The notes below the pieces were generated by a model. That model was not told where the DNA came from and did not search any database. It worked only from the letters and a program-made list of their open reading frames with translations. Below are positions 1 through 64,000 of a stretch of DNA of 64,000 bases, in pieces; the stretch's first letter is position 1, and each line of letters starts with the position of its first letter. A program made the position numbers and the translations under genes. Where the stretch lies: positions 62,001 through 126,000 of the forward strand of contig NZ_CP113517.1 in the NCBI RefSeq assembly GCF_024360925.2, in the 5' to 3' direction. Source of the DNA: Methylomonas rapida. GTDB taxonomy: Bacteria > Pseudomonadota > Gammaproteobacteria > Methylococcales > Methylomonadaceae.

Positions 1-12
1 TCCGATTTGAAG

Positions 13-1110
13 ATGAAGCCTTGGAATCCGAATGATATTCGGATTACGACTAAAAACTTCACTATCCGAGAGATTTATACCCAGATCGAAGATAAAGAAC
101 CAGATCAAGAAAAAGAGTTGGATTTAGCGCCCGATTTTCAACGAGCTTTCGTTTGGAACACCAAGCAACAGATACGCCTTATTGAATCAATTCTATTAGG
201 CATCCCTCTTCCTGCTTTTTACTTTAATCAGGATAAAGATGGTGCTCAACAGGTGATTGACGGTGTTCAGCGACTGACTACGATCAAACACTTTATGTCT
301 AATCAATTGGAGTTGAAGGAAGAGCATCTTGAATATCTGAGTCCACTGAAAGGGGCTACATTTTCTACTCTCGATCCCGCAACCAAGCGGCGATTTGCCG
401 GCACTCAGATAGTGGCTCATGTGATCGAGCCGCAAACGCCGGACGACGTTAAATACGATATTTTTAACCGTGTTAATACCGGGGGTAGTCCTTTAACTGC
501 TCAGGAGATTCGTCACTGCATGAGTAAGGAACGCTCTCGAAAATTTTTGCGAAAACTGGTTGAAAGCGAAAGTTTCGATCAGGTTATGGGCGACTTTTTT
601 TGGCGAAGAGATTCAACAGGGAAGCTGGTTCGCGATAGCAAAAGGATGACAGATAGAGAAATGGCATTACGTTTCTGCGCTTTTCATGTCGTGCCACTAG
701 AAAAATATGCTGAGGCATCGAGTCTGGATGCATTTCTGTTGGACTTTTCTCGATGGCTAGATCAACAAGCTAAACCGGCGGATTTAAAAAAACTAGAAAC
801 CGCATTTCAACAAGCAATGAGAAATTGTCATGAAGTATTTGGTGTCAGCGCATTTCGCCGGTGGGCTCCAAACAACCAATCACCAAGTGGCCGCATCAAC
901 CGAGCCATTTTTGAATCTCAAGCTTTAGCGCTCGCTGATTATTCCCTGGAAATTGTTAGCACGCATAAAGATACTATCCAAAACGCCTTAAGGAAACTCT
1001 TTAAAAACCGAGACTACGATACCTCTGTAAGCGCTGGAACAGGTTCCTACAAAAAGGTCGAAGACCGGTTGCTTAAGCCTCGCAAAGCCCTGGAGAAAAT
1101 TCTCAAATGA
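13..1110 (+). CDS. DUF262 (GmrS-like) domain protein, first gene of a putative defence cassette
   Basis: A 365-residue protein with an N-terminal DUF262 domain. The diagnostic motif IDGVQR lies near residue 84, preceded by DFQRAFVW and ESILLGIPLPAFYF and followed by FNRVNTGG, where the family conserves an Asn-Thr-Gly-Gly turn before a QEIR helix. DUF262 has a ParB/sulfiredoxin-like fold and is known from GmrSD-type modification-dependent nucleases, where it binds and hydrolyses nucleotides. No DUF1524 HNH nuclease domain follows, so a nuclease would have to come from a partner. ATG at 13 is chosen because family members start just before the WNPNDIRI segment. TTG at 7 is possible, and the frame is open to the window edge, so a start outside cannot be excluded. 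Its stop overlaps the ATPase start (ATGA), which indicates translational coupling. Defence is inferred from domain and context only. Confidence 0.85.
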   Translation: MKPWNPNDIRITTKNFTIREIYTQIEDKEPDQEKELDLAPDFQRAFVWNTKQQIRLIESILLGIPLPAFYFNQDKDGAQQVIDGVQRLTTIKHFMSNQLELKEEHLEYLSPLKGATFSTLDPATKRRFAGTQIVAHVIEPQTPDDVKYDIFNRVNTGGSPLTAQEIRHCMSKERSRKFLRKLVESESFDQVMGDFFWRRDSTGKLVRDSKRMTDREMALRFCAFHVVPLEKYAEASSLDAFLLDFSRWLDQQAKPADLKKLETAFQQAMRNCHEVFGVSAFRRWAPNNQSPSGRINRAIFESQALALADYSLEIVSTHKDTIQNALRKLFKNRDYDTSVSAGTGSYKKVEDRLLKPRKALEKILK

Positions 1111-2198
1111 TCCGTGAATTTAAACTGCGCGGTTTCAAGATGTTTGCTGACGCCAGCTTTGAAATGGCGCCACTGACTATTCTGGCCGGCATGAACGGTG
1201 CCGGTAAAACTTCAGTTATCCATGCTTTACTGCTTGTTGAAGAAGCTCGCCGACGAGGGGACAAAATTGTTCCTCTCAATGGGTCGTTTGGCTTGGAGTT
1301 AGGCGCGTTCGAAGACATCCTAAATTGGAACAGCCAGGATGCAGTGAGCTTTGATCTCACGGATGATAACGATACAGTCTATTCATGGGAGTTGGCTGGG
1401 AATGCCAGCTCACTCTATGCAGAGATACAAAAACATCCCACACAGCTTCCACCGCTCTTCGACGAAGGTGAAAGAATGTTTCAGTATCTTTGCGCCGAAC
1501 GTTACGGTCCGCGCAATATACTCGGCTCGGCGGCATTGCCGCCCGACTTGCTGGAAGTAGGCTTTCGTGGAGAGTACAGCGCCCAGGTTCTCTATAGCCT
1601 TGATAGTTTAGCCATCGCCGAATCTCGCCGTTGCCCTGGATTCGGCGAAGAGGATGCCGCGTTATTGAAATTCGAGACAGAGCGGTGGCTATCCAGGATT
1701 GCTCGCTCCGTACAGATTGATACCGATTCCATTTCTATTAGGACAGTAACCGCGCTGCGTTTCCGCGTTCCCGATGGCGAGTGGGTTCGGCCGCCCAACA
1801 TGGGCTTTGGGGTAACTTACGCGCTTCCGGTAATCCTGGCTGGCCTGACGGCTGGAAACGGCGGACTCTTAATCGTGGAAAATCCCGAAGCGCACCTCCA
1901 CCCTGCCGGCCAATCGCAAATGGGATATTTCCTTGCGGCTATGGCATCTGCCGGTGTTCAGGTCGTGGTAGAAACCCATTCCGACCATGTCTTAAACGGT
2001 ATTCGTCGTGCTATTGGCGAGCATAGTATCTTGACCAAAGATCAAGCAATTATCCATTTCTTCGATATTGATGGAACCGACCCACAGACTCTGCGTTTTA
2101 CCGAGACCGGCGGCATTGCATCTTGGCCTCGCGGATTTTTCGATCAATACCAACTCGATGTCTCCGCTCTAACCCGCGTAAGGCGTCCAAGGCAATAA
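1107..2198 (+). CDS. AAA family ATPase, DUF3696 type (SMC/OLD-like)
   Basis: A 363-residue ATP-binding protein of the ABC/SMC-like AAA_15/DUF3696 type. The N-terminus has the fold signature FKLRGFKMF and a Walker A motif GMNGAGKT at residues 28-35. The second half holds NMGFGVTYALPVI (residue 231 on), the Walker B LLIVENPEAHLHP (254-266) and a switch histidine in VVVETHSDHVLNGIR (287-300). The C-terminal tail past residue 305 fits DUF3696. There is no TOPRIM domain, so it is not a classical OLD nuclease. It overlaps the DUF262 gene by four bases and is followed three bases later by the third gene, so the three are surely one operon. Such ATPases usually act as sensors or loaders for an effector in defence modules. 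That role is inferred here. Confidence 0.85.
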   Translation: MIREFKLRGFKMFADASFEMAPLTILAGMNGAGKTSVIHALLLVEEARRRGDKIVPLNGSFGLELGAFEDILNWNSQDAVSFDLTDDNDTVYSWELAGNASSLYAEIQKHPTQLPPLFDEGERMFQYLCAERYGPRNILGSAALPPDLLEVGFRGEYSAQVLYSLDSLAIAESRRCPGFGEEDAALLKFETERWLSRIARSVQIDTDSISIRTVTALRFRVPDGEWVRPPNMGFGVTYALPVILAGLTAGNGGLLIVENPEAHLHPAGQSQMGYFLAAMASAGVQVVVETHSDHVLNGIRRAIGEHSILTKDQAIIHFFDIDGTDPQTLRFTETGGIASWPRGFFDQYQLDVSALTRVRRPRQ

Positions 2199-2201
2199 AT
2201 C

Positions 2202-3146
2202 ATGCGCTTTGTCATCGACGAAACAAGCTGGCATTTTGATGGGCTTGAGCAAAATGGCTGTATCGAGTCATTGGAGACGTTGTTGGACTTGCTGGATGAT
2301 GCGCATGGTCAAGGACAGCTAGCCTGTTATTCGGAAGAGTTGTTTGAAACCGCCGTTTGGCAGAATAAAACTTTTTATGAATTGTATGAATCGGATTCAC
2401 CAATGGCGATACCTTGGGAAGTTCAGGAGCGTGTTGCGAGTATTTTTGGAAGACTACCCAAGTGGCAGGAACTTGACTCATGTGAGCCCAGAGATTTTGA
2501 CGTACAAATTAACAATAGAGCTAAAGAATTTGCTCCGTCAATTGCTTGGGCTCACGCTCAAACCGCCCAAAGCAAAGCCAACGCCGTTGCTTGCCTGATT
2601 TTTCCTACCGTTCGTCCAATTGGGAATCATGCTGTTACGGTCGACAATCAGATAGAGAATCTATGGTTTGTCGGAGAATTTCAAAGCTATCGTGACTATT
2701 TTCGGTGGCTCATTACCGATACCACCAAAAGTCCCGATGAATTGACAAAATTTGCAGATTCCGCATTCCCTTCACTTGATTTTATTCCCAACTCTTTCGA
2801 TGGTATCAAGGGTATGAGCAAACCTTATCGAGAGTTGATAGAGCCACTGACCAAGCATTTAAGCGTTTTGTCTGATCATGGAAAAAGAGTTTTCTCCGAA
2901 TCATGGAAAGATGCGCCTTCTAAATTCGGTTCGCATGGAATTAACATATCTGACGAGAACGGAAACACGAAGAGCAATAGCGAAGCGCGGAGAGAACGAA
3001 CACGTATTTTTAACGGTAAAGAAGTTGTGTTTTGGTGGCATAGCAAACTTGACCCAGATAGGGATCGAATCCATTTCTCTCCGGATAAAATTGCCAACGG
3101 CGGTCGTTTGTTAGTCGGGATATTTTGTCGTCATCTTCAAACCTGA
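2202..3146 (+). CDS. Protein of unknown function, third gene of the DUF262/ATPase cassette
   Basis: I do not recognise a named family. The 314-residue protein starts three bases after the ATPase stop. It is soluble, with no signal peptide or membrane segment. The first 130 residues are acidic. The last 60 contain a basic linker ([11 protein letters not shown]) followed by a compact block, [18 protein letters not shown] and then a [11 protein letters not shown] end. That conserved-looking C-terminus resembles small RelE-like toxin or RNA-binding folds in pattern only (RIHF strand, glycine turn, VG-HL end). It is the best candidate for a cassette-specific effector. A fold prediction would be decisive. 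It is probably complete, since the C-terminal block ends naturally and the stop is 84 bases before ubiA. Confidence 0.75.
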
Positions 3147-3229
3147 AATCCCCACTGAGCAAAGTCGATTTTGCACCAGCTTCGCATCGGATAAAGCCCA
3201 AAATCAACAAATTTAAATCATCCTTATTC

Positions 3230-4090
3230 ATGGAAAAACTCAAAGACCGTCTCCATCAATACTGGCTCCTAGCCCGTTTCGACAAGCCCATCGGCATTCT
3301 GATTCTGCTATGGCCTACGCTGTGGGCCTTGTGGATTGCCGGTGACGGCAAGCCGGATGGATTGGTGTTGACGGTTTTTGTGCTGGGCGTGGTGTTGATG
3401 CGGGCCGCCGGTTGCGTGATCAACGATTACGCCGACAAGGATTTCGATCCGCATGTCGATCGTTGTAAGCTCAGGCCGATCGCGGCCGGCAAAGTCACGC
3501 CGAAAGAGGCATTGACCGTATTTGTCGTGTTGTGTCTGGTTTCGTTTGGGCTGGTGTTGTTGATGAACGGGTACACCATTGCATTGTCGTTCGTCGGCGC
3601 GTTTCTGGCCGCCAGCTATCCGTTCATGAAGCGCTTCACCCACTTGCCGCAGGCTTATTTGGGCGCGGCTTTTGGTTTTGCGGTACCGATGGCGTTTGCC
3701 GCGCAAACCAACGCAATTCCGCTGGTCGGCTGGATTTTGTATTTGGCGGTGCTGCTGTGGGCCTTGGTCTATGACACCATGTATGCCATGGTCGATATCG
3801 AGGACGACTTGAAAATCGGTGTTAAATCTACCGCGATTTTATTCGGCAGGCGGGTGCGAGAAATCACCGCTGGCCTACAGGTCGTGATTCTGGGATTATT
3901 GCTCGCGGTCGGGCAAATGCAGCATTTGCATTGGCCTTACTATGCGGGCTTGGCAATCGGAGCCGGCTTGTTCGCTTACCAGCAGAAGCTGATTTTTCAT
4001 TTCGATAAAGCCGATTGTTTCAAGGCTTTTTTGAACGCCAATTGGTTCGGTTTGGTGATCTTCATAGGGTTATTGACCGCCTATCTGTGA
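3230..4090 (+). CDS. ubiA: 4-hydroxybenzoate polyprenyltransferase
   Basis: A 286-residue integral membrane prenyltransferase that attaches the octaprenyl tail to 4-hydroxybenzoate in ubiquinone synthesis at the inner membrane. The two Asp-rich motifs of the family are present: NDYADKDFD around residues 65-73, which binds Mg-diphosphate, and [12 protein letters not shown] around 188-199. About eight hydrophobic helices follow the usual UbiA pattern, and the length matches E. coli UbiA (290). The reading frame continues upstream to 3125, but that extension is polar and unlike the family, so ATG 3230 ([12 protein letters not shown]) is chosen. ubiC, often found next to ubiA, is not here. The upstream neighbour is the defence cassette. 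Confidence 0.95.
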
Positions 4091-4154
4091 TCGACGCGAC
4101 GGCTTTGCCGGTGTTATCCTCACGTAAAATTTGAACAATATATCGGGAGGAGAG

Positions 4155-4898
4155 ATGCGATTTTTTCATAAGCTATCGGTGTTTCTGCTGGTGGCATTGG
4201 CTTTTTCCAATGCTCAAGCGGGCGAGCTGACGCGCGCGCAGGTCGAGCAATTACTGGCCAAGGCTGACAAACAACATCCGGCGCCGCTAAAGCGTAAGGA
4301 TTTGACCGACCTGGATCTTTCCGGCCTGGATTTTCGCCATGCCGATTTGTGGGGGGCTGATTTGCGCCGGGCTAATTTGAGCCATACCAATTTGTCCGGT
4401 CTGAACCTGGATTTGACGGTGATGACCAATATCAAGTTGGTCGGAGCCGATTTGTCCAATACCAGCATTTTTGGCGTCAGCCTGATGCACGCCGATGCCT
4501 CGGGCGCCAATTTCAGCGGCAGCCGGGTCATCGCGGTCATGGAAGGCGCCAATTTCAGCAACGCCGACATCAGTAACGCCGATTGGGCCGCCGACATGAA
4601 AAATCAGTCGATGGGCCTGATGCGCGCCAATCTGAAGGGTGCCAATCTGACCGGCGCCAATCTCAGCAACAGCAAGCTTGGCCGGGCCATGCTGAAACAC
4701 GCCAAATTGAACAAGGCCAATCTGAAAAATGCCGATTTGTATTCGGCCGACATGGACGGCGCCGATCTGACCGGCGCGGATTTGACTGGCGCCAATTTGT
4801 CCTCGGCCAAATTACACGACGCTATCTTCACCGACGCGATTACCACGGGTGCCCGTTTCGACAACGCGCAACACAAACCAGCGGGACTGGGTCAATAA
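4155..4898 (+). CDS. Exported pentapeptide-repeat protein
   Basis: A 247-residue protein with a clear signal peptide (MRFFHKLSVFLLVALAFSNAQA, cleavage after ANAQA-like AQA) and then about 200 residues of A(D/N)LXX pentapeptide repeats, for example ADLWGADLRRANLS and ANLTGANLSNSKL. The repeats predict a right-handed quadrilateral beta-helix in the periplasm. GGGAGGAG lies just before ATG 4155, which decides this start over an in-frame ATG 24 bases upstream. Cytoplasmic members such as MfpA/Qnr mimic DNA and protect gyrase. A secreted member is unlikely to do that, so no function is assigned. It is followed 15 bases later by the permease gene, possibly in one transcript. Confidence 0.85.
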   Translation: MRFFHKLSVFLLVALAFSNAQAGELTRAQVEQLLAKADKQHPAPLKRKDLTDLDLSGLDFRHADLWGADLRRANLSHTNLSGLNLDLTVMTNIKLVGADLSNTSIFGVSLMHADASGANFSGSRVIAVMEGANFSNADISNADWAADMKNQSMGLMRANLKGANLTGANLSNSKLGRAMLKHAKLNKANLKNADLYSADMDGADLTGADLTGANLSSAKLHDAIFTDAITTGARFDNAQHKPAGLGQ

Positions 4899-4913
4899 TC
4901 ATTCGGAATCTAC

Positions 4914-6311
4914 ATGCAAATTCCCAAACAACTATTACAGCGCAAATCCGTCGATGCTTTGACGGCGATCGAAAACAGCCTGAAACAAACTTTGACCGCC
5001 AAGGATTTGACCTTATTGGGCATAGGCGCGGTCATAGGCGCCGGTATTTTCGTGCTGACGGGCATTGCCGCCGCCAAATACGCCGGCCCTGCGATCACGA
5101 TTTCGTTCGTGATGGCAGGCGTTGCCTGTGCCTTGGCCGCCTTGTGTTACAGCGAGCTGGCTTCGATGATGCCGGTATCGGGCAGCGCCTATAGCTATGC
5201 TTACGCCACGATGGGCGAATTGATGGCCTGGATCATCGGCTGGGATTTGGTGTTGGAATATGCGTTGGCCAGCAGCACGGTGGCAATAGGTTGGGCGGGG
5301 TACTTGACCAGTTTCATGGATACGCTGGGCTTGCATATGCCGCGTTATCTGACGACGGCCTATCTAGCCGATCCGGCCGCCGGCTTCATCAATCTGCCGG
5401 CGGTGGTCATCGTGCTGTTGCTGACCGGTTTGCTGGTGATCGGCATCCGCCAATCGGCGATTTTCAATTTCGTCATGGTGTTGATCAAATTGAGCGTGAT
5501 CGTGCTGTTCATAGCCGCCGGTTTGGGTCATGTGCAGACCGAGAATTGGGCGGACTTTGCGCCGTTTGGTTTCGGCGGCATACTGACCGGCGCCGGGGTA
5601 ATTTTCTTTGCTTATATCGGTTTCGATGCGGTGTCCACCGCCGCGCAGGAAGCGGTCAATCCGCAGAAGGACGTGCCGTTCGGCATCATAGCTTCTTTGG
5701 CGGTTTGTACCTTGATTTACATCCTGGTGGCCGGCGTGCTGACCGGCATCATTTCGTATAAGGAACTCAACGTCGCCGCGCCGATTGCGCTGGCGGTCGA
5801 TCATATCGGCATGAGCTGGTTGTCGCCCATCATAAAAATTGGCGCGATCGCCGGGTTGACCTCGGTGATGCTGGTATTGCTGATGGGCCAAAGCCGGATT
5901 TTCTTTGCGATGGCCTCGGACGGTTTGTTGCCGCCGTTGTTCGCCGACGTGCACCCGCAGTTCCGGACGCCGCATTTGTCGACCGCGATCGTCGGCAGCG
6001 CGGTCGCCTTGCTGGCGGGTTTCATGCCGATCGAGAAACTCGGTGAACTGGTTAGTATCGGCACCTTATTTGCATTCGTGCTGGTTTGTGGCGGGGTGTT
6101 GTTGTTACGCATCAGTCATCCTGAAATGGAGCGCCATTTCCGTTGTCCCGCGTCGCCGTATGTCCCGGTTGGCGGGATTTTAGTCTGCTTGAGTCTGATG
6201 GCGGGTTTGCCGTTGGACACCTGGCTGCGGCTTTTTATCTGGCTGCTGATTGGCTTTGGGATTTATTTTGGCTATGGCATCAAGCATAGCCGGTTGCGGC
6301 AGGCTGGGTAA
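4914..6311 (+). CDS. APC-superfamily amino acid permease (cationic amino acid transporter type)
   Basis: A 465-residue inner membrane transporter with about twelve hydrophobic segments. The first helix carries the APC unwound-helix signature GIGAVIGAGIFVLTG, where the substrate carboxylate binds, and helix 6 carries FFAYIGFDAVSTAAQE, typical of the CAT/YfnA group. The N-terminal SLKQTLTAKDLTLLGIG is likewise typical. It would import amino acids by proton symport. The substrate cannot be read from sequence. It could share a transcript with the upstream pentapeptide gene and ends just before a strong hairpin at 6313-6337, where it meets ugd convergently. Confidence 0.88.
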   Translation: MQIPKQLLQRKSVDALTAIENSLKQTLTAKDLTLLGIGAVIGAGIFVLTGIAAAKYAGPAITISFVMAGVACALAALCYSELASMMPVSGSAYSYAYATMGELMAWIIGWDLVLEYALASSTVAIGWAGYLTSFMDTLGLHMPRYLTTAYLADPAAGFINLPAVVIVLLLTGLLVIGIRQSAIFNFVMVLIKLSVIVLFIAAGLGHVQTENWADFAPFGFGGILTGAGVIFFAYIGFDAVSTAAQEAVNPQKDVPFGIIASLAVCTLIYILVAGVLTGIISYKELNVAAPIALAVDHIGMSWLSPIIKIGAIAGLTSVMLVLLMGQSRIFFAMASDGLLPPLFADVHPQFRTPHLSTAIVGSAVALLAGFMPIEKLGELVSIGTLFAFVLVCGGVLLLRISHPEMERHFRCPASPYVPVGGILVCLSLMAGLPLDTWLRLFIWLLIGFGIYFGYGIKHSRLRQAG

Positions 6312-6312
6312 A

Positions 6313-6337
6313 GGATGGGCACTGCTTGTGCCCATCC
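6313..6337. terminator. Hairpin between convergent genes
   Basis: A perfect 10-bp stem, GGATGGGCAC / GTGCCCATCC, with a 5-base loop directly between the permease stop and the ugd stop. Neither side has a long T run, so it may work as a weak bidirectional terminator or as an mRNA end stabiliser. Confidence 0.5.
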
Positions 6338-6344
6338 CAATAAA

Positions 6345-7664
6345 TTACCGCCCAATCGCGTAATACTGCAATCCCGCTTGCTTGACGAATTTGGGTTCGT
6401 ACATGTTGCGGCCGTCGAAGATGGCTTTGTCTTTTAACAAACGGCTTAACTCATCGAAATCCGGGCTGCGGAATTGTTTCCACTCGGTGACGATGACCAG
6501 CGCATCGGCGTTTTCCAGCGCCTCATGTTGTTTGGCGCAATATTTCAAGCCAGGTTTGTCGCCGTAGATGCGTTGCGCTTCGTGCATGGCTTCCGGGTCG
6601 TAGGCCTGTACCGTCGCGCCGGCTTCGATCAAGGCTTCCAATAAAACCCGGCTGGGCGCTTCGCGCATGTCGTCGGTGTTGGGTTTGAAGGCCAGGCCCC
6701 ACAACGCAAAGGTCTTGCCTTTGACGCCGCTTGGGTAATGCGCGGAGATTTTTTCGAACAAGCGGTGTTTTTGCCGGTCGTTGACGTTTTCCACGGCGCT
6801 GAGCAGTTCGGCGTGATAGCCCATTTCCTTGGCGGTGCGTTCCAGCGCCTTGACGTCTTTGGGGAAGCAGGAGCCGCCGTAGCCGCAGCCGGGGTAGATG
6901 AAACTGTAGCCGATACGGCTGTCGGAGCCGATGCCGTGACGCACATGCTCGATGTCGGCGCCCAGGCGTTCGGCCAGATTGGCCAATTCGTTCATGAAGC
7001 TGATTTTGGTGGCCAGCATTGCATTGGCGGCGTATTTGGTCAGTTCGGCGGAACGGATGTCCATGGTGATGACGCGCTCGCGGCTGCGGTTGAACGGCGC
7101 GTAGAGCGCTTTCAGGAGTTCCGCGGTTCTGGGGTTGTCGGTGCCGATGATGATGCGGTCGGGTTTCATGAAATCGTCCAGCGCCGAGCCTTCCTTCAGG
7201 AATTCAGGATTCGACACGACGTCGAATTCGATGTTTTCGCCGCGCTGTGCCAGCACGTCCAATACGGTTTGCTTGACCTTGTCGGCGGTGCCGACCGGTA
7301 CGGTGGATTTGTCGACGATGATTTTGTAGTCGCTCATGTGCTCGGCCACGCTTTTGGCGACGGCCAATACATAGCGCAAGTCGGCGGAGCCGTCTTCATC
7401 CGGCGGGGTGCCGACTGCGATGAACTGGAACAAACCAAAATCGACCGCTTCCTGGACGTCGGTGGTGAACTGCAAGCGCCCGGCCGCCATGTTGTCCTTG
7501 ACCATTTCCTCCAGGCCGGGCTCGTAAATCGGAATGATGCCTTGTTTGAGCTGGTCGATTTTGTTTTGATCGACGTCCATGCAGACGACATGATTGCCGA
7601 CATCGGCCAGACACGCGCCCGTCACCAGGCCAACATAACCGCTACCAAATACCGTGATTTTCAT
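6345..7664 (-). CDS. ugd: UDP-glucose 6-dehydrogenase
   Basis: A 439-residue NAD-dependent enzyme that oxidises UDP-glucose to UDP-glucuronate for exopolysaccharide and lipopolysaccharide precursors. The N-terminal Rossmann motif is [14 protein letters not shown] (residues 7-20), with YEPGLEEMV and [13 protein letters not shown] following. The catalytic cysteine lies in [10 protein letters not shown] (Cys266), and the C-terminal domain carries the [16 protein letters not shown] substrate-contact motif. The length is standard for the UDPG/MGDP dehydrogenase family. It lies 22 bases downstream of a beta-hydroxyacid dehydrogenase gene in the same direction, so cotranscription is likely. Confidence 0.95.
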
Positions 7665-7686
7665 CCTTACACCTGTGTTGAGTGAA

Positions 7687-8544
7687 TTAGCGTTTTCGTT
7701 TTAATCGATACAAGGCCGAAATGTCTTCGTCGCCATGGCCTTGTTGCATCAACCGGGCATAGTCGGCCAACGTGTGGTCGGTCAATGGACTGGCTATGCC
7801 GGTTTGTTCGGCCATCTTCCGGCAGATCAGCAAATCCTTGTGATGCAAGGCCAGTTTGAAACCCGGCTGGAAAATACCTTGAGTCATGCTCTTGCCGCGA
7901 TGCTGCAGAAACCAATTACCGGCCGCGCCGCCCGCCACCACAGCGACGACTTTTTGCATATCCAGACCTTGCGCCTCGCCGAAAGCCAAGGCTTCGGTCA
8001 CGGCTTGGGCGATGCCAGCGGCCATGATTTGATTCACCGCCTTGCAGGCCTGGCCGGAGCCGGTCGCGCCCATCAGTTCGATGCGTGCCGTCATCGCTTC
8101 CAGCACCGGGCGAACGCGCGTTAAAGCGTCGGCTTCGCCGCCGACCATCATGGACAGCGTGCCCTTGTTGGCGCCTTCCACGCCGCCGGAAACCGGGGCA
8201 TCCAAAAACTCGACCTGCCTGGTTTTCAGTATCGCGGCGGCCTGTTTGGCGGTGTCACTGCCGACGGTCGACATGTCGATGACGACAGAACCCGGTTTGA
8301 CGGTTTTTGCAATGGCTGCCACCACATCCAAAACATCCTGATCGGCCGACACGCAGATCAATACCGCGTCAACGCATTCGGCCAGCTCTTGTGGCGAATG
8401 GCAGGCTGCGACATTCAATTCCTCCGCCAAGGCCTGGGCTTTGGCGTGAGTGCGATTGTAAACATGAGTCAAATAGCCAGCCTTGGCCAGATTGCGCGCC
8501 ATCCCTAGACCCATTGCCCCCAATCCTATCATTCCAGCCTGCAT
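7687..8544 (-). CDS. NAD(P)-dependent beta-hydroxyacid dehydrogenase (3-hydroxyisobutyrate dehydrogenase family)
   Basis: A 285-residue member of the family that includes MmsB, GarR/GlxR and succinic semialdehyde reductase. The dinucleotide motif is [17 protein letters not shown] (7-23), the substrate loop is [16 protein letters not shown] (115-130) and the catalytic lysine lies in [11 protein letters not shown] (Lys168). The specific substrate cannot be read off. Tartronate semialdehyde or succinic semialdehyde are the usual candidates in C1-metabolising bacteria. It sits upstream of ugd in the same orientation. Confidence 0.88.
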
Positions 8545-8609
8545 ACCTTGTTTCCTCGATGACCTGAATTCTGAAGGGTGGTTATTTTAGCGCTTTGTGG
8601 GCGGCAACT

Positions 8610-9215
8610 TCACAACGCGCCTTGTTTTTTCAACAGGGCGGCGATGCTCTCCGCCAAGCGCTGGTAGCCTTGATTATTGGGATGCACGGCGTCTGACTTT
8701 AGATCGTTGGAAGCGATGATCTCTGGCAAGGTTTCCAGATCGGTGGGAATTTTCTCGGATTCCGCAAGCTCGGCATAAATGTCCGCGCTATGCAAAAACA
8801 TCAGGCCAAACTGCGGGACGCCAAGCAGTACGACGGCAATATTGCGTTGCTTGGCTTCGGCGATCATCGCTTTGAGGTTTTCTCGGGTTTGATCGACCGG
8901 AAGCTTGCGCAAGAAGTCGTTGCCGCCGTGAATCAGAATCAATAGGCTAGGTTGATATTCGTCGAGTAACGCCGGCAAACGCTGGCGGCCTTCGCCGCTG
9001 ATCTCGCCGGGTACGCCGGCGTTAATGACTTCACGACCGCTCAATTGCGCCAGGATATGAGGATAATCGTGCTCTGCGGATGCGCCGGTGCCGTAGGTGA
9101 GACTATCGCCAAACGCCAGAATCACCGCATCGTCCGGCAGTTTGGTCAGCATTGGTTCGGATTTGTTACAAGCGCTGCAGCATAGCACTATCAAAACCAT
9201 CATCCATTTGATCAT
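8610..9215 (-). CDS. SGNH-family arylesterase / lysophospholipase (TesA-like), probable lipoprotein
   Basis: A 201-residue GDSL/SGNH hydrolase. Block I is AFGDSLTYG with nucleophile Ser38, block II has the Gly in INAGVPGE, block III is HGGND (96-100) and block V is SDAVHPN with Asp175 and His178. The N-terminus is a short hydrophobic leader ending in CCSAC, which could be a lipobox with lipidation at Cys16, so it is probably periplasmic and membrane-anchored. The reaction is hydrolysis of short acyl esters or thioesters or of lysophospholipids, as in TesA. Neighbours on either side are not functionally related. Confidence 0.9.
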   Translation of the reverse strand: MIKWMMVLIVLCCSACNKSEPMLTKLPDDAVILAFGDSLTYGTGASAEHDYPHILAQLSGREVINAGVPGEISGEGRQRLPALLDEYQPSLLILIHGGNDFLRKLPVDQTRENLKAMIAEAKQRNIAVVLLGVPQFGLMFLHSADIYAELAESEKIPTDLETLPEIIASNDLKSDAVHPNNQGYQRLAESIAALLKKQGAL

Positions 9216-9295
9216 CGAGAAATCTCCCTGAAAACTTGGTTTATGTACTAGGCAAAACGTTAAGGCGTTTGTCGCCTTGTCATGTTTCGCCGTTT

Positions 9296-11140
9296 TTATT
9301 TTTCCAAATAAGTATAGGCGTTCAATCCCGCCAGCAATTCCTGTTCGAACGCCTGTTTCTGTTCGCCACTCAATGAGGTGGCGTCCAGTTTTTTCCGATA
9401 GGCGGTTTTCAACGCAGCCGTATCAATATGCACATAATCCAGTAACTCGCTGACGTCCTCGCCTTCCATGAATTCGCCAAAGCGGTAGCCGTCGCCGTCC
9501 AATTCTATGTTGATCGAATGGGTGTCGCCAAACAGGTTGTGCATATCGCCAAGAATTTCCTGATAGGCGCCGACCATGAAAAAACCAATCAGATAGTCCT
9601 CATTTTCGCCTATCGTGTGCAACGGCAGGGTATGACTGATGTTTTGCCGATCGACGTATTGATCGATGCGGCCGTCGGAATCGCAGGTCAAATCTTGCAA
9701 GACCGCGCGTCGCCCCGGTTCCTCATCCAGCCGATGAATCGGCATGATCGGAAAGATTTGATCTATGCCCCAAATATCCGGCATCGATTGAAACAGCGAA
9801 AAATTGCAGAACACCTTGTCGGCCAGCTTTTCGTCCAGCTCCTGCAAAATTTCCCGGTGATGCTGGTTGTCCAGATTCAAATCGTTCTGGATTTGCTGGC
9901 ACAGACCGACATAGTGTCTTTCGGCCTCGGCCAGTTCTATCAGACCGATGTCGCCTTGCACGAAACGGGCGCGGGCCTCGGCCATGTCGAATTGGGCGTT
10001 GTGGTAGGCTTCGCTGACGTTTGCGAAATCCACCTGGTCTAAATTTACGCCTTGCAGGCATTCCACTTCGGTGACGTTGGTGATCAACACCGCATGATGG
10101 GCGGTGATGGCGCGGCCGGATTCGGTGATGATGTGGGGTTGCGGCAAGCCGTGTTCGTGGCTGGCTTCGGCAAAGGCGCGCACGATATTGTCCGCGTATT
10201 CACCCATGCTGTAATTGATCGAACATTCGCGCCGTGAACCGCTGCCGTCGTAATCGACGCCCAGACCGCCACCGGCATCAACGGTGCTGATATTGGCGCC
10301 CAGAATATGCAGCTGCCGGTAATACTGGCCGGCTTCCTTCAGTGCCAATTTGATGTCGTGAATATTGGCGATTTGTGAGCCCATGTGAAAATGCATCAAT
10401 TGCAGGCAATCCAACATTTCGACTTGTTTTAAACGGGTGACTAGTTGCAGCACTTCGCTGGCGTGCAAACCGAATTTGGATTTTTCGCCGCCGCTGTTCT
10501 GCCATTTGCCGGCGCTGATGGTCGAGAGGCGAACCCGTAGGCCTAATAGTGGCTTGACGTTCAGCTTGGCGGCTTCCTCGATGATCAGTTCCAGTTCCGA
10601 CGGTTTTTCGATGACGATGAAGACCGATAGGCCCATCAGTTGGCCCATCAAGGCCATGCGAATATATAGCCTGTCCTTGTAGCCGTTACAGACGATGGTG
10701 CCGCCGGATTTCGCCAGGCCCAATATCGCCAATAATTCGGGCTTGCTGCCGGCTTCCAGGCCTATGTTTTCAGCGGAAACGATGCTTTCGACTACATTGC
10801 CCTGCTGGTTGACCTTGATTGGATAAACCGGGGTGTAATGACCTTGATAATCGTGTGCCTGGCGGGCTTGGTCGAAGGCTTGTTGTAGCCGGCGGATGCG
10901 GTCGCGCAGAATATCGGTAAAGCGTACCAATATCGGGAAATGTAGGCCTTTTTTTTGCAGACTTTGCGCAATCTCGTACAAATCGATTTCGGTTGCGCTA
11001 TCGAGCCTCGGCTTGACGCAGACATGACCCTGGCCGTTCACGGAAAAATAACCATCGCCCCATTGCCGTATCGCATAGAGTTGTTTGGATTGTTCGATCG
11101 ACCAGGTTTGTGTGGTCACGTAGCGTCTCCGTACTGTCAT
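9296..11140 (-). CDS. speA: Biosynthetic arginine decarboxylase
   Basis: A 614-residue PLP enzyme of fold type III that converts arginine to agmatine, the first step of one putrescine route. The PLP lysine is in TPVYPIKVNQQ (Lys109). VDAGGGLGVDYDGS and the C-terminal CDSDGRID block, which contributes to the active site across the dimer, are present. The length is close to E. coli SpeA (658), slightly short at the N-terminus. It is divergent from speE, 60 bases apart, a typical polyamine pairing. Agmatinase or agmatine deiminase and SAM decarboxylase genes, needed to complete the path, are not in the window. Confidence 0.95.
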   Translation of the reverse strand: MTVRRRYVTTQTWSIEQSKQLYAIRQWGDGYFSVNGQGHVCVKPRLDSATEIDLYEIAQSLQKKGLHFPILVRFTDILRDRIRRLQQAFDQARQAHDYQGHYTPVYPIKVNQQGNVVESIVSAENIGLEAGSKPELLAILGLAKSGGTIVCNGYKDRLYIRMALMGQLMGLSVFIVIEKPSELELIIEEAAKLNVKPLLGLRVRLSTISAGKWQNSGGEKSKFGLHASEVLQLVTRLKQVEMLDCLQLMHFHMGSQIANIHDIKLALKEAGQYYRQLHILGANISTVDAGGGLGVDYDGSGSRRECSINYSMGEYADNIVRAFAEASHEHGLPQPHIITESGRAITAHHAVLITNVTEVECLQGVNLDQVDFANVSEAYHNAQFDMAEARARFVQGDIGLIELAEAERHYVGLCQQIQNDLNLDNQHHREILQELDEKLADKVFCNFSLFQSMPDIWGIDQIFPIMPIHRLDEEPGRRAVLQDLTCDSDGRIDQYVDRQNISHTLPLHTIGENEDYLIGFFMVGAYQEILGDMHNLFGDTHSINIELDGDGYRFGEFMEGEDVSELLDYVHIDTAALKTAYRKKLDATSLSGEQKQAFEQELLAGLNAYTYLEK

Positions 11141-11161
11141 AAAGAGCGCTAAATTCTAAAG

Positions 11162-11167
11162 TATAAT
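11162..11167 (+). promoter_or_regulatory. Candidate -10 box upstream of speE
   Basis: TATAAT lies 34 bases before the speE ATG, in the short speA/speE divergent region, with a GAGGA ribosome site before the ATG. I do not see a convincing -35 at 16-18 bases, so this is a partial promoter call. Confidence 0.4.
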
Positions 11168-11200
11168 GCCGCGACTTTTATGACTTTTTGAGGACATCTC

Positions 11201-12049
11201 ATGTTAGACGCCCAATGGTTCAGCGAAGCGCAAGCTTCCAGCGGTACCGCTTTTTCCCTGAAAATCAAACGCAAACTGCACGAAGAGCAATCCGAATTCC
11301 AATTCCTGGAAATCTACGAGACCGAGCAGTTCGGCAATCTGATGGTGATCGACGGTTGCACCATGGTCTCTACCCGGGATAACTTTTTTTATCACGAGAT
11401 GATGAGCCACCCCGTTTTATACACCCATCCCGATCCGAAACGAGTCTGGATCATCGGCGGCGGCGATTGCGGCACCTTGCGCGAAGTATTGAAGCATCCG
11501 GGCGTCGAGCAGGCAGTGCAAATCGATATCGACGAGCGCGTGACCCGCTTGGCCGAAATCTATTTCCCCGAGCTGTGCGAATCGAACAACGATCCGCGCG
11601 CGGATTTGAAATTCATCGACGGTATCAAATGGGTCAAGGACGCCGAGCCGAACAGCGTGGACATCATCATCGTCGATAGCACCGACCCGGTCGGGCCGGC
11701 GGAAGGCTTGTTCTGCGCAGATTTTTACAAGGATTGTTTCAAGGCCTTGAGTGCAAACGGCATCGTGATTCAACAAAGCGAATCAGCACTGCTGCATATG
11801 AAGATTTTAAAAGAAATGCGTGACGAGATGCGGGCCGGCGGTTTTACGCATATGCAGACCCTGTTTTTCCCTCAATGCATTTATCCCTCCGGCTGGTGGA
11901 GCGCGACGATGGCCTGTAAAGTCGAACTATCCGGTTTCAGGGAGCAGGATGCGGCTGCGAAAGGCTTTGATACCGTTTACTACAATAGCGATATTCACAA
12001 AGCCAGCCTGGCGATGCCGGAGTTTTTCAAGAAAGCTTTTGCACAATGA
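11201..12049 (+). CDS. speE: Polyamine aminopropyltransferase (spermidine synthase)
   Basis: A 282-residue Rossmann methyltransferase-like enzyme that transfers the aminopropyl group of decarboxylated SAM to putrescine, yielding spermidine and methylthioadenosine. Visible motifs are GGGDCGTLREVLKH (dcSAM binding), VQIDIDERV (acidic loop end) and VDIIIVDSTDPVGPAEGLF, which contains the catalytic aspartate region, then the family end QCIYPSGWWS. The length matches the SpeE family. Its by-product methylthioadenosine would feed the mtnBDC genes found at 60397-62245. A repeat element begins ten bases after its stop. Confidence 0.95.
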   Translation: MLDAQWFSEAQASSGTAFSLKIKRKLHEEQSEFQFLEIYETEQFGNLMVIDGCTMVSTRDNFFYHEMMSHPVLYTHPDPKRVWIIGGGDCGTLREVLKHPGVEQAVQIDIDERVTRLAEIYFPELCESNNDPRADLKFIDGIKWVKDAEPNSVDIIIVDSTDPVGPAEGLFCADFYKDCFKALSANGIVIQQSESALLHMKILKEMRDEMRAGGFTHMQTLFFPQCIYPSGWWSATMACKVELSGFREQDAAAKGFDTVYYNSDIHKASLAMPEFFKKAFAQ

Positions 12050-12058
12050 ATACTTGAA

Positions 12059-12210
12059 CCTAGAAAAATCATTTGGTCCACGAAACACACGAAATTCACT
12101 CAATTTTCAACCAGTTATCACTCCAAAGAGCGGCGCCTAACAGGTGAATTGATAAGCTTCATAACGCAATGGTTTCTGTCGTGCTTTTCGTGGATTGCTG
12201 CTTTTTTAGG
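12059..12210. repeat. MITE-like inverted-end element, copy 1 (152 bp)
   Basis: It starts CCTAGAAAAATC-N-TCCACGAAA and ends with the inverted counterpart TTTCGTGGA-N-TTTTTTAGG, so both ends are related inverted repeats of about 25 bases. Inner landmarks shared with the other copies are AACAGGTGAAT, CATAACGCAATG and TTATCACTCCAAAGAGC. It is inverted relative to the copies at 33401 and 54702. No protein is encoded. It sits directly after speE. Confidence 0.8.
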
Positions 12211-12600
12211 TTTAATTGTCCGGGGTTGGCTGCTCACCGGGCTGACACAACTGACATCTTTGTCAGATCAAGTCAGGATTGACGCTTATTCCGCATAAGA
12301 AAAATCAAGATTTTTTTGCCGGACTGGCGTAAAACTTCTTTCTCTTCAGGGTAGGACTCGTGAGGGTTTGTGTCTTCAAGTTGGGTTGGTGTTTTTATTT
12401 TTCAATAAAAACAATGTATTACATTGAATCTGGGTTACTTGTCAAGTGCGTTGTTTTTAGGTGAGCGAAATTCCGTGGTTAAATGAATGAATTGGCATGT
12501 TAATCGCTAATGTCTTTTACCATCAGGCTTAGCCGCATTTAATATGCAACCAGTAAAGCCTAGAGTGCAAAAAATTGGTAATTAAAGATAGGTGGAACCA
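12211..12600. other. AT-rich intergenic stretch with minor inverted repeats
   Basis: About 390 bases without a credible gene. It holds a small hairpin CTGACA-TCTT-TGTCAG at 12251-12266 and several TGACA/TCAGG half-sites nearby, then T-rich sequence leading to the AGGTGG ribosome site of the next small gene. The AT richness suggests promoter function for 12601, but no clean -35/-10 pair is evident. Confidence 0.4.
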
Positions 12601-12795
12601 ATGATCAAAATAAAAGCGTTTAATGTTGTCTTGGTGTTAGCTGCTTTTGCGGCATTGTTCTTTCTGTTACCGCCCGACAGGGACGTGTCCAATGTTAGTG
12701 CAAATCAAATAGAGAGTTCCGATTCGCAACCCAGCATCACTAAAAAAGCCAATCAGCAACAATCAGTCAGAGGCCATTTTTTACATTCGGCTTGA
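12601..12795 (+). CDS. Small single-pass membrane protein, unknown function
   Basis: A 64-residue ORF starting MIKIKAFNVV, with one hydrophobic helix (VLVLAAFAALFFLLP) followed by a polar tail of about 40 residues rich in Ser, Asn and Gln. AGGTGG is well spaced before ATG 12601, favouring it over the in-frame GTG nine bases upstream. I do not recognise a family. It ends seven bases before the convergent M48 protease gene. Moderate confidence that it is expressed, based on the ribosome site and the clear membrane topology. Confidence 0.5.
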   Translation: MIKIKAFNVVLVLAAFAALFFLLPPDRDVSNVSANQIESSDSQPSITKKANQQQSVRGHFLHSA

Positions 12796-12801
12796 TAAAG
12801 C

Positions 12802-13761
12802 TCAATACCAAAATCCTCCTACACGCCAGCGCGGCGCATGCTGAACGGCTTTAGTGGCATAACCAATAGGAAGATCGCTTGCCAAGGACGGCTTCAAATC
12901 AGAATAAGTCATCGCATATCCCTCCAAACGTTTGATACGTTCTTCCGTCGGTGGGTGACTCCGTAGCCATGAAGGCTGCGGGTTACCCCAGCCGGGCAAA
13001 AATATTTCTATCCAGGATCGGCTGTGGTGTTCAATTCTGGCCAAAGCATAAGCCAAACCCAAGGGATCGCCGGTCAGGATTGCCGCTTTTTGGTCGGCAT
13101 CGTATTCACGAACTCTGGATAGGCCTAGCTGGGCCAATACCGCCAGTTGAGGTGAAAACAAAAGCAGCAGCATCGAAAACCAATTGATGCTGATGCCGTA
13201 GCCCTCGATGAACAGTATGGGCAATGACAGCAACAGCATCAGTTGTCCTGCGGTGGAAAGTAAATTGGTCAGGCGGCTAATGTAATCCGCCAGTCCCATG
13301 ACTTTCAAATCGCCATGCGCAATATGGGCTATTTCATGGCCCAATACGCCGCTTAGTTCGCGTAGAGTCAATTTGCTTAGCAGGCCATAAGTCAAGGCGA
13401 TCGCGGCGTGTTTGCCGTGCCCGACCGCGAATGCATTGATCATTGGGCTGGGGATGTAATAAAGCACCGGTGTGGCGGGTAATTCGGCGCGTTGACTCAG
13501 AATCGTGACGATCCGCCACAGATCAGGTGCTTCGGTGGGATAGATTGGTCTCGCTTGATAAAGACGCAGCGTCATGCGCCAGGCGGCGACGGGTTCGAGA
13601 ATCAATGTCAGTAAGGCGCCGCCCAAGGCGATCCACAGTCCTATTGCACCCAGCAGCAAATTACCAACCAGGCCGCTGATTGTCAGTAGCAGGATGATCA
13701 ACAACGCCGTTTGCAAACGATTGCGCCATTGATGAGGCCGTAAGGGAGGCGGGACGGACAT
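12802..13761 (-). CDS. M48-family zinc metalloprotease (HtpX-like)
   Basis: A 319-residue membrane protease. The zinc motif HEIAH is at residues 142-146 in LSGVLGHEIAHIAHGD, and the third ligand is probably the glutamate in the downstream REYDADQKA segment. Two hydrophobic helices lie at residues 17-60 and two more after the motif (about 170-215). The C-terminal SHPPTEERIKRLEGY is typical of HtpX-type proteins. It likely degrades damaged membrane proteins. The neighbouring cbpM-cbpA genes in the same direction, only two bases upstream, make a protein quality-control operon plausible. Confidence 0.9.
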   Translation of the reverse strand: MSVPPPLRPHQWRNRLQTALLIILLLTISGLVGNLLLGAIGLWIALGGALLTLILEPVAAWRMTLRLYQARPIYPTEAPDLWRIVTILSQRAELPATPVLYYIPSPMINAFAVGHGKHAAIALTYGLLSKLTLRELSGVLGHEIAHIAHGDLKVMGLADYISRLTNLLSTAGQLMLLLSLPILFIEGYGISINWFSMLLLLFSPQLAVLAQLGLSRVREYDADQKAAILTGDPLGLAYALARIEHHSRSWIEIFLPGWGNPQPSWLRSHPPTEERIKRLEGYAMTYSDLKPSLASDLPIGYATKAVQHAPRWRVGGFWY

Positions 13762-13763
13762 GG

Positions 13764-14072
13764 TTAGCGTTTGCCTGCGCGCAGCAATTGTCGTCGTAAG
13801 CTATCCAGCTCTTCCTGCAGATCGGCCACCAAGGCCGCCAATTCCGGTAGGGCATCGAAGTTGCGTTCTATCGTCAAGATGCGTTTGGCACGGGTCAGTT
13901 CCACCGAGGAAAAGCACCAGGCGCCACTTTCCAATTTTGCCGCAGACAGTAGGCCGTCCTGGAGGTGCTGCAAAACCCAATCCGGTTCGACCGCGCACAG
14001 CGCGGCCAATTGCTCTACGGAAAGATAGGTTTCCTCGACTACGGTAGCAATCATGATTTCTGTATTGGGCAT
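13764..14072 (-). CDS. cbpM: Chaperone modulator CbpM
   Basis: A 102-residue MerR-like helical protein that binds the J domain of CbpA and inhibits its co-chaperone activity. The pattern is a short helix-turn-helix-like N-terminus (YLSVEQLAALCAVEPDWV), the GAWCFSSVELTRAKRI core and a C-terminal coiled segment (ALVADLQEELDSLRRQL). Its position nine bases downstream of cbpA is diagnostic. An internal ATG at 14054 would remove only six residues. Confidence 0.88.
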   Translation of the reverse strand: MPNTEIMIATVVEETYLSVEQLAALCAVEPDWVLQHLQDGLLSAAKLESGAWCFSSVELTRAKRILTIERNFDALPELAALVADLQEELDSLRRQLLRAGKR

Positions 14073-14081
14073 GGTGTCTCC

Positions 14082-15035
14082 TCAGTGATTGCGGCGTGGA
14101 TCAAAAGCCAGTTCCTGAGCCATTTGTTGGTAAAACCGCCGCGCTTTGTCGCTGGTCGCGGGCGGTAATAATACTTGTATGTCCAGTAATAGATCGCCCG
14201 GCGGGTCGCTTGGCAGGCCCTTGCCGCCAAGGCGTAACTGCCTGCCGCTTTGCGTGCCCTCCGGTATTTTCACTTTCAGGCTGGTATCGACGAGATTGAG
14301 TGGAATCATGGCGCCCAGGGCCGCTTCCCAGGGTGTCACCGGCAGGGTCAGGTGTAAATTCTTGCCGTCGACCCGAAAGCGCGGATGCGGATTGAAACAG
14401 ACTTCCAGCAACAAATCGCCGGCCTTGCCGCTGCCCATGCCCGGCGCTCCCTGGCCGCCCAGGCGAATGATCTGACGTTCGTAAACGCCTTTGGGGATTT
14501 TGATGTTCAGCACCCGGCTATCGAGTTGCATACGACCTTGCGCATCCACACGCGGTACCCGCAACGTGATTTGGCGCGAGGCGCCGCGGAAACTGTCTTC
14601 CAAGTCCAGCATGACCTTGGCATGATGGTCTTCGCCCCGGGCATTGAAACGATCTCGACCGTAATATTGACCGGTATCGGCGCGAAATCCACGCATATTG
14701 CCAAATAACTCGGCGAAAAAATCGCTGAACTCGGCGGCTTCGCGCGGATTGAAGCCCCGGCTGGAAAATTCAAAGCCTGCGTCCCAATTCGGCGGTGGTC
14801 TGAATTCTTGTCCCGATTGATAGCCGCGACCCAATTGATCGTAGGCCGCGCGTTTTTCTGGGTCCGATAGCACCGTATAGGCTTCGTTGACTTCCTTCAT
14901 GCGGGATTCGGCGTTGGGTTCCTTGGACACGTCGGGATGATATTTGCGCGCCAGTTTGCGGAAGGCTTTTTTGATTTCTTCCAGTGAAGCATCGCGTTTG
15001 ACGCCCAATGTTTGATAATAATCCTTGTATTGCAA
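14082..15035 (-). CDS. cbpA: DnaJ-family co-chaperone / curved DNA-binding protein CbpA
   Basis: A 317-residue type II J protein. The J domain occupies residues 1-70 with HPD at 33-35 ([10 protein letters not shown]), followed by a Gly/Phe-rich linker and two beta-barrel substrate-binding domains (from about 140), including [19 protein letters not shown] and [19 protein letters not shown]. There is no zinc-finger cysteine cluster, which separates it from DnaJ. It stimulates DnaK and, as CbpA, binds curved DNA. It is followed by its modulator cbpM and then the M48 protease. Confidence 0.93.
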
Positions 15036-15145
15036 AAATCCCCCTTGCGCATGATGTCGCGACAGGTTTTACGGCCTTGAACAGACATGGAAACATTAAA
15101 GTAGCCCATGACGTGACATTTTTGAATGTACTTTAACCGAGCGCC

Positions 15146-16141
15146 ATGTCCATAATCCATCATTGTTTTGAACCCGCCTGGTGGTTGAATAACCCCCACT
15201 TGCAAACCGTTTATCCAGCCTTGTTGCGCAAGCCGCCAACGTTGATGCGAAAACGTCAGCGCTTGTTCACCGAGGATGGCGATTTTATCGATCTGGATTG
15301 GTACGGCGACGATGATCGCGCGATTGTCATCCTGCTCCATGGCTTGGCGGGCAGTTCTCAATCGGGCTACATACTCGGTTTGCAGCATGTACTTAAACAA
15401 CATGGTTTTTCCAGTGTTGCCATGAATTTTCGGGGTTGCAGCGGTGAGCCTAATCGTTTGGCGCGCAGTTATCATTCTGGCGAAACCGAGGACATTGAGT
15501 TTGTTTATCAAAGTCTGCGCCAGCAATTTCCAAAATCCGCATTGGCCGCCGTGGGTTTTTCGTTGGGCGGCAATGTGCTGCTGAAGTGGTTGGGCGAACA
15601 AGGTTGTAAAGTCAAATTGTTTGCGGCGGCGGCCATTTGCGTGCCGTTGGTGCTGAGCGCATGCGCCACGCGGCTGGATCATGGCGTTTCCAGGCTTTAT
15701 CGAGGTTACCTGCTAAACGAGTTGAAGCGCTATATCAATATCAAAAAGCGGTATTTGCTGACAAATGGGAGGATGGCGGAAGCGGAAAAGTTGATTCAAC
15801 TGGGCGATTTATCTTCGGTACAGTCATTCTGGCAATATGACGATCTCGTCGTGGCTCGTTTACATGACTTCAAAGATGTAAACGATTACTATCGGCGCGC
15901 CAGTTCGCGACAGTTTTTGCCCAAAATTCGCGTGCCTTCTTTATTGATTCAGGCTCGAGACGATCCCTTCATGACGCCGGACGTTTTGCCGTCAGCCGAT
16001 GAGCTGAGTTCGGCCGTGGAATTGGAAATATGCAGCAACGGGGGGCATGTCGGTTTCATCGAGAAGCGGCGTGGGTTTGGGCACCGCTATTGGCTGGAAA
16101 AAAGGATTCCTGCGTTTTTGGGCGATAAGCTGAAAAATTAG
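15146..16141 (+). CDS. YheT-like alpha/beta hydrolase
   Basis: A 331-residue hydrolase of the YheT/EMB8 family. The N-terminus carries NPHLQTVYPAL, typical of the group. The oxyanion region is LLHGLAGSSQSGYI (64-77), the nucleophile elbow is GFSLGGN (Ser139), the acidic residue lies in QARDDPFM (Asp272 or 273) and the histidine is in NGGHVGF (His301). The physiological substrate of YheT proteins is not established, and esterase activity is expected. It is divergent from cbpA. Confidence 0.9.
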   Translation: MSIIHHCFEPAWWLNNPHLQTVYPALLRKPPTLMRKRQRLFTEDGDFIDLDWYGDDDRAIVILLHGLAGSSQSGYILGLQHVLKQHGFSSVAMNFRGCSGEPNRLARSYHSGETEDIEFVYQSLRQQFPKSALAAVGFSLGGNVLLKWLGEQGCKVKLFAAAAICVPLVLSACATRLDHGVSRLYRGYLLNELKRYINIKKRYLLTNGRMAEAEKLIQLGDLSSVQSFWQYDDLVVARLHDFKDVNDYYRRASSRQFLPKIRVPSLLIQARDDPFMTPDVLPSADELSSAVELEICSNGGHVGFIEKRRGFGHRYWLEKRIPAFLGDKLKN

Positions 16142-16209
16142 GCCGCTTCCCTGGCTTCCCGCATCCAGGTCCAGCCGGTGGCGGCCCTGTTTGAGCCTGA
16201 TTTTTCCGG

Positions 16210-16215
16210 TATAAT
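16210..16215 (+). promoter_or_regulatory. Candidate -10 box for glyQ-glyS
   Basis: A consensus TATAAT lies 33 bases before the chosen glyQ start. The best -35 candidates nearby are poor matches, so this is a partial call. Confidence 0.4.
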
Positions 16216-16248
16216 CACAGCATTTTTACCACTCAATTGGCTCCCGAC

Positions 16249-17163
16249 GTGTCGACAAGCAAAAACGATGTCTCTACTTTTCAGGGCCTGATTCTGACCT
16301 TGCAGCAATACTGGTCGGAGCAGGGATGTGTGCTGTTGCAGCCTTTGGATCAAGAAGTGGGCGCCGGGACTTTTCACCCCGCGACTTTCTTGCGCGCCAT
16401 TGGTCCAGAGCCCTGGAACGCGGCTTACGTCCAGCCTTCGCGCCGCCCGACCGACGGCCGTTACGGCGAAAACCCCAACCGTTTGCAGCATTACTACCAA
16501 TATCAGGTGGTGATGAAACCGTCGCCGGACAATATCCAGGAATTGTATCTGGGTTCGCTGCGCCATTTGGGGCTGGATTTGCTGGAGCACGACATTCGCT
16601 TTGTCGAAGACAACTGGGAATCACCGACTCTGGGCGCCTGGGGCTTGGGTTGGGAAGTCTGGTTGAACGGCATGGAAGTGACTCAATTTACCTATTTTCA
16701 ACAGGTCGGTGGCCTGGAGTGCAAGCCGGTGACCGGCGAAATTACCTATGGTCTTGAGCGGATCGCGATGTATCTGCAGGGCGTGGAGTCGGTGTTCGAT
16801 CTGGTCTGGACCCGCGGTCCTCAAGGTGTGGTGACTTACGGCGACGTGTTCCATCAAAACGAAGTGGAAATGTCGGCGTTCAATTTCGAACACGCCAACG
16901 TCGATTTCCTGTTTCAATGCTTCGATACCTTCGAGGCGGAATGCCTGAAACTGTTGGAGCAAAACTTGCCCTTGCCCGCTTACGAAATGGTCTTGAAAGC
17001 CTCCCATTCATTCAACCTGCTGGATGCGCGCCACGCCATTTCGGTCACCGAACGCCAACGCTACATTTTGCGGGTGCGCAATCTGGCCAAATCCGTGGCC
17101 GAAGCCTACTACGCCCGCCGCGAAGCCTTGGGCTTTCCGATTCTTGCCAGACAGGGAGTGTAA
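16249..17163 (+). CDS. glyQ: Glycyl-tRNA synthetase alpha subunit
   Basis: A 304-residue class II catalytic subunit of the bacterial alpha2beta2 enzyme that charges tRNA-Gly. The family hallmarks [45 protein letters not shown] and [16 protein letters not shown] are all present. GTG at 16249 is chosen because it gives a length equal to E. coli GlyQ (303). TTG at 16237 is in frame but would add four residues. It is followed three bases later by glyS. Confidence 0.96.
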
Positions 17164-17166
17164 ATC

Positions 17167-19230
17167 ATGAGCAGCAACGATTTGTTATTCGAACTCGGCG
17201 GCGAAGAACTGCCGCCCAAATCCTTGAAAAAACTCAGCCAGTCCTTGCTGGACGGCATGGTCGCCGGCCTGAAAGAGGCGGGCTTGAACTTCAGCGAAGC
17301 CAAGGCTTATGCCTCGCCGCGCCGCTTGGCGGTATTGATCCGTAATCTGGACAGCCAGCAAGCCGACAAGGTGGTGGAAAAGCGCGGTCCTGCCTTGCTG
17401 GCCGCCTACGGTCCGGACGGTTCACCGAGCAAGGCGGCGCTGGGTTTTGCCGCCAGTTGTGGGGCGAGTTTCGATCAACTGGAAAAGCTGGAAACTGACA
17501 AAGGCGCGTGGCTGATTTTCAAACAAGCGGTCAAAGGCCAAGCCACCGCCGAACTGATACCCGACATCATCCGCAAAAGTCTGGCGCAATTACCGATTGC
17601 CAAACGCATGCGCTGGGGCGCTTACGAGCACGAGTTCGTGCGGCCGGTGCACAATGCGGTATTGTTGTTCGGCAATGAGGTGATTGAAGCCGAGATTCTG
17701 GGTTTGAAAACCGGTCGGCATAGTTTCGGCCATCGCATGCATGCTCCCAATCCGATCGAATTGAGCCATCCCAACGATTACGTCGACCAGTTGTTGGCGG
17801 CGAAAGTCACGGTCGATTTCGAACAGCGCATGCGGCAGATCGAAACCGGCGCGCAGCAGGCTGCCAGCCAATTGGGTGGCATCGCGCACATCGACGAGGA
17901 CTTGCTGGAAGAGGTCGCTGCGCTGAACGAATGGCCAGTGCCGGTGGTGGGTAATTTCGATGCCCGCTTCCTGGAATTGCCGCAGGAAGTGCTGATCACG
18001 ACGATGCAGTCCAACCAGAAATATTTCCCGGTCAAAAACGCGCAAGGCGGGTTGTTGCCGCATTTCATAACCTTCGCCAATATCGAAAGCTCCAATCCGG
18101 CTTCGATTCGCGCCGGTAACGAGCGCGTGGTGCTGCCGCGTCTGGTCGATGCCGAATTCTTCTGGAAGCAGGATAGAAAGCAATCCTTGGCCGACCGTGT
18201 CGACAGTCTGAAAACCATTGTGTTCCAGAAAGAGTTGGGTACCTTGTTCGACAAGACCGAGCGCGTCGCCAACCTGGCCGGCCTGATCGCCGAAAAACTC
18301 GGGGCCGATGTGGCGCTGGCCAGGCGTGCGGCCTTGCTGGCGAAAACCGATCTGATGACCAACATGGTCGGCGAATTCGCCAACTTGCAAGGCACGATGG
18401 GCCGGTATTACGCGGCGGCGGACGGCGAAGATATGGCAGTCGCTCAGGCTCAGGAAGAGCAATATTTTCCGAAACAATCCGGCGGCGAGATTCCCCAGGC
18501 GCCGATCAGCGTCGCGCTGGCGCTGGCGGAAAAAATCGACACGCTGGCCGGTATTTTCAGCGCCGGTCTGATTCCGACCGGTGACAAGGACCCTTACGCC
18601 TTGCGCCGCGCGACCTTGGGCATCTTGCGGATCTTGATCGAAAACGGCATTGCGCTGGATGTGGTCGAATTGCTGGATGCTGCGTTGGCGCAGTTCAGCC
18701 ATGCGTTCGACAAGGCCGAAACCCGGCATAAGGTCATAGGTTTCATTTTCGATCGCCTGAAAGGATACTGCCTGGATCAGGGTTTCAGTAGCGACGAATT
18801 CGAAGCGGTGCTGGCGGTCAATCCGATCCGGCCGTTTGATTTCTGGCTTAGAATCAAGGCAGTACAAGGTTTCCGCGCCTTGCCGGAAGCGGAAAGCCTG
18901 GCGGCGGCGAACAAGCGCATCATCAATATCCTGAAAAAGTCCGAGCAGTCGGTTTCCGATAGCATCGGTACGCTGGTCGAGGTACAGGAGAAAAACTTGC
19001 TGGTTGCCGCCGAGGAAGCGGAAACCGTGATTTTGCCGTTACTCGAAGAGCAGAATTACCCCATGGCGTTGAGCCGCTTGGCGCAACTGCGCGAGACGGT
19101 CGATGCGTTTTTCGATCATGTCATGGTCAATACCGATGATGTAGCCTTGCGTAACAGCCGTCTGGCGTTGCTAGCCAAACTTTCCAGTCAGTTCCTGAAA
19201 ATCGCGGACATTTCCAAATTGCAATCGTGA
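17167..19230 (+). CDS. glyS: Glycyl-tRNA synthetase beta subunit
   Basis: A 687-residue tRNA-binding subunit. It starts LLFELGGEELPPKSL, a signature of GlyS, with KRMRWGAYEHEFVRPVHN and GHRMHAP in the first third, an HD-like domain in the middle (KTDLMTNMVGEF) and a DALR-type anticodon-binding domain at the C-terminus (around 585-680). The length is as in E. coli (689). Its TGA overlaps the GTG of gmhB. Confidence 0.96.
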   Translation: MSSNDLLFELGGEELPPKSLKKLSQSLLDGMVAGLKEAGLNFSEAKAYASPRRLAVLIRNLDSQQADKVVEKRGPALLAAYGPDGSPSKAALGFAASCGASFDQLEKLETDKGAWLIFKQAVKGQATAELIPDIIRKSLAQLPIAKRMRWGAYEHEFVRPVHNAVLLFGNEVIEAEILGLKTGRHSFGHRMHAPNPIELSHPNDYVDQLLAAKVTVDFEQRMRQIETGAQQAASQLGGIAHIDEDLLEEVAALNEWPVPVVGNFDARFLELPQEVLITTMQSNQKYFPVKNAQGGLLPHFITFANIESSNPASIRAGNERVVLPRLVDAEFFWKQDRKQSLADRVDSLKTIVFQKELGTLFDKTERVANLAGLIAEKLGADVALARRAALLAKTDLMTNMVGEFANLQGTMGRYYAAADGEDMAVAQAQEEQYFPKQSGGEIPQAPISVALALAEKIDTLAGIFSAGLIPTGDKDPYALRRATLGILRILIENGIALDVVELLDAALAQFSHAFDKAETRHKVIGFIFDRLKGYCLDQGFSSDEFEAVLAVNPIRPFDFWLRIKAVQGFRALPEAESLAAANKRIINILKKSEQSVSDSIGTLVEVQEKNLLVAAEEAETVILPLLEEQNYPMALSRLAQLRETVDAFFDHVMVNTDDVALRNSRLALLAKLSSQFLKIADISKLQS

Positions 19231-19769
19231 CCGAGCGTTACGTCATCCTGGACCGCGACGGCACCATCAACGTTGATTCCGATGCATTCATCAAATCACC
19301 GGATGAATGGTTGCCGTTGCCGGGGAGTTTGGAGGCCATCGCGCTATTGAATCGGCATGGCTATAAAGTCGTGGTGATCAGCAATCAGTCGGGCATCGCG
19401 CGCGGCTTGTTCGATTTGGCGACTTTGGAGGCCATGCACGACAAAATGAGGCGTCTGACGGCAGGCGCGGGCGGGCAGATCGAAAAAGTGTATTTTTGTC
19501 CGCATGGTCCTGCTGACGATTGTTGCTGCCGCAAACCCAAAACGGGTCTGTTCGAGGATTTTGCGCAGGACAAGCGCGTTGATCTGAAAAATGTCTACTC
19601 GATTGGTGATTCCTTCAGGGACATCGAAGCCAGTTTGGCCGCGGGATCTAGACCGATACTGGTCAAAACCGGCAAGGGCCTGCAAACGCTACAAAAACAT
19701 CCTAACCTCAATTTTCCTATCTTTGAGAATCTCTATGACGCAGCAAAGTATATCGTCTCGAAAAGCTGA
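19227..19769 (+). CDS. gmhB: D-glycero-beta-D-manno-heptose 1,7-bisphosphate 7-phosphatase
   Basis: A 180-residue HAD phosphatase in ADP-heptose synthesis for the lipopolysaccharide inner core. Catalytic Asp9 and Asp11 lie in LDRDGTIN, motif II is SNQSGIARG, the zinc-binding loop is CPHGPADDCCCRKP, and motifs III/IV follow in KPKTGLFEDFA and SIGDSFRDIEAS. GTG is used as start, overlapping the glyS stop by four bases. The order glyQ-glyS-gmhB-plsC is common in gammaproteobacteria. Confidence 0.95.
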   Translation: MTERYVILDRDGTINVDSDAFIKSPDEWLPLPGSLEAIALLNRHGYKVVVISNQSGIARGLFDLATLEAMHDKMRRLTAGAGGQIEKVYFCPHGPADDCCCRKPKTGLFEDFAQDKRVDLKNVYSIGDSFRDIEASLAAGSRPILVKTGKGLQTLQKHPNLNFPIFENLYDAAKYIVSKS

Positions 19770-20496
19770 TTTCAGAGTCTATCTGGGCTCGACTTTGTTC
19801 TTTGTTTATATCCTGTTTTCGACGCCCATCGTTGGTGTACTCATTTTGGCGGGTTTTTGGCTGCCGTTCGAGGTGCGCTATAAGATTGCCGATATCTGGA
19901 TTAATTGTCTGTTGTATGTGTTGAAGCTTTGCTGTGGCCTTGGGTACGAGGTCGAAGGCCTGGAAAACATTCCCAAACAAGGGGCCGCCATCATACTCAG
20001 CAAGCATCAGTCGGCCTGGGAAACCATTGCCTTGCGCCAGATCGTTGCGCCGCAAACGGCCGTATTAAAGAAATCGTTGCTGCAAATCCCTTTTGGTGGT
20101 TGGGCCTTGGCCACCTTGAAACCAATCGCCATCGATCGCAGCAATCAGAAAGAAGCCTTGAAAATGCTGCTGGAGCAAGGTATCGCTCGGTTGCGGGAGG
20201 GCTTGTTCGTTTTGATATTTCCGGAAGGGACCCGAGTGGCGCCAGGAGCCACGAAAAAGTTCAACGCAGGTGGCGCAATGCTGGCGCACAAATCTGGTTT
20301 TCCGGTGGTTCCGTTGGCGCATAATGCCGGTGAGTTTTGGCCGCGCAATAGCTTTCTGAAATACCCTGGGGTAATCAAAGTCAAAATCGGCCCCCTGATT
20401 TGTACACAGGATAAAAGCGCCAAGGAAATAAATGCTGAAGCCGAAGCCTGGATCACTCAAGCTATGCGGGAGATTTCGAAAGAACAGCTAGCTTGA
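19735..20496 (+). CDS. plsC: 1-acyl-sn-glycerol-3-phosphate acyltransferase (PlsC-like)
   Basis: A 253-residue membrane acyltransferase that makes phosphatidic acid from lysophosphatidate. Motif I is SKHQSAWET (His91, with the usual acidic residue replaced by Glu96, normal in this subgroup), motif II is around PIAIDRSN and motif III is FPEGTRVAPG (162-171). Two hydrophobic helices occur at 17-45 and 54-70. The start ATG 19735 lies inside gmhB (35-base overlap). The longer frame upstream is only gmhB read in another frame. Transcription likely ends at the 20539 hairpin. Confidence 0.9.
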   Translation: MTQQSISSRKADFRVYLGSTLFFVYILFSTPIVGVLILAGFWLPFEVRYKIADIWINCLLYVLKLCCGLGYEVEGLENIPKQGAAIILSKHQSAWETIALRQIVAPQTAVLKKSLLQIPFGGWALATLKPIAIDRSNQKEALKMLLEQGIARLREGLFVLIFPEGTRVAPGATKKFNAGGAMLAHKSGFPVVPLAHNAGEFWPRNSFLKYPGVIKVKIGPLICTQDKSAKEINAEAEAWITQAMREISKEQLA

Positions 20497-20538
20497 GGTT
20501 TTAAGAGGATTTTTGCAAAGGCGTTTTGAAAAAAGCAT

Positions 20539-20560
20539 AAGGCCCACCGAAGTGGGCCTT
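20539..20560. terminator. Bidirectional rho-independent terminator
   Basis: A perfect 9-bp stem AAGGCCCAC / GTGGGCCTT with a CGAA tetraloop. It is followed by ATTTTTATTT on the plus strand, ending plsC, and by a T-rich tract on the minus strand, ending the small lipoprotein gene at 20569. Confidence 0.85.
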
Positions 20561-20568
20561 ATTTTTAT

Positions 20569-20691
20569 TTATAGCTGTACTGAAGAAGTAGAGCTAGAAA
20601 CTTTTTGTTTTGTGCTATCTGGATCGTCGATGCAGCCTGTCAAGCCAACAACCATAGCAGCAATAGCCAGAAGAGATAATACTTTTTTCAT
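20569..20691 (-). CDS. 40-residue lipoprotein, unknown function
   Basis: A short ORF encoding MKKVLSLLAIAAMVVGLTGC and then about 20 polar residues. The lipobox LTGC places lipidation at Cys20, leaving a mature peptide of 21 residues (IDDPDSTKQKV then Ser-rich). GGAGG is correctly spaced before the ATG, and a strong terminator follows the stop, so expression is well supported. Asp follows the cysteine at +2 (Ile, then Asp-Asp), so outer membrane sorting is likely. It resembles entericidin-sized lipoproteins in size only. The 290 bases upstream hold no other gene I can support. Confidence 0.7.
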   Translation of the reverse strand: MKKVLSLLAIAAMVVGLTGCIDDPDSTKQKVSSSTSSVQL

Positions 20692-20980
20692 AACATCCTC
20701 CAAAATAAAAAGGTTTTTATATTTCTTATGTGTACTAAATTAAGCACGCGGAAATTTATATCATGGTGCATGCGCTTGTGCAATACGAAAGTTCATTTTC
20801 GTGATTTTTGCTCTCGTCTGGTTGCGCCAGGCTGGAAATCGCAAATCCATCGAGGTTGCAGCCGTGTTTCGTAGCGGCTTTTTGCCTCGATGACTGTGTC
20901 ACTGAACGAGAGTTCAAGCTTACGCGCTCCTGCTGATGTTATCAGCGCGAGTGCGTAATTGGGCATCGAGAGCGATCGCG

Positions 20981-22888
20981 TCAGAGTGCGTCTATGTCTT
21001 TCGGCAGATTGATTTTGATTTCTCGATCCTGCCATTGCGCACTCCCTATTGCCAACCAGTCGCCGCTTAGATTGTTTTTTCGCAAGTCTTTTTCCCATGA
21101 AAATGGGGCGTTTATTTTTTTCATCTTGATGATGAAACGCGTGTTGTCCAGGTCCAGATTGATTTTTCTGCCCCAGAATGCGGTGATCTTCATGATGAAT
21201 TTTTTCAAGCGAACTTCATCGATATTCGGTGTGACGGCGATATTGGCCCACATCGAATGCACCCGGCCCCAATTGGGCGCCACTAGCCGGCCTTGTTCGT
21301 TGACGAAGGGTAGCCAGTGCTCGTTACCGTTGGCATCGAGATAGGTAATGGCCAGCAAGTGGTTGTAGCCCTCGAAATGGTCGTGCAAATACAAGGCGTG
21401 TGGAGTAATGCCCAGAAAAGTATGCGAGAACATCAGCAGGGCGTTGCTCATGTCGGCCATGATGCTGGTGAGCGGTGATTGCCGGGTGTCAACCTCAAGA
21501 CGGTACAGTAAGCCGTAATGCAGGCTGCTGTTCAATTGCAGCAGCATCATGAAGACAAGAGCCTTGGCGATTTTTTGTGCATTGCGTTTTTGCAATTTGC
21601 CTTGGCTTACTGCAAAAATCTTATCGTAGAGTGTTGCTGGAAAAGTGGTTTGGCTTTGCGGTAAACAACTGATGTCGCAAGTGATACGGGCCCGATTGTC
21701 GGCAATTCTGCGGTAAAAACGGCTGATGACGGCATGCAATCCGGGCAATTTCATGAGCCAGCCAATGATGGCGGTATAGCTCATCGCAATGAAAATTTGC
21801 GCATAGGTGTCAACGCCGGAATAAACCTTTCCTTCATTGTCCAGTGCATATAAATCGGTCAGTAAAGTCTTGTCGTCGATCCGATTCAGGGATGGGTAAT
21901 TGCGAGCATGGCTTTGGGCCGGTTTGAAATCGACCGCCTTCAGGATGTCGAAATGGTTCAGAATGATGACCGTGCGGTTGCACAGCGGGCACTGTTGATC
22001 ATAAAAAACCGTAAGGGCGGGGCGTGCTTTTCCTAGCCACGATCCGATGCGTCGATACCAGGAGAATGGCACCATCAACGTATAAAAGATCAGCATGCCG
22101 ATGCCGAAAGGGTAGATATTGAAGGACAGCGCAATGCCCAGATGCAGCGACATGCCTATCAATAAATAAAGTGGTCTCAATAACCTGAAATGAAATAGCG
22201 GCAAAAAAGTGAATTGAAAAACGATGATGGTGTAGCCGATCAGTTTTTGCAGGCTCTCGATGTTCAACAGCCAGGACATGTCGATGGCCGAAATGTAATA
22301 AGGCATCGACGACGGCAGCCAGGCGCCTAGGCCGTTGCGCCAGTGTTCGGCAAACATCTTGTGTATGACCGAATCGAAATACAAAAAACCCAGGCAAATG
22401 ATGGCGGGGAGATAATAAGTTAGCCTTGAAACTTGTGCCGGTTCGTGAGCGGAATCGTGTATGAAAGGCGTCGCTAATTTTTTTCTGAGATCGTCGATCG
22501 CAAAGGCTTTGTCTAGAGGCATGAACATCATGAAGAAGTTTCCGCCTATCATGAACAAGTCAAAGCCGCCGTCAAAATCCCTCTGCATCGGGGTGAAGTT
22601 AACAAAAATCAGCCAAAAAACGTAATTCGCGATGGTGCTGGCTTGACAGTGATAACCTATCGCCAGGCTAAATGCCACGGCAGCCCAAATCCACAGGAAA
22701 AAGGTGATCATCGGAAACTCGACATCCTTGAACGGGATGGGGTCGAAAATCAGGTGATTGAAATAAATCAGGAACAGGATTTCTTGCAGCGTAACCAGGC
22801 CAAATAGCAAGCGAAACAATCCGATGCCGGTGGCGGGGGCCTGTTGCAGGAAGGCTGCATGGATTTTGGCGGCGAATAATTTGTACAT
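20981..22888 (-). CDS. HTTM-domain membrane protein fused to a DCC (DUF393) thiol-disulfide domain
   Basis: A 635-residue protein. Residues 15-285 form an HTTM domain (horizontally transferred transmembrane, related to vitamin K-dependent gamma-carboxylase) with several helices. A DCC/DUF393 domain begins at about 292 with VFYDQQCPLCNRT, whose CPLC (300-303) is the expected redox pair. A further 200 residues with one or two helices complete the protein. Fusions of HTTM with DCC are known, but their role is not established. The in-frame extension to 22957 is rejected because MYKLFAAKIHAAFL fits the usual HTTM beginning. It lies downstream of the 42-residue gene but is separated from it by a strong terminator. 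Confidence 0.85.
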   Translation of the reverse strand: MYKLFAAKIHAAFLQQAPATGIGLFRLLFGLVTLQEILFLIYFNHLIFDPIPFKDVEFPMITFFLWIWAAVAFSLAIGYHCQASTIANYVFWLIFVNFTPMQRDFDGGFDLFMIGGNFFMMFMPLDKAFAIDDLRKKLATPFIHDSAHEPAQVSRLTYYLPAIICLGFLYFDSVIHKMFAEHWRNGLGAWLPSSMPYYISAIDMSWLLNIESLQKLIGYTIIVFQFTFLPLFHFRLLRPLYLLIGMSLHLGIALSFNIYPFGIGMLIFYTLMVPFSWYRRIGSWLGKARPALTVFYDQQCPLCNRTVIILNHFDILKAVDFKPAQSHARNYPSLNRIDDKTLLTDLYALDNEGKVYSGVDTYAQIFIAMSYTAIIGWLMKLPGLHAVISRFYRRIADNRARITCDISCLPQSQTTFPATLYDKIFAVSQGKLQKRNAQKIAKALVFMMLLQLNSSLHYGLLYRLEVDTRQSPLTSIMADMSNALLMFSHTFLGITPHALYLHDHFEGYNHLLAITYLDANGNEHWLPFVNEQGRLVAPNWGRVHSMWANIAVTPNIDEVRLKKFIMKITAFWGRKINLDLDNTRFIIKMKKINAPFSWEKDLRKNNLSGDWLAIGSAQWQDREIKINLPKDIDAL

Positions 22889-22958
22889 TGTTGATCGGAA
22901 AGACAAAAATATACAAATTATAGGGTATTTTTCCGGATGAAAAACATCCGGGCACAAA

Positions 22959-22988
22959 AAAGGCGGCTTCGTTTACCGTGCCGCCTTT
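22959..22988 (-). terminator. Rho-independent terminator of the 42-residue gene
   Basis: On the minus strand, AAAGGCGGC pairs with GCCGCCTTT across a 12-base loop and is followed by more T. It lies 35 bases after the stop of the small gene at 23024. A second hairpin, CCGGATG-AAAAA-CATCCGG, follows at 22933-22951. Confidence 0.85.
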
Positions 22989-23023
22989 AATCAGAAAAAC
23001 TAGGCTTCGAGAAGCAATCTAGC

Positions 23024-23152
23024 TTATTCTTCGTCTTTAGGCTCAGCAAACACCCATTTTACGAAGAAGTATCCTGCAGCGATGATTACTACCGCTCCAA
23101 TCATACCTGATGGTTCTTTTAACATTTCTGTTAAGTCTAAGATCGCTCCCAT
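23024..23152 (-). CDS. 42-residue single-helix membrane protein, probably highly expressed
   Basis: It encodes MGAILDLTEMLKEPSG, a hydrophobic helix MIGAVVIIAAGYFFVKWVFA and an acidic end EPKDEE. AGGAGG lies at ideal distance from the ATG, a promoter-like TTGACT-N16-TAATAT is upstream and a strong terminator is downstream. The codons (GTA, GCA/GCT, ATC, TAC, TTC, GAA) differ from the C/G-ending codons of its neighbours and resemble those of strongly expressed genes. I recognise no family. The size and shape fit an accessory single helix of a larger membrane complex, which is inference. Confidence 0.75.
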   Translation of the reverse strand: MGAILDLTEMLKEPSGMIGAVVIIAAGYFFVKWVFAEPKDEE

Positions 23153-23220
23153 GGGTGCCTCCTACCTTTCAATTTAGTTGTTATAAAAAATCTGCCAGCC
23201 TTGTGGCCGTCGAGGTTGCT

Positions 23221-23248
23221 ATATTACTTTAGCTGTTCCTAAAGTCAA
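23221..23248 (-). promoter_or_regulatory. Sigma-70-type promoter for the 42-residue gene
   Basis: On the minus strand TTGACT and TAATAT are 16 bases apart, about 70 bases before the ATG at 23152. A TTGACA lies just beyond it on the plus strand at 23276-23281, suggesting a divergent promoter for the 23370 gene, although its -10 is not clear. Confidence 0.5.
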
Positions 23249-23369
23249 GCAATTGATGGAAAACTAATAAAGATGTTGACACAAATTGCCATCTTGGTGG
23301 TTTATGGTAGTATGCGGCTTGAAGCTGACTTTACAAAAATAAAAACAGTTCATTACAAGGGGAAAGAAT

Positions 23370-23789
23370 ATGATTGGTGGCGTAATAATGATTTTAACGG
23401 TGATTTGGGTTTACCAATCGCTGATGCGGGCCAAAAAAGGCAATGTTTTGATGTGGGTCGCGGGTTGTGCGATCGTATATTTGGTGATTCAGGTGTTGTT
23501 CTATAACGTCAACATCATGATCATCGATGCGTTGGAAGGCAAGGATGTCGGCGGCGAATATGATCGCGAACTGACCAGTGTTGGTGATCGCAAAACACAA
23601 GAAGGCGCGGGTGGCTGGTTCATGCCGGTAATTTTTGAATTGCTGCCGCCTATTGCGGGCTTCCTGGCCGTGGCTTTCATTCGTACGCAATTCATCCTGA
23701 AAGAAGCATTGACACCGGCCAATTTGTTCAGCGGTGTCAAGGAAATGTTCGAAAGCATCAAAAACAGCTTCAAAACATCCGGTAACTAA
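23370..23789 (+). CDS. Conserved-looking membrane protein of unknown function
   Basis: A 139-residue protein with three probable membrane helices: residues 1-17, 27-50 and about 85-103. Between the second and third is a polar loop with an acidic stretch (LEGKDVGGEYDREL), and the C-terminus is amphipathic and basic (FESIKNSFKTS). AAGGGGAAAG precedes ATG 23370. I do not recognise a named family. It is divergent from the 42-residue gene and ends at a strong terminator, so it forms a single-gene unit. Confidence 0.7.
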   Translation: MIGGVIMILTVIWVYQSLMRAKKGNVLMWVAGCAIVYLVIQVLFYNVNIMIIDALEGKDVGGEYDRELTSVGDRKTQEGAGGWFMPVIFELLPPIAGFLAVAFIRTQFILKEALTPANLFSGVKEMFESIKNSFKTSGN

Positions 23790-23808
23790 AACTTAACTTT
23801 TTGCCGCG

Positions 23809-23836
23809 AAAAGCCCAAGACCTCTTGGGCTTTTTT
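23809..23836. terminator. Rho-independent terminator
   Basis: An 11-bp stem AAAAGCCCAAG / CTTGGGCTTTT with a 4-base loop and a T run on both strands. It ends the membrane protein at 23370 and the convergent DUF2970 gene. Confidence 0.88.
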
Positions 23837-23853
23837 GTCGCAAAAAACGTTGG

Positions 23854-24042
23854 CTAACTCGTTACCAGCTTGACAATGGCGACTATCGCCAAGATGAACA
23901 GCACTGTCCCAATCAATCCAACAATGATATAAGCAGGCAGCGAGCCGTGCTTAAAGTCAATCTCACGGTTTTTTTCGCTTTGTACGCCGATTGCGGCGGC
24001 CAGTACACTCTTTACAACATGTAGCAGATTGGGCTTGGTCAT
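23854..24042 (-). CDS. DUF2970 domain protein
   Basis: A 62-residue one-helix membrane protein. The segment VVKSVLAAAIGVQSEKNRE followed by DF and a C-terminal hydrophobic helix (IIVGLIGTVLFILAIVAIV) is the DUF2970 pattern found widely in gamma- and betaproteobacteria. The function is unknown. It is divergent from metH, 79 bases apart. Confidence 0.85.
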   Translation of the reverse strand: MTKPNLLHVVKSVLAAAIGVQSEKNREIDFKHGSLPAYIIVGLIGTVLFILAIVAIVKLVTS

Positions 24043-24121
24043 GATTTTCCCTTATTTCAATGTTCAAACTCTTTTGCGGCACGCGTTTGCCGTAACTCGA
24101 TAACACACCATTTTCTCGCCG

Positions 24122-27100
24122 ATGAACAGCATAGAACGACTAAACCAGCAGTTACGTCAACGCATTTTATTTCTAGACGGTGCCATGGGCACCATGATAC
24201 AGAGCTACAAGCTGGGCGAAAAGGATTATCGCGGCCAACGCTTCGCCGATTGGCCGGTCGACCTGAAAGGCAACAACGACTTATTGTCGATCACCCAACC
24301 CGACATCATCAAGGCCATTCATAGAGCCTATCTCGATGTCGGCGCGGACATCATCGAAACCAATACCTTCAATTCCACCCGCGTGGCGATGGCCGACTAC
24401 CGTATGGAAGACTTGGCTTACGAAATCAACGTCGCCTCGGCTCGCGTCGCTAGACAGGCTGCCGACGAAGTCACGGCGCTGACGCCGGACAAGCCGCGTT
24501 TCGTGGCCGGCGTATTGGGCCCGACCAATCGCACCTCGTCGATGTCGCCCGACGTCAACGACCCGGGTTTTAGAAACATCACCTTCGACGACCTGGTCGA
24601 AACGTATAGCGAATCGACTCGCGGCCTGATCGCGGGCGGCGCCGACATCATCCTGATCGAAACCGTATTCGACACCCTGAACGCCAAAGCGGCGATTTTC
24701 GCGGTCGAATCGGTGTTCGACGAACTCGGCTATAAACTGCCGGTGATGATCTCCGGCACCATCACAGACGCCTCCGGCCGCACCTTGTCCGGCCAGACCG
24801 CCGCGGCGTTTTGGGCTTCGTTGAAACACGTCAAGCCGATTTCGATCGGTTTCAACTGCGCATTGGGCGCCACGGAACTTCGCCAATACATCGAAGAATT
24901 ATCCAACATCGCCGACACCTATGTCTCGGCCCACCCCAACGCCGGCCTGCCCAACGAATTCGGCGAATACGACGAAACCCCGGAAATGATGGCCGCCGAG
25001 CTGTCAGATTGGGCCAAGAACGGTTACCTGAATATCATCGGCGGCTGCTGCGGCACCTCGCCGGACACGATACGCGCCATCGTCCAGGAGGTGAGTATAT
25101 ACCCGCCGCGCCGGATTCCCGAACTGGAAAAACGCTGCCATTTGTCCGGCCTGGAGGCGATGAGCATAGGCCCTGAAACCTTGTTCGTGAACGTCGGCGA
25201 GCGCACCAACGTCACGGGTTCGGCGGTCTTCAAGAAGATGATCGTCGAAGGCCGTTACGAAGACGCGCTGGAAGTCGCCAAGCAACAGGTTGAGAACGGC
25301 GCGCAAATCATCGACATCAACATGGACGAAGGCATGCTGGACTCTCAGGCGGCCATGGTGCGCTTCCTGAATCTGCTGGCCGCCGAGCCCGACATCGCCA
25401 AAGTGCCCATCATGCTGGACTCGTCCAAATGGGAGATTTTGGAAGCCGGCCTGAAATGCATCCAGGGCAAGGGTATCGTCAATTCGATTTCGATCAAGGA
25501 AGGCGAAGAAAAATTCATCGAACACGCCAAGCTGGTGCGCCGTTACGGCGCGGCCGTGATCGTGATGGCTTTCGACGAACAGGGCCAGGCCGACACACAG
25601 CAACGCAAGATCGAGATCTGCACCCGCGCCTACAAGATTCTGACCGAACAAGTCGGCTTCCCGCCGGAAGACATCATCTTCGACCCCAACATTTTTGCGG
25701 TCGCCACCGGCATCGAGGAGCACAACAATTATGGCGTCGATTTCATCGAGGCCACCCGCGTCATCAAGCAAACCTTGCCGCATGCGTTGATTTCCGGAGG
25801 CGTCTCCAACGTGTCGTTTTCGTTCCGTGGCAACAATCCGGTGCGCGAGGCGATACACGCCGTGTTCCTGTACCACGCCGTCCACGCCGGCATGGACATG
25901 GGTATCGTCAACGCCGGGCAGCTGGCGATTTACGAAGACATTCCGCTGGAGCTGCGCGACGCGGTCGAAGACGTCATCTTGAACCGCACGCCGGAAGGCA
26001 CCGAAAAGCTGCTGGAAATCGCCGAAAAATACCGCGGCAGCGGCCATGTCGCCAAGCAGGAAACCCTGGAATGGCGCAGCTGGCCGGTCAACAAACGCCT
26101 GGAACATGCCTTGGTCAAGGGTATCGCCGATTACATCGAAGAAGACACCGAAGAAGCTCGTTTGCAGGCCGAAAAGCCACTGCACGTCATCGAGGGTCCG
26201 TTGATGGACGGCATGAACGTGGTTGGCGATTTGTTCGGCGAAGGCAAGATGTTCCTGCCGCAGGTGGTCAAATCGGCGCGGGTCATGAAAAAGGCCGTGG
26301 CCTATTTGATGCCGTTCATGGATGCCCAGGCCGACGGCAGCGAGCGTCAAACCAACGGCAAGGTATTGATGGCGACCGTCAAGGGTGACGTGCACGACAT
26401 CGGCAAAAACATCGTTGCCGTGGTGTTGCAATGCAACAACTACGAAGTCATCGATTTGGGCGTCATGGTGCCGGCCGACACGATATTGAAAACCGCCCGC
26501 GACGAAAAGGTCGATGTGATCGGCCTGAGCGGTCTGATCACGCCGTCCCTGGACGAGATGGTGCATGTCGCCAAGGAAATGCAGCGCCAGGGTTTCGCTA
26601 TTCCGTTGCTGATCGGCGGCGCAACCACTTCCCGCGCCCATACTGCGGTCAAGATCGAACCCAATTATCAGGCTGCGCCGACCGTTTACGTGGCCGACGC
26701 GTCGCGCAGCGTCGGCGTGGTCAGCGCCTTGCTCAGCGAGGATTTGAAGGCCGACTATATCGCCAAAGTCCGCGCCGAATACGAACAAGTGCGTGAACAC
26801 CATAAAGGTCGCCAAGCCAAGGCGCCGCAACATAGCTTGGAAGCCGCCCGGCAAAACCGCTTCGATTACGCCGCTCACAAGCCGGTAAAACCCAAATTTT
26901 TGGGCACCAAGGTCATCGATAACTTCCCGCTCGATACGCTGGTCTGGTTCATCGATTGGTCGCCATTCTTCCATACCTGGGAGCTGTCCGGTCGTTACCC
27001 GGCGATCTTGAGCGACTCAGTGGTCGGCAAGGAAGCGACCAAGTTGTTCGAGGATGCGCAGGACATGCTGAAGCACATCATCCGTGAGAACTGGCTGACC

Positions 27101-27796
27101 GCCAAGGCCGTGATCGGCTTCTTCCCTGCCAACAGCGACGGCGACGACATCGTTCTGTACACCGACGACAGCCGTACCCAGCGGCGCGAAGTACTGCACC
27201 ACTTGCGCCAGCAAAACGTCAAGGCGCCGGGCCGGCCGAATTATTGTCTGTCGGATTTCATTGCACCGGTCGACAGCGGCATTGCCGATTATCTCGGCGC
27301 CTTTGCGGTGACTTCCGGCATAGGCATAGAAAGCAAACTGGCGGAATTCGAACGCGACCACGACGATTACAGCGCCATCATGCTGAAAGCCTTGGCAGAC
27401 CGCTTGGCGGAAGCCTTCGCCGAATACCTGCATCAGGCGGTGCGCAAGGAGTATTGGGGCTATGCCGAGGAAGAGACGCATGACAACGAAGCCTTGATCG
27501 AGGAAGCCTATCAAGGCATCCGCCCGGCTCCGGGTTATCCGGCCTGCCCGGATCATACCGAAAAGGCCAAGCTGTTCGAATTGCTCAATGTGACCCAACA
27601 CACCACCATCGAGCTGACCGAAAGTTTCGCGATGTATCCGACCGCGGCGGTCAGCGGCTGGTATTTCTCTCACCCCGAGTCGCAGTACTTCAACGTCGGC
27701 AAGATAGATCTGGACCAGTTGCAGAACTACGCGCAGCGTAAAGGCATGAGTGTCGAGGTTGCCGAACGCTGGCTGGCGGCCCATTTGAATCATTGA
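24122..27796 (+). CDS. metH: Cobalamin-dependent methionine synthase
   Basis: A 1224-residue four-module enzyme that transfers the methyl group of methyltetrahydrofolate through cobalamin to homocysteine. The homocysteine domain (about 1-330) has [11 protein letters not shown] and zinc-site cysteines in GFNCALGA and [11 protein letters not shown]. The folate domain begins at about 358 with [11 protein letters not shown]. The cobalamin cap and Rossmann domains (about 650-890) carry DVHDIGKN, whose His758 is the lower axial cobalt ligand. The C-terminal SAM-dependent activation domain includes [14 protein letters not shown]. The length is as in E. coli MetH (1227). The 79-base leader is too short for a cobalamin riboswitch. 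Confidence 0.97.
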
Positions 27797-27811
27797 TAGG
27801 TAAAACTTGCC

Positions 27812-28312
27812 ATGCAATTACGGTTAGAACATTTTGTGGAACGCTTGATGTACACCAGCCGCTGGATCATGGCGCCGGTGTTTCTCGGCATGAGCCTGGT
27901 GTTGCTGGTATTGGCGATCAAGTTTTTTCAGGAGTTGTATCACTTTTTGCCGCACGTGCTGGAAATCGACGAGGGCCAGATCATCCTGAAACTGCTGACT
28001 TTTATCGATCTGACGCTGGTCGGCAGTTTGACAGTGATCGTGATGTTCAGCGGTTATGAAAATTTCGTGTCCCGGCTGGACATCGGCAGCGACGCCGAAA
28101 AGCTGGAGTGGCTGGGCACGCACGATTACGGTTCTTTAAAGCTGAAAGTCGCAACTTCCATTGTCGCGATTTCCTCGATCCGGCTGCTGAAGGTGTTCAT
28201 GGAAGTGGAAAACATCGCCAACGAGAAGATGTTGTGGTACGTGATCATTCACCTGACCCTGGTGACGTCGGCCTTCATCATGGGTTATCTGGACAAGATT
28301 TCCAAACATTGA
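27812..28312 (+). CDS. YqhA family (UPF0114) membrane protein
   Basis: A 166-residue inner membrane protein with four hydrophobic helices. The family signature [18 protein letters not shown] at the N-terminus and [10 protein letters not shown] in the middle are clear. The function of UPF0114 is not known. It lies 15 bases after metH and overlaps the next gene by one base (TGATG), so it probably forms an operon with both. Confidence 0.9.
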
Positions 28313-28548
28313 TGGCCGATCTAGTTTTATATGGCACGGAAAGCTGCCATCTGTGCGAGGAGGCCGAGCAGTTGTTGGTCCAGTTTGGTTTAGACTTCGA
28401 AAAGCAGGACATCATCGAAGACCCGCAACTGCAACAGCGCTATGGCTTGCGCATACCGGTGTTATTGCATGCGGCCAGCGCATGTGAGTTGAACTGGCCG
28501 TTTGACGAGGATGGCTTGCGGGAATTCCTTGCGCAAGTCTCGAATTGA
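28312..28548 (+). CDS. Glutaredoxin-like protein (DUF836)
   Basis: A 78-residue thioredoxin-fold protein. The redox motif CHLC is at residues 12-15 in YGTESCHLCEEAEQL, and the cis-proline lies in YGLRIPVL. It is typical of the short DUF836/YruB-like glutaredoxin group. ATG 28312 overlaps the yqhA stop. An in-frame extension to 28108 would lie inside yqhA and is rejected. Confidence 0.88.
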   Translation: MADLVLYGTESCHLCEEAEQLLVQFGLDFEKQDIIEDPQLQQRYGLRIPVLLHAASACELNWPFDEDGLREFLAQVSN

Positions 28549-28610
28549 ATTCAGCCCTGAGCAAATCCCGACTCGACGAGGCGTCAAAGTAAAAATGCCA
28601 GTGCCATTCG

Positions 28611-28647
28611 GCAATAGCTAAAGTCATTGCACTTTTGAATTGCGACT
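28611..28647. repeat. Short dispersed stem-loop repeat, copy A
   Basis: GCAATAGC, then ATTGCAC, TTGAAT and GCGAC in the same order and spacing as at 62739-62775. The arms GCAATAGC and CATTGC are imperfect complements. It lies in the gap between the convergent glutaredoxin and atpG genes. Confidence 0.5.
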
Positions 28648-28653
28648 GGAGTG

Positions 28654-28673
28654 AAAAAGCTTTAGCTTTTTCC
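28654..28673. terminator. Bidirectional terminator between the glutaredoxin gene and atpG
   Basis: A perfect 8-bp stem GAAAAAGC / GCTTTTTC with a TTTA loop. It is placed to end both the plus-strand metH-yqhA-glutaredoxin unit and the minus-strand N-ATPase operon. Confidence 0.65.
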
Positions 28674-28699
28674 GCTATAGGGTTTGCGGCGAAAGGAAA

Positions 28700-29500
28700 T
28701 CAGCGTCTGCCCACCATCAATTCGATTTCCTCGACGATTTCTTCCTGGCGTAGACGGTTGCGCTGCCGCTGCAATTCTTCGCCACCCTTTTCCAGGTGCC
28801 TCAATGCGGTTTCCATTTGCATCAAACGCATGTGGTTTTCCACCCGAATCGAGCGTAACAGCAATGCCAGCAAGGCATGAAACAGATATTGCTCGGCGAC
28901 GCCAGTGGCCACTTCGCCTAACGGTTGATAGGTCAACGGCGGATAGCTGCCGGTCTTGTCGGCGGGAGGCGGCAAAGGCCACAAGCGGTGGCTGAGAACA
29001 CCCTTCTCGTCGCGAATGCAGGCCATCAGGCCGAACTCGACGCTGCCGCGCAATGCCATGATGGCGGCCAATATTCGCTCTATGACGATAGGTGCGTCCA
29101 GGCTGCCTTCCGCTCCGCTCAATCGCTGCGCCGGCGTAGTTTCGGCGATCATTGCATGCAAGCGTTCGCCAACAAGGAGCACAGTGTTATTTTGATCGGC
29201 GCGACCGCGCCAGAAGCGCATCACATCCTCGTTAAAGCTGCCGCAAAACCCGCGCACCGAGCCGAATAACAGCCAAATGTCGCCAGCCGTATGGCCGGGG
29301 TCGGCATAGAGCGCTGCCGGCAACCCCCCGCTCAGATCGAGCAAGGCGTCGGACAATGAAGCCACGATCTCTTGCTGCGCCGTCTCGCGTTTGCCGACCT
29401 TGCGCAGCTCGGCCAAGGCAAAACTGCGCATCGCGCCCAAGATGCCGGTCAATTCGTCGTATAAAGCCAGGCGTCCTTCGATTTCCCGGCGTTGACTCAT
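28700..29500 (-). CDS. atpG: N-type ATPase gamma subunit
   Basis: A 266-residue central-stalk subunit, last gene of the operon. It starts [20 protein letters not shown], a divergent form of the gamma N-terminal coil, has the family segment [16 protein letters not shown] (normally SDRGLCGGFN) and ends with the C-terminal coil [24 protein letters not shown] split across two helices. The start at 29500 overlaps the atpA stop (ATGA). Divergence from the standard gamma is normal for N-ATPases. Confidence 0.9.
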
Positions 29501-30936
29501 GATTCGGCCTCCAACAATTCCCGCAGTGTCGCCAACCATTGCGACTTGGGTGTGTCCAGCGTCAGATCGTAGTCCGGCAGACGTTCGAATAACCGGGATA
29601 ATTGGCCCGCCACCTGTTCGGGACTCAGCTTTTCCAGCAGCCCTTCACCATAGGTCAACAGCCAGGCTAGATGGAACTGTTCCGGCAGGGGTTGCATGCG
29701 GTCTTGTTTCAGGATTTCCCGCAGCAGGCGGCCGCGTTGCAACTTTTGCTCTATGCTGGCTTCCAGGCGGGTGCCGAAGCGGGCGAACAATTCCAATTCC
29801 AGAAACTGCAAATAATCCAGGCGGATATGCGCGGCGGCATGCTTGATCGCCGGATGCTGGGCCTTGCCGCCGATGCGGGACACCGAGCGGCCAATGTCGA
29901 TGGCCGGCAGCATGCCGGCCGCGAACAACTTGCTTTCGAAGTAAATCTGACCGTCGGTGATCGAGATCAGATTGGTTGGAATATAGGCGGACAGTTCGCC
30001 CTGACGGGTTTCGATGATGGGCAGCGCGGTCATGCTGCCGCCGCCGTAATCGCGGCCCAGCACCGTCGAGCGCTCCAGCAGGCGCGAATGCAGATAGAAA
30101 ATATCCCCTGGGTAGGCCTCGCGTCCCGGCGGACGCTGCAATAGCAACGATAGCTCCCGGTAGGACTGGGCGTGGCGGGTCAAATCGTCATAGACCACCA
30201 GCGTGTCGCGGCCCAGACGCAACCAATGCTCGGCCATCGCGCAGCCGGCAAAAGGCGCCAGATAGCGAAATCCAGGCAGGGCGTTAGCCTCGGCTACGAC
30301 CACGACGGTATATTCCAGGGCCCCGGCTTGTCGCAAGGCTTCCAGGGTGCCGGCCACCGAAGAGCGCGGCTGGCCGATCAGCACCATGACGCACAGTACG
30401 TCGCGGCCGCGCTGATTCAATACCGCATCCAGAGCCAGCGCGCTTTTGCCGACGCCATCGTCGCCTATGATCAGCTGGCGCTGCCCCTTGCCGATGGGAA
30501 TCAACGTGTCGACGATCTTGTTGCCGGTGTAAAAAGGTTCGCTGACGAAATCGCGCTCGATGATGGTCGGCGCGGCGGCCTCCAGTGGACGAAACTGGCG
30601 CAACTCCGGCGGCGGCAAGCCATCCAGCGGGCTGCCGAGCGGATCGACCACCCTGCCGAGCAGCGCATCGCCGACGCCCACTTCCAGCCGCCGGCCGGTA
30701 TGTTGCACGGACATGCCGGCAGTGACGCCGCGGCTTTGCGATAGCAGGATCGCGCCCAGTACTTCCTTGCCAAGCTGAAACACCAGGCCGGTACTGCCGT
30801 CGTCGAAACCGATCAGCTCGTCCAGGCGCGCCGACGGCAAGCCGCGTATCCAGGCGATGCCGTCGCCTATGCCGGCCACGCAACCACGCTCGGATAGGCG
30901 CAGGCCGAAGCGGTAAGAAGGCATCTTGTCAGCCAT
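29497..30936 (-). CDS. atpA: N-type ATPase alpha subunit
   Basis: A 479-residue non-catalytic nucleotide-binding F1 subunit. Walker A is GDDGVGKS (158-165), in place of the common GDRQTGKT but still matching the consensus. The conserved [18 protein letters not shown] and [10 protein letters not shown], which carry the arginine finger region, are present. ATG 30936 ([14 protein letters not shown]) is preferred. It overlaps the atpF end by eight bases. The upstream in-frame start at 30984 would add 16 residues that are just the atpF C-terminus in another frame. It is shorter than canonical alpha (about 510). Confidence 0.95.
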
Positions 30937-31684
30937 GGTTGGCTTGACGCCTGAAAAACGCCAATTCGTCGGCCAGATTGGCATGCAACTGACATTCGCC
31001 TATCACCGCGCGCAGGCCGGCGATCAAGGCAGGATCGACCCGAAAAACGAACGATAAATTCTGGCCGGCGGCTTGCGACAAGGCCAGGCTCAAGGCAGAA
31101 GCCATCTGATCCGGCAGGGGATGTGCGGAAACCAATTCGATGGCGGAGGCCGGGATCAGCATCGCCGCGGCCTTGCGTAATGCCGTCTGGTCGCTCTCGC
31201 TCAAGGTGCTCAAGTCTTCCAGAAAAATCTCGGCTATACGATGCGTTAGTTGCGGCGATGCCAGCCTTTGCAATATGAGCGCCGCTTGCGCATAGGCCGT
31301 TTCGGCGGCCTCCCTGACCAGGGCCGCTTCCCGGCTGTCGATGGAGCTCTGGTTACGGATGCGTTGTTTGGCTTCTTCATCGGCCAGGGATTTTTGCAGC
31401 GTCTCCAGGGCACTACGACGCAAACGCGCCAGTTCGGCGTCCAATTCGTGACGGCTGGTTTCCTGGCGTTGGCTCCAGTCGGCCAGACGTTCCTCGTATT
31501 GCTGCCGTAACGTTTCGGCCTCGAGGCGCAAGTGCTCGGCCCGCTCGGTTTCGTCTTTGATGCGCTGCTGGCGGGCGTCGAGCATGCTCAACATCGGCCG
31601 GTACAAAAAGCGTTGCAGTATCCACACCAAGACCAGAAAGTTGACGATTTCCAGGATGAAGGTGGTCCAGTCGAATTCCATCAT
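30929..31684 (-). CDS. atpF: N-type ATPase b subunit with a delta-like C-terminus
   Basis: A 251-residue subunit, about 90 residues longer than ordinary b. The N-terminal membrane helix is [20 protein letters not shown], then a long charged coiled coil runs to about residue 125. The last 100 residues resemble the delta subunit: [14 protein letters not shown] near the end matches the delta pattern of Leu, Ile-Gly-Gly and Ile-Gly before a short final helix. The operon has no separate atpH, as known for N-ATPases, so this protein probably provides both stator functions. Confidence 0.9.
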
Positions 31685-31739
31685 AGGCGGTGTCCGAGAT
31701 TATAGAGGGCCGACGCCGGTCCATTGGCCGGCCTCAGGG

Positions 31740-32006
31740 TCAGTTCAAGAAATATTCCAGCAAGGGGTTGCGGAACAGGACGATCAAGGCTACCACCAAA
31801 CAGTAAATCGCCAATGACTCGATCATCGCCAGGCCGATGAACAAGGTGCGGCTGATGGTTTTTTCGGCCTCGGGTTGCCGGGCCAAGGCTTCCAGCGCGC
31901 TGGCGATCGCCCGGCCCATCGCGACAGCCGGCAGCATCGTGCCGATGGCGATTACCAGGCCGGCCACGCCGGTCGAAATCATGCTGAACAAATGAATATC
32001 GGTCAT
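31740..32006 (-). CDS. atpE: N-type ATPase c subunit (rotor ring)
   Basis: An 88-residue hairpin of two membrane helices joined by the polar loop ARQPE (42-46). The ion-carrying glutamate is Glu63 with Ser64 ([11 protein letters not shown]). Aligned by eye to sodium-binding c subunits through the ARQPE loop, position 30 is Met where those have Gln or Glu, and position 65 is Leu where those have Thr. Two side-chain sodium ligands are therefore missing, which points to proton coupling. ATG overlaps the atpB stop (ATGA). Confidence 0.95.
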
Positions 32007-32692
32007 GAATGATGCTCCGCGGATGAAGAGGTTTCGGATTCGTGGCTTTCCAGTGCGCCGGCAATGTAAATCAATGCCAACATGCCGAAAATGTAGGCCT
32101 GGACGATGGCTTCGACGACGTGCAGCATCAATAAGGGCACGGGCACCAGAAAGCCTGCGATCAGCAGCACCAACAAGGCCGCCATCTCCAGGCTCATGAT
32201 GTTGCCGAACAAACGGATCGCCAAAGCCAGTGTTCGCGTCAATTCGCTGATGACATGAAACGGCAGCAGGATGACGCTGGGCTCGAGATAATGGCGCAGA
32301 TGATTGCGCAAGCCGTGATCGCGGATGCCGAACCAGTGCGTGGACGCGAATACCAGAACGGCGAGCGCGGCGGTGGCGGACAAGTCACGGGTCGGCGAAT
32401 GCAGGCCGGGTATCAGGCCAATCAGATTGGCCGTCAACACGAACAGCCATAAGGTGGCGACGAAAGGCAGCACCCGGCGTACCGACGTCGCCGGCAATAC
32501 TTCGCCGATCGCGCCCTCGATGGCTACCACCACGGCTTCGGCGGCACCATGCCAGCGCGGTGTGTGGCCGTTCATCCTTATCCGCGTCAACCAGGCCAAT
32601 AGCGAGAAGGCCAGCATGATGCCCCAGGTCGTCAGCACCGTGCCGCTGATGCTCAAGGGGCCGAACTGTAGGGCAGCATAGTTATCGTTCAT
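32003..32692 (-). CDS. atpB: N-type ATPase a subunit
   Basis: A 229-residue membrane subunit that forms the ion half-channels. The essential arginine lies in [19 protein letters not shown] (Arg160). [15 protein letters not shown] (82-96) matches the conserved helix before it. It starts 20 bases after the atpQ stop, so no atpR gene fits between them. In described N-ATPase operons atpR lies exactly there. Confidence 0.93.
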
Positions 32693-32711
32693 GCCATTGT
32701 CTCCCGCATGT

Positions 32712-32987
32712 TCAGGAATGTTCCCGCAGAAACCGGATCACATTATAGCCGCCTACCGCTATCCCCAGCACGATCAGGCTGACGGTCCAGCGCACCGAAT
32801 AACCGGTCGCCAGCGTGTCCAGCCAGCGGCCCAAATAGGCGCCGCCCACGATGGGAACGACGAACAGAAGTCCCAGGGTGCCGCCGTAAAGCAGCAAGCC
32901 GATCCAGGTGGCCGGCCGTTTGGTTTTACCGTTCAGACGCTGGACGTCGCGCCGGGTATGGGCTATCAATTTGTCGCGAAAATTCAT
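32712..32987 (-). CDS. atpQ: AtpQ/AtpI-like N-ATPase accessory protein
   Basis: A 91-residue protein with two membrane helices (about 28-49 and 66-84). The glycine-rich segment VVPIVGGAYLGRWLD is typical of the AtpI/AtpZ group that N-ATPase operons carry as atpQ. It is thought to assist c-ring assembly or divalent cation supply, as for AtpI/AtpZ. It overlaps atpC by four bases. Confidence 0.82.
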   Translation of the reverse strand: MNFRDKLIAHTRRDVQRLNGKTKRPATWIGLLLYGGTLGLLFVVPIVGGAYLGRWLDTLATGYSVRWTVSLIVLGIAVGGYNVIRFLREHS

Positions 32988-33400
32988 GTCGACATGCCTC
33001 CCGGGCCATGGCCGCCCAATTCCGCCAAACGCCGCACCAGCGAGCGTTCGATTTCCGACAGTGTCGCTCTTGCGCTATGAATTTCCGAATCGGTGCGCGC
33101 CATTTCCGCTGCCAATTGTTCACAAAGCAGGCCGGCATTATCGCCGAGAAAATACCGTACCGCGGTGACGGTCAGGCGGTTGTCGGCAAAGCGTAGCACG
33201 CCGCCGGGCAAGGCCAGATAATGCCAGACGCCATCTCGATCGCAAAACCGCGCCAGGCCGTAACGCAATAGCGCGATGCAATGGACATGGCCGGCCAAAA
33301 TTCCAAAGCTGCCTTGTGCATCGGCGCCGATGAACTGTACGACTTCGGCGAAATGTTCGAGGCCCTGGCAGTGCTGCAAGGTCAACGTAAAACGATTCAT
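32984..33400 (-). CDS. atpC: N-type ATPase epsilon subunit
   Basis: A 138-residue subunit: an N-terminal beta-sandwich with GSFGILAGHVHCIALLRYG, the epsilon signature, and a C-terminal helical hairpin from about residue 90. It is normally close to atpD. Here it starts exactly one base beyond a 174-bp inserted element, and the sequence just upstream of its ATG (TTTTTGGG) is the element end, so its ribosome site is poor or absent. That may lower epsilon production. Confidence 0.92.
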   Translation of the reverse strand: MNRFTLTLQHCQGLEHFAEVVQFIGADAQGSFGILAGHVHCIALLRYGLARFCDRDGVWHYLALPGGVLRFADNRLTVTAVRYFLGDNAGLLCEQLAAEMARTDSEIHSARATLSEIERSLVRRLAELGGHGPGGMST

Positions 33401-35000
<1,600 letters not shown>

Positions 35001-35135
35001 TCATGAATACAGGGCAGATAGTACTCTGAAATCGCCGTTGGTACTAACGATAACGATCATGAAGCCGGAACATGGAAAGCGCCCTTTTTGGGAGTAACGC
35101 TTTGTGGCGGCGAAGCGGTTGATTTAGCGTTTGTG

Positions 35136-35171
35136 ATTTCGCCATTTCGGAATTTACCGAAGTGGCGAAAT
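35136..35171. repeat. Long interrupted palindrome between typA and the N-ATPase operon
   Basis: The arms ATTTCGCCA-T-TTCGG and CCGAA-G-TGGCGAAAT pair over 14 of 15 positions around an AATTTA centre. A second hairpin, TGCCTGC-CGAG-GCAGGCA, follows at 35180-35197. Neither has a T run. Both lie after typA and before the unseen atpD promoter side. They could be transcript ends of typA (minus), protein-binding sites or REP-like DNA. Confidence 0.6.
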
Positions 35172-35247
35172 GCGCAGCTTGCCTGCCGAGGCAGGCATTG
35201 TAGGATCTAAGCCCTTCCCGGCGCGGGAATGGAAAGGATGGTAGGGG

Positions 35248-37065
35248 TTATTCAGATGATCTGGACGCGCGTTTGCGCTCGTTTTCAGTCAAGAGTTTCT
35301 TGCGCAGACGTATCGACTGCGGCGTGACTTCGACCAGTTCGTCTTCGTCGATGAACTCCAGCGCCTGCTCCAGGCTCATCTTGATCGGTGGCGTCAACAG
35401 AATATTCTCGTCGGAGCCGGCGGCGCGGATGTTGGTCAATTGCTTGGCTTTGGTCGGGTTGACCACCAGGTCGTTGTCGCGCGAGTGGATGCCTACGATC
35501 ATGCCTTCGTAAACTTCGGTGGCATGTTCGATGAACAGGCGGCCGCGTTCCTGCAAGTTGAACAGAGCATAGCCAAGCGCCTTGCCTTGTACCATCGACA
35601 CCAGCACGCCGTTGATGCGGCTGCCGACATTGCCTTTTTTCATCGGGCCGTAATGGTCGAACACATGGTAGAACAGGCCAGAACCCGAAGTGGCGGTCAA
35701 GAACTCGGTCTGAAAGCCGATCAGCCCGCGCGACGGTACCATGTATTCCAGGCGGGTGCGGCCTTTGCCATCCGGCACCATGTTCAGCAAATCGCCTTTA
35801 CGCTCGCCGAGTTTTTCCATGATCGCGCCCTGGTGTTCGTCTTCCAGTTCAATGGTGACCATCTCGAACGGTTCGTGCAGTTCGCCATCGACTTCCTTCA
35901 AAATCACTTCTGGCCGGGATACGCCCAGTTCGTAACCCTCGCGGCGCATGTTTTCGATCAGGATAGACAAATGCAGTTCGCCACGGCCGGAGACCTTGAA
36001 TTTGTCCGGGTCTTCGGTGTCTTCGACGCGCAAGGCGACATTGTGCTGCAATTCCTTGTTTAAACGGTCGCGTATCTGCCTTGACGTGACGAATTTGCCT
36101 TCCTTGCCGGCAAAAGGTGAAGTGTTGACCTGAAAGGTCATGCTGACGGTCGGTTCGTCCACTTTCAAGGGTGGCAAGGCTTCGACGGCGTCTTGCTGGC
36201 ACAGCGTGTCTGAAATTTCCAGTTTGTCGATGCCGGTGAAGGCGATGATGTCGCCGGCCTGCGCTTGTGGCACCTCGATACGTTCCAGGCCCTTGAAGCC
36301 GAAGATTTGCAGCATGCGGCCATTGCGGGTGGCGCCTTCGCGATTAATCAAGGTCAGCGGCTGGTTGGTTTTGACCGTCCCGCGCTGGATGCGGCCAATG
36401 CCGATCACGCCAACATAGCTGTTGTAATCCAGACTGATGACCTGCATCTGGAATGGGCCGTCCAGATCGACTTTGGGCGGATGAACTTTTTCGACGATGG
36501 TTTCGAACAACGGCGTCATGTCACCGCCATCGACGGTACTTTCCAGGCCGGCATAGCCTTTCAGCGCCGAGGCGTAGACGATAGGGAAATCCAGTTGTTC
36601 GTCGGTGGCGCCGAGGCGGTCGAACAAGTCAAAGGTTTGGTCGATCACCCAGTCCGGACGTGCGCCGGGACGGTCGATTTTGTTGATGACCACAATCGGG
36701 TGCAGGCCCAGCGCAAAGGCCTTTTGCGTAACGAAACGGGTCTGCGGCATCGGGCCGTCCACGGCATCGACTAGCAACAGTACGCAGTCGACCATCGACA
36801 GCACGCGCTCGACTTCACCGCCGAAATCGGCGTGGCCCGGGGTGTCGACGATATTGATATGGTAGCCGTTCCAGTCGATCGCGGTGTTTTTGGCCAGAAT
36901 GGTGATGCCGCGTTCTTTTTCCAGCGCGTTGGAGTCCATCACTCGCTCGTCGACTTTTTCATGGGCGTCGAAGGTGCCGGATTGCTGCAATAGTTGATCG
37001 ACGAGGGTGGTTTTGCCATGGTCGACGTGGGCGATGATGGCGATGTTTCTGAGTTTTTCTATCAC
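35248..37065 (-). CDS. typA: Ribosome-associated GTPase TypA/BipA
   Basis: A 605-residue translational GTPase. G1 is AHVDHGKTT (12-20), G2 is ERGITI, G3 is [16 protein letters not shown] and G4 is [10 protein letters not shown], with the C-terminal BipA domains ending in a basic tail. It binds the ribosome and helps 50S assembly and growth at low temperature or stress. The length is as in E. coli BipA (607). It is a single gene followed by the palindromes at 35136-35197. Confidence 0.96.
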
Positions 37066-37170
37066 GAGGTTTAAGGGTCTTTAAAGAAAAAAGGAGGTTG
37101 ATTTTGCCCGCAAGGGCTAGTCGACGGATGGGATTTGCAGGGTGGTTGCAACTGCGAACCCGCCTTACAT

Positions 37171-37563
37171 TTAGCTTTGTTCCCAGGGCAGGCCATGGAA
37201 ACGCCAGCCGCCCAGCGTGCCGCGGTGTTTGTGTTCGTCCAGCGGGCCTTCGAAGCCTTCCAGGATGTTGACCAAATGCTGGTAGCCGGCGGCTTCCAAT
37301 GCCTTGGCGGCGTCGACCGAGCGCACGCCGCTACGGCACAGCAGCAGAATAGGCGCGGATTTGTCCGGCGCGTGTTGCTGCACTTGTTCGACGAAGGCCG
37401 TATTGAGTTGCATGCCGGGAAATTCTTTCCAGGCCACGTGGATGGCTTGGGGAGGGTGGCCGACAAAGCCGTGTTCGATCGCGGTTCTGACGTCGATCAG
37501 CACGGCGGCCGGATTATCCTGTAACAGCGCCCAGGCTTGCTTGGGGTCGAGGTTTTCTATCAT
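37171..37563 (-). CDS. Rhodanese-like single-domain protein
   Basis: A 130-residue sulfurtransferase-fold protein. The active-site loop is LLCRSGVRS with the catalytic cysteine near residue 75, and the entry motif VLIDVRTAIEHGFVGHPPQAIHV (shown in part: LIDVRTAIEHGFVGH) is typical. Its C-terminal GGWRFHGLPWEQ is common in YgaP/PspE-like stand-alone rhodaneses. It lies three bases after the methyltransferase gene and is probably cotranscribed with it and the LysR gene. Confidence 0.88.
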   Translation of the reverse strand: MIENLDPKQAWALLQDNPAAVLIDVRTAIEHGFVGHPPQAIHVAWKEFPGMQLNTAFVEQVQQHAPDKSAPILLLCRSGVRSVDAAKALEAAGYQHLVNILEGFEGPLDEHKHRGTLGGWRFHGLPWEQS

Positions 37564-37566
37564 GTG

Positions 37567-38148
37567 TTATACCGGGTTGATTTTTTGTCCGATGTAATAG
37601 GCTTCGTTCCGATTGCCGAGCCGCAAATCGCCGATGCGGGCATTTTCTTGATAATAGACAAGGCTGAGCGGAGAGAACATGCGCAACAGCTCGTTGCGTT
37701 CCAACAAATATTCGGGATTGCCGGGGCCTTCTTTATCAAGCTTGTTGCGCGTAAATGTTTGATAAAACAGCAAGCCTTCGGGGTTTAAGGCCTCCATTAT
37801 CGCATTACACAGAGAACGGTCAAGAAAACGACTGATGACGATCACGTCGAATGAATGATTCGCCAGGCTGTCGCTAGCGATGTTGCCTTGCTTGGCGTCG
37901 ATAGGCAGCCGCCGAATAGCGGCCTGTTCTCGCAATTGAGCCAATGCCACGGTGGAAATATCCCAGGCTTCGACGCGTAAACCTCGTTCGGCGAGTAGCA
38001 AGGCATTGCCGCCCAAGCCGCAGGCCAGATCCAGCGCTTTGCCTTGCTTGGGCAACAGATGGCGATGGTTGCGCAGCACCTCGCAGGCTTCGGCTTGCTG
38101 TGGGCTGGAGCGGTAGATTTCATCCCATTTGTGCTGCAGTTTCATCAT
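37567..38148 (-). CDS. Class I SAM-dependent methyltransferase (TehB-like)
   Basis: A 193-residue methyltransferase. Motif I is ALDLACGLGGNALLLAERG (about 39-57), followed by VEAWDIST and the motif IV-like FDVIVISRFLDRSL. The group includes TehB tellurite methyltransferases, but the substrate cannot be assigned. ATG 38148 overlaps the LysR stop (ATGA). The longer frame up to 38451 is only the LysR gene read in another frame. Confidence 0.85.
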   Translation of the reverse strand: MMKLQHKWDEIYRSSPQQAEACEVLRNHRHLLPKQGKALDLACGLGGNALLLAERGLRVEAWDISTVALAQLREQAAIRRLPIDAKQGNIASDSLANHSFDVIVISRFLDRSLCNAIMEALNPEGLLFYQTFTRNKLDKEGPGNPEYLLERNELLRMFSPLSLVYYQENARIGDLRLGNRNEAYYIGQKINPV

Positions 38149-39050
38149 GGCGGATCGATGCCGATGCGGTGCGGTAGCCAGCCTTGAATGAACTCCAGAA
38201 ACGAGCGGACCTTGGCCGATAGATATTTGCGATGCGGATAAACCGCATAAATTTCCAACGGGCTGATCGCATATTGCTCCATCACCACTTGCAGGCGGCC
38301 CAACTCGATGTCTCGGCCGATGATGTAACGCGGCAGCATGATCAGTCCCAAGCCGTTGATCGCGGCGTTGCGAATCGGGTCGGCCATGTTGGCTTGCATG
38401 CGACCGGTGACGGTGACGGTGCGTTCGCCCAGAATGCCTTTGAAGCGCCATTTATTGCGAGGCGGAATTGCCCAGTTGATCAGGCAGCTGTGATCGTCAA
38501 GGTCTTCGGGGTCCTGTGGAATGCCATGGGTTTTCAAGTATTCGGGGGATGCGGAGACAACTAGCGACGAAGTCCCCAATTTTCGCGCAACCAGGCTGGT
38601 ATCGGTGAGTTGGCCGAGATAAATGGCCATATCCACCCCTTCGTCTATCAAATCGACCTGGCCGCCTTTCAAAACCATTTCAACGGAAAGATCGGGATAG
38701 GTTTTCAGATATTCCGTCAAGCCGGGAGCAATATGCGTGGCGCCAATGACAGGCGGGGCCAGGATTTTCAATACGCCGCGCGGCTCGGTTTGTAGTTTGG
38801 TGACGGCGGATTCCATTTCGGCGACATCGAGCAAGACTTGCTGGCAGCGCTCCAGATACTCCTCGCCAGCTTCAGTCAGGCTTAAGCTGCGGGTAGTACG
38901 GTTGAACAGGCGCGTGTTCAGTTCGCTTTCCAGTTGCATGATGTGCTTGGTGGCCATGGCTCTGGAAATATCCAAGTCTTTGGCGGCCTTGGCAAAACTG
39001 CCTGCTTTGGCGACGCGAACGAACACATTCATACTGGTTAATTTGTCCAT
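38145..39050 (-). CDS. LysR-family transcriptional regulator
   Basis: A 301-residue regulator. The N-terminal winged helix-turn-helix is LTSMNVFVRVAKAGSFAKAA and SRAMATKHIMQLE (residues 4-45), followed by the type 2 periplasmic-binding effector domain from about 90. The C-terminus matches the DsdC/AaeR-like group in which LPRYIIG and YAVYPHRKYLSAKVRSF recur. It is translationally coupled to the methyltransferase gene. A perfect inverted repeat in the divergent region (39112-39147) is a candidate operator. Confidence 0.93.
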   Translation of the reverse strand: MDKLTSMNVFVRVAKAGSFAKAAKDLDISRAMATKHIMQLESELNTRLFNRTTRSLSLTEAGEEYLERCQQVLLDVAEMESAVTKLQTEPRGVLKILAPPVIGATHIAPGLTEYLKTYPDLSVEMVLKGGQVDLIDEGVDMAIYLGQLTDTSLVARKLGTSSLVVSASPEYLKTHGIPQDPEDLDDHSCLINWAIPPRNKWRFKGILGERTVTVTGRMQANMADPIRNAAINGLGLIMLPRYIIGRDIELGRLQVVMEQYAISPLEIYAVYPHRKYLSAKVRSFLEFIQGWLPHRIGIDPP

Positions 39051-39111
39051 GGGCTGCCTCGTCGATTGGGTGGATTCAGGAAAATATTGACATTTTAATT
39101 GTTTCTTATAC

Positions 39112-39147
39112 GTTTACAATAAATTTTATAAACTCCCAATTGTAAAC
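39112..39147. promoter_or_regulatory. Candidate LysR operator, inverted repeat
   Basis: GTTTACAAT and ATTGTAAAC are perfect inverted 9-base arms, 18 bases apart, in the AT-rich gap between the LysR gene and the small gene at 39241. Its second arm overlaps the -35 of the plus-strand promoter, so binding there could control both directions. Confidence 0.5.
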
Positions 39148-39167
39148 ATTTTTTTATACTGTATAGT
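39140..39167 (+). promoter_or_regulatory. Promoter for the 50-residue gene
   Basis: TTGTAA and TATAGT are separated by 16 bases, with the ATG 73 bases further on. The -35 overlaps an operator-like arm. Confidence 0.45.
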
Positions 39168-39240
39168 ATGCGGTAACTGAAATGCAAAGCCAAAGTGCTT
39201 TGTCAAGATAAGCTTTTAAATTGTAGGTATTCGAAACTAA

Positions 39241-39393
39241 ATGAACGACTTAAGCAAAGATGTCCTGATTGGTTCCCTGTTCATCGCAGGTATTTGGAGT
39301 TTTATTTCAGGTTTGTTTGTCATTTCCACCGTTTTATTTGCCGCGACCTCCATGGTCAGCAATATGACAGCCAGGGCTCATATCCAAGGCTGA
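39241..39393 (+). CDS. 50-residue membrane protein, unknown function
   Basis: It encodes MNDLSKDVLIGSLF and one or two hydrophobic helices (IAGIWSFISGLFVISTVLFAA, in two halves around a Ser-Gly), ending TARAHIQG. The ribosome site is weak. Support comes from a promoter-like pair upstream, an undisturbed hydrophobic reading frame and a strong terminator downstream. It is divergent from the LysR gene and so may be its target. No family recognised. Confidence 0.5.
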   Translation: MNDLSKDVLIGSLFIAGIWSFISGLFVISTVLFAATSMVSNMTARAHIQG

Positions 39394-39469
39394 TCTCAAA
39401 GAATTTGTAACTACCTCCTGGTGTTGTAATACAAGCGGAACCTCCTCATAGCACTCTGCTTGGTTTTTT

Positions 39470-39504
39470 ACCTCCCTCTGCGCAAGCATTGGGAGGTTTT
39501 TTTT
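39470..39504 (+). terminator. Rho-independent terminator before hisE
   Basis: ACCTCCC and GGGAGGT pair across a 14-base loop, followed by a run of seven T. It ends the small gene at 39241. The preceding 60 bases contain further CCTCC repeats that could pair alternatively with GGGAGG, so an attenuator-like choice is possible. Confidence 0.8.
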
Positions 39505-39572
39505 GCCCGTCGTTTTTGCGAACATGGCAACGTGTTATGATTTTTCCGCTAACAACTCAAGAGAGACCGTTA

Positions 39573-39899
39573 ATGAATGATGTACTGCAGCAGTTGGCCG
39601 AAGTTTTGGAGCAACGCAAGCGGCAATCCGCGGATCAGTCTTATGTGGCCAGTCTGTATGCCAAAGGCCTGGATCATATTTTGAAAAAAATCGGCGAGGA
39701 AGCCACTGAAACCGTGATGGCGGCGAAAGATGGCGACAAAGACAAAATCGTCTATGAAACTGCCGATTTATGGTTTCATTGCATGGTGATGCTGGCGCAT
39801 CAAGGGTTGGGGCCCGGACAGGTGATCGATGAGTTACAGCGCCGCTTCGGCTTGTCCGGTTTGCAGGAAAAGGCTCGGCGCGATTCGGTCAATCATTAA
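39573..39899 (+). CDS. hisE: Phosphoribosyl-ATP diphosphatase
   Basis: A 108-residue all-alpha MazG-like enzyme of histidine synthesis that releases pyrophosphate from phosphoribosyl-ATP. The typical [19 protein letters not shown] and [15 protein letters not shown], which carry the metal-binding acidic residues, are present. ATG 39573 gives the standard length. It heads the hisE-tatABC order common in proteobacteria. The usual hisI neighbour is missing upstream. Confidence 0.94.
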
Positions 39900-39914
39900 C
39901 TCGAGGAGTGAAAT

Positions 39915-40130
39915 ATGGGCATGAGCATGTCGGAATTACTGTTGATATTGGCGATCGTGATTTTGGTGTTTGGCACCAAGCGCCTGAAAAACGTGGGCGC
40001 TGATTTGGGGGATGCCATCAAGAATTTCCGCTCGTCGATGAAAGAAGGCGGCGAAGCGAAAAATATCGACGATAAAAAAGGCGAGACGCTGGATGGCGAA
40101 ATCACGCATAAAGAAAAAGATCAGGCTTGA
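39915..40130 (+). CDS. tatA: Twin-arginine translocase subunit TatA
   Basis: A 71-residue subunit: a short N-terminal membrane helix ([13 protein letters not shown]), the hinge [14 protein letters not shown], an amphipathic helix and a charged tail. It forms the export pore of the Tat system for folded proteins. GAGGAG precedes the ATG. The start is followed by a second in-frame ATG three codons on, without consequence. Confidence 0.95.
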
Positions 40131-40139
40131 TGTTGAGTT

Positions 40140-40457
40140 ATGTTCGATGTCGGTTTTTCGGAATTAGTCATGGTGGGTTTGATTGCCTTGTTGGTGATCG
40201 GCCCCGAACGTTTGCCCAAGGCGGCGCGCATAGCGGGATTTTGGTTGGGCAAGGCGCGCAGAACCATTGCCAATGTCAAGGCGGAAATCAAGCAGGAATT
40301 GCAAGCGGAAGAAATGCGGCAATTGCTGCTGGAGCAGCAATCCATTGCCGAGGATTTGCAACAAGTAGCCAAGGACACCAAAGCCGCGGTCGAGGATGTC
40401 AACCTTGGTCTGCAATCGGAAGACCAGCCCAAACAGAACGATGACAAACCAGTTTGA
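40140..40457 (+). CDS. tatB: Twin-arginine translocase subunit TatB
   Basis: A 105-residue protein that begins MFDVGFSELVMVGLIALLVI followed by GPERLP, the TatB signature with its conserved glutamate, then a long amphipathic helix (AEIKQELQAEEMRQLLLEQQ). With TatC it recognises twin-arginine signal peptides. It overlaps tatC by 17 bases. Confidence 0.95.
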   Translation: MFDVGFSELVMVGLIALLVIGPERLPKAARIAGFWLGKARRTIANVKAEIKQELQAEEMRQLLLEQQSIAEDLQQVAKDTKAAVEDVNLGLQSEDQPKQNDDKPV

Positions 40458-41184
40458 TCCTCACGCCGAGCAGCCTTTCATCAGTCATTTGATAGAGCTG
40501 CGCGATCGCTTGTTGCGCGTGGTTTTGTGCGTGTTGCTGGTTTTTATCGGCACGGCGTTCTATGCCAACGAGATTTATCACTATTTGGCCGAACCGTTGT
40601 TGCGGCATATGCCGGCCAATAGCACGATGATTGCGATCGACGTGGCTTCACCGTTCTTTACCCCGATCAAGCTGGCCCTTGTCGTGGCGATATTCGTATG
40701 CGTGCCATATATCCTGTTTCAGTTTTGGGGCTTTGTGGCGCCAGGACTCTATCGCCACGAAAAACTGATGATGTTGCCATTATTGCTGGCCAGTACTGTG
40801 CTGTTTTACGCCGGCGCGGCGTTTGCCTATTACGTGGTGTTTCCGTTGGTGTTCGGCTATTTGACGGCGGCCGCGCCCGAGGGTGTCGCGGTGATGACGG
40901 ATATATCCACTTATCTGGATTTCGTCTTGACGATGTTTTTTGCCTTCGGCATTTCGTTCGAGGTGCCGATTTTTACCATCGTGCTGGTTTTGACCGGCAT
41001 TACCACGCCCGAAAGCCTGGCCGAAAAGCGTCCCTACGTGATCGTCGGCGTGTTTGTGATCGCGATGTTTTTAACGCCGCCGGACGCCTTGTCGCAAACC
41101 TTGTTGGCGGTGCCGATGTGCCTGCTGTTTGAATCCGGTTTGTTGTTTTCCAGATTGTTTGTCGGACGTAAACGGGAAGAATGA
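40441..41184 (+). CDS. tatC: Twin-arginine translocase subunit TatC
   Basis: A 247-residue six-helix membrane protein and signal-peptide receptor of the Tat system. The N-terminal FISHLIELRDRLLRV, including the family HL-ELR motif, and FWGFVAPGLYRHEK are diagnostic. ATG 40441 is chosen over the earlier in-frame start, which would lie deep in tatB. Confidence 0.96.
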   Translation: MTNQFDPHAEQPFISHLIELRDRLLRVVLCVLLVFIGTAFYANEIYHYLAEPLLRHMPANSTMIAIDVASPFFTPIKLALVVAIFVCVPYILFQFWGFVAPGLYRHEKLMMLPLLLASTVLFYAGAAFAYYVVFPLVFGYLTAAAPEGVAVMTDISTYLDFVLTMFFAFGISFEVPIFTIVLVLTGITTPESLAEKRPYVIVGVFVIAMFLTPPDALSQTLLAVPMCLLFESGLLFSRLFVGRKREE

Positions 41185-41187
41185 CGC

Positions 41188-41871
41188 ATGAACGACATCG
41201 CCGAACGCTTTCAACATGTTCGCAGCCAGATTCGCCATGCCGTGAGCATTGCCGGCAGACCCAGAGGCAGCGTGCAATTGCTGGCGGTGAGCAAAACCAA
41301 GCCGGCTGGTGATATTGCAACGCTGTACCGCCTGGGGCAGCGGCATTTCGCCGAAAATTATCTGCAAGAAGCTCTGGGTAAACAACGGCAGCTTTCGGCC
41401 TTCAATATCACCTGGCATTTCATCGGCCCGATTCAATCGAATAAAACCAAGCCCATCGCGACCCATTTCGCTTGGGTGCATAGCGTCGATCGCCTGAAAA
41501 TCGCGCAACGCCTTAGCGAACAGCGGCCGGCGCATTTGCCGCCGTTGAACATCTGCTTGCAAGTCAACATCAGCGCGGAAGACAGCAAGTCCGGCGTGAG
41601 CCTGGAGGATTTGCCGGCGTTGGTCGAGGAGGTCAGGATGTTGCCGAACCTGCGTCTGCGCGGCGTGATGGCGATTCCGGAAGCCGAAAGCAATTATGCC
41701 AAGCAGCGACAGCCCTACCGACGCCTATGTCAGGCGGTTAAGGAGTTGAACAGGCCGGAGCTGGACAGTTATTCGTTTGGCATGAGTGGAGACTTGAAGG
41801 CGGCGATCATGGAGGGGGCTACCATGGTGCGCATCGGCACCGCTTTGTTCGGCGAGCGTCAGTACGACTAG
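41188..41871 (+). CDS. YggS-type PLP-binding protein (pyridoxal phosphate homeostasis)
   Basis: A 227-residue alanine racemase N-terminal-like TIM barrel. The PLP lysine lies in LLAVSKTKPA (about residue 37), with HFAENYLQEA, WHFIGPIQSNK and the C-terminal SFGMSGDLKAAIMEGATMVRIG (core: GMSGDLKAAI) all typical of YggS/PROSC. It buffers PLP rather than catalysing. It lies three bases after tatC, probably in the same transcript. Confidence 0.94.
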   Translation: MNDIAERFQHVRSQIRHAVSIAGRPRGSVQLLAVSKTKPAGDIATLYRLGQRHFAENYLQEALGKQRQLSAFNITWHFIGPIQSNKTKPIATHFAWVHSVDRLKIAQRLSEQRPAHLPPLNICLQVNISAEDSKSGVSLEDLPALVEEVRMLPNLRLRGVMAIPEAESNYAKQRQPYRRLCQAVKELNRPELDSYSFGMSGDLKAAIMEGATMVRIGTALFGERQYD

Positions 41872-41891
41872 CGTTAGAGTCTTGAAGGAGG

Positions 41892-41918
41892 AAGCCTGGT
41901 AGCCATGGGGGGCTTTTT
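41892..41918 (+). terminator. Possible weak terminator after the yggS-like gene
   Basis: AAGCC and GGCTTTTT can pair across a GC-rich loop 20 bases after the stop. The stem is only five pairs with a short T run, so the call is tentative. Confidence 0.35.
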
Positions 41919-41965
41919 GATGGATAATAAGTCGTTATTTTGTCCACATTTTCTCTGCCCCGATC

Positions 41966-43726
41966 ATGAAACATAAGCTCGAATACCTGTTGCAACAAGC
42001 TGTCGAAGCCCTAAAAACGCAAGGTGTTCTTGACGGTGACGTGACCGCGCAGGTCGTGTTGGAGCGCGCCCGCGATGCCCAGCATGGCGATTTTGCCACC
42101 AATCTGGCGATGACGCTGGCCAAAGCCGCCAAACACAACCCGCGGCAATTGGCGGAAAAAATCGTAGCCGCCATCCCGGCGGACAAACTGGTCAGTAAAA
42201 TCGAGATTGCCGGGCCCGGCTTCATCAATTTTTTCATCGATCCCAACAGCCAGTTCCAGATCGTCAAACAAATCCATGACGCCGGCCCCGAGTTTGGCTT
42301 GAGCAAAATCGGCTCCGGAAAGCGCGTGCAGGTCGAGTTCGTTTCCGCCAATCCGACAGGTCCTTTGCATGTGGGGCACGGCCGGGGTGCAGCCTACGGT
42401 TCGGCGGTGGCCGACTTGTTGGAGGCTGCAGGTTTTGACGTCGAGCGCGAATATTACGTCAATGACGCCGGACGGCAGATGGACATTCTGGCGACCAGCG
42501 TCTGGCTGCGTTATCTGGAAGAGTGCGGCGAAGTGTTCGTGTTCCCGAGCAACGGCTATCGCGGCGAATATGTATGCGACATCGCGTTCAATCTGCATAA
42601 GAAAGCCGGGGATAGTTATCGCCATGCGGTCGCGGTCGTCTTCGAAAACATCCCGGCCGACGAACCGCAAGGCGGCGACAAGGAAAAACATATCGATGCC
42701 TTGATAGAGCGCGCCAAGGCTCTGCTTGGGCCGGCGCACTATGACGCCGTGTTCAAGATCGGTTTGGATGAGATTCTGGCCGATATCAAGGACGATCTGG
42801 AAGAATTCGGCGTCAGCTATCAGCAATGGTTTTCCGAACGCTCATTGATGGATGATCATTCCGTCGAGCAAGCACTGCAGCGTTTACAGGATGCGGGTTA
42901 CCTGTATCAACAGGACGGCGCCACCTGGTTTGCTTCCAGCCGGTTGGGCGACGAGAAGGACAGGGTGGTGGTGCGCGACAACGGCCAGACCACCTATTTT
43001 GCCTCCGATATCGCTTATCACATGAACAAGCTGGATCGCGGCTTCGATCAGATCGTCAATATCTGGGGCGCCGACCACCATGGTTATATCCCGCGCGTGA
43101 AGGCGGCGATGCAGGCCCTGGGCGCCGATGAATCCAAGCTGAAAGTGTTGCTGGTGCAATTCGCGGTGCTGTACCGCGGCGAGGAAAAAGTGCAGATGTC
43201 CACACGGTCCGGCGAATTCGTCACGTTGCGGCAATTGCGCAACGAAGTGGGTAAGGACGCTTGCCGCTTTTTCTATGTGATGCGCAAATCCGAACAGCAC
43301 ATGGATTTTGATTTGCGGCTGGCCACGTCCAGAACCAACGAAAATCCGGTTTATTATGTGCAATACGCGCATGCGCGGGTTTGCAGCGTGTTGCGCCAGC
43401 TCGATGAAAAAGGGCGCGGCCGCAACCTGAATCTGGGCATGGAGCATTTGCAGTTGCTGACCGAGCCGCACGAAACCGAGTTATTGACCACGCTGTCCAA
43501 ATACCCGGAAGTGCTGGAGCGCGCGGCGGTGTATTACGAGCCGCATCAGCTGATTCATTATTTGCGAGAACTGGCCAATCAATTCCACAGCTATTACAAC
43601 GCCCATCAGTTTTTGGTCGATGACGAGTGCTTGTGCAATGCCCGGTTGAATTTGATTTGCGCGGTCAGGCAGGTGTTGGCCAATGCCCTGAATCTACTGA
43701 AAATCCATACTCCAGAATCGATGTAA
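41966..43726 (+). CDS. argS: Arginyl-tRNA synthetase
   Basis: A 586-residue class I synthetase. The N-terminal Add-1 domain covers about 1-110. The HIGH motif is HVGHGRG (135-141) after VSANPTGPL, the KMSKS position reads [10 protein letters not shown] as is normal for ArgRS, and a DALR anticodon domain begins near 460. The length is close to E. coli ArgS (577). The stop overlaps the start of the SPOR gene by one base. Confidence 0.97.
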
Positions 43727-44370
43727 TGGCCAGAGATTATAAACACCGCGTCCAAAGTCCCAGCTATGCCGCAAGGCGCGGTCGGGCCAGGAAGGCGCCA
43801 ACTGTTTGGTGGCGCTGGCTTTTGGTGGCCGTGCTGATCGTGGCCTTTGTGGTGTTTTTGAATATGGTGCGCGGCATGGTGGCCGAGCTGATGGCGGGCA
43901 AGCCGGAGGCTCAAGTTAGCACGCAAGATCAAACCGTCAAGCAAAATATACCCGTGCAAACGCAAACGGCAGCCGAGCCCGAGAAAAAGGCGGAACCCGC
44001 GCCGGAGCCGGAGCCGGTGCAACCAGAAGAGCCTCGTTACGATTTTTATACGATTTTGCCGCAGGCGGAAACCGTGGTGCCGGATTATGAAATCCAGAGT
44101 CGGGTGCGGGAAGAGTTGGTCGGTAAAACCAAGGCCACCAAATATGTGATGCAGGCCGGCTCCTTCCGCGAGGCGGCCGAGGCCGAGCGCCATAAAGCCA
44201 AGTTGGCGCTGTTGGGTATTGAGTCCTGGGTTGAAAAAGCCAAAGTGGGCAGTGTGATCTGGCATCGGGTAAAAATCGGTCCCTACGACAACCCATCCAG
44301 CGTTGCCACCATCAAAGACCTGTTGCAAAAGAACGGCATAGGCGTGATTGTTGCCGAACAAGGCAAATAG
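43726..44370 (+). CDS. SPOR-domain membrane protein (FtsN-like)
   Basis: A 214-residue protein: a basic cytoplasmic N-terminus ([10 protein letters not shown]), a membrane helix at about 31-47, a proline- and glutamate-rich periplasmic linker (PAPEPEPVQPEEP) and a SPOR domain at about 140-212 (KYVMQAGSFREAAEAERHKA; cut into parts here). SPOR domains bind denuded peptidoglycan at the division septum. The argS-SPOR (ftsN-like) pairing is frequent in gammaproteobacteria. The longer frame upstream overlaps argS and is rejected. Confidence 0.88.
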   Translation: MARDYKHRVQSPSYAARRGRARKAPTVWWRWLLVAVLIVAFVVFLNMVRGMVAELMAGKPEAQVSTQDQTVKQNIPVQTQTAAEPEKKAEPAPEPEPVQPEEPRYDFYTILPQAETVVPDYEIQSRVREELVGKTKATKYVMQAGSFREAAEAERHKAKLALLGIESWVEKAKVGSVIWHRVKIGPYDNPSSVATIKDLLQKNGIGVIVAEQGK

Positions 44371-44415
44371 TCTCCGGGCCATAAGCCTTCACTCAAGCGC
44401 AGATTGGGGATTAAA

Positions 44416-44441
44416 TCTAGAAAAAGCCGTTGATCCACGAA
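44416..44441. repeat. Remnant of the MITE-like element, one end only
   Basis: TCTAGAAAAA-N-TTGATCCACGAA matches the outer end of copies 1 and 2 over about 25 bases, but no second end follows. It lies in the gap between the SPOR gene and the kinase gene. Confidence 0.5.
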
Positions 44442-44510
44442 GCGATGATCGCTGAATGGCCAAGGTCCGATAAACACGGGTTGCTCGAGAGGCGGCGAGG
44501 GCTTTTTGGA

Positions 44511-46409
44511 CTAACCCCGTTTTACCCATTTGCGCAACACGGCATACAGCGTGGCCGGCAGAATGGGCTTGCTGATATGGTCAACCATGCCGGCATCCAG
44601 GCAACGTTGCTTGTCTTCATTCATCGCGTTGGCGGTCATCGCAATCACCGGCAAGTCCTTGCAGGCCTCCATTTCCTTCAGGCGCCGTGTTGCCACGCAG
44701 CCGTCCATGACCGGCATTTGCACATCCATCAACACACAATCGTAGCGGTTGGACTGCAACTTGATCAACGCAACTGCCCCGTTCTCGGCCACATCGACTT
44801 CCAATTGCAATTTTTCCAATAATTCCTGGGCGACGATGCGATTGATTTCATTGTCCTCGACCAATAGCACGCGCGTACCCCGCAGGGCTTGATATTCAGG
44901 GGTGTTGATATTGAAGCTGTCCTGCCGCGCGGTGGGCTGAACGCTGGTCAGTTCCGTGATGCCCAGCTTCACGGTAAAGATGAAGTTGGAGCCGACATTT
45001 TCGATGCTGCTGAGCCTGATCGATCCTCCCATTTGTTCGATCAATTGCTTGGAAATCACCAGACCCAAACCGGTGCCGCCGTAATTGCGCGTCACGCTAT
45101 TGTCGCCTTGAGCAAAGGCCTGAAATAAATGTTTTTGCTGTTCGGAGCTGATGCCGACACCGGTATCGCTGACACAAAATTCCAGACAGATATGCCGGGT
45201 ATCTCTGTGCAGCTCGGTCAACGTGATACGCACTTCGCCGCGCTCGGTAAATTTGATCGCGTTGCCGATCAGGTTGATCAATATCTGGCGTAGGCGGTGA
45301 GGATCGCCGATCACCGCATGATAGACGGTGATAGGGGGATGTATCAGCTTGAGGTTTTTACGCGCGGCTAATTGCATCATCGTGGCATAGACCTGTTCGA
45401 GCATCTCTTCCAGCAGAAACGGAATGTTTTCCAGCTGCATTTTGCCGGCTTCCATTTTAGAAAAATCGAGGATGTCGTCTATGATCGTCATCAAGGAACG
45501 GGATGCGGTTTCCACCCGTTGCAGGTATTCGTGTTGTTTGTCGGTCAGGTGAGTATTCAGGCATAACTCGACCAAGCCGATGACGGCGTTCATCGGCGTG
45601 CGGATTTCATGGCTCATATTGGCCAAAAAGGCACTTTTCGCCTGGTTGGCCGCTTCCGCTTCTTGTTTGGCAAATTCCAATTCCCGCGTGCGCGAATTGA
45701 CTGTGTTTTCCAAATAGGACTCGTTCAGCTGAATTTGCTGCAACATGCTATTGAAGGCCTCGGATAAATCTCGGATCTCATCGTCGCCGGCATAATTGAA
45801 ACGGATGCTGTAATCGTGATCGCGTTCAATCTGCCGCGCGGTGTCGGCCAATTGCAAGATTGGGCCCAATAATGAGCGTTGCAGGCGCATGACGAACAAG
45901 GCCGCCATGCTCAACGCAACCAATACGATAGCCGAATCGATCACTGTCTCGCTGATCAAGGCAAGATAGGGGCGATAAAGATCGGCCGTCAGCGTGATGC
46001 GACCGACGATGCTTTGATTGTTGTAATAGATGACTCGATGAACCGAGCGGGTTTTGGGAACGAATGCCGGCCAATCACCGCGGGCGTGATGATCCGGGTT
46101 GGCGTAGCTGGCGAACGTGTCGCCGGATGCCGTTTGAATGACGGCGGAAATGATGTCGGGATCGTGGGTCAGGGCGTCTAGTATCTCTTGGGTGGTTTTC
46201 TTGTCTTCGAACAGCAGGGCAACACTGCTGTTCTGCCCTATCATATCCGCAGTCAGTTTGAGTCTATTGTCCAGATCATGTTGCAACTCTTCGTATTCGC
46301 GTATCGAGAGGGTCAGCGTCGCCAGCAGCAGCGTCAATATCGCCATTAGCCCCAAAATCTTGGATAACTTTTGCGTGATCGAAATCCGCGGATTTTTGAA
46401 TGGTTTCAT
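44511..46409 (-). CDS. Hybrid sensor histidine kinase with CHASE8-like sensor and receiver
   Basis: A 632-residue inner membrane kinase. Membrane helices are at about 17-35 and 157-175, and the periplasmic domain between them looks like CHASE8, the type found in YfiN. HAMP (about 178-230), a coiled coil, HisKA with His267 in [11 protein letters not shown], an HATPase with [16 protein letters not shown] and GGTGLGL, and a receiver domain with Asp562 in [11 protein letters not shown] follow. The signal should pass by phosphorelay from His267 to Asp562 and on to an unknown partner. It overlaps the YfiR-like gene by four bases, which suggests that YfiR is its periplasmic regulator. Confidence 0.93.
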
Positions 46410-46930
46410 TCCAGTATTTCCGCCATGCGTAGTAGTTTTGAACTCAGTTTTAATCCGGCCCGCTTCACGGCGGTCAAATTCACCACCAACTTGAGCTTAT
46501 TGTCTCTTAGCGTGAATTCGATCATGCCGCCTTGACGGGCAAAGTCTTCGATATCGCTGACCAATAGCACATGGTTGTTTTTGGCTTGGTCCAATAACGT
46601 TTGGCTAAGCGCGCTTAAATCGCTCAGGAACAGGATTTGGCAATGTTGTATGGGAGGGTTTTCCGCCAGCAGGACATGCACGGTTCTGCCGTCGATTTGC
46701 AAGCCGCTCAGTACCGGAAGATAGGCACGCAGCGGGCTGTCGCCTTGTAAGCAAATGGTCACGGGCGTTGGCGTGGGCCATTCCGCCAGTTCGGCAAAAT
46801 GAAACAGATAGGCGGTCTTCAGCTGATATTCGCGGTTGACTAGGTTGGTGTCGGCGGCATGGCTGCCACAACATATACATAGGCCTAGGCCTATGCTGAG
46901 GAGCAGTGTTTTAAGCAATGCTCTGATCAC
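46406..46930 (-). CDS. YfiR-like periplasmic protein (DUF4154)
   Basis: A 174-residue exported protein. The signal peptide ends near CCGSHA. The mature start [20 protein letters not shown] is the DUF4154/YfiR signature, and [11 protein letters not shown] and [18 protein letters not shown] match the middle and end of the family. In Pseudomonas YfiR holds the diguanylate cyclase YfiN inactive by binding its CHASE8 domain. Here the neighbour is a CHASE8-type kinase. It is placed between the TonB receptor and the kinase, with a nine-base gap to the receptor. Confidence 0.88.
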
Positions 46931-46939
46931 GACCCAATC

Positions 46940-48982
46940 TCAGAAACGCCAGGACATTTGCGCTAGATAAGCACGCTCAATCTGGCTGAAGGCAGTAATG
47001 TAAAAGACATCGCTGAATTCAGGGTGGTGGCTGTCGAGTAGGTTTTGCCCGCTGAGCGAAAACTCCAGATCCTTGTGGGGATGCCAGCCCAGGCGTAGAT
47101 CCAGCGTGAAATAATCGGGGATCGTGCGGCCGTCGACATAAATTTCATCAACATAGCGCGCCCATGCATCCAGTTCGATCTCGTTGGTGACGTTGTATAG
47201 CGAGCGTAGCGATAAGCTATGTTGCGGGTTTTGGTGGATCTCGGTCAAGGGATCGCGAAACCAGGGTTCGTTTTCATCATACCGGGCCTCGAATTGATTC
47301 GCGCTGTAGGAAGCCTGCCAACGCCAGTCAGGATTGATCCGATAGTTGGCGGCCAATTCCAGGCCGTAGCTTTTGACTTGCCGGAAGTTGCCGACGGCGC
47401 CGTCCCGGACCACGGTGCCGCTATTGTCGATAGTGTAAGGATTGCCAACGAATTTGGTGCCCTGCATCTTATCATAGATGTTGTAGAACAACGCGGTATC
47501 GACATCGAGGCTATGACTGATTTGCCAGCGCCAGCCCAGTTCGAAAGCCAAAAGATTTTCGGTTCTCATGTCCGGGTTGGTGAGCGCATTGCCGAACACT
47601 GGCGGATTGGTGCCGGGAAGCTGCTTGAACAAATGAATGCTGTGCTGGGCGCGATTCGGCAGTACCACCGCGCGGGAGACGGCCGCCCACAGGCTGTGCT
47701 GCTTGTTCGGGGTCCACAACAGGCGAGCATTGGGTTCGGTTTCCCAGCCGGTATAGGTAAAATGCTCCACCCGATTGCCCAGGATCAAGGAAAGGTTGTC
47801 TAATAGGTCGATCTGATCTTGTAAAAACACGCCGATATTGTGCTGCGTAAATTCGAGGGGCGTGTAACCCACTGTCAGCGTGTTTTCAAAATTATCGTGT
47901 ATGGTTTGGTAATTCAGGCCCCACAGCAGGTGATGGGCATCGTATGCAGGCAGATTGTGTTGAAAATCCAGCACAAAATGGGATCGGTCCATGCCATTCA
48001 TCGCCAGATCCCAGCTGGTTTGCGTGAATGCCATGTTGACATCCCAATTATGACCGCTATCGGTCCTATGTTTCCAATTGCCTTGCAAACTACCCGTCAC
48101 GCCTTCGCGGCCAAAATCGTCATTGCGCCAGCGCAGGGGGTCGAGTGATGTGACGCCGATGAAGTAACCATGGAAGCGATAGCGTGTCACATTGGCTTCC
48201 AGCATCAGTTGATCGTGTTCGCTGAGTTGGCTGTCCAGGCGAAAATTGCCGTTTTGAGCATTGCCATCGTCGTGGGTATCCTGATTGCCGGTCAAATCCA
48301 TGCTGGCATCGCGATGAAGCGTATTCAAGGTGCCGCGTAAATAAGTCGATTCGGATAAGCGCGTGCCATAACGCAGGCCGCCGAAACCCTGTTCTTCACT
48401 GCCGCCGCCGCCATATAAAAGACCGCCTTGGGTGTCGCGGGCGGAGCGGGTGATGATGTTGATGGTGCCGTTGACCGCGTTGGCGCCCCATAGACTGCCG
48501 CTGGGGCCGCGTAATACTTCGATGCGTTCTATGTCTTGTAGCGAAGGATTTTGCTGTCCCCAATAGACGCCGCTGAACAATGGATCGTAAATACTGCGCC
48601 CGTCTATCATGACCTGCAGTTTGTTTGAGTACAGATCATTGAAACCGCGCGCGCTGATGGCCCAATTCCACGAATTGATTCTGGCGACGTTCATGCCCGG
48701 CACCATCCGTAATAGCTCGGGTATGCTCGTTACCCCGGAGCGTCTGATGTCCTCGGCGGTAATGACAAATGCGGCGGAGGGACTATTCTTTACCGATTGC
48801 TCCTGGCGCGCCAGACTGGAGACGTCGAGATCCGTCAGTTCTTCCCAGCTCAACGGCAACAGCTCTTGAGTCGATTGCATCGGATCGGTCGCGTCTTCCG
48901 CGGCAAATGCGGTGTCAACCGCTGTTAGTAACAGCAAACCTAACAGCAATGCAATGCAGCGATTTGTTGAAAAAAGCATCAT
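46940..48982 (-). CDS. TonB-dependent outer membrane receptor
   Basis: A 680-residue receptor. The signal peptide ends AFAAEDA. The plug domain (about 55-175) has SAAFVITAEDIRRSGVTSIP, VLRGPSGSLWGANAVNGTIN and IITRS. The barrel follows and ends with a C-terminal aromatic, MSWRF, as needed for BamA insertion. A TonB-box-like LTDLDVSSLARQ precedes the plug. The ligand is unknown. The operon with a YfiR-like protein and a hybrid kinase suggests that uptake or ligand sensing is linked to signalling. Confidence 0.93.
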   Translation of the reverse strand: MMLFSTNRCIALLLGLLLLTAVDTAFAAEDATDPMQSTQELLPLSWEELTDLDVSSLARQEQSVKNSPSAAFVITAEDIRRSGVTSIPELLRMVPGMNVARINSWNWAISARGFNDLYSNKLQVMIDGRSIYDPLFSGVYWGQQNPSLQDIERIEVLRGPSGSLWGANAVNGTINIITRSARDTQGGLLYGGGGSEEQGFGGLRYGTRLSESTYLRGTLNTLHRDASMDLTGNQDTHDDGNAQNGNFRLDSQLSEHDQLMLEANVTRYRFHGYFIGVTSLDPLRWRNDDFGREGVTGSLQGNWKHRTDSGHNWDVNMAFTQTSWDLAMNGMDRSHFVLDFQHNLPAYDAHHLLWGLNYQTIHDNFENTLTVGYTPLEFTQHNIGVFLQDQIDLLDNLSLILGNRVEHFTYTGWETEPNARLLWTPNKQHSLWAAVSRAVVLPNRAQHSIHLFKQLPGTNPPVFGNALTNPDMRTENLLAFELGWRWQISHSLDVDTALFYNIYDKMQGTKFVGNPYTIDNSGTVVRDGAVGNFRQVKSYGLELAANYRINPDWRWQASYSANQFEARYDENEPWFRDPLTEIHQNPQHSLSLRSLYNVTNEIELDAWARYVDEIYVDGRTIPDYFTLDLRLGWHPHKDLEFSLSGQNLLDSHHPEFSDVFYITAFSQIERAYLAQMSWRF

Positions 48983-49259
48983 GAGAGTCTGGGAGGAGGG
49001 CTTATCCGGCTGATTATAAGTGAGCTTACCTCATTGTTGTAATTGTCTGAAGCGTTAATGTTGAAATGTTCTATAGAGCCGGTCCCGTGCGGGATCGGTG
49101 AAAAAACTTGCGTACTGGGTTCTTAGCTTATGCTCAGGTGAGGCTTGTTGAAGGGGCGCGGAGACGTTGATTCATGTCTTGTTCTGCCACCCGCAGTCGC
49201 TGTCGGATACGAACGATTTGACGGGAATCGCTATTTCGGAACGTTATTGGGCGCAATCC

Positions 49260-50489
49260 TTATTGCCTAAACCAGTTCAACGCGCCTTGCGCGGCCGCTC
49301 GACCGCTGGCCAGGCAAGCGGTCAGTAAATAACCACCGGTCGGCGCCTCCCAATCCAGCATTTCGCCGGCGCAGAAAACGCCGGGCAATTTGCGCAGCAT
49401 CAAGCCTTGGTTCAGTTCGGGGAAAACCACGCCGCCGGCACTGCTGATGGCTTCTTGAATCGGGCGGGGGGCGTACAGTGTGATCGGCAGGGATTTCAGG
49501 GCTGTCGCGAGTCGGGTCGGGTCGGCCATTGCGGCGGGATCGAGTATTTCTCGCAATAAGGTCGCCTTGATACCTTCGATGCCGAGGCGTTTACGCAGAT
49601 GATTGCTCAAGGAGTCCTTTCCGCGCGCTGCCGACAGGCGATCGAGGATGTTTTGCTGCGACCGGTTGGGTAGTAAATCCAATGCAATCGTCACCGAACC
49701 TTTGATGGCTATTTGATCGCGCAGCGGTGCAGACACGGCATAGATCAATCCGCCCTCCAATCCGTAATCGCTGACCGTCAATTCGCCTTGTTGCCGGATT
49801 GACTTGCCGTGTGCATCAGTAAAGGCGAGGTTTACCGATTTGAGCGGTTGGCCGGCAAAGCGCTGGCGAAAATAATCGCTCCAACCGGTTTCGAAGCCGC
49901 AGTTGGCCGGCCGCAACGGCGCGATCTCGATGCCACGCGCCGTCAACAAATCGACCCACAGGCCGGTCGAACCCAGTTGTGGCCAGCTTGCTCCACCCAG
50001 GGCCAGCAGGGTCGCATCGGCATCGATGACGCGTTCGCCGTTGGGAGTATCGAAGCGCAGGGCATGATTCGCCCAGCCTAGCCAGCGATGGCGCATGTGA
50101 AGATGCACGCCGTTGGCGCGCAGGCGGTGCAACCACGCACGCAATAGCGGCGCGGCTTTCATGTCGGTCGGAAAAACTCTGTCAGAACTGCCGACGAAGG
50201 TGTCCAGTCCTAATCCCTTGACCCAGGTTCGCAACGCATCGGGCGTAAATTCGGTGAGCAGAGGTTCCAGTTCTGCTTGTCGCTCGCCGTAACGGGATAA
50301 AAATTGCGCGAAGGGCTCGGCGTGCGTGATGTTCATGCCGCCTTTGCCTGCCATCAAAAACTTGCGTCCCGCAGAGGGCATCGCGTCGAAAATATCGACG
50401 GCTAGTCCGGCTTGACTCAAAACTTCGGCGGCCATCAAGCCGGCCGGGCCTGCGCCGATGATGGCGACGGATTTTTTAGCTGAGGGCAT
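49260..50489 (-). CDS. NAD(P)/FAD-dependent oxidoreductase (HI0933/YhiN-like flavoprotein)
   Basis: A 409-residue flavoprotein. The FAD motif is GAGPAGLMAAEVLSQAG (12-28), followed by GRKFLMAGKGGMNITH, the hallmark of the HI0933 family, and ALGGASWPQLGSTG. The C-terminal FCAGEMLDWEAPTGGYLLTA (quoted as GEMLDWEAPTGGY) completes the FAD site. The physiological reaction is unknown for this group. It is an apparent single gene with 277 bases to the TonB receptor that hold only a small TCCCG/CGGGA hairpin. Confidence 0.9.
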   Translation of the reverse strand: MPSAKKSVAIIGAGPAGLMAAEVLSQAGLAVDIFDAMPSAGRKFLMAGKGGMNITHAEPFAQFLSRYGERQAELEPLLTEFTPDALRTWVKGLGLDTFVGSSDRVFPTDMKAAPLLRAWLHRLRANGVHLHMRHRWLGWANHALRFDTPNGERVIDADATLLALGGASWPQLGSTGLWVDLLTARGIEIAPLRPANCGFETGWSDYFRQRFAGQPLKSVNLAFTDAHGKSIRQQGELTVSDYGLEGGLIYAVSAPLRDQIAIKGSVTIALDLLPNRSQQNILDRLSAARGKDSLSNHLRKRLGIEGIKATLLREILDPAAMADPTRLATALKSLPITLYAPRPIQEAISSAGGVVFPELNQGLMLRKLPGVFCAGEMLDWEAPTGGYLLTACLASGRAAAQGALNWFRQ

Positions 50490-50542
50490 AGCAGATAAAG
50501 GTATTGGAAAAATAACGTAGCCACGCGGCGCTACTCTGCCGT

Positions 50543-50590
50543 TAAGTTAAGTCGTCATGCCGGCCGGAAAGACGGGATTTTCTTAACTTA
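50543..50590. repeat. Inverted repeat with 9-base arms
   Basis: TAAGTTAAG (50543-50551) and CTTAACTTA (50582-50590) are perfect inverted arms with a 30-base GC-rich centre, in the gap upstream of the flavoprotein gene. It could be an operator or part of a mobile palindrome cluster. Confidence 0.45.
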
Positions 50591-50626
50591 GGAATGAACA
50601 CGAAATAATCTATGCAAGTATTCGGT

Positions 50627-50671
50627 GTAGGTGCGGATTTATCCGCATAGTGCGAATGAATTCGCACCTAC
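50627..50671. repeat. REP-like palindrome
   Basis: A 45-base imperfect palindrome with outer arms GTAGGTGCG / CGCACCTAC and inner GATTTATCCGC against GCGAATGAATT. Each half can also form its own small hairpin, which is typical of bacterial REP units. It is intergenic and non-coding. Confidence 0.65.
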
Positions 50672-50769
50672 CATTGTCTAGCTTATTTCTCACACACTCC
50701 TTAATGGGGCTGTGACGTAGCGGTAAGGTGGCATCGAAGGTACTTTGGATTACATCGAGGCTGGCGATT

Positions 50770-51225
50770 TCAGATATGCTGGTCGCATTCGCCGATGTCC
50801 TCGAACCAAACATGCGGCGACTCTTTTATGAAACGTTTCATCAGCGCGATGCAATGGGGGTCGTGCATCTCGACGACGTTGACGCCGGCCTCGCGCAGCC
50901 AGTCCAGATGCCCTTCGAAGTTTTCTGCTTCGCCGACCACGACGGTTCCGATGTTGAACTGCCTAATCAAGCCGGAGCAATACCAGCAAGGCGCCAGCGT
51001 CGTCACCAAAATCTTGTCGCGGTAGTTGGTTTGCCGGCCGGCCTTGCGGAAGGCGTCGGTTTCGCCATGCACCGATGGATCGTTGTCCTGCACGCGGCGG
51101 TTGCGGCCGCGGCCCAATAAGTTGCCGTCGGCATCGAACAAGGCCGCGCCAACCGGCACGCCGCCTTCTTCGAAGCCTATTTGCGCTTCTTCGTAGGCGA
51201 TTGCCAACAGGTTTTCGTAGTTCAT
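50770..51225 (-). CDS. Cytosine/nucleoside deaminase, close to the yeast cytosine deaminase type
   Basis: A 151-residue zinc deaminase of the CDA fold. The catalytic HGE is at residues 53-55, with zinc cysteines Cys80 and Cys83 in APCWYCSGL. Several stretches recall yeast Fcy1: AYEEAQIGFEEGGVPVGAAL, LLGRGRN, VVGEAENF and the C-terminal FIKESPHVWFEDIGE, the tail that caps the Fcy1 active site. That makes cytosine to uracil deamination likely, although the PC-YC core differs (Trp-Tyr where Fcy1 has Asp-Met), so the substrate is not certain. It lies downstream of the trp genes in the same direction. Confidence 0.85.
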   Translation of the reverse strand: MNYENLLAIAYEEAQIGFEEGGVPVGAALFDADGNLLGRGRNRRVQDNDPSVHGETDAFRKAGRQTNYRDKILVTTLAPCWYCSGLIRQFNIGTVVVGEAENFEGHLDWLREAGVNVVEMHDPHCIALMKRFIKESPHVWFEDIGECDQHI

Positions 51226-51309
51226 AGGGTTCTCCCGAAGTAGCCTCGATGCAGGGTAACGGAATCGAGGAAAACAGCTTTGATTAAACGCGGCTCTGCG
51301 GCGTTATAT

Positions 51310-51573
51310 CTATGTTGTGTGTTGCAACGGAAACCGGTCAGGGTGCTTGATCCTCTCCACCGTCAAATCCACATCGATTTCCGGCCAATAAAAATGATTC
51401 GGTTAAGGCTCTTCGACGTGGATAATGGATTTGCCGGGTTGATGTCTAAACCAAGGAAAATCGTCGTAGGACAAGAATAATTCTTCGGTTTGAGTCAGCA
51501 ACCAGACGCCATGGCTGGAAATAGGCGTGACCTCAACTGGGGGAATGTTTTTGCCAAGCGCTAACGAGCTCAT
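51310..51573 (-). pseudogene. DUF2442 protein gene broken by an in-frame stop
   Basis: An 88-codon frame starting [15 protein letters not shown]. It has the DUF2442 pattern (ISSHGVWLL, EELFLSYDDFPWF, then NHFYWPEIDVDL and HPDRFPL). Codon 57 is TAA (51403-51405), exactly where relatives carry a residue, often Ser, between the two halves. One base change (TCA to TAA) would explain it. The second half continues in the same frame for 30 codons, so the gene decayed recently or the short 56-residue form is still made. Its ATG overlaps the trpG stop. DUF2442 genes often pair with DUF4160 genes, and none is seen here. Confidence 0.8.
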
Positions 51574-52160
51574 CGCGCCAAAAAATTCCTCAACATATCG
51601 TGCCCGTGCTCGGTCAAGATCGACTCGGGATGAAATTGCACGCCTTCGACATCCAGGGTTTTATGGCGCACGCCCATGATTTCGTCGATGTTGCCGGCGG
51701 CATCCTGGGTCCAGGCCGTGATTTCGAGGCATTCGGGCAGGCTCGCTTGTTCGATGACCAAGGAATGGTAGCGAGTCGCCGTGAACGGATTGCTCAGGCC
51801 CTTGAATACGCCGACATCGTTGTGGAACACCTGCGATACCTTGCCGTGCATGATTTGCTTGGCGTGGACGATGTTGCCACCAAAGGTATAACCTATGCTT
51901 TGATGGCCCAGGCAGACCCCCAGAATCGGGTATTTGCCGGCGTAGCGGCGTATGGTTTCCACCGAGATGCCGGCTTCCTTCGGCGTGCAGGGCCCCGGTG
52001 AGATGACGATCTTGTCCGGGCGCAAGCCTTCGATGTCTTCCACCGTGACTTCGTCGTTGCGCACCACGATGACCTCGGCGCCGAGTTCGCCGAAATATTG
52101 CACCAGGTTATAGGTGAACGAGTCGTAGTTGTCGACCATCACCAGTCTGACGGCGCTCAT
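51570..52160 (-). CDS. trpG: Anthranilate synthase glutamine amidotransferase subunit
   Basis: A 196-residue class I glutaminase that supplies ammonia to TrpE, and possibly also serves folate synthesis as PabA. Motifs are [15 protein letters not shown] at the N-terminus, the catalytic GVCLGHQ (Cys83) and GVQFHPESI (His). It starts at ATG 52160, overlapping the trpE stop (ATGA). The frame upstream lies within trpE. Confidence 0.95.
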
Positions 52161-53638
52161 GCTTTTCCTCCGAGGCCGGCTTCGGCCATGCTGACGGCGC
52201 GGAACACCGCGCGGCCCTTGTTCATCGTTTCTTCCCATTCACTACGCGGCACCGAGTCGTAGACGATGCCGGCGCCGGCCTGGATATGTAAGGTTTGGTC
52301 TTTGATCACGGCGGTACGGATTGCGATCGCGGTATCCAGATTGCCGGACCACGAGATATAACCGACCGCGCCGGAATAGATGCCGCGCTTGACCGGCTCC
52401 AGTTCGTCGATGATTTCCATCGCCCGGATCTTGGGCGCGCCGCTGACGGTGCCGGCCGGGAAGGTCGCCGCCAGGACGTCGAAGGCGTTCTTGCCGTCCT
52501 GCAGTTCGCCGGTCACATTAGACACGATGTGCATCACGTGCGAGTAGCGTTCGATGATCATCTTGTCGGTCAGTTTGACGCTGCCGATCTTGGCGACCCG
52601 GCCGGTGTCATTGCGGCCCAGGTCTATCAACATCAAGTGTTCGGCGATTTCCTTGGGGTCAGCCAACAGCTCTTTTTCCAGCGCCAGATCCTGTTCGTGG
52701 GTTTCGCCGCGGCGGCGGGTGCCGGCGATCGGTCTGACCGTGATTTCGTCGTCTTCCAGCCGCACCAGGATTTCCGGCGACGAGCCGACGATGTGGAAAT
52801 CCTCCAGGTTCAGGTAATACATGTACGGCGACGGATTCAGGCAGCGCAGGGCGCGGTACAAATCCAGCGGTGCGGCGCTGAACGGGATCGACATGCGCTG
52901 GGATAGCACGACCTGCATGCAGTCGCCGTCGGTAATGTATTGCTTGGCCTTGCGCACCGCGTCTTCGAAACCTTGCTGGGTGAAGCCGGAGACGAAATCG
53001 TCTTCCTGCACATGCTTGCTGGTCGAGTGCGGCTTGGGGTGGGCGTGCGGCTCGCGCAATTTCGCGACCAGCCGGTCCAAGCGAGCCTTGGCGTTATGGT
53101 AGGCGTTGTCGTGGGACGGATCGGCGTGGGTCAACAGCAGCATTTTGCCGGACAGGTTGTCGAATACCAGCAAGTCCTGCGACACCATCAACAGGATGTC
53201 CGGCGTGCCGATGGGGTCGGGCTTGTCACTCGCCCGCAAGCGAGGTTCGATGTAGCCAATCGTTTCGTAGCCGAAATAACCGACCAGGCCGCCGTTGAAG
53301 CGCGGCAGCCCTTCGACATCCGGCACTTTATATTGTTGGCGAAATTCCTCTATCCATTCCAGGGGCTTGGGATGCTCGAAACTTTCGGTTGCGCCCTCTT
53401 TTTCCAGCGTGATTGCATTGCCGCTGATTTTGACCCGTGTCTTGCACGGCAAACCGATGATGGAATAGCGTCCCCACTGCTCGCCGCCATGCACCGACTC
53501 GAATAAATAGGAATAAGGGCCGTCGGCCAGTTTTAGGTAGGCGCTGAGCGGCGTGTCCAGGTCGGCCAGCACTTCGCGGCAGACCGGGATGCGGTTATAG
53601 CCCTGTTGGGCGTATTCGGAAAATTGCGCGGGAGTCAT
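52157..53638 (-). CDS. trpE: Anthranilate synthase component I
   Basis: A 493-residue chorismate-utilising enzyme, first step of tryptophan synthesis. The N-terminal domain has [22 protein letters not shown] (core: [13 protein letters not shown]), which contributes the feedback tryptophan site. The catalytic C-terminal half has [29 protein letters not shown] and [15 protein letters not shown]. It is coupled to trpG. trpD and trpC are not in the window. Confidence 0.96.
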
Positions 53639-53783
53639 GCTGTTATGTTGGGGTTGCTGTCTGTATGGGCAGGCAAAACGCCGACTTGCTGTGATTGTGC
53701 CAAAAACGGCTTTCGATTATATCGTTTTTCGTCCGTTTCGGCTTCGTTATAAAATCGGCGAATTTATCGCAAGGGATACCCTC

Positions 53784-54656
53784 ATGAAACTGGTTACATG
53801 CATTTTTAACGGGCAGACAGTCGTTGGCGCCTGCGTCGATGATGGCGTGGTGGTCGCTACCGGCCATATCGAGCATGCCGACAACATGCTGGCACTTTTA
53901 TCTGCGGGCGAAGCCGGCCTGCAAGCCATGCGGGGCTTGATCGCGTCGGGCCAGCACCGCGTAGGCTTGGATCAGGTGAAATTATTGGCGCCGATTCCAA
54001 GACCGGGCAAATTTCTCGGCATTGGCCTCAATTATGCCGATCATATCAGCGAAACCGGACGCGACAAACCGGACTATCCGACCTTTTTTACCAAGCAAAG
54101 CACTTGTGTCATCGGTAATGGCGCAGCGATTCATGTGCCCGACATCTCCGAAAAGGTCGATTATGAAGGCGAATTGGCGTTTGTGATTGGCCAGCGTTGC
54201 AAACACGTACCGGTGGAAAGGGCGCATGAAATGATCGCCGGTTACACGATTTGCAATGACGTCACCGTGCGCGACTGGCAGCAGCGCACGCCGACCTGGA
54301 CGCTGGGCAAGTCTTTCGATACTCACGGGCCGATGGGGCCGTGGCTGGTCACGGCCGACGAAATCCCAGATCCGCACAATCTGAGTCTGAAAACCTGGGT
54401 GGACGACGAATTGCGGCAAAACGCCAGCACTGGCGAGATGATTTTCAATTGCTATGAAATGGTAGCTTATTTGAGCCAGGCTATGACCTTGGAGCCGGGG
54501 GATGTGATCAGCACCGGCACGCCGGCCGGCGTTGGTGTCAAAATGAAGCCGCGCGGCTATTTGAAGCCAGGGCAGACGGTACGGATAGAAATCGAGGGCA
54601 TAGGCATGTTGACAAACCCGGTCATTGCGGAGCCGGCGGGATTTTGCGTGCAATAG
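53784..54656 (+). CDS. Fumarylacetoacetate hydrolase family protein
   Basis: A 290-residue enzyme of the FAA hydrolase superfamily (hydrolases, isomerases and decarboxylases of 2-oxo acids). The core begins at about residue 72 with GKFLGIGLNYADH. Metal ligands lie in VDYEGELAFVIG (two Glu) and NDVTVRDWQ (Asp), followed by GKSFDTHGPMGPWLV and ISTGTPAGVG. The start at ATG 53784 has AAGGGA before it. The reaction, perhaps acylpyruvate hydrolysis, cannot be fixed from sequence. It is divergent from trpE and followed by repeat copy 3. Confidence 0.9.
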   Translation: MKLVTCIFNGQTVVGACVDDGVVVATGHIEHADNMLALLSAGEAGLQAMRGLIASGQHRVGLDQVKLLAPIPRPGKFLGIGLNYADHISETGRDKPDYPTFFTKQSTCVIGNGAAIHVPDISEKVDYEGELAFVIGQRCKHVPVERAHEMIAGYTICNDVTVRDWQQRTPTWTLGKSFDTHGPMGPWLVTADEIPDPHNLSLKTWVDDELRQNASTGEMIFNCYEMVAYLSQAMTLEPGDVISTGTPAGVGVKMKPRGYLKPGQTVRIEIEGIGMLTNPVIAEPAGFCVQ

Positions 54657-54701
54657 CGGGTTAAGCGTCGATTAAGTCTCTATTGGCTATGCTGGCATCA
54701 A

Positions 54702-54888
54702 CCTAAAAACAGCACTAGTCCACGAAAAACACGAAATACACGAAAGCAATCAATGCGTTATCAACTTTATGCCTTCAGTTGTTGGGTGGCATTGTTCGAG
54801 GTGATAACGGTTTTAAATTTTTCGTGCTTCTTTCGCCCGAGCTCAGGGCTGGTTTTGTGGCTTTCGTGGACAAAAGTCTTTTTCCAGG
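54702..54888. repeat. MITE-like inverted-end element, copy 3 (187 bp)
   Basis: The left end CCTAAAAAC-N-GTCCACGAAA and right end TTTCGTGGAC-N-CTTTTTCCAGG are inverted relatives. CACGAAATACACGAAAG and AATGCGTTAT near the left match copy 2 in the same orientation, and GTGATAACGG corresponds to GTGATAACTG in copy 2. The right half carries about 13 extra bases. It lies between the FAA hydrolase gene and a lipoprotein gene. Confidence 0.85.
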
Positions 54889-54926
54889 ATCAACAAAAAC
54901 TAACAGGCATTGGCCTAGAGGCATTT

Positions 54927-55451
54927 ATGAAAAAGCTGGTTTTGCTTTTTTCCATGCTCGTCGTCGGATTGGCGGGATGCGCGCATCCCGGTTATCAGCG
55001 CAGTTATGTCGGCTACAGCAGTGGCTATAGCGGCGGCTATGGCGCGTATCGCTATTCCGATTACCCGTCTCGCACTTATTATCAGCCGGGAGGCGTGATT
55101 CGCTACCAGCAGTATTATGCGCCAGCGTATCCGCCCCATCACCATGATCATGGCCATGAGCGTTATGGCAGGCGCGATTGGGATGGGCCTGCCAAACAAT
55201 ATAGAAGCGAGCGTTGGAAACCGAACATGCCGCATAGGTCCTGGCAAGAGCGGTCCGATAGGCCCGGGCAGGCCTGGACATCCGAGGCCAGAAAACGCAA
55301 GTCCATGATAGAGTCCAGGCGATTTCCGGGGTTTGAAAGACGCGCGGGCGAGGGTGGACGAGGCGATGTCAGTCGCTCGCAACGCCGAATGGAATCAGGG
55401 ATGGACTTCCGGCGGGAAAACCGGGATCGCCAGCGTCGGAACAGGGATTAG
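54927..55451 (+). CDS. Tyr/Gly/Arg-rich lipoprotein, unknown function
   Basis: A 174-residue protein. The lipobox VGLAGC gives lipidation at Cys18. The mature part begins with a low-complexity Tyr/Ser/Gly stretch (YSSGYSGGYGAYRY), then a His cluster (PPHHHDHGHERYG) that might bind metal, then an Arg-rich, very basic tail. No family recognised. The start ATG 54927 is set by the lipoprotein signal. The element at 54702-54888 ends 38 bases before it and may carry its promoter. Confidence 0.65.
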   Translation: MKKLVLLFSMLVVGLAGCAHPGYQRSYVGYSSGYSGGYGAYRYSDYPSRTYYQPGGVIRYQQYYAPAYPPHHHDHGHERYGRRDWDGPAKQYRSERWKPNMPHRSWQERSDRPGQAWTSEARKRKSMIESRRFPGFERRAGEGGRGDVSRSQRRMESGMDFRRENRDRQRRNRD

Positions 55452-57334
55452 AGTTCGACCCGAATGCCCAGTTCTATGACGCGCTCGACCGGAATCCTGA
55501 AGAAGGCAATCGCGCTGGCGGAATTATGCGTCAAAAATCTGAATAACGATCTTTGCCAGCCTGGCATTGGATTATTGCGGCGGAAAGATAGACGCTCGCT
55601 ACCGATGAAAAACGAGACGGTCTTTGGGTTGATATCAAGGCCTTCGTGACAGCACAATTGTAACGCTCGACGCACATCCTGTTCTTCCTGGAAGCCGAAA
55701 TACAGCTTCACGCGGAAAAAATTGCCGGTGTCGCCAAACGAGCGAATCTTCACGCGATGAGCTTCGTCGACATAAGGTTCTTCCTTGGTGACGATGGTCA
55801 AGACGATGATCTTTTCATGCATCACATGGTTATGCTCCAGGTTGTGCAGCAATACCTGCGGTACCCCATGCAGACTGCGTGCCATGTAGATGGCCGTGCC
55901 GGGCACCTGGGCCAGCGGACGATCCTTCAATTGTTCCTGCAGATCCTCGAACAAGATCCGTTTTTCGTCCAGATATTTGGCCAGCATTTCCTTGCCTTTG
56001 ATCCAGGTGGTCATCACCGCAAACAGCGCCGCGGCAACAACCAGCGATAACCAGCCGCCGTTAGGTATTTTGAGGCTGTTGGACAGCAAAAACATCAAGT
56101 CGATAAATAAAAACACCGACAGAAAGGCGATGCTCGTGAATTTGTTCCATTGCCACAAGGCTTTGATCACGATGAATGCCAGTATGGTATCGACGATCAT
56201 GGTACCGGTTACCGCGATCCCATAGGCCGAGGCCAAGGCGGATGAATTTCTAAAGCTGACGACCAAAATCAATACCGCCGCCATCAATGACCAGTTGATC
56301 ACCGGAACAAATACGCGTCCCGCTTCGGCGTTAGCGGTATGCCGGATTTCCATGCGCGGACAGTAGCCCAGCTGAATTGCCTGGCGCGTGACGGTAAATG
56401 CGCCAGAAATCACGGCTTGCGAGGTAATCAGAGTGGCCAATGTCGCCAGCAGCAACATCGGATACATCGCCCAGCTCGGCGCCAGCAGATAAAAAGGGTT
56501 GCTCAGTGTTTCCGGGGCGTGTATCAGTAAGGCCCCTTGGCCAAAATAATTGAGTAGCAGGGTCGGAAACACAAAGCCAAACCAGGCCAGGCGTATGGCC
56601 TTGAGGCCGAAATTGCCCATGTCGGCATATAAGGTTTCGGCGCCGGTGATGGCGAGCACCACGCCGCCCATGATCACAAAGCCCTTCCAGCCCAGTTCCG
56701 CCAGTAGGTTAAAAGCATAATAAGGATTGACGGCATTCAGCACATCCGGATGTTTGGCGATATTGATCAGTCCGAGCAGGCCCAGCGTTGCAAACCAGAC
56801 GCACATCACGTGCGGAAAAAACTTGTTGATTTGGCGGCTCCCTTTGGTCTGCAGTACGAACATCGCGATCAGCAGTATCAGGGTTAGCGGAATCACCAGA
56901 TTCTCGAATCGGGGCGAGGCGACTTTGATGCCTTCCAGCGCGCTCACGACGGAAATGGCTGGCGTGATGATGCTGTCGCCATAAAACAGCGCGGCACCCA
57001 GCAGACCAAGGGTTATCACGAGTTGTTTGCGTTCGGGATGATCACGGGAACCTTGAAGGGCGAGGGCCATTAGCGCGATGATGCCGCCTTCGCCCTTGTT
57101 GTCCGCGCGCATGATGAAAACGGTGTATTTGGTTGCCACCACCAGCGTCAAGGCCCAGAAAATCAGGGATAGCACGCCTAAAATATGCGTGGCATCGTTG
57201 GCGACGCCACCATGAAATATTTCCTTTACCGCGTACAAAGGGCTGGTGCCGATGTCGGCGAAAACGACGCCAATCGCTCCAAAGGCCAAGGTGGAAAGCG
57301 GTTGTTTGGATTGGATGGGGTGATTCAAGGCCAT
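55448..57334 (-). CDS. kup: Low-affinity potassium uptake transporter Kup
   Basis: A 628-residue KUP/HAK potassium-proton symporter. Twelve membrane helices fill the first 430 residues, with GVVFADIGTSPLYAVKEIF near the start (core GDIGTSPLY-like), YGDSIITPAISVVSALEG and QGALLIHAPE. The C-terminal cytoplasmic domain (about 440-628) contains RVPGTAIYM-like QVPGTAIYMA. The length matches the family (about 620). It overlaps the lipoprotein stop by four bases, tail to tail, and is divergent from tonB. Confidence 0.95.
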   Translation of the reverse strand: MALNHPIQSKQPLSTLAFGAIGVVFADIGTSPLYAVKEIFHGGVANDATHILGVLSLIFWALTLVVATKYTVFIMRADNKGEGGIIALMALALQGSRDHPERKQLVITLGLLGAALFYGDSIITPAISVVSALEGIKVASPRFENLVIPLTLILLIAMFVLQTKGSRQINKFFPHVMCVWFATLGLLGLINIAKHPDVLNAVNPYYAFNLLAELGWKGFVIMGGVVLAITGAETLYADMGNFGLKAIRLAWFGFVFPTLLLNYFGQGALLIHAPETLSNPFYLLAPSWAMYPMLLLATLATLITSQAVISGAFTVTRQAIQLGYCPRMEIRHTANAEAGRVFVPVINWSLMAAVLILVVSFRNSSALASAYGIAVTGTMIVDTILAFIVIKALWQWNKFTSIAFLSVFLFIDLMFLLSNSLKIPNGGWLSLVVAAALFAVMTTWIKGKEMLAKYLDEKRILFEDLQEQLKDRPLAQVPGTAIYMARSLHGVPQVLLHNLEHNHVMHEKIIVLTIVTKEEPYVDEAHRVKIRSFGDTGNFFRVKLYFGFQEEQDVRRALQLCCHEGLDINPKTVSFFIGSERLSFRRNNPMPGWQRSLFRFLTHNSASAIAFFRIPVERVIELGIRVEL

Positions 57335-57515
57335 AGGACAGCTACGGAAAAGAGACGTGTGTGGAAATTATGCCACAGATTGTGATTTTTACGCTAAATT
57401 GTCGCGCTGATGATCTTTGCCGGACACGCTAAATTACCGAGACATTCACGCTGACGTTGGCTCGGTTTATCTATTACAATGCGTAGAATTTTGGCCGGTT
57501 TTTCAAAACTGTTTT

Positions 57516-58343
57516 ATGTTTCCATTCAAAAGCAACGAGGGTGCTTTGCAGAACAACGATTGGATATTTTTCGGTGGATCGTCGAATGGTGAAACTAAGC
57601 CAGGGGGGCGGCCTTGGCTGGAACTCTGGGGGGAAGAGCGTCCGCGCAACATGTTGGTGTTGTTGACGTTATTCGTATTGCTGGTACACGTTTGGCTGTT
57701 CACCTGGTTGATGCGGCGCCCGGAAGAAAAGCTTACCGAGGCGGTACCGTTGGTCATGGAGGTGTCGATGATAGCCATGTCGGCGCCAAAACCGGCGACC
57801 GCGCCGCCCAAGCCGGCACCACCACCTCCGCCGCCGCCGGAAAAAAAGCCGCCTCCGCCTAAAAAGGTCAAGCCCAAGCCGGTCGTGAAGAAGCCGGCGC
57901 CGGTGGTGCAAAAGGCGCCGGACTTTGCACCGCAGGAAGAGGTAGAGCCGGTTCCTGCACCCGTGCCGCAAGCCGCTCCGACAACGCAAACGAGCAGCAG
58001 CGCGAGCACGACGACATCGACGACGAGTCAGGCCACGTCGGCAAATACGGCGGAAACCTTTACCGAAGCCAATTTCCGAGCCAACTATGCGCATAATCCC
58101 AAGCCGGACTACCCGACGATTGCGAAAAGTCGGGGCTGGCAGGGTAAGGTCCTATTGAGAGTCAAAGTATCGGCGCAAGGGTTGAGCGATGATGTGACGG
58201 TGGAACAATCCAGCGGTCACGAAATACTCGACGAATCAGCGGTGGAAGCTGTTAGAAAGTGGCGGTTCATCCCTGCCAAGCGGGGCGAGACCCCTGTAGC
58301 CAGTTCGGTCATCGTGCCGATTGTTTTTACTTTGCGCAATTAA
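57516..58343 (+). CDS. tonB: TonB-family energy transducer
   Basis: A 275-residue protein: a cytoplasmic start, one membrane helix at about 49-68, a long Pro/Lys-rich periplasmic spacer (PPPPPPPEKKPPPPKK) followed by a Ser/Thr linker, and a C-terminal TonB domain (about 190-275) with YPTIAKSRGWQGKVLLRV and SAVEAVRKWRFIPAKRG. ATG 57516 is favoured; the in-frame extension of 33 residues to 57417 is unlike the family. With exbB and exbD directly downstream it energises outer membrane receptors. Confidence 0.92.
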   Translation: MFPFKSNEGALQNNDWIFFGGSSNGETKPGGRPWLELWGEERPRNMLVLLTLFVLLVHVWLFTWLMRRPEEKLTEAVPLVMEVSMIAMSAPKPATAPPKPAPPPPPPPEKKPPPPKKVKPKPVVKKPAPVVQKAPDFAPQEEVEPVPAPVPQAAPTTQTSSSASTTTSTTSQATSANTAETFTEANFRANYAHNPKPDYPTIAKSRGWQGKVLLRVKVSAQGLSDDVTVEQSSGHEILDESAVEAVRKWRFIPAKRGETPVASSVIVPIVFTLRN

Positions 58344-58358
58344 AATCAGGAGACTTTA

Positions 58359-59024
58359 ATGCCTTTTCATTTCGAAACTGCCTTCATCATCGATGGCACT
58401 TTGTACACGTTGCTGGTGTTCTCGTTGGTAACGTGGACATTGATCTTTTTCAAAGTCTGGCAGTTCGCCAAAAACAACTATTACAACAAACGCTACGGTA
58501 CCGCGTTTTGGAATGCCACGGACCTGAAAGCGGCCGAACAATTGCCCGAAGAAACGAAACGAGGCACCAAATCCCGCGTCGCCGCTTGCGGCTTTGCCTG
58601 GCTGGCGGAATTGAAAGATCCCGTCGCGGCGGCTAGTCTGAAATTTCGCGGTTCGCCGCAGGATTTGCTGGAGCAAGCTCTGAAAAAACAGACGCAAGAC
58701 GAGCAAAAACGCATGGAAAGCGGTTTGACCATGTTGGCCAGCATAGGCAGCACCGCGCCGTTTGTCGGTCTGTTCGGCACCGTGATGGGGATCATGAACG
58801 CGATGCATGATATTAGCGCCAGTGGTTCGGCCAGTCTGGACGTGGTCGCGGGTCCCATCGGCGATGCCTTGATCGCCACCGCGATCGGTATCGCCGTGGC
58901 CGTGCCGGCGGTATTGGCCTATAACTTTTTTCAACGCCGCGCCAAACATCATCGGGCTTCGCTCGAACATTTTGTCGACGGTTTCTTACACATTGCCTTT
59001 GGCGAAAGAACTACGAAGGAGTAG
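58359..59024 (+). CDS. exbB: ExbB proton channel subunit
   Basis: A 221-residue MotA/TolQ/ExbB protein with three membrane helices, at about 10-30, 125-150 and 170-190. The conserved [27 protein letters not shown] (core: [13 protein letters not shown]) and [23 protein letters not shown] (core: [15 protein letters not shown]) are diagnostic. It couples proton flow to TonB. It lies between tonB and exbD with gaps of 15 and 8 bases. Confidence 0.95.
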
Positions 59025-59032
59025 AGCACTCG

Positions 59033-59443
59033 ATGGGATTTAAGACGCAAGCAGACGACGATGAAGCGGTAAGCGAGATTAACGTCACGCCGCTGGTGGA
59101 TGTCATGTTGGTACTGGTGATCATATTGTTGGTCACGGCACCCTTGTTGACACAATCAGTGAACGTGGCGCTTCCCAAAACCGCATCCACTACCCCTGAT
59201 ACCGAGAAACAGCCCATGCAACTGGGCATCGACGCCCAAGGCGGCGTCACGCTGAATAAAAATCCTGTCGCCGATTTGGCCGCGCTGGAAAAGACGCTGC
59301 AAACCGAATTGGTCGCCAACCCGGAACTGACCGTGCACGTTTACGCCGATCAAGCGGTCAATTACGGCAAGGTCGCCGAAGTGATGGCAGCCGTGCAGCA
59401 TGCCGGCATCTCCAAACTGGCCTTTGTGACCCTCGAACAATAG
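59033..59443 (+). CDS. exbD: ExbD proton channel subunit
   Basis: A 136-residue one-helix protein. The helix carries INVTPLVDVMLVLVIILLVT with the proton-binding aspartate in PLVDVML (about residue 23). The periplasmic domain includes VHVYADQAVNYGKVAEVM. It completes the TonB-ExbB-ExbD unit. Confidence 0.95.
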   Translation: MGFKTQADDDEAVSEINVTPLVDVMLVLVIILLVTAPLLTQSVNVALPKTASTTPDTEKQPMQLGIDAQGGVTLNKNPVADLAALEKTLQTELVANPELTVHVYADQAVNYGKVAEVMAAVQHAGISKLAFVTLEQ

Positions 59444-59478
59444 TCCGGTGGTGGTCGGCTGTGCTGTGAGCCTGGTTC

Positions 59479-60375
59479 TCAGCCTGCCGGCTTGTTTTTG
59501 ACACCTGTGCTTTTCTCGATGAATTCAATCATCAAACGTGCGATGTCTTTGCCGGTAGCTTTTTCTATGCCTTCCAGACCGGGTGACGAGTTGACTTCTA
59601 TGACCAGCGGTCCGCGGTTCGAGCGCAACAGGTCAACGCCGCAGACATCCAACCCCATGATTTTCGCCGCCCTGACCGCGGTGGCGCGTTCCAGCGGCGT
59701 CAGGCGTTCCACGCTAGCCGTGCCCCCACGGTGCAGGTTGGAACGAAATTCGCCTTCCCGGCTTTGACGCTTGATCGCGGCGACCACCTTGTCGCCAATC
59801 ACGAAGCAGCGAATGTCGCTGCCTCTGGCTTCCCGGATGAATTCCTGCACCATGATGTTGGCGTTCAAACCCATGAAAGCCTGAATCACGCTGCGGGCGG
59901 CGTTGTCGGTTTCCGCCAGCACCACGCCTATGCCTTGCGAGCCTTCGACCAGCTTGATGACCAAGGGCGCGCCGCCGACTTCGGCGATCAAGTCGTCGAT
60001 GTTGTCCGGATTGTGGGCAAAGGCGGTGATCGGCAAATCGATATCCTTGCGGGCCAGCAATTGCGTGGAAGCCATTTTGTCGCGCGAGCGGCTGATGGCG
60101 GCGGAATTGTTCAGGCAGAACGTATTCATCACTTCGAACTGCCGTAAAACGGCGGTGCCATAAAACGTGATCGAGGGGCCTATGCGGGGAATCACGGCGT
60201 CGTAATCGGCCAGATTTTCCCCCTGATAATGAATCGACGGTTTCATCGAAGTGATGTTCATATAGCAATGGGTCGGGTCGAGTACCCGAGCCTCATGGCC
60301 GCGAGCCTTAGCTGCTTCCAGTAGGCGCATGCTGGAATACAGCGAGGCATCGCGTGACAGAATGGCGATTTTCAT
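59479..60375 (-). CDS. rimK: RimK-family ATP-grasp glutamate ligase
   Basis: A 298-residue ATP-grasp enzyme that adds glutamate residues to ribosomal protein S6 and can make poly-glutamate. The N-terminus is [17 protein letters not shown]-grasp motifs are [19 protein letters not shown] (core: [11 protein letters not shown]), [25 protein letters not shown] in parts, and the metal site [11 protein letters not shown]. The length is as in E. coli RimK (300). It is the last gene of the mtnBDC-rimK run, 22 bases after mtnC. Confidence 0.94.
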
Positions 60376-60396
60376 TCAGAAGAGATCGGGCGCGTT

Positions 60397-61071
60397 TTAC
60401 AATACGATCGTATCGAAACTGGATACCTGGCGATGTTCGGCCCGAGGGTCCAAGGCTTGCTCCCGTATCAGCCAGCAGGTGTTGAAGCCGGCCGCTTTGG
60501 CCGCGTCGAGCTCTTCCTTGATGTCGGACAAAAACAGAATCTGTTCGGCTGGCATAGTGATTTGCTGGGCGATGGCCTGATATGAGCTTGCTTCCTTTTT
60601 GCCGCCGATATGGGTGTCGAAATAACCGGAGAACAACGGCGTCATATCGCCATAGGCGGTGTGGCCGAATAGCAGTTTTTGCGCATGCACCGAGCCGGAC
60701 GAATAGACGTATAGCGCATAACCTTGCTGTTTCCAGGCTTTGAGCTGCCGCGCGGCGTCTTCATAAATATGGCCGTCGAAATCGCCTTTTTGATAGCCGG
60801 CTTCCCAGATCAGACCTTGCAGGGATTTGAGCGGGGTGATTTTTTGGTCGCGATCTATCCAGTCAAGCAGCTGCGCTATCAACGCCTCGTCGCTCAGTTC
60901 GGCGCCGGCTTCGCGGCGGGCGTCCGCCATCAGGCGCGCGACTTCGGGGTCCTGGGCATGTTGCCTGACGTAATCCGGCAAATGCGTCCGGGCATAAGGA
61001 AACAATACATCCTTGACGAAGGACAGCGACGATGTCGTGCCTTCGATGTCGGTAACGATGGCTTTTATCAT
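60397..61071 (-). CDS. mtnC: Enolase-phosphatase E1 (methionine salvage)
   Basis: A 224-residue HAD enzyme that enolises and dephosphorylates 2,3-diketo-5-methylthiopentyl-1-phosphate to the acireductone. Motif I is VTDIEGTTSS (Asp8, Glu10 in place of the second Asp, as normal for MtnC). YVYSSGSVHAQKLLFG is motif II, and FLSDIKEELDAAKAAG is motif IV. It overlaps mtnD by four bases. Confidence 0.95.
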   Translation of the reverse strand: MIKAIVTDIEGTTSSLSFVKDVLFPYARTHLPDYVRQHAQDPEVARLMADARREAGAELSDEALIAQLLDWIDRDQKITPLKSLQGLIWEAGYQKGDFDGHIYEDAARQLKAWKQQGYALYVYSSGSVHAQKLLFGHTAYGDMTPLFSGYFDTHIGGKKEASSYQAIAQQITMPAEQILFLSDIKEELDAAKAAGFNTCWLIREQALDPRAEHRQVSSFDTIVL

Positions 61072-61625
61072 AGCGTCGCCAGATATTGATCAAAGTTTGG
61101 AAAACTGTCGGCAATTTTGTCGCCGGTATATTCGGCGACCCAGCCATCCTCCGTCGTGAACAGGCGTATGCACTTGAAAGCCGGATTTGCGCCCATGTCG
61201 AACCAGTGCTTGGTGTTGGCAGGCACGCTGATCAGATCGCCTTGTTCGCACAGTACCGCGTAGACTTTGTTGCCTACGTGCAAATTGAACAGGCCGCGGC
61301 CTTCCACGAAAAAGCGCACTTCGAAGTCGCTATGGGTATGTTCCGACAGGAATTTCTGCCGCAACTGCTCCTTGTTGGGGTGATCGGCATTGAGGCTGAT
61401 GACGTCGGCAGACTGGAAGCCATATTGTTTTTTTAGCCTGTCGACCGAGGCTTGATAGGCGTTCAAGACGTCTTGCGCGTCCGCGTCGGCACCGAATTCG
61501 CATTCGGCCTGCCAGCGCTCGAATTGAACGCCTATGGCAGCCAATTCTTCGGCAATGGCGGCAAAATCGCGCGTAGTTGTGCCATCTTGCGCGCTGGCGG
61601 CTGGATAAATGGTTAGTGCACTCAT
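61068..61625 (-). CDS. mtnD: Acireductone dioxygenase
   Basis: A 185-residue cupin metalloenzyme that cleaves the acireductone to the methionine keto acid precursor and formate (iron form). The metal motif is EHTHSDFEVRFFVEG with two His and one Glu, and the last His lies in NTKHWFDMG. It overlaps both neighbours by four bases, so mtnB-mtnD-mtnC is one operon. Confidence 0.95.
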   Translation of the reverse strand: MSALTIYPAASAQDGTTTRDFAAIAEELAAIGVQFERWQAECEFGADADAQDVLNAYQASVDRLKKQYGFQSADVISLNADHPNKEQLRQKFLSEHTHSDFEVRFFVEGRGLFNLHVGNKVYAVLCEQGDLISVPANTKHWFDMGANPAFKCIRLFTTEDGWVAEYTGDKIADSFPNFDQYLATL

Positions 61626-62245
61626 GCTTTTTTTACTCCGTGCAGACGTATTTCACAATCGAATAAAAACTCCAGGGCTTCCAGATGACGCAGCGTATCC
61701 GCCACCGAGGCGCCCCAGGTGTAAAAGCCGTGACCGGCGATCACGTAGGCGTGGATGTCGCCATGCTGGTCCAGATAATCTTCCACCACAGCGGCCAGGC
61801 GCTGAATGTCCTGGTCGTTGGGGAAAATCGGAATCGTGACGCGAGTTTCGTGAGTATCGATGCCGACCAAGGCCTTCAGCAATTCGTAGTCTTCCAGCAC
61901 GATTTCATGTTTGAACAAGCGCGCGGCCAAGGTGGCGTTGATCGAATGCGGATGTAAAACCGCCTGGATGTGGGGATAACGCCGATACAGCGAGGTATGC
62001 AGCAAGGTTTCCGCCGACGGCTTTTTGCCGTCCAGGGATTGCCCGTTGGCGTCGATCAGCATGATGTCGTCGCGTTGCAGGTGGCCTTTATGCCGGCCCG
62101 ACACGGTGATGGCGATGTTGCCGTCGGCTAGGCGTGCGGAAAAATTGCCGCTGGTGGCCGGCACCCAGCCTTTGCTGTCGATGAAGCGCCCGGCGGCGAT
62201 CAATGCGTCGGCCTTGCTATAAAATTCGTCGGTTTTCAAGGTCAT
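61622..62245 (-). CDS. mtnB: Methylthioribulose-1-phosphate dehydratase
   Basis: A 207-residue class II aldolase-fold enzyme, the step before MtnC in methylthioadenosine recycling. The zinc motif is AVLHPHSINA (His-x-His), the third His is in IAGHGFYTWG, and WVPATSGNFSARL marks the substrate site. ATG 62245 is chosen. The in-frame extension to 62353 lies in the RNase P RNA gene and is rejected. The mtnN/mtnP and mtnK/mtnA steps are not in the window. Confidence 0.95.
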   Translation of the reverse strand: MTLKTDEFYSKADALIAAGRFIDSKGWVPATSGNFSARLADGNIAITVSGRHKGHLQRDDIMLIDANGQSLDGKKPSAETLLHTSLYRRYPHIQAVLHPHSINATLAARLFKHEIVLEDYELLKALVGIDTHETRVTIPIFPNDQDIQRLAAVVEDYLDQHGDIHAYVIAGHGFYTWGASVADTLRHLEALEFLFDCEIRLHGVKKA

Positions 62246-62280
62246 GAGGGGTGGTTTTGCGGAATGCAAAAGAAAGAAAA

Positions 62281-62628
62281 GCGAGTTGGCCTGTAAGCCG
62301 GGTTCTGTCGAGAACAGCCATTCATCTAGGCGCTTGGTCACCCAAGCGCTCAAGCAATCTACCCAGGCGCCGCGCGGGCCACGCGTATGCGCCTCTATTT
62401 GATCTTGCTCCGGGTGGGGTTTTCCCTGCCACGCCTGTTACCAGTCGCGCGGTGCGCTCTTACCGCACCATTTCACCCTTACCGGGCCGTTGCCGGCCAG
62501 GCGGTATATTTTCTGCGGCACTTTCCGTAGGCTCACGCCTCCCAGGCATTACCTGGCACCCTGCCCTATGGAGCCCGGACTTTCCTCCCTCCCACTGATG
62601 CAGGACGGCGGCTGTTCGGCCAACTCTG
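62281..62628 (-). ncRNA. rnpB: RNase P RNA, bacterial class A
   Basis: The catalytic RNA of RNase P, about 350 nt. On the minus strand the conserved 5' core GAGGAAAGTCCGGGCTCC and the 3' core ACAGAACCCGGCTTAC are both exact to the bacterial consensus, and the P1 arms GAGTTGGCC (near 62626) and GGCCAACTC (62283-62291) close the molecule. GGTAAGGGTGAAA in the middle also fits. Ends are set by P1 and may be off by a few bases. mtnB begins 36 bases downstream. Confidence 0.95.
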
Positions 62629-62634
62629 CTGGCG

Positions 62635-62640
62635 ATTATA
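62635..62640 (-). promoter_or_regulatory. -10 box of rnpB
   Basis: On the minus strand TATAAT lies seven bases before the predicted rnpB 5' end, the expected distance for a transcription start. The -35 position (about 17 bases upstream) is C/T-rich and not consensus. Confidence 0.55.
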
Positions 62641-62738
62641 CAGAAGTTCAAAAGCAAAAGGGGGGAGGAAATGCAGGACAGGGGAACGGGCGCTGTACGG
62701 GAAAAAATGAAGCCTTTTGCTCCGGAACGTATCGGAGT

Positions 62739-62775
62739 GCAATAGCATCAGCTATTGCACGGGTTTGAATGCGAC
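62739..62775. repeat. Short dispersed stem-loop repeat, copy B
   Basis: The perfect hairpin GTGCAATAGC-ATCA-GCTATTGCAC (62737-62760) is followed by TTGAAT and GCGAC, matching copy A at 28611-28647 over about 37 bases. It lies between the CBS gene and rnpB on the minus strand, where it may also act as the transcript end of the CBS gene. Confidence 0.55.
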
Positions 62776-62825
62776 GCAAGCGACAGTCGATGTCTATCGA
62801 TATACGTCGTTACCAGCAAAGGGGA

Positions 62826-63287
62826 TTAGCCTTGAGCTTCGCTGATCTTTTTTTCACGTTCTTCGCGGGCATGCTCCAGTTTGGCGAAGATTCTCAAAAT
62901 GTCGGTGGCGGACAGGATGCCGACCAGTTTGTTGTTTTCCACTACTGGCAACGCGCCAATGCGGTGTTCCGCCATCATTCCGGCGGCTTCTGATAACAGG
63001 GTTTCTGGCGTGACGGTATACACGCCGCGATGCATGATGTGGGCGACCTTTTGCGATACCACGTGTAACTGGGTGTTGTCCTTGTTGGCTTCGACGGCGT
63101 TGGAATTGCTTTTGGGGCCCAAGGCTTTGTACAAATCACGGTCGGAAACGATGCCGACCAGCTTGCCTTTCTCGACCACGGGCAGGTGGCGAATTTTTTC
63201 GTAGTGGATCAAAAAGAAAACCCGATCGATCAAATCACCGGGTTCAACGGTAAATACTTTGCTGGTCATCAACTCGGCGACGCGCAT
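62826..63287 (-). CDS. CBS-domain-pair protein
   Basis: A 153-residue protein of two CBS domains. The first (about 1-62) includes MTSKVFTVEPGD and RHLPVVEKGKLVGIVSDRDL. The second (about 82-140) has RGVYTVTPETLLSEAAGMM and IGALPVVENNKLVGILSATD. CBS pairs bind adenine nucleotides such as AMP, ATP or SAM and act as energy or ligand sensors. No effector domain is attached. ATG 63287 (MRVAELM) is preferred over a longer frame that lacks a domain. Confidence 0.9.
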   Translation of the reverse strand: MRVAELMTSKVFTVEPGDLIDRVFFLIHYEKIRHLPVVEKGKLVGIVSDRDLYKALGPKSNSNAVEANKDNTQLHVVSQKVAHIMHRGVYTVTPETLLSEAAGMMAEHRIGALPVVENNKLVGILSATDILRIFAKLEHAREEREKKISEAQG

Positions 63288-63395
63288 GCTGTTCTCTCCT
63301 GAATAAAAAATAGCCGCACAGAATAAGTAAATCGGGCCTGCTTGACAAGAACGGAGTTGAGCCAAAAATCCCGTTTGAAGTGCGGCGCCTTGCCG

Positions 63396-64000
63396 TCAGT
63401 GGCTTTGTTGCATGTCCAGGGCGGCTTGATACAGCAGTTTTTTGCGCTGGCCAGTGATTTCGGTTGCTAACGCCACCGCGGATTTTATCGAGCATTCCTG
63501 CAACAGCAGGCGCAAGATTCTGAGCTGTTCGTCACTGACGGCGTCATCATCGGATGTGACTGGGTTGCCGGCGACGATGACGACGAATTCCCCCTTGCGC
63601 ATGTTCTCGTCGCTTTGCACGCGCTGTAAGGCGTCCGCCAATGGCGCTTTGAGAATGGTTTCATGCAGTTTGGTGATTTCGCGGGCGATCACAATCTCGT
63701 GCTCGGCGGGGAAAATCTGCGACAGATCTTCCAGCGCGGCTTGAATGCGGTGGCTGGACTCATAAAAGGCCCACGTCGAACAGTCCTTGAGTTTGCCCTG
63801 AAAGAAATTTTTTCGCGCGGAAGACGTGCGCGGCAGAAAGCCTTCGAAGGTAAAGCGGGTGACAGGCAGGCCGGACACCGACAGGGCTGCGATCAACGCG
63901 CAGGCACCGGGAATCGGCGAGACCTCCAGTCCTTCCTGCCGAGCGAGTTTCACCAGCGGCAAGCCGGGATCGCTGAGCAAGGGGGTTCCTGCATCGGAAA
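63396..64000 (-). CDS. rsmI: 16S rRNA 2'-O-methyltransferase RsmI, 3' part
   Basis: A partial gene: the frame runs to the window edge and begins inside the conserved SDAGTPLLSDPG motif, so roughly the first 80 residues are missing. The visible part has the tetrapyrrole-methylase-like core: SPIPGACALIAALSVSGLP (core: IPGACALIAAL), FTFEGFLPR, FYESSHRI and IAREITKLHE. RsmI methylates the ribose of C1402 in 16S rRNA. Neighbourhood of rsmI and rnpB is common in gammaproteobacteria. Confidence 0.94.
   Translation of the reverse strand, partial: SDAGTPLLSDPGLPLVKLARQEGLEVSPIPGACALIAALSVSGLPVTRFTFEGFLPRTSSARKNFFQGKLKDCSTWAFYESSHRIQAALEDLSQIFPAEHEIVIAREITKLHETILKAPLADALQRVQSDENMRKGEFVVIVAGNPVTSDDDAVSDEQLRILRLLLQECSIKSAVALATEITGQRKKLLYQAALDMQQSH

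Follow-up and report, generated by a model that had tools for sequence, protein, structure and literature searches.

The three co-directional genes that occupy the first 3.1 kb of the stretch of Methylomonas rapida DNA analysed here (the window, 64,000 nucleotides, positions 62001-126000 of a genome that consists of a single contig of 4.59 Mb) raise the question of which system they encode, why they lie where they do, and which of their products would act against an invader. From the letters alone, the original prediction had described them as a putative defence cassette of a DUF262 protein, an SMC-like ATPase and a protein of unknown family, with possible kinship to Menshen. Menshen reportedly goes back to Millman et al. 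2022. In this study, we compared the three proteins with curated models, aligned them with their counterparts in relatives, and compared the site that they occupy across the genus.

Identity and structure of the operon

The genes, all on the + strand like every feature given below, are as tightly coupled as had been described. The 3' part of nsnA (1..1110) overlaps nsnB (1107..2198) by the four bases ATGA (1107-1110), and three bases (2199-2201) separate nsnB from nsnC (2202..3146), which encodes a protein of 314 aa. In the PADLOC comparison suggested along with the original prediction, all three proteins match Menshen models, namely NsnA (E 2.2e-114), NsnB (E 3e-96, positions 1-343 of 345) and NsnC (model PDLC03914, E 8.3e-105, 1-314 of 314), each far above any other system and in the A-B-C order of Menshen. 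Because these are near-full-length matches to three curated models, the genes are not chance open reading frames. The runner-up for the first gene, PD-T4-2_A (E 1.8e-33), is some 80 orders of magnitude worse than the NsnA model, and the partner genes are those of Menshen rather than of PD-T4-2. By homology, the operon is almost certainly a complete Menshen system (nsnA-nsnB-nsnC), so that a cassette first proposed as a possible Menshen relative can now be called Menshen itself. The particular NsnC type found here, PDLC03914, is one among many PADLOC NsnC models.

The domain content agrees with the original description of all three proteins. GmrSD_N/DUF262 is the sole Pfam family above the cut-off in the first (E 2.9e-28), and none of the three proteins matches DUF1524/HNH in Pfam. 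The second combines AAA_15/AAA_21 with DUF3696, which occupies the C-terminus where Pfam finds no TOPRIM match. The third has no Pfam family (best E 0.25) and is recognized through its PADLOC model, and an NCBIfam search of the three proteins gave nothing above cut-offs. NsnB thus shares its AAA_15/AAA_21 core with OLD, Gabija GajA, PARIS AriA and Septu PtuA. In contrast to these, it lacks a TOPRIM match, carries DUF3696 and is part of a three-gene unit with DUF262; its PADLOC matches to them are much weaker than that to NsnB, and its PDB sequence matches are weak.

The passages on Menshen in the review PMC10952713 list it as an anti-phage system in which resistance is abolished by loss of the DUF262 gene. 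They also credit Menshen with a predicted OLD-type nuclease, although the NsnB described here has no TOPRIM match. The excerpts of PMC10121019, PMC12704722 and PMC12839542 that concern Menshen hold little on mechanism.

One element of the original prediction, the start of the first gene at base 13, has to be given up. The nsnA frame is open through base 1 of the window, and the gene is therefore cut by the window edge, which is also why the PADLOC match of NsnA begins at position 37. The earlier ATG (L002:13869), 132 bases upstream of window base 1, would give a protein of 413 aa, and an alternative ATG (L002:13914), 87 bases upstream, one of 398 aa. Only the latter is shared: both close relatives (G016 and G013) have an ATG aligned with it. 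As judged from this shared codon, nsnA is predicted to begin 87 bases upstream of the window, with base 13 encoding an internal Met.

Conservation of NsnA and NsnB

The motifs QR, DGQQR and FxxxN are named for DUF262 in the relevant part of PMC12137116. In our alignments of NsnA and NsnB (21 sequences each, from this genome and 20 relatives), the three DUF262 motifs are invariant in 21 of 21 NsnA proteins: QR (139..144), DGxQR (259..273; D, G, Q and R) and FxxxN (463..477, here FNRVN; F and N). The third position of DGxQR is L, V or R in these proteins and never the canonical Q; the motif here reads DGVQR. The nucleotide-binding residues of NsnB are likewise kept in all 21 sequences. They comprise G28, N30, G33 and K34 of Walker A (GMNGAGKTS, 1188..1214), P260, E261 and H263-P266 of the Walker B region (LLIVENPEAHLHP, 1866..1904), and E289, H291, S292 and H294 of the H-loop region (ETHSDH, 1971..1988). 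Measured by these motifs against the NsnA and NsnB of the 20 relatives, the operon bears no sign of decay.

The three-gene architecture recurs, as had been expected. NsnA-model matches at E <= 1e-20 were found in 33 of 121 genomes; one of the 46 matches listed is our own, and 40 of the other 45 were taken for locus comparison. NsnB adjoins NsnA in half of these loci (20/40), a count obtained with our own NsnB as the single query (phmmer, E <= 0.01), by which divergent NsnB proteins may have been missed. The 20 loci lacking an adjacent NsnB were excluded from the Menshen counts; in three of them (L068, L070 and L076) a weak NsnB-like ORF lies further away. All 20 A-B loci have a same-strand gene directly after nsnB, and for each of the 10 third genes scanned an NsnC model is the best PADLOC match. 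The same three genes (annotated as DUF262, DUF3696 and hypothetical) also occur on a Burkholderia glumae plasmid, between insertion sequences/transposases.

PDLC03914, the NsnC model of this operon, matches 10 of 61 genomes, strongly (E <= 3e-102) only in our own, G016 and G013; in the other seven the match is between 3e-9 and 8e-6, and in five it covers the C-terminal half alone. A search with our NsnC gave 153 homologues (E <= 0.001), and 109 of the 120 listed were aligned with it into a family of 110 members. NsnC was absent from 50,697 phage records (E <= 1e-5), and relatives of it were found in 4 of 72,556 plasmid records. A candidate NsnB-NsnC fusion (P0105), in which the first ~105 residues of NsnB run in frame into NsnC from about residue 20, lies on a 1.4 kb contig; it was read as a deletion or an assembly error and excluded.

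Modularity of NsnC

The last ~150 residues of the third protein (~147 in our own NsnC) show a common pattern in 17 of the 21 third genes, ours included, as assessed from the alignment and by eye. The pattern consists of H-x-K (or similar), R-I/L/V/M-H/Y-F/W/Y and a short end such as IGYIGxHL. It is preceded by E-S or E-N in 14 of the 17; the NsnC proteins of L048, L057 and L058 lack this pair and end in YIGxKITK. In our protein the domain comprises residues 168-314 (2703..3143), and we propose it as the killing part. When the 13 C-termini from outside our own family were compared with those of the family, hhalign returned a probability of 98.3% (E 1.3e-14). H280 and R289, which lie in a 12-residue segment (3039..3074), are invariant across 12 aligned C-termini, and E252, H280 and K282 are among the invariant residues of the 110-member family.

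The four third genes without the shared C-terminus are those of L049, L056, L052 and L061. L052 is informative when set beside L057: the two loci are 74% identical in NsnA, 71% in NsnB and 52% over residues ~1-160 of NsnC, whereas their NsnC C-terminal halves do not align and matched different NsnC models. This pair represents a natural exchange of the C-terminal half, as would befit an exchangeable effector. The third gene of L061, which PADLOC assigns to NsnC and in which Pfam has zero matches, contains the stretch HxR(x)4D, which by eye is similar to the PLD motif HxK(x)4D.

When the N-terminal half of our NsnC was compared by BLAST with the other third genes, nothing beyond its own type matched, although a second PADLOC NsnC model, PDLC03899, matches residues 18-311 (E 7.7e-10); both halves of NsnC thus vary. 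In searches of the PDB with sequence profiles, matches remained at chance level for the 110-member alignment (best E 0.18) and for the 12 C-termini (best E 0.49). Searches for the C-terminal domain in other protein contexts, under a length filter that leaves out much longer proteins, gave 156 and 130 matches; in none of the 10 scanned of the 156 did the domain lie outside NsnC, the best model being PDLC03896.

The hldE-ubiA site

The operon fills the gap between hldE, whose end lies 219 bases before the window begins, and ubiA (3230..4090), which forms the downstream edge of a site that varies strongly within the genus. The genus was surveyed through ubiA, which could be located in 35 of 37 genomes; the resulting comparison of our own and 34 other neighbourhoods included hldE within the stretch in 27 of 35. 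Across these 27 genomes the hldE-ubiA distance ranges from 12 bases to 7.9 kb: the genes are 12-30 bases apart in six, and inserts of 0.6-7.9 kb separate them in 20. A further apparent insert of 473 bases, in L175, is the remainder of hldE and not cargo. The next junction upstream, arsC-hldE, which serves as a control, measures 51-83 bases in 26 of 26 genomes that showed both genes. One gene further out, the wrbA-hldE distance is 416-445 bases in 24 of 26 and about 1.17 kb in L147 and L148, which indicates that small insertions occur there too. The GC content of our insert is 46%, compared with 53% for the surrounding 18.5 kb.

Menshen is found in three of the 20 inserts (our own, G016 and G013), and it is from these three genomes of the genus that the hldE-ubiA location of Menshen is known. 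To survey the remaining cargo, 18 proteins from eight inserts were scanned with PADLOC; L143, L149, L153, L154, L166 and L167 were left out. Six of the eight inserts contain proteins that match other defence systems at E <= 1e-25: HEC-01 in L145, HEC-06 in L148, AriA next to an AriB-like partner of weaker match in L151, DndC and PbeC with AriA/AriB-like genes in L152, a type IIG restriction enzyme with a helicase in L146, and in L155 a metallophosphatase-NACHT-LRR protein with a PDC-S60 match over its first ~290 residues. The insert of L144 has no strong defence match; it holds a ParE-HTH pair by Pfam, for which PADLOC returned only an HTH-type match. The PADLOC scan of L164 was empty. L150, L158 and L159 share genes with L145, L152 and L148, respectively (BLAST, 70-97% identity). 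ParE-like ORFs are present at the site in six relatives, five of them with an HTH partner; the pair scanned is that of L144.

Within the genus, the hldE-ubiA site qualifies as a defence hotspot, occupied in relatives by different defence genes or by none. The position next to ubiA had been likened to that of an inserted island, a view that the six genomes with only 12-30 bases between hldE and ubiA bear out. It had also been considered that homologues might consistently be found outside defence islands, which is not the case at this site. The cargo has probably been exchanged through recombination within the core genes on either side.

Discussion

Taking together the gene identities, the operon structure, the kept NTP motifs, the modular NsnC and the hotspot location, we consider it probable that the three genes form a complete anti-phage operon of the Menshen kind, carried as exchangeable hotspot cargo, with NsnA sensing, NsnB relaying and NsnC killing. 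In such a pathway, the DUF262 (ParB/Srx-like) NTP-binding protein NsnA would sense a signal of infection, which is probably the phage DNA or a modification that it carries. NsnB, an SMC/OLD-like ATPase that differs from OLD proteins in having no TOPRIM nuclease, may relay the signal via ATP-dependent dimerisation. The N-terminal half of NsnC would dock on NsnA/NsnB, a role that we assign to it as a guess. The C-terminal domain, with its invariant His and Arg, would then be the killing enzyme, most likely one acting on nucleic acid, and its action would stop the infected cell, giving an abortive outcome. That the C-terminus is the effector is the assignment towards which we lean. We are more tentative, and rather short of evenly balanced, about nucleic acid as its target, which is suggested by the His/Arg/Lys core and by the PLD-like stretch in the L061 third gene.

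The same components could be arranged as a type IV restriction-like system, in which NsnA would recognise modified phage DNA, NsnC would cut it and the cell would survive. According to the pertinent sections of PMC10952713 and PMC12137116, GmrSD, BrxU and SspE use DUF262 as their modification-sensing/NTPase domain, and NsnA retains all three DUF262 motifs. However, those proteins combine DUF262 with DUF1524, whereas the present system has no DUF1524/HNH match and has a separate ATPase and a third gene. In addition, what is DGQQR in the canonical motif is DGxQR in every one of the 21 NsnA proteins (DGVQR for ours), and the C-terminal domain of NsnC has no match to known nuclease families. We regard a restriction mechanism of this kind as unlikely.

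Two other explanations draw on toxins, and each seems to us distinctly improbable. According to one, the C-terminus of NsnC would be a divergent RelE/ParE-like ribonuclease toxin restrained by NsnA/NsnB. The basic, His-rich end of NsnC looks toxin-like by eye, and the NsnC of L062 has a weak ParE_toxin match (positions 3-85 of 89, E 0.061) that scores 14.3 bits against a cut-off of 23. This was examined by hhalign with toxin sets drawn from loci of the relatives (ParE 26/30, HigB 23/30, PemK 24/30 and PIN 26/30; the remaining loci had internal stops, were short or were just not included). The four NsnC C-terminal alignments gave 0.2-1.4% against ParE and HigB, compared with 43-46% for ParE against HigB as the positive control, and with 0.1-0.5% for PemK/PIN and 0.1-0.5% for reversed queries as negative controls; a RelE/ParE-like fold is thus not supported, although a more distant relation within this fold class may escape such a comparison. 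According to the other, the operon would mainly serve a purpose other than phage defence, as an addiction or plasmid-exclusion module. The ParE-like ORFs at the hldE-ubiA site, mostly paired with an HTH gene, and the occurrence of the operon among transposases on the B. glumae plasmid would fit such a role. However, NsnA and NsnB have NTPase motifs and not antitoxin features, anti-phage-type proteins occur in most of the scanned inserts, and the Menshen passages of PMC10952713 report an anti-phage activity that requires the DUF262 gene.

The interpretation of the operon as anti-phage cargo with a sensing NsnA, a relaying NsnB and a killing NsnC can be extended to a bolder proposal, which we put forward as speculative and, as a whole, doubtful. 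The C-terminus of NsnC might represent an enzyme family outside Pfam, NCBIfam and (by sequence) the PDB, built around an invariant His-Arg core and swapped among Menshen systems as an interchangeable warhead, with the NsnA-NsnB sensor conserved, and the target of the protein found here might differ from those of the Menshen systems tested so far.

Menshen is already in print, and so, going by its title, is the domain polymorphism of Menshen, which is said to be the subject of Li et al. 2025 (NAR gkaf357); we claim no priority for the polymorphism. The additions made here are the hldE-ubiA hotspot, set against a control junction, the revised start of nsnA and the C-terminal exchange. The exchange between L052 and L057 makes it easy to ask whether the way in which Menshen arrests a phage depends on the C-terminal half of NsnC alone. 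For the biology of the genus, the present findings place Menshen in a methanotroph and tie it to hldE-ubiA as a repeatedly used socket for the swapping of defence genes. Because defence genes are swapped at this site, searching it across the genus can bring new systems to light.

Alternative third genes were found in several Menshen operons. In the Menshen locus L049, the third gene (10195-10983; PADLOC model PDLC03909) is of a further type, as is that of locus L056 (10258-11049), and the two have in common the pattern SPKHGENG...WHGFHV, which differs from the common C-terminus of NsnC, the proposed effector. The third gene of locus L061 (2064-2756) encodes 230 aa and gave zero matches in a Pfam scan; by eye, it contains a PLD-motif-like HxR(x)4D stretch. 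Several relatives of the DUF262 protein NsnA occur in the genome of the close relative G013, which has five matches to the NsnA model; two of these are adjoining pieces with internal stops (C2:32719-33784).

The hldE-ubiA junction is a defence hotspot across the genus (neighbourhoods L143-L176). There, L155 encodes a metallophosphatase-NACHT-LRR protein of 1330 aa (12642-16634), whose PDC-S60 match in PADLOC is confined to the N-terminal part. In the window, the protein adjoining ubiA (4131-4898) begins, as judged by eye, like a leader sequence, and repeats of the pentapeptide type come after this. PADLOC and Pfam scans gave no match for two further ORFs at the junction, one of 422 aa in L164, with relatives in L166 and L154, and one of 445 aa in L144; both are candidate unknown systems.
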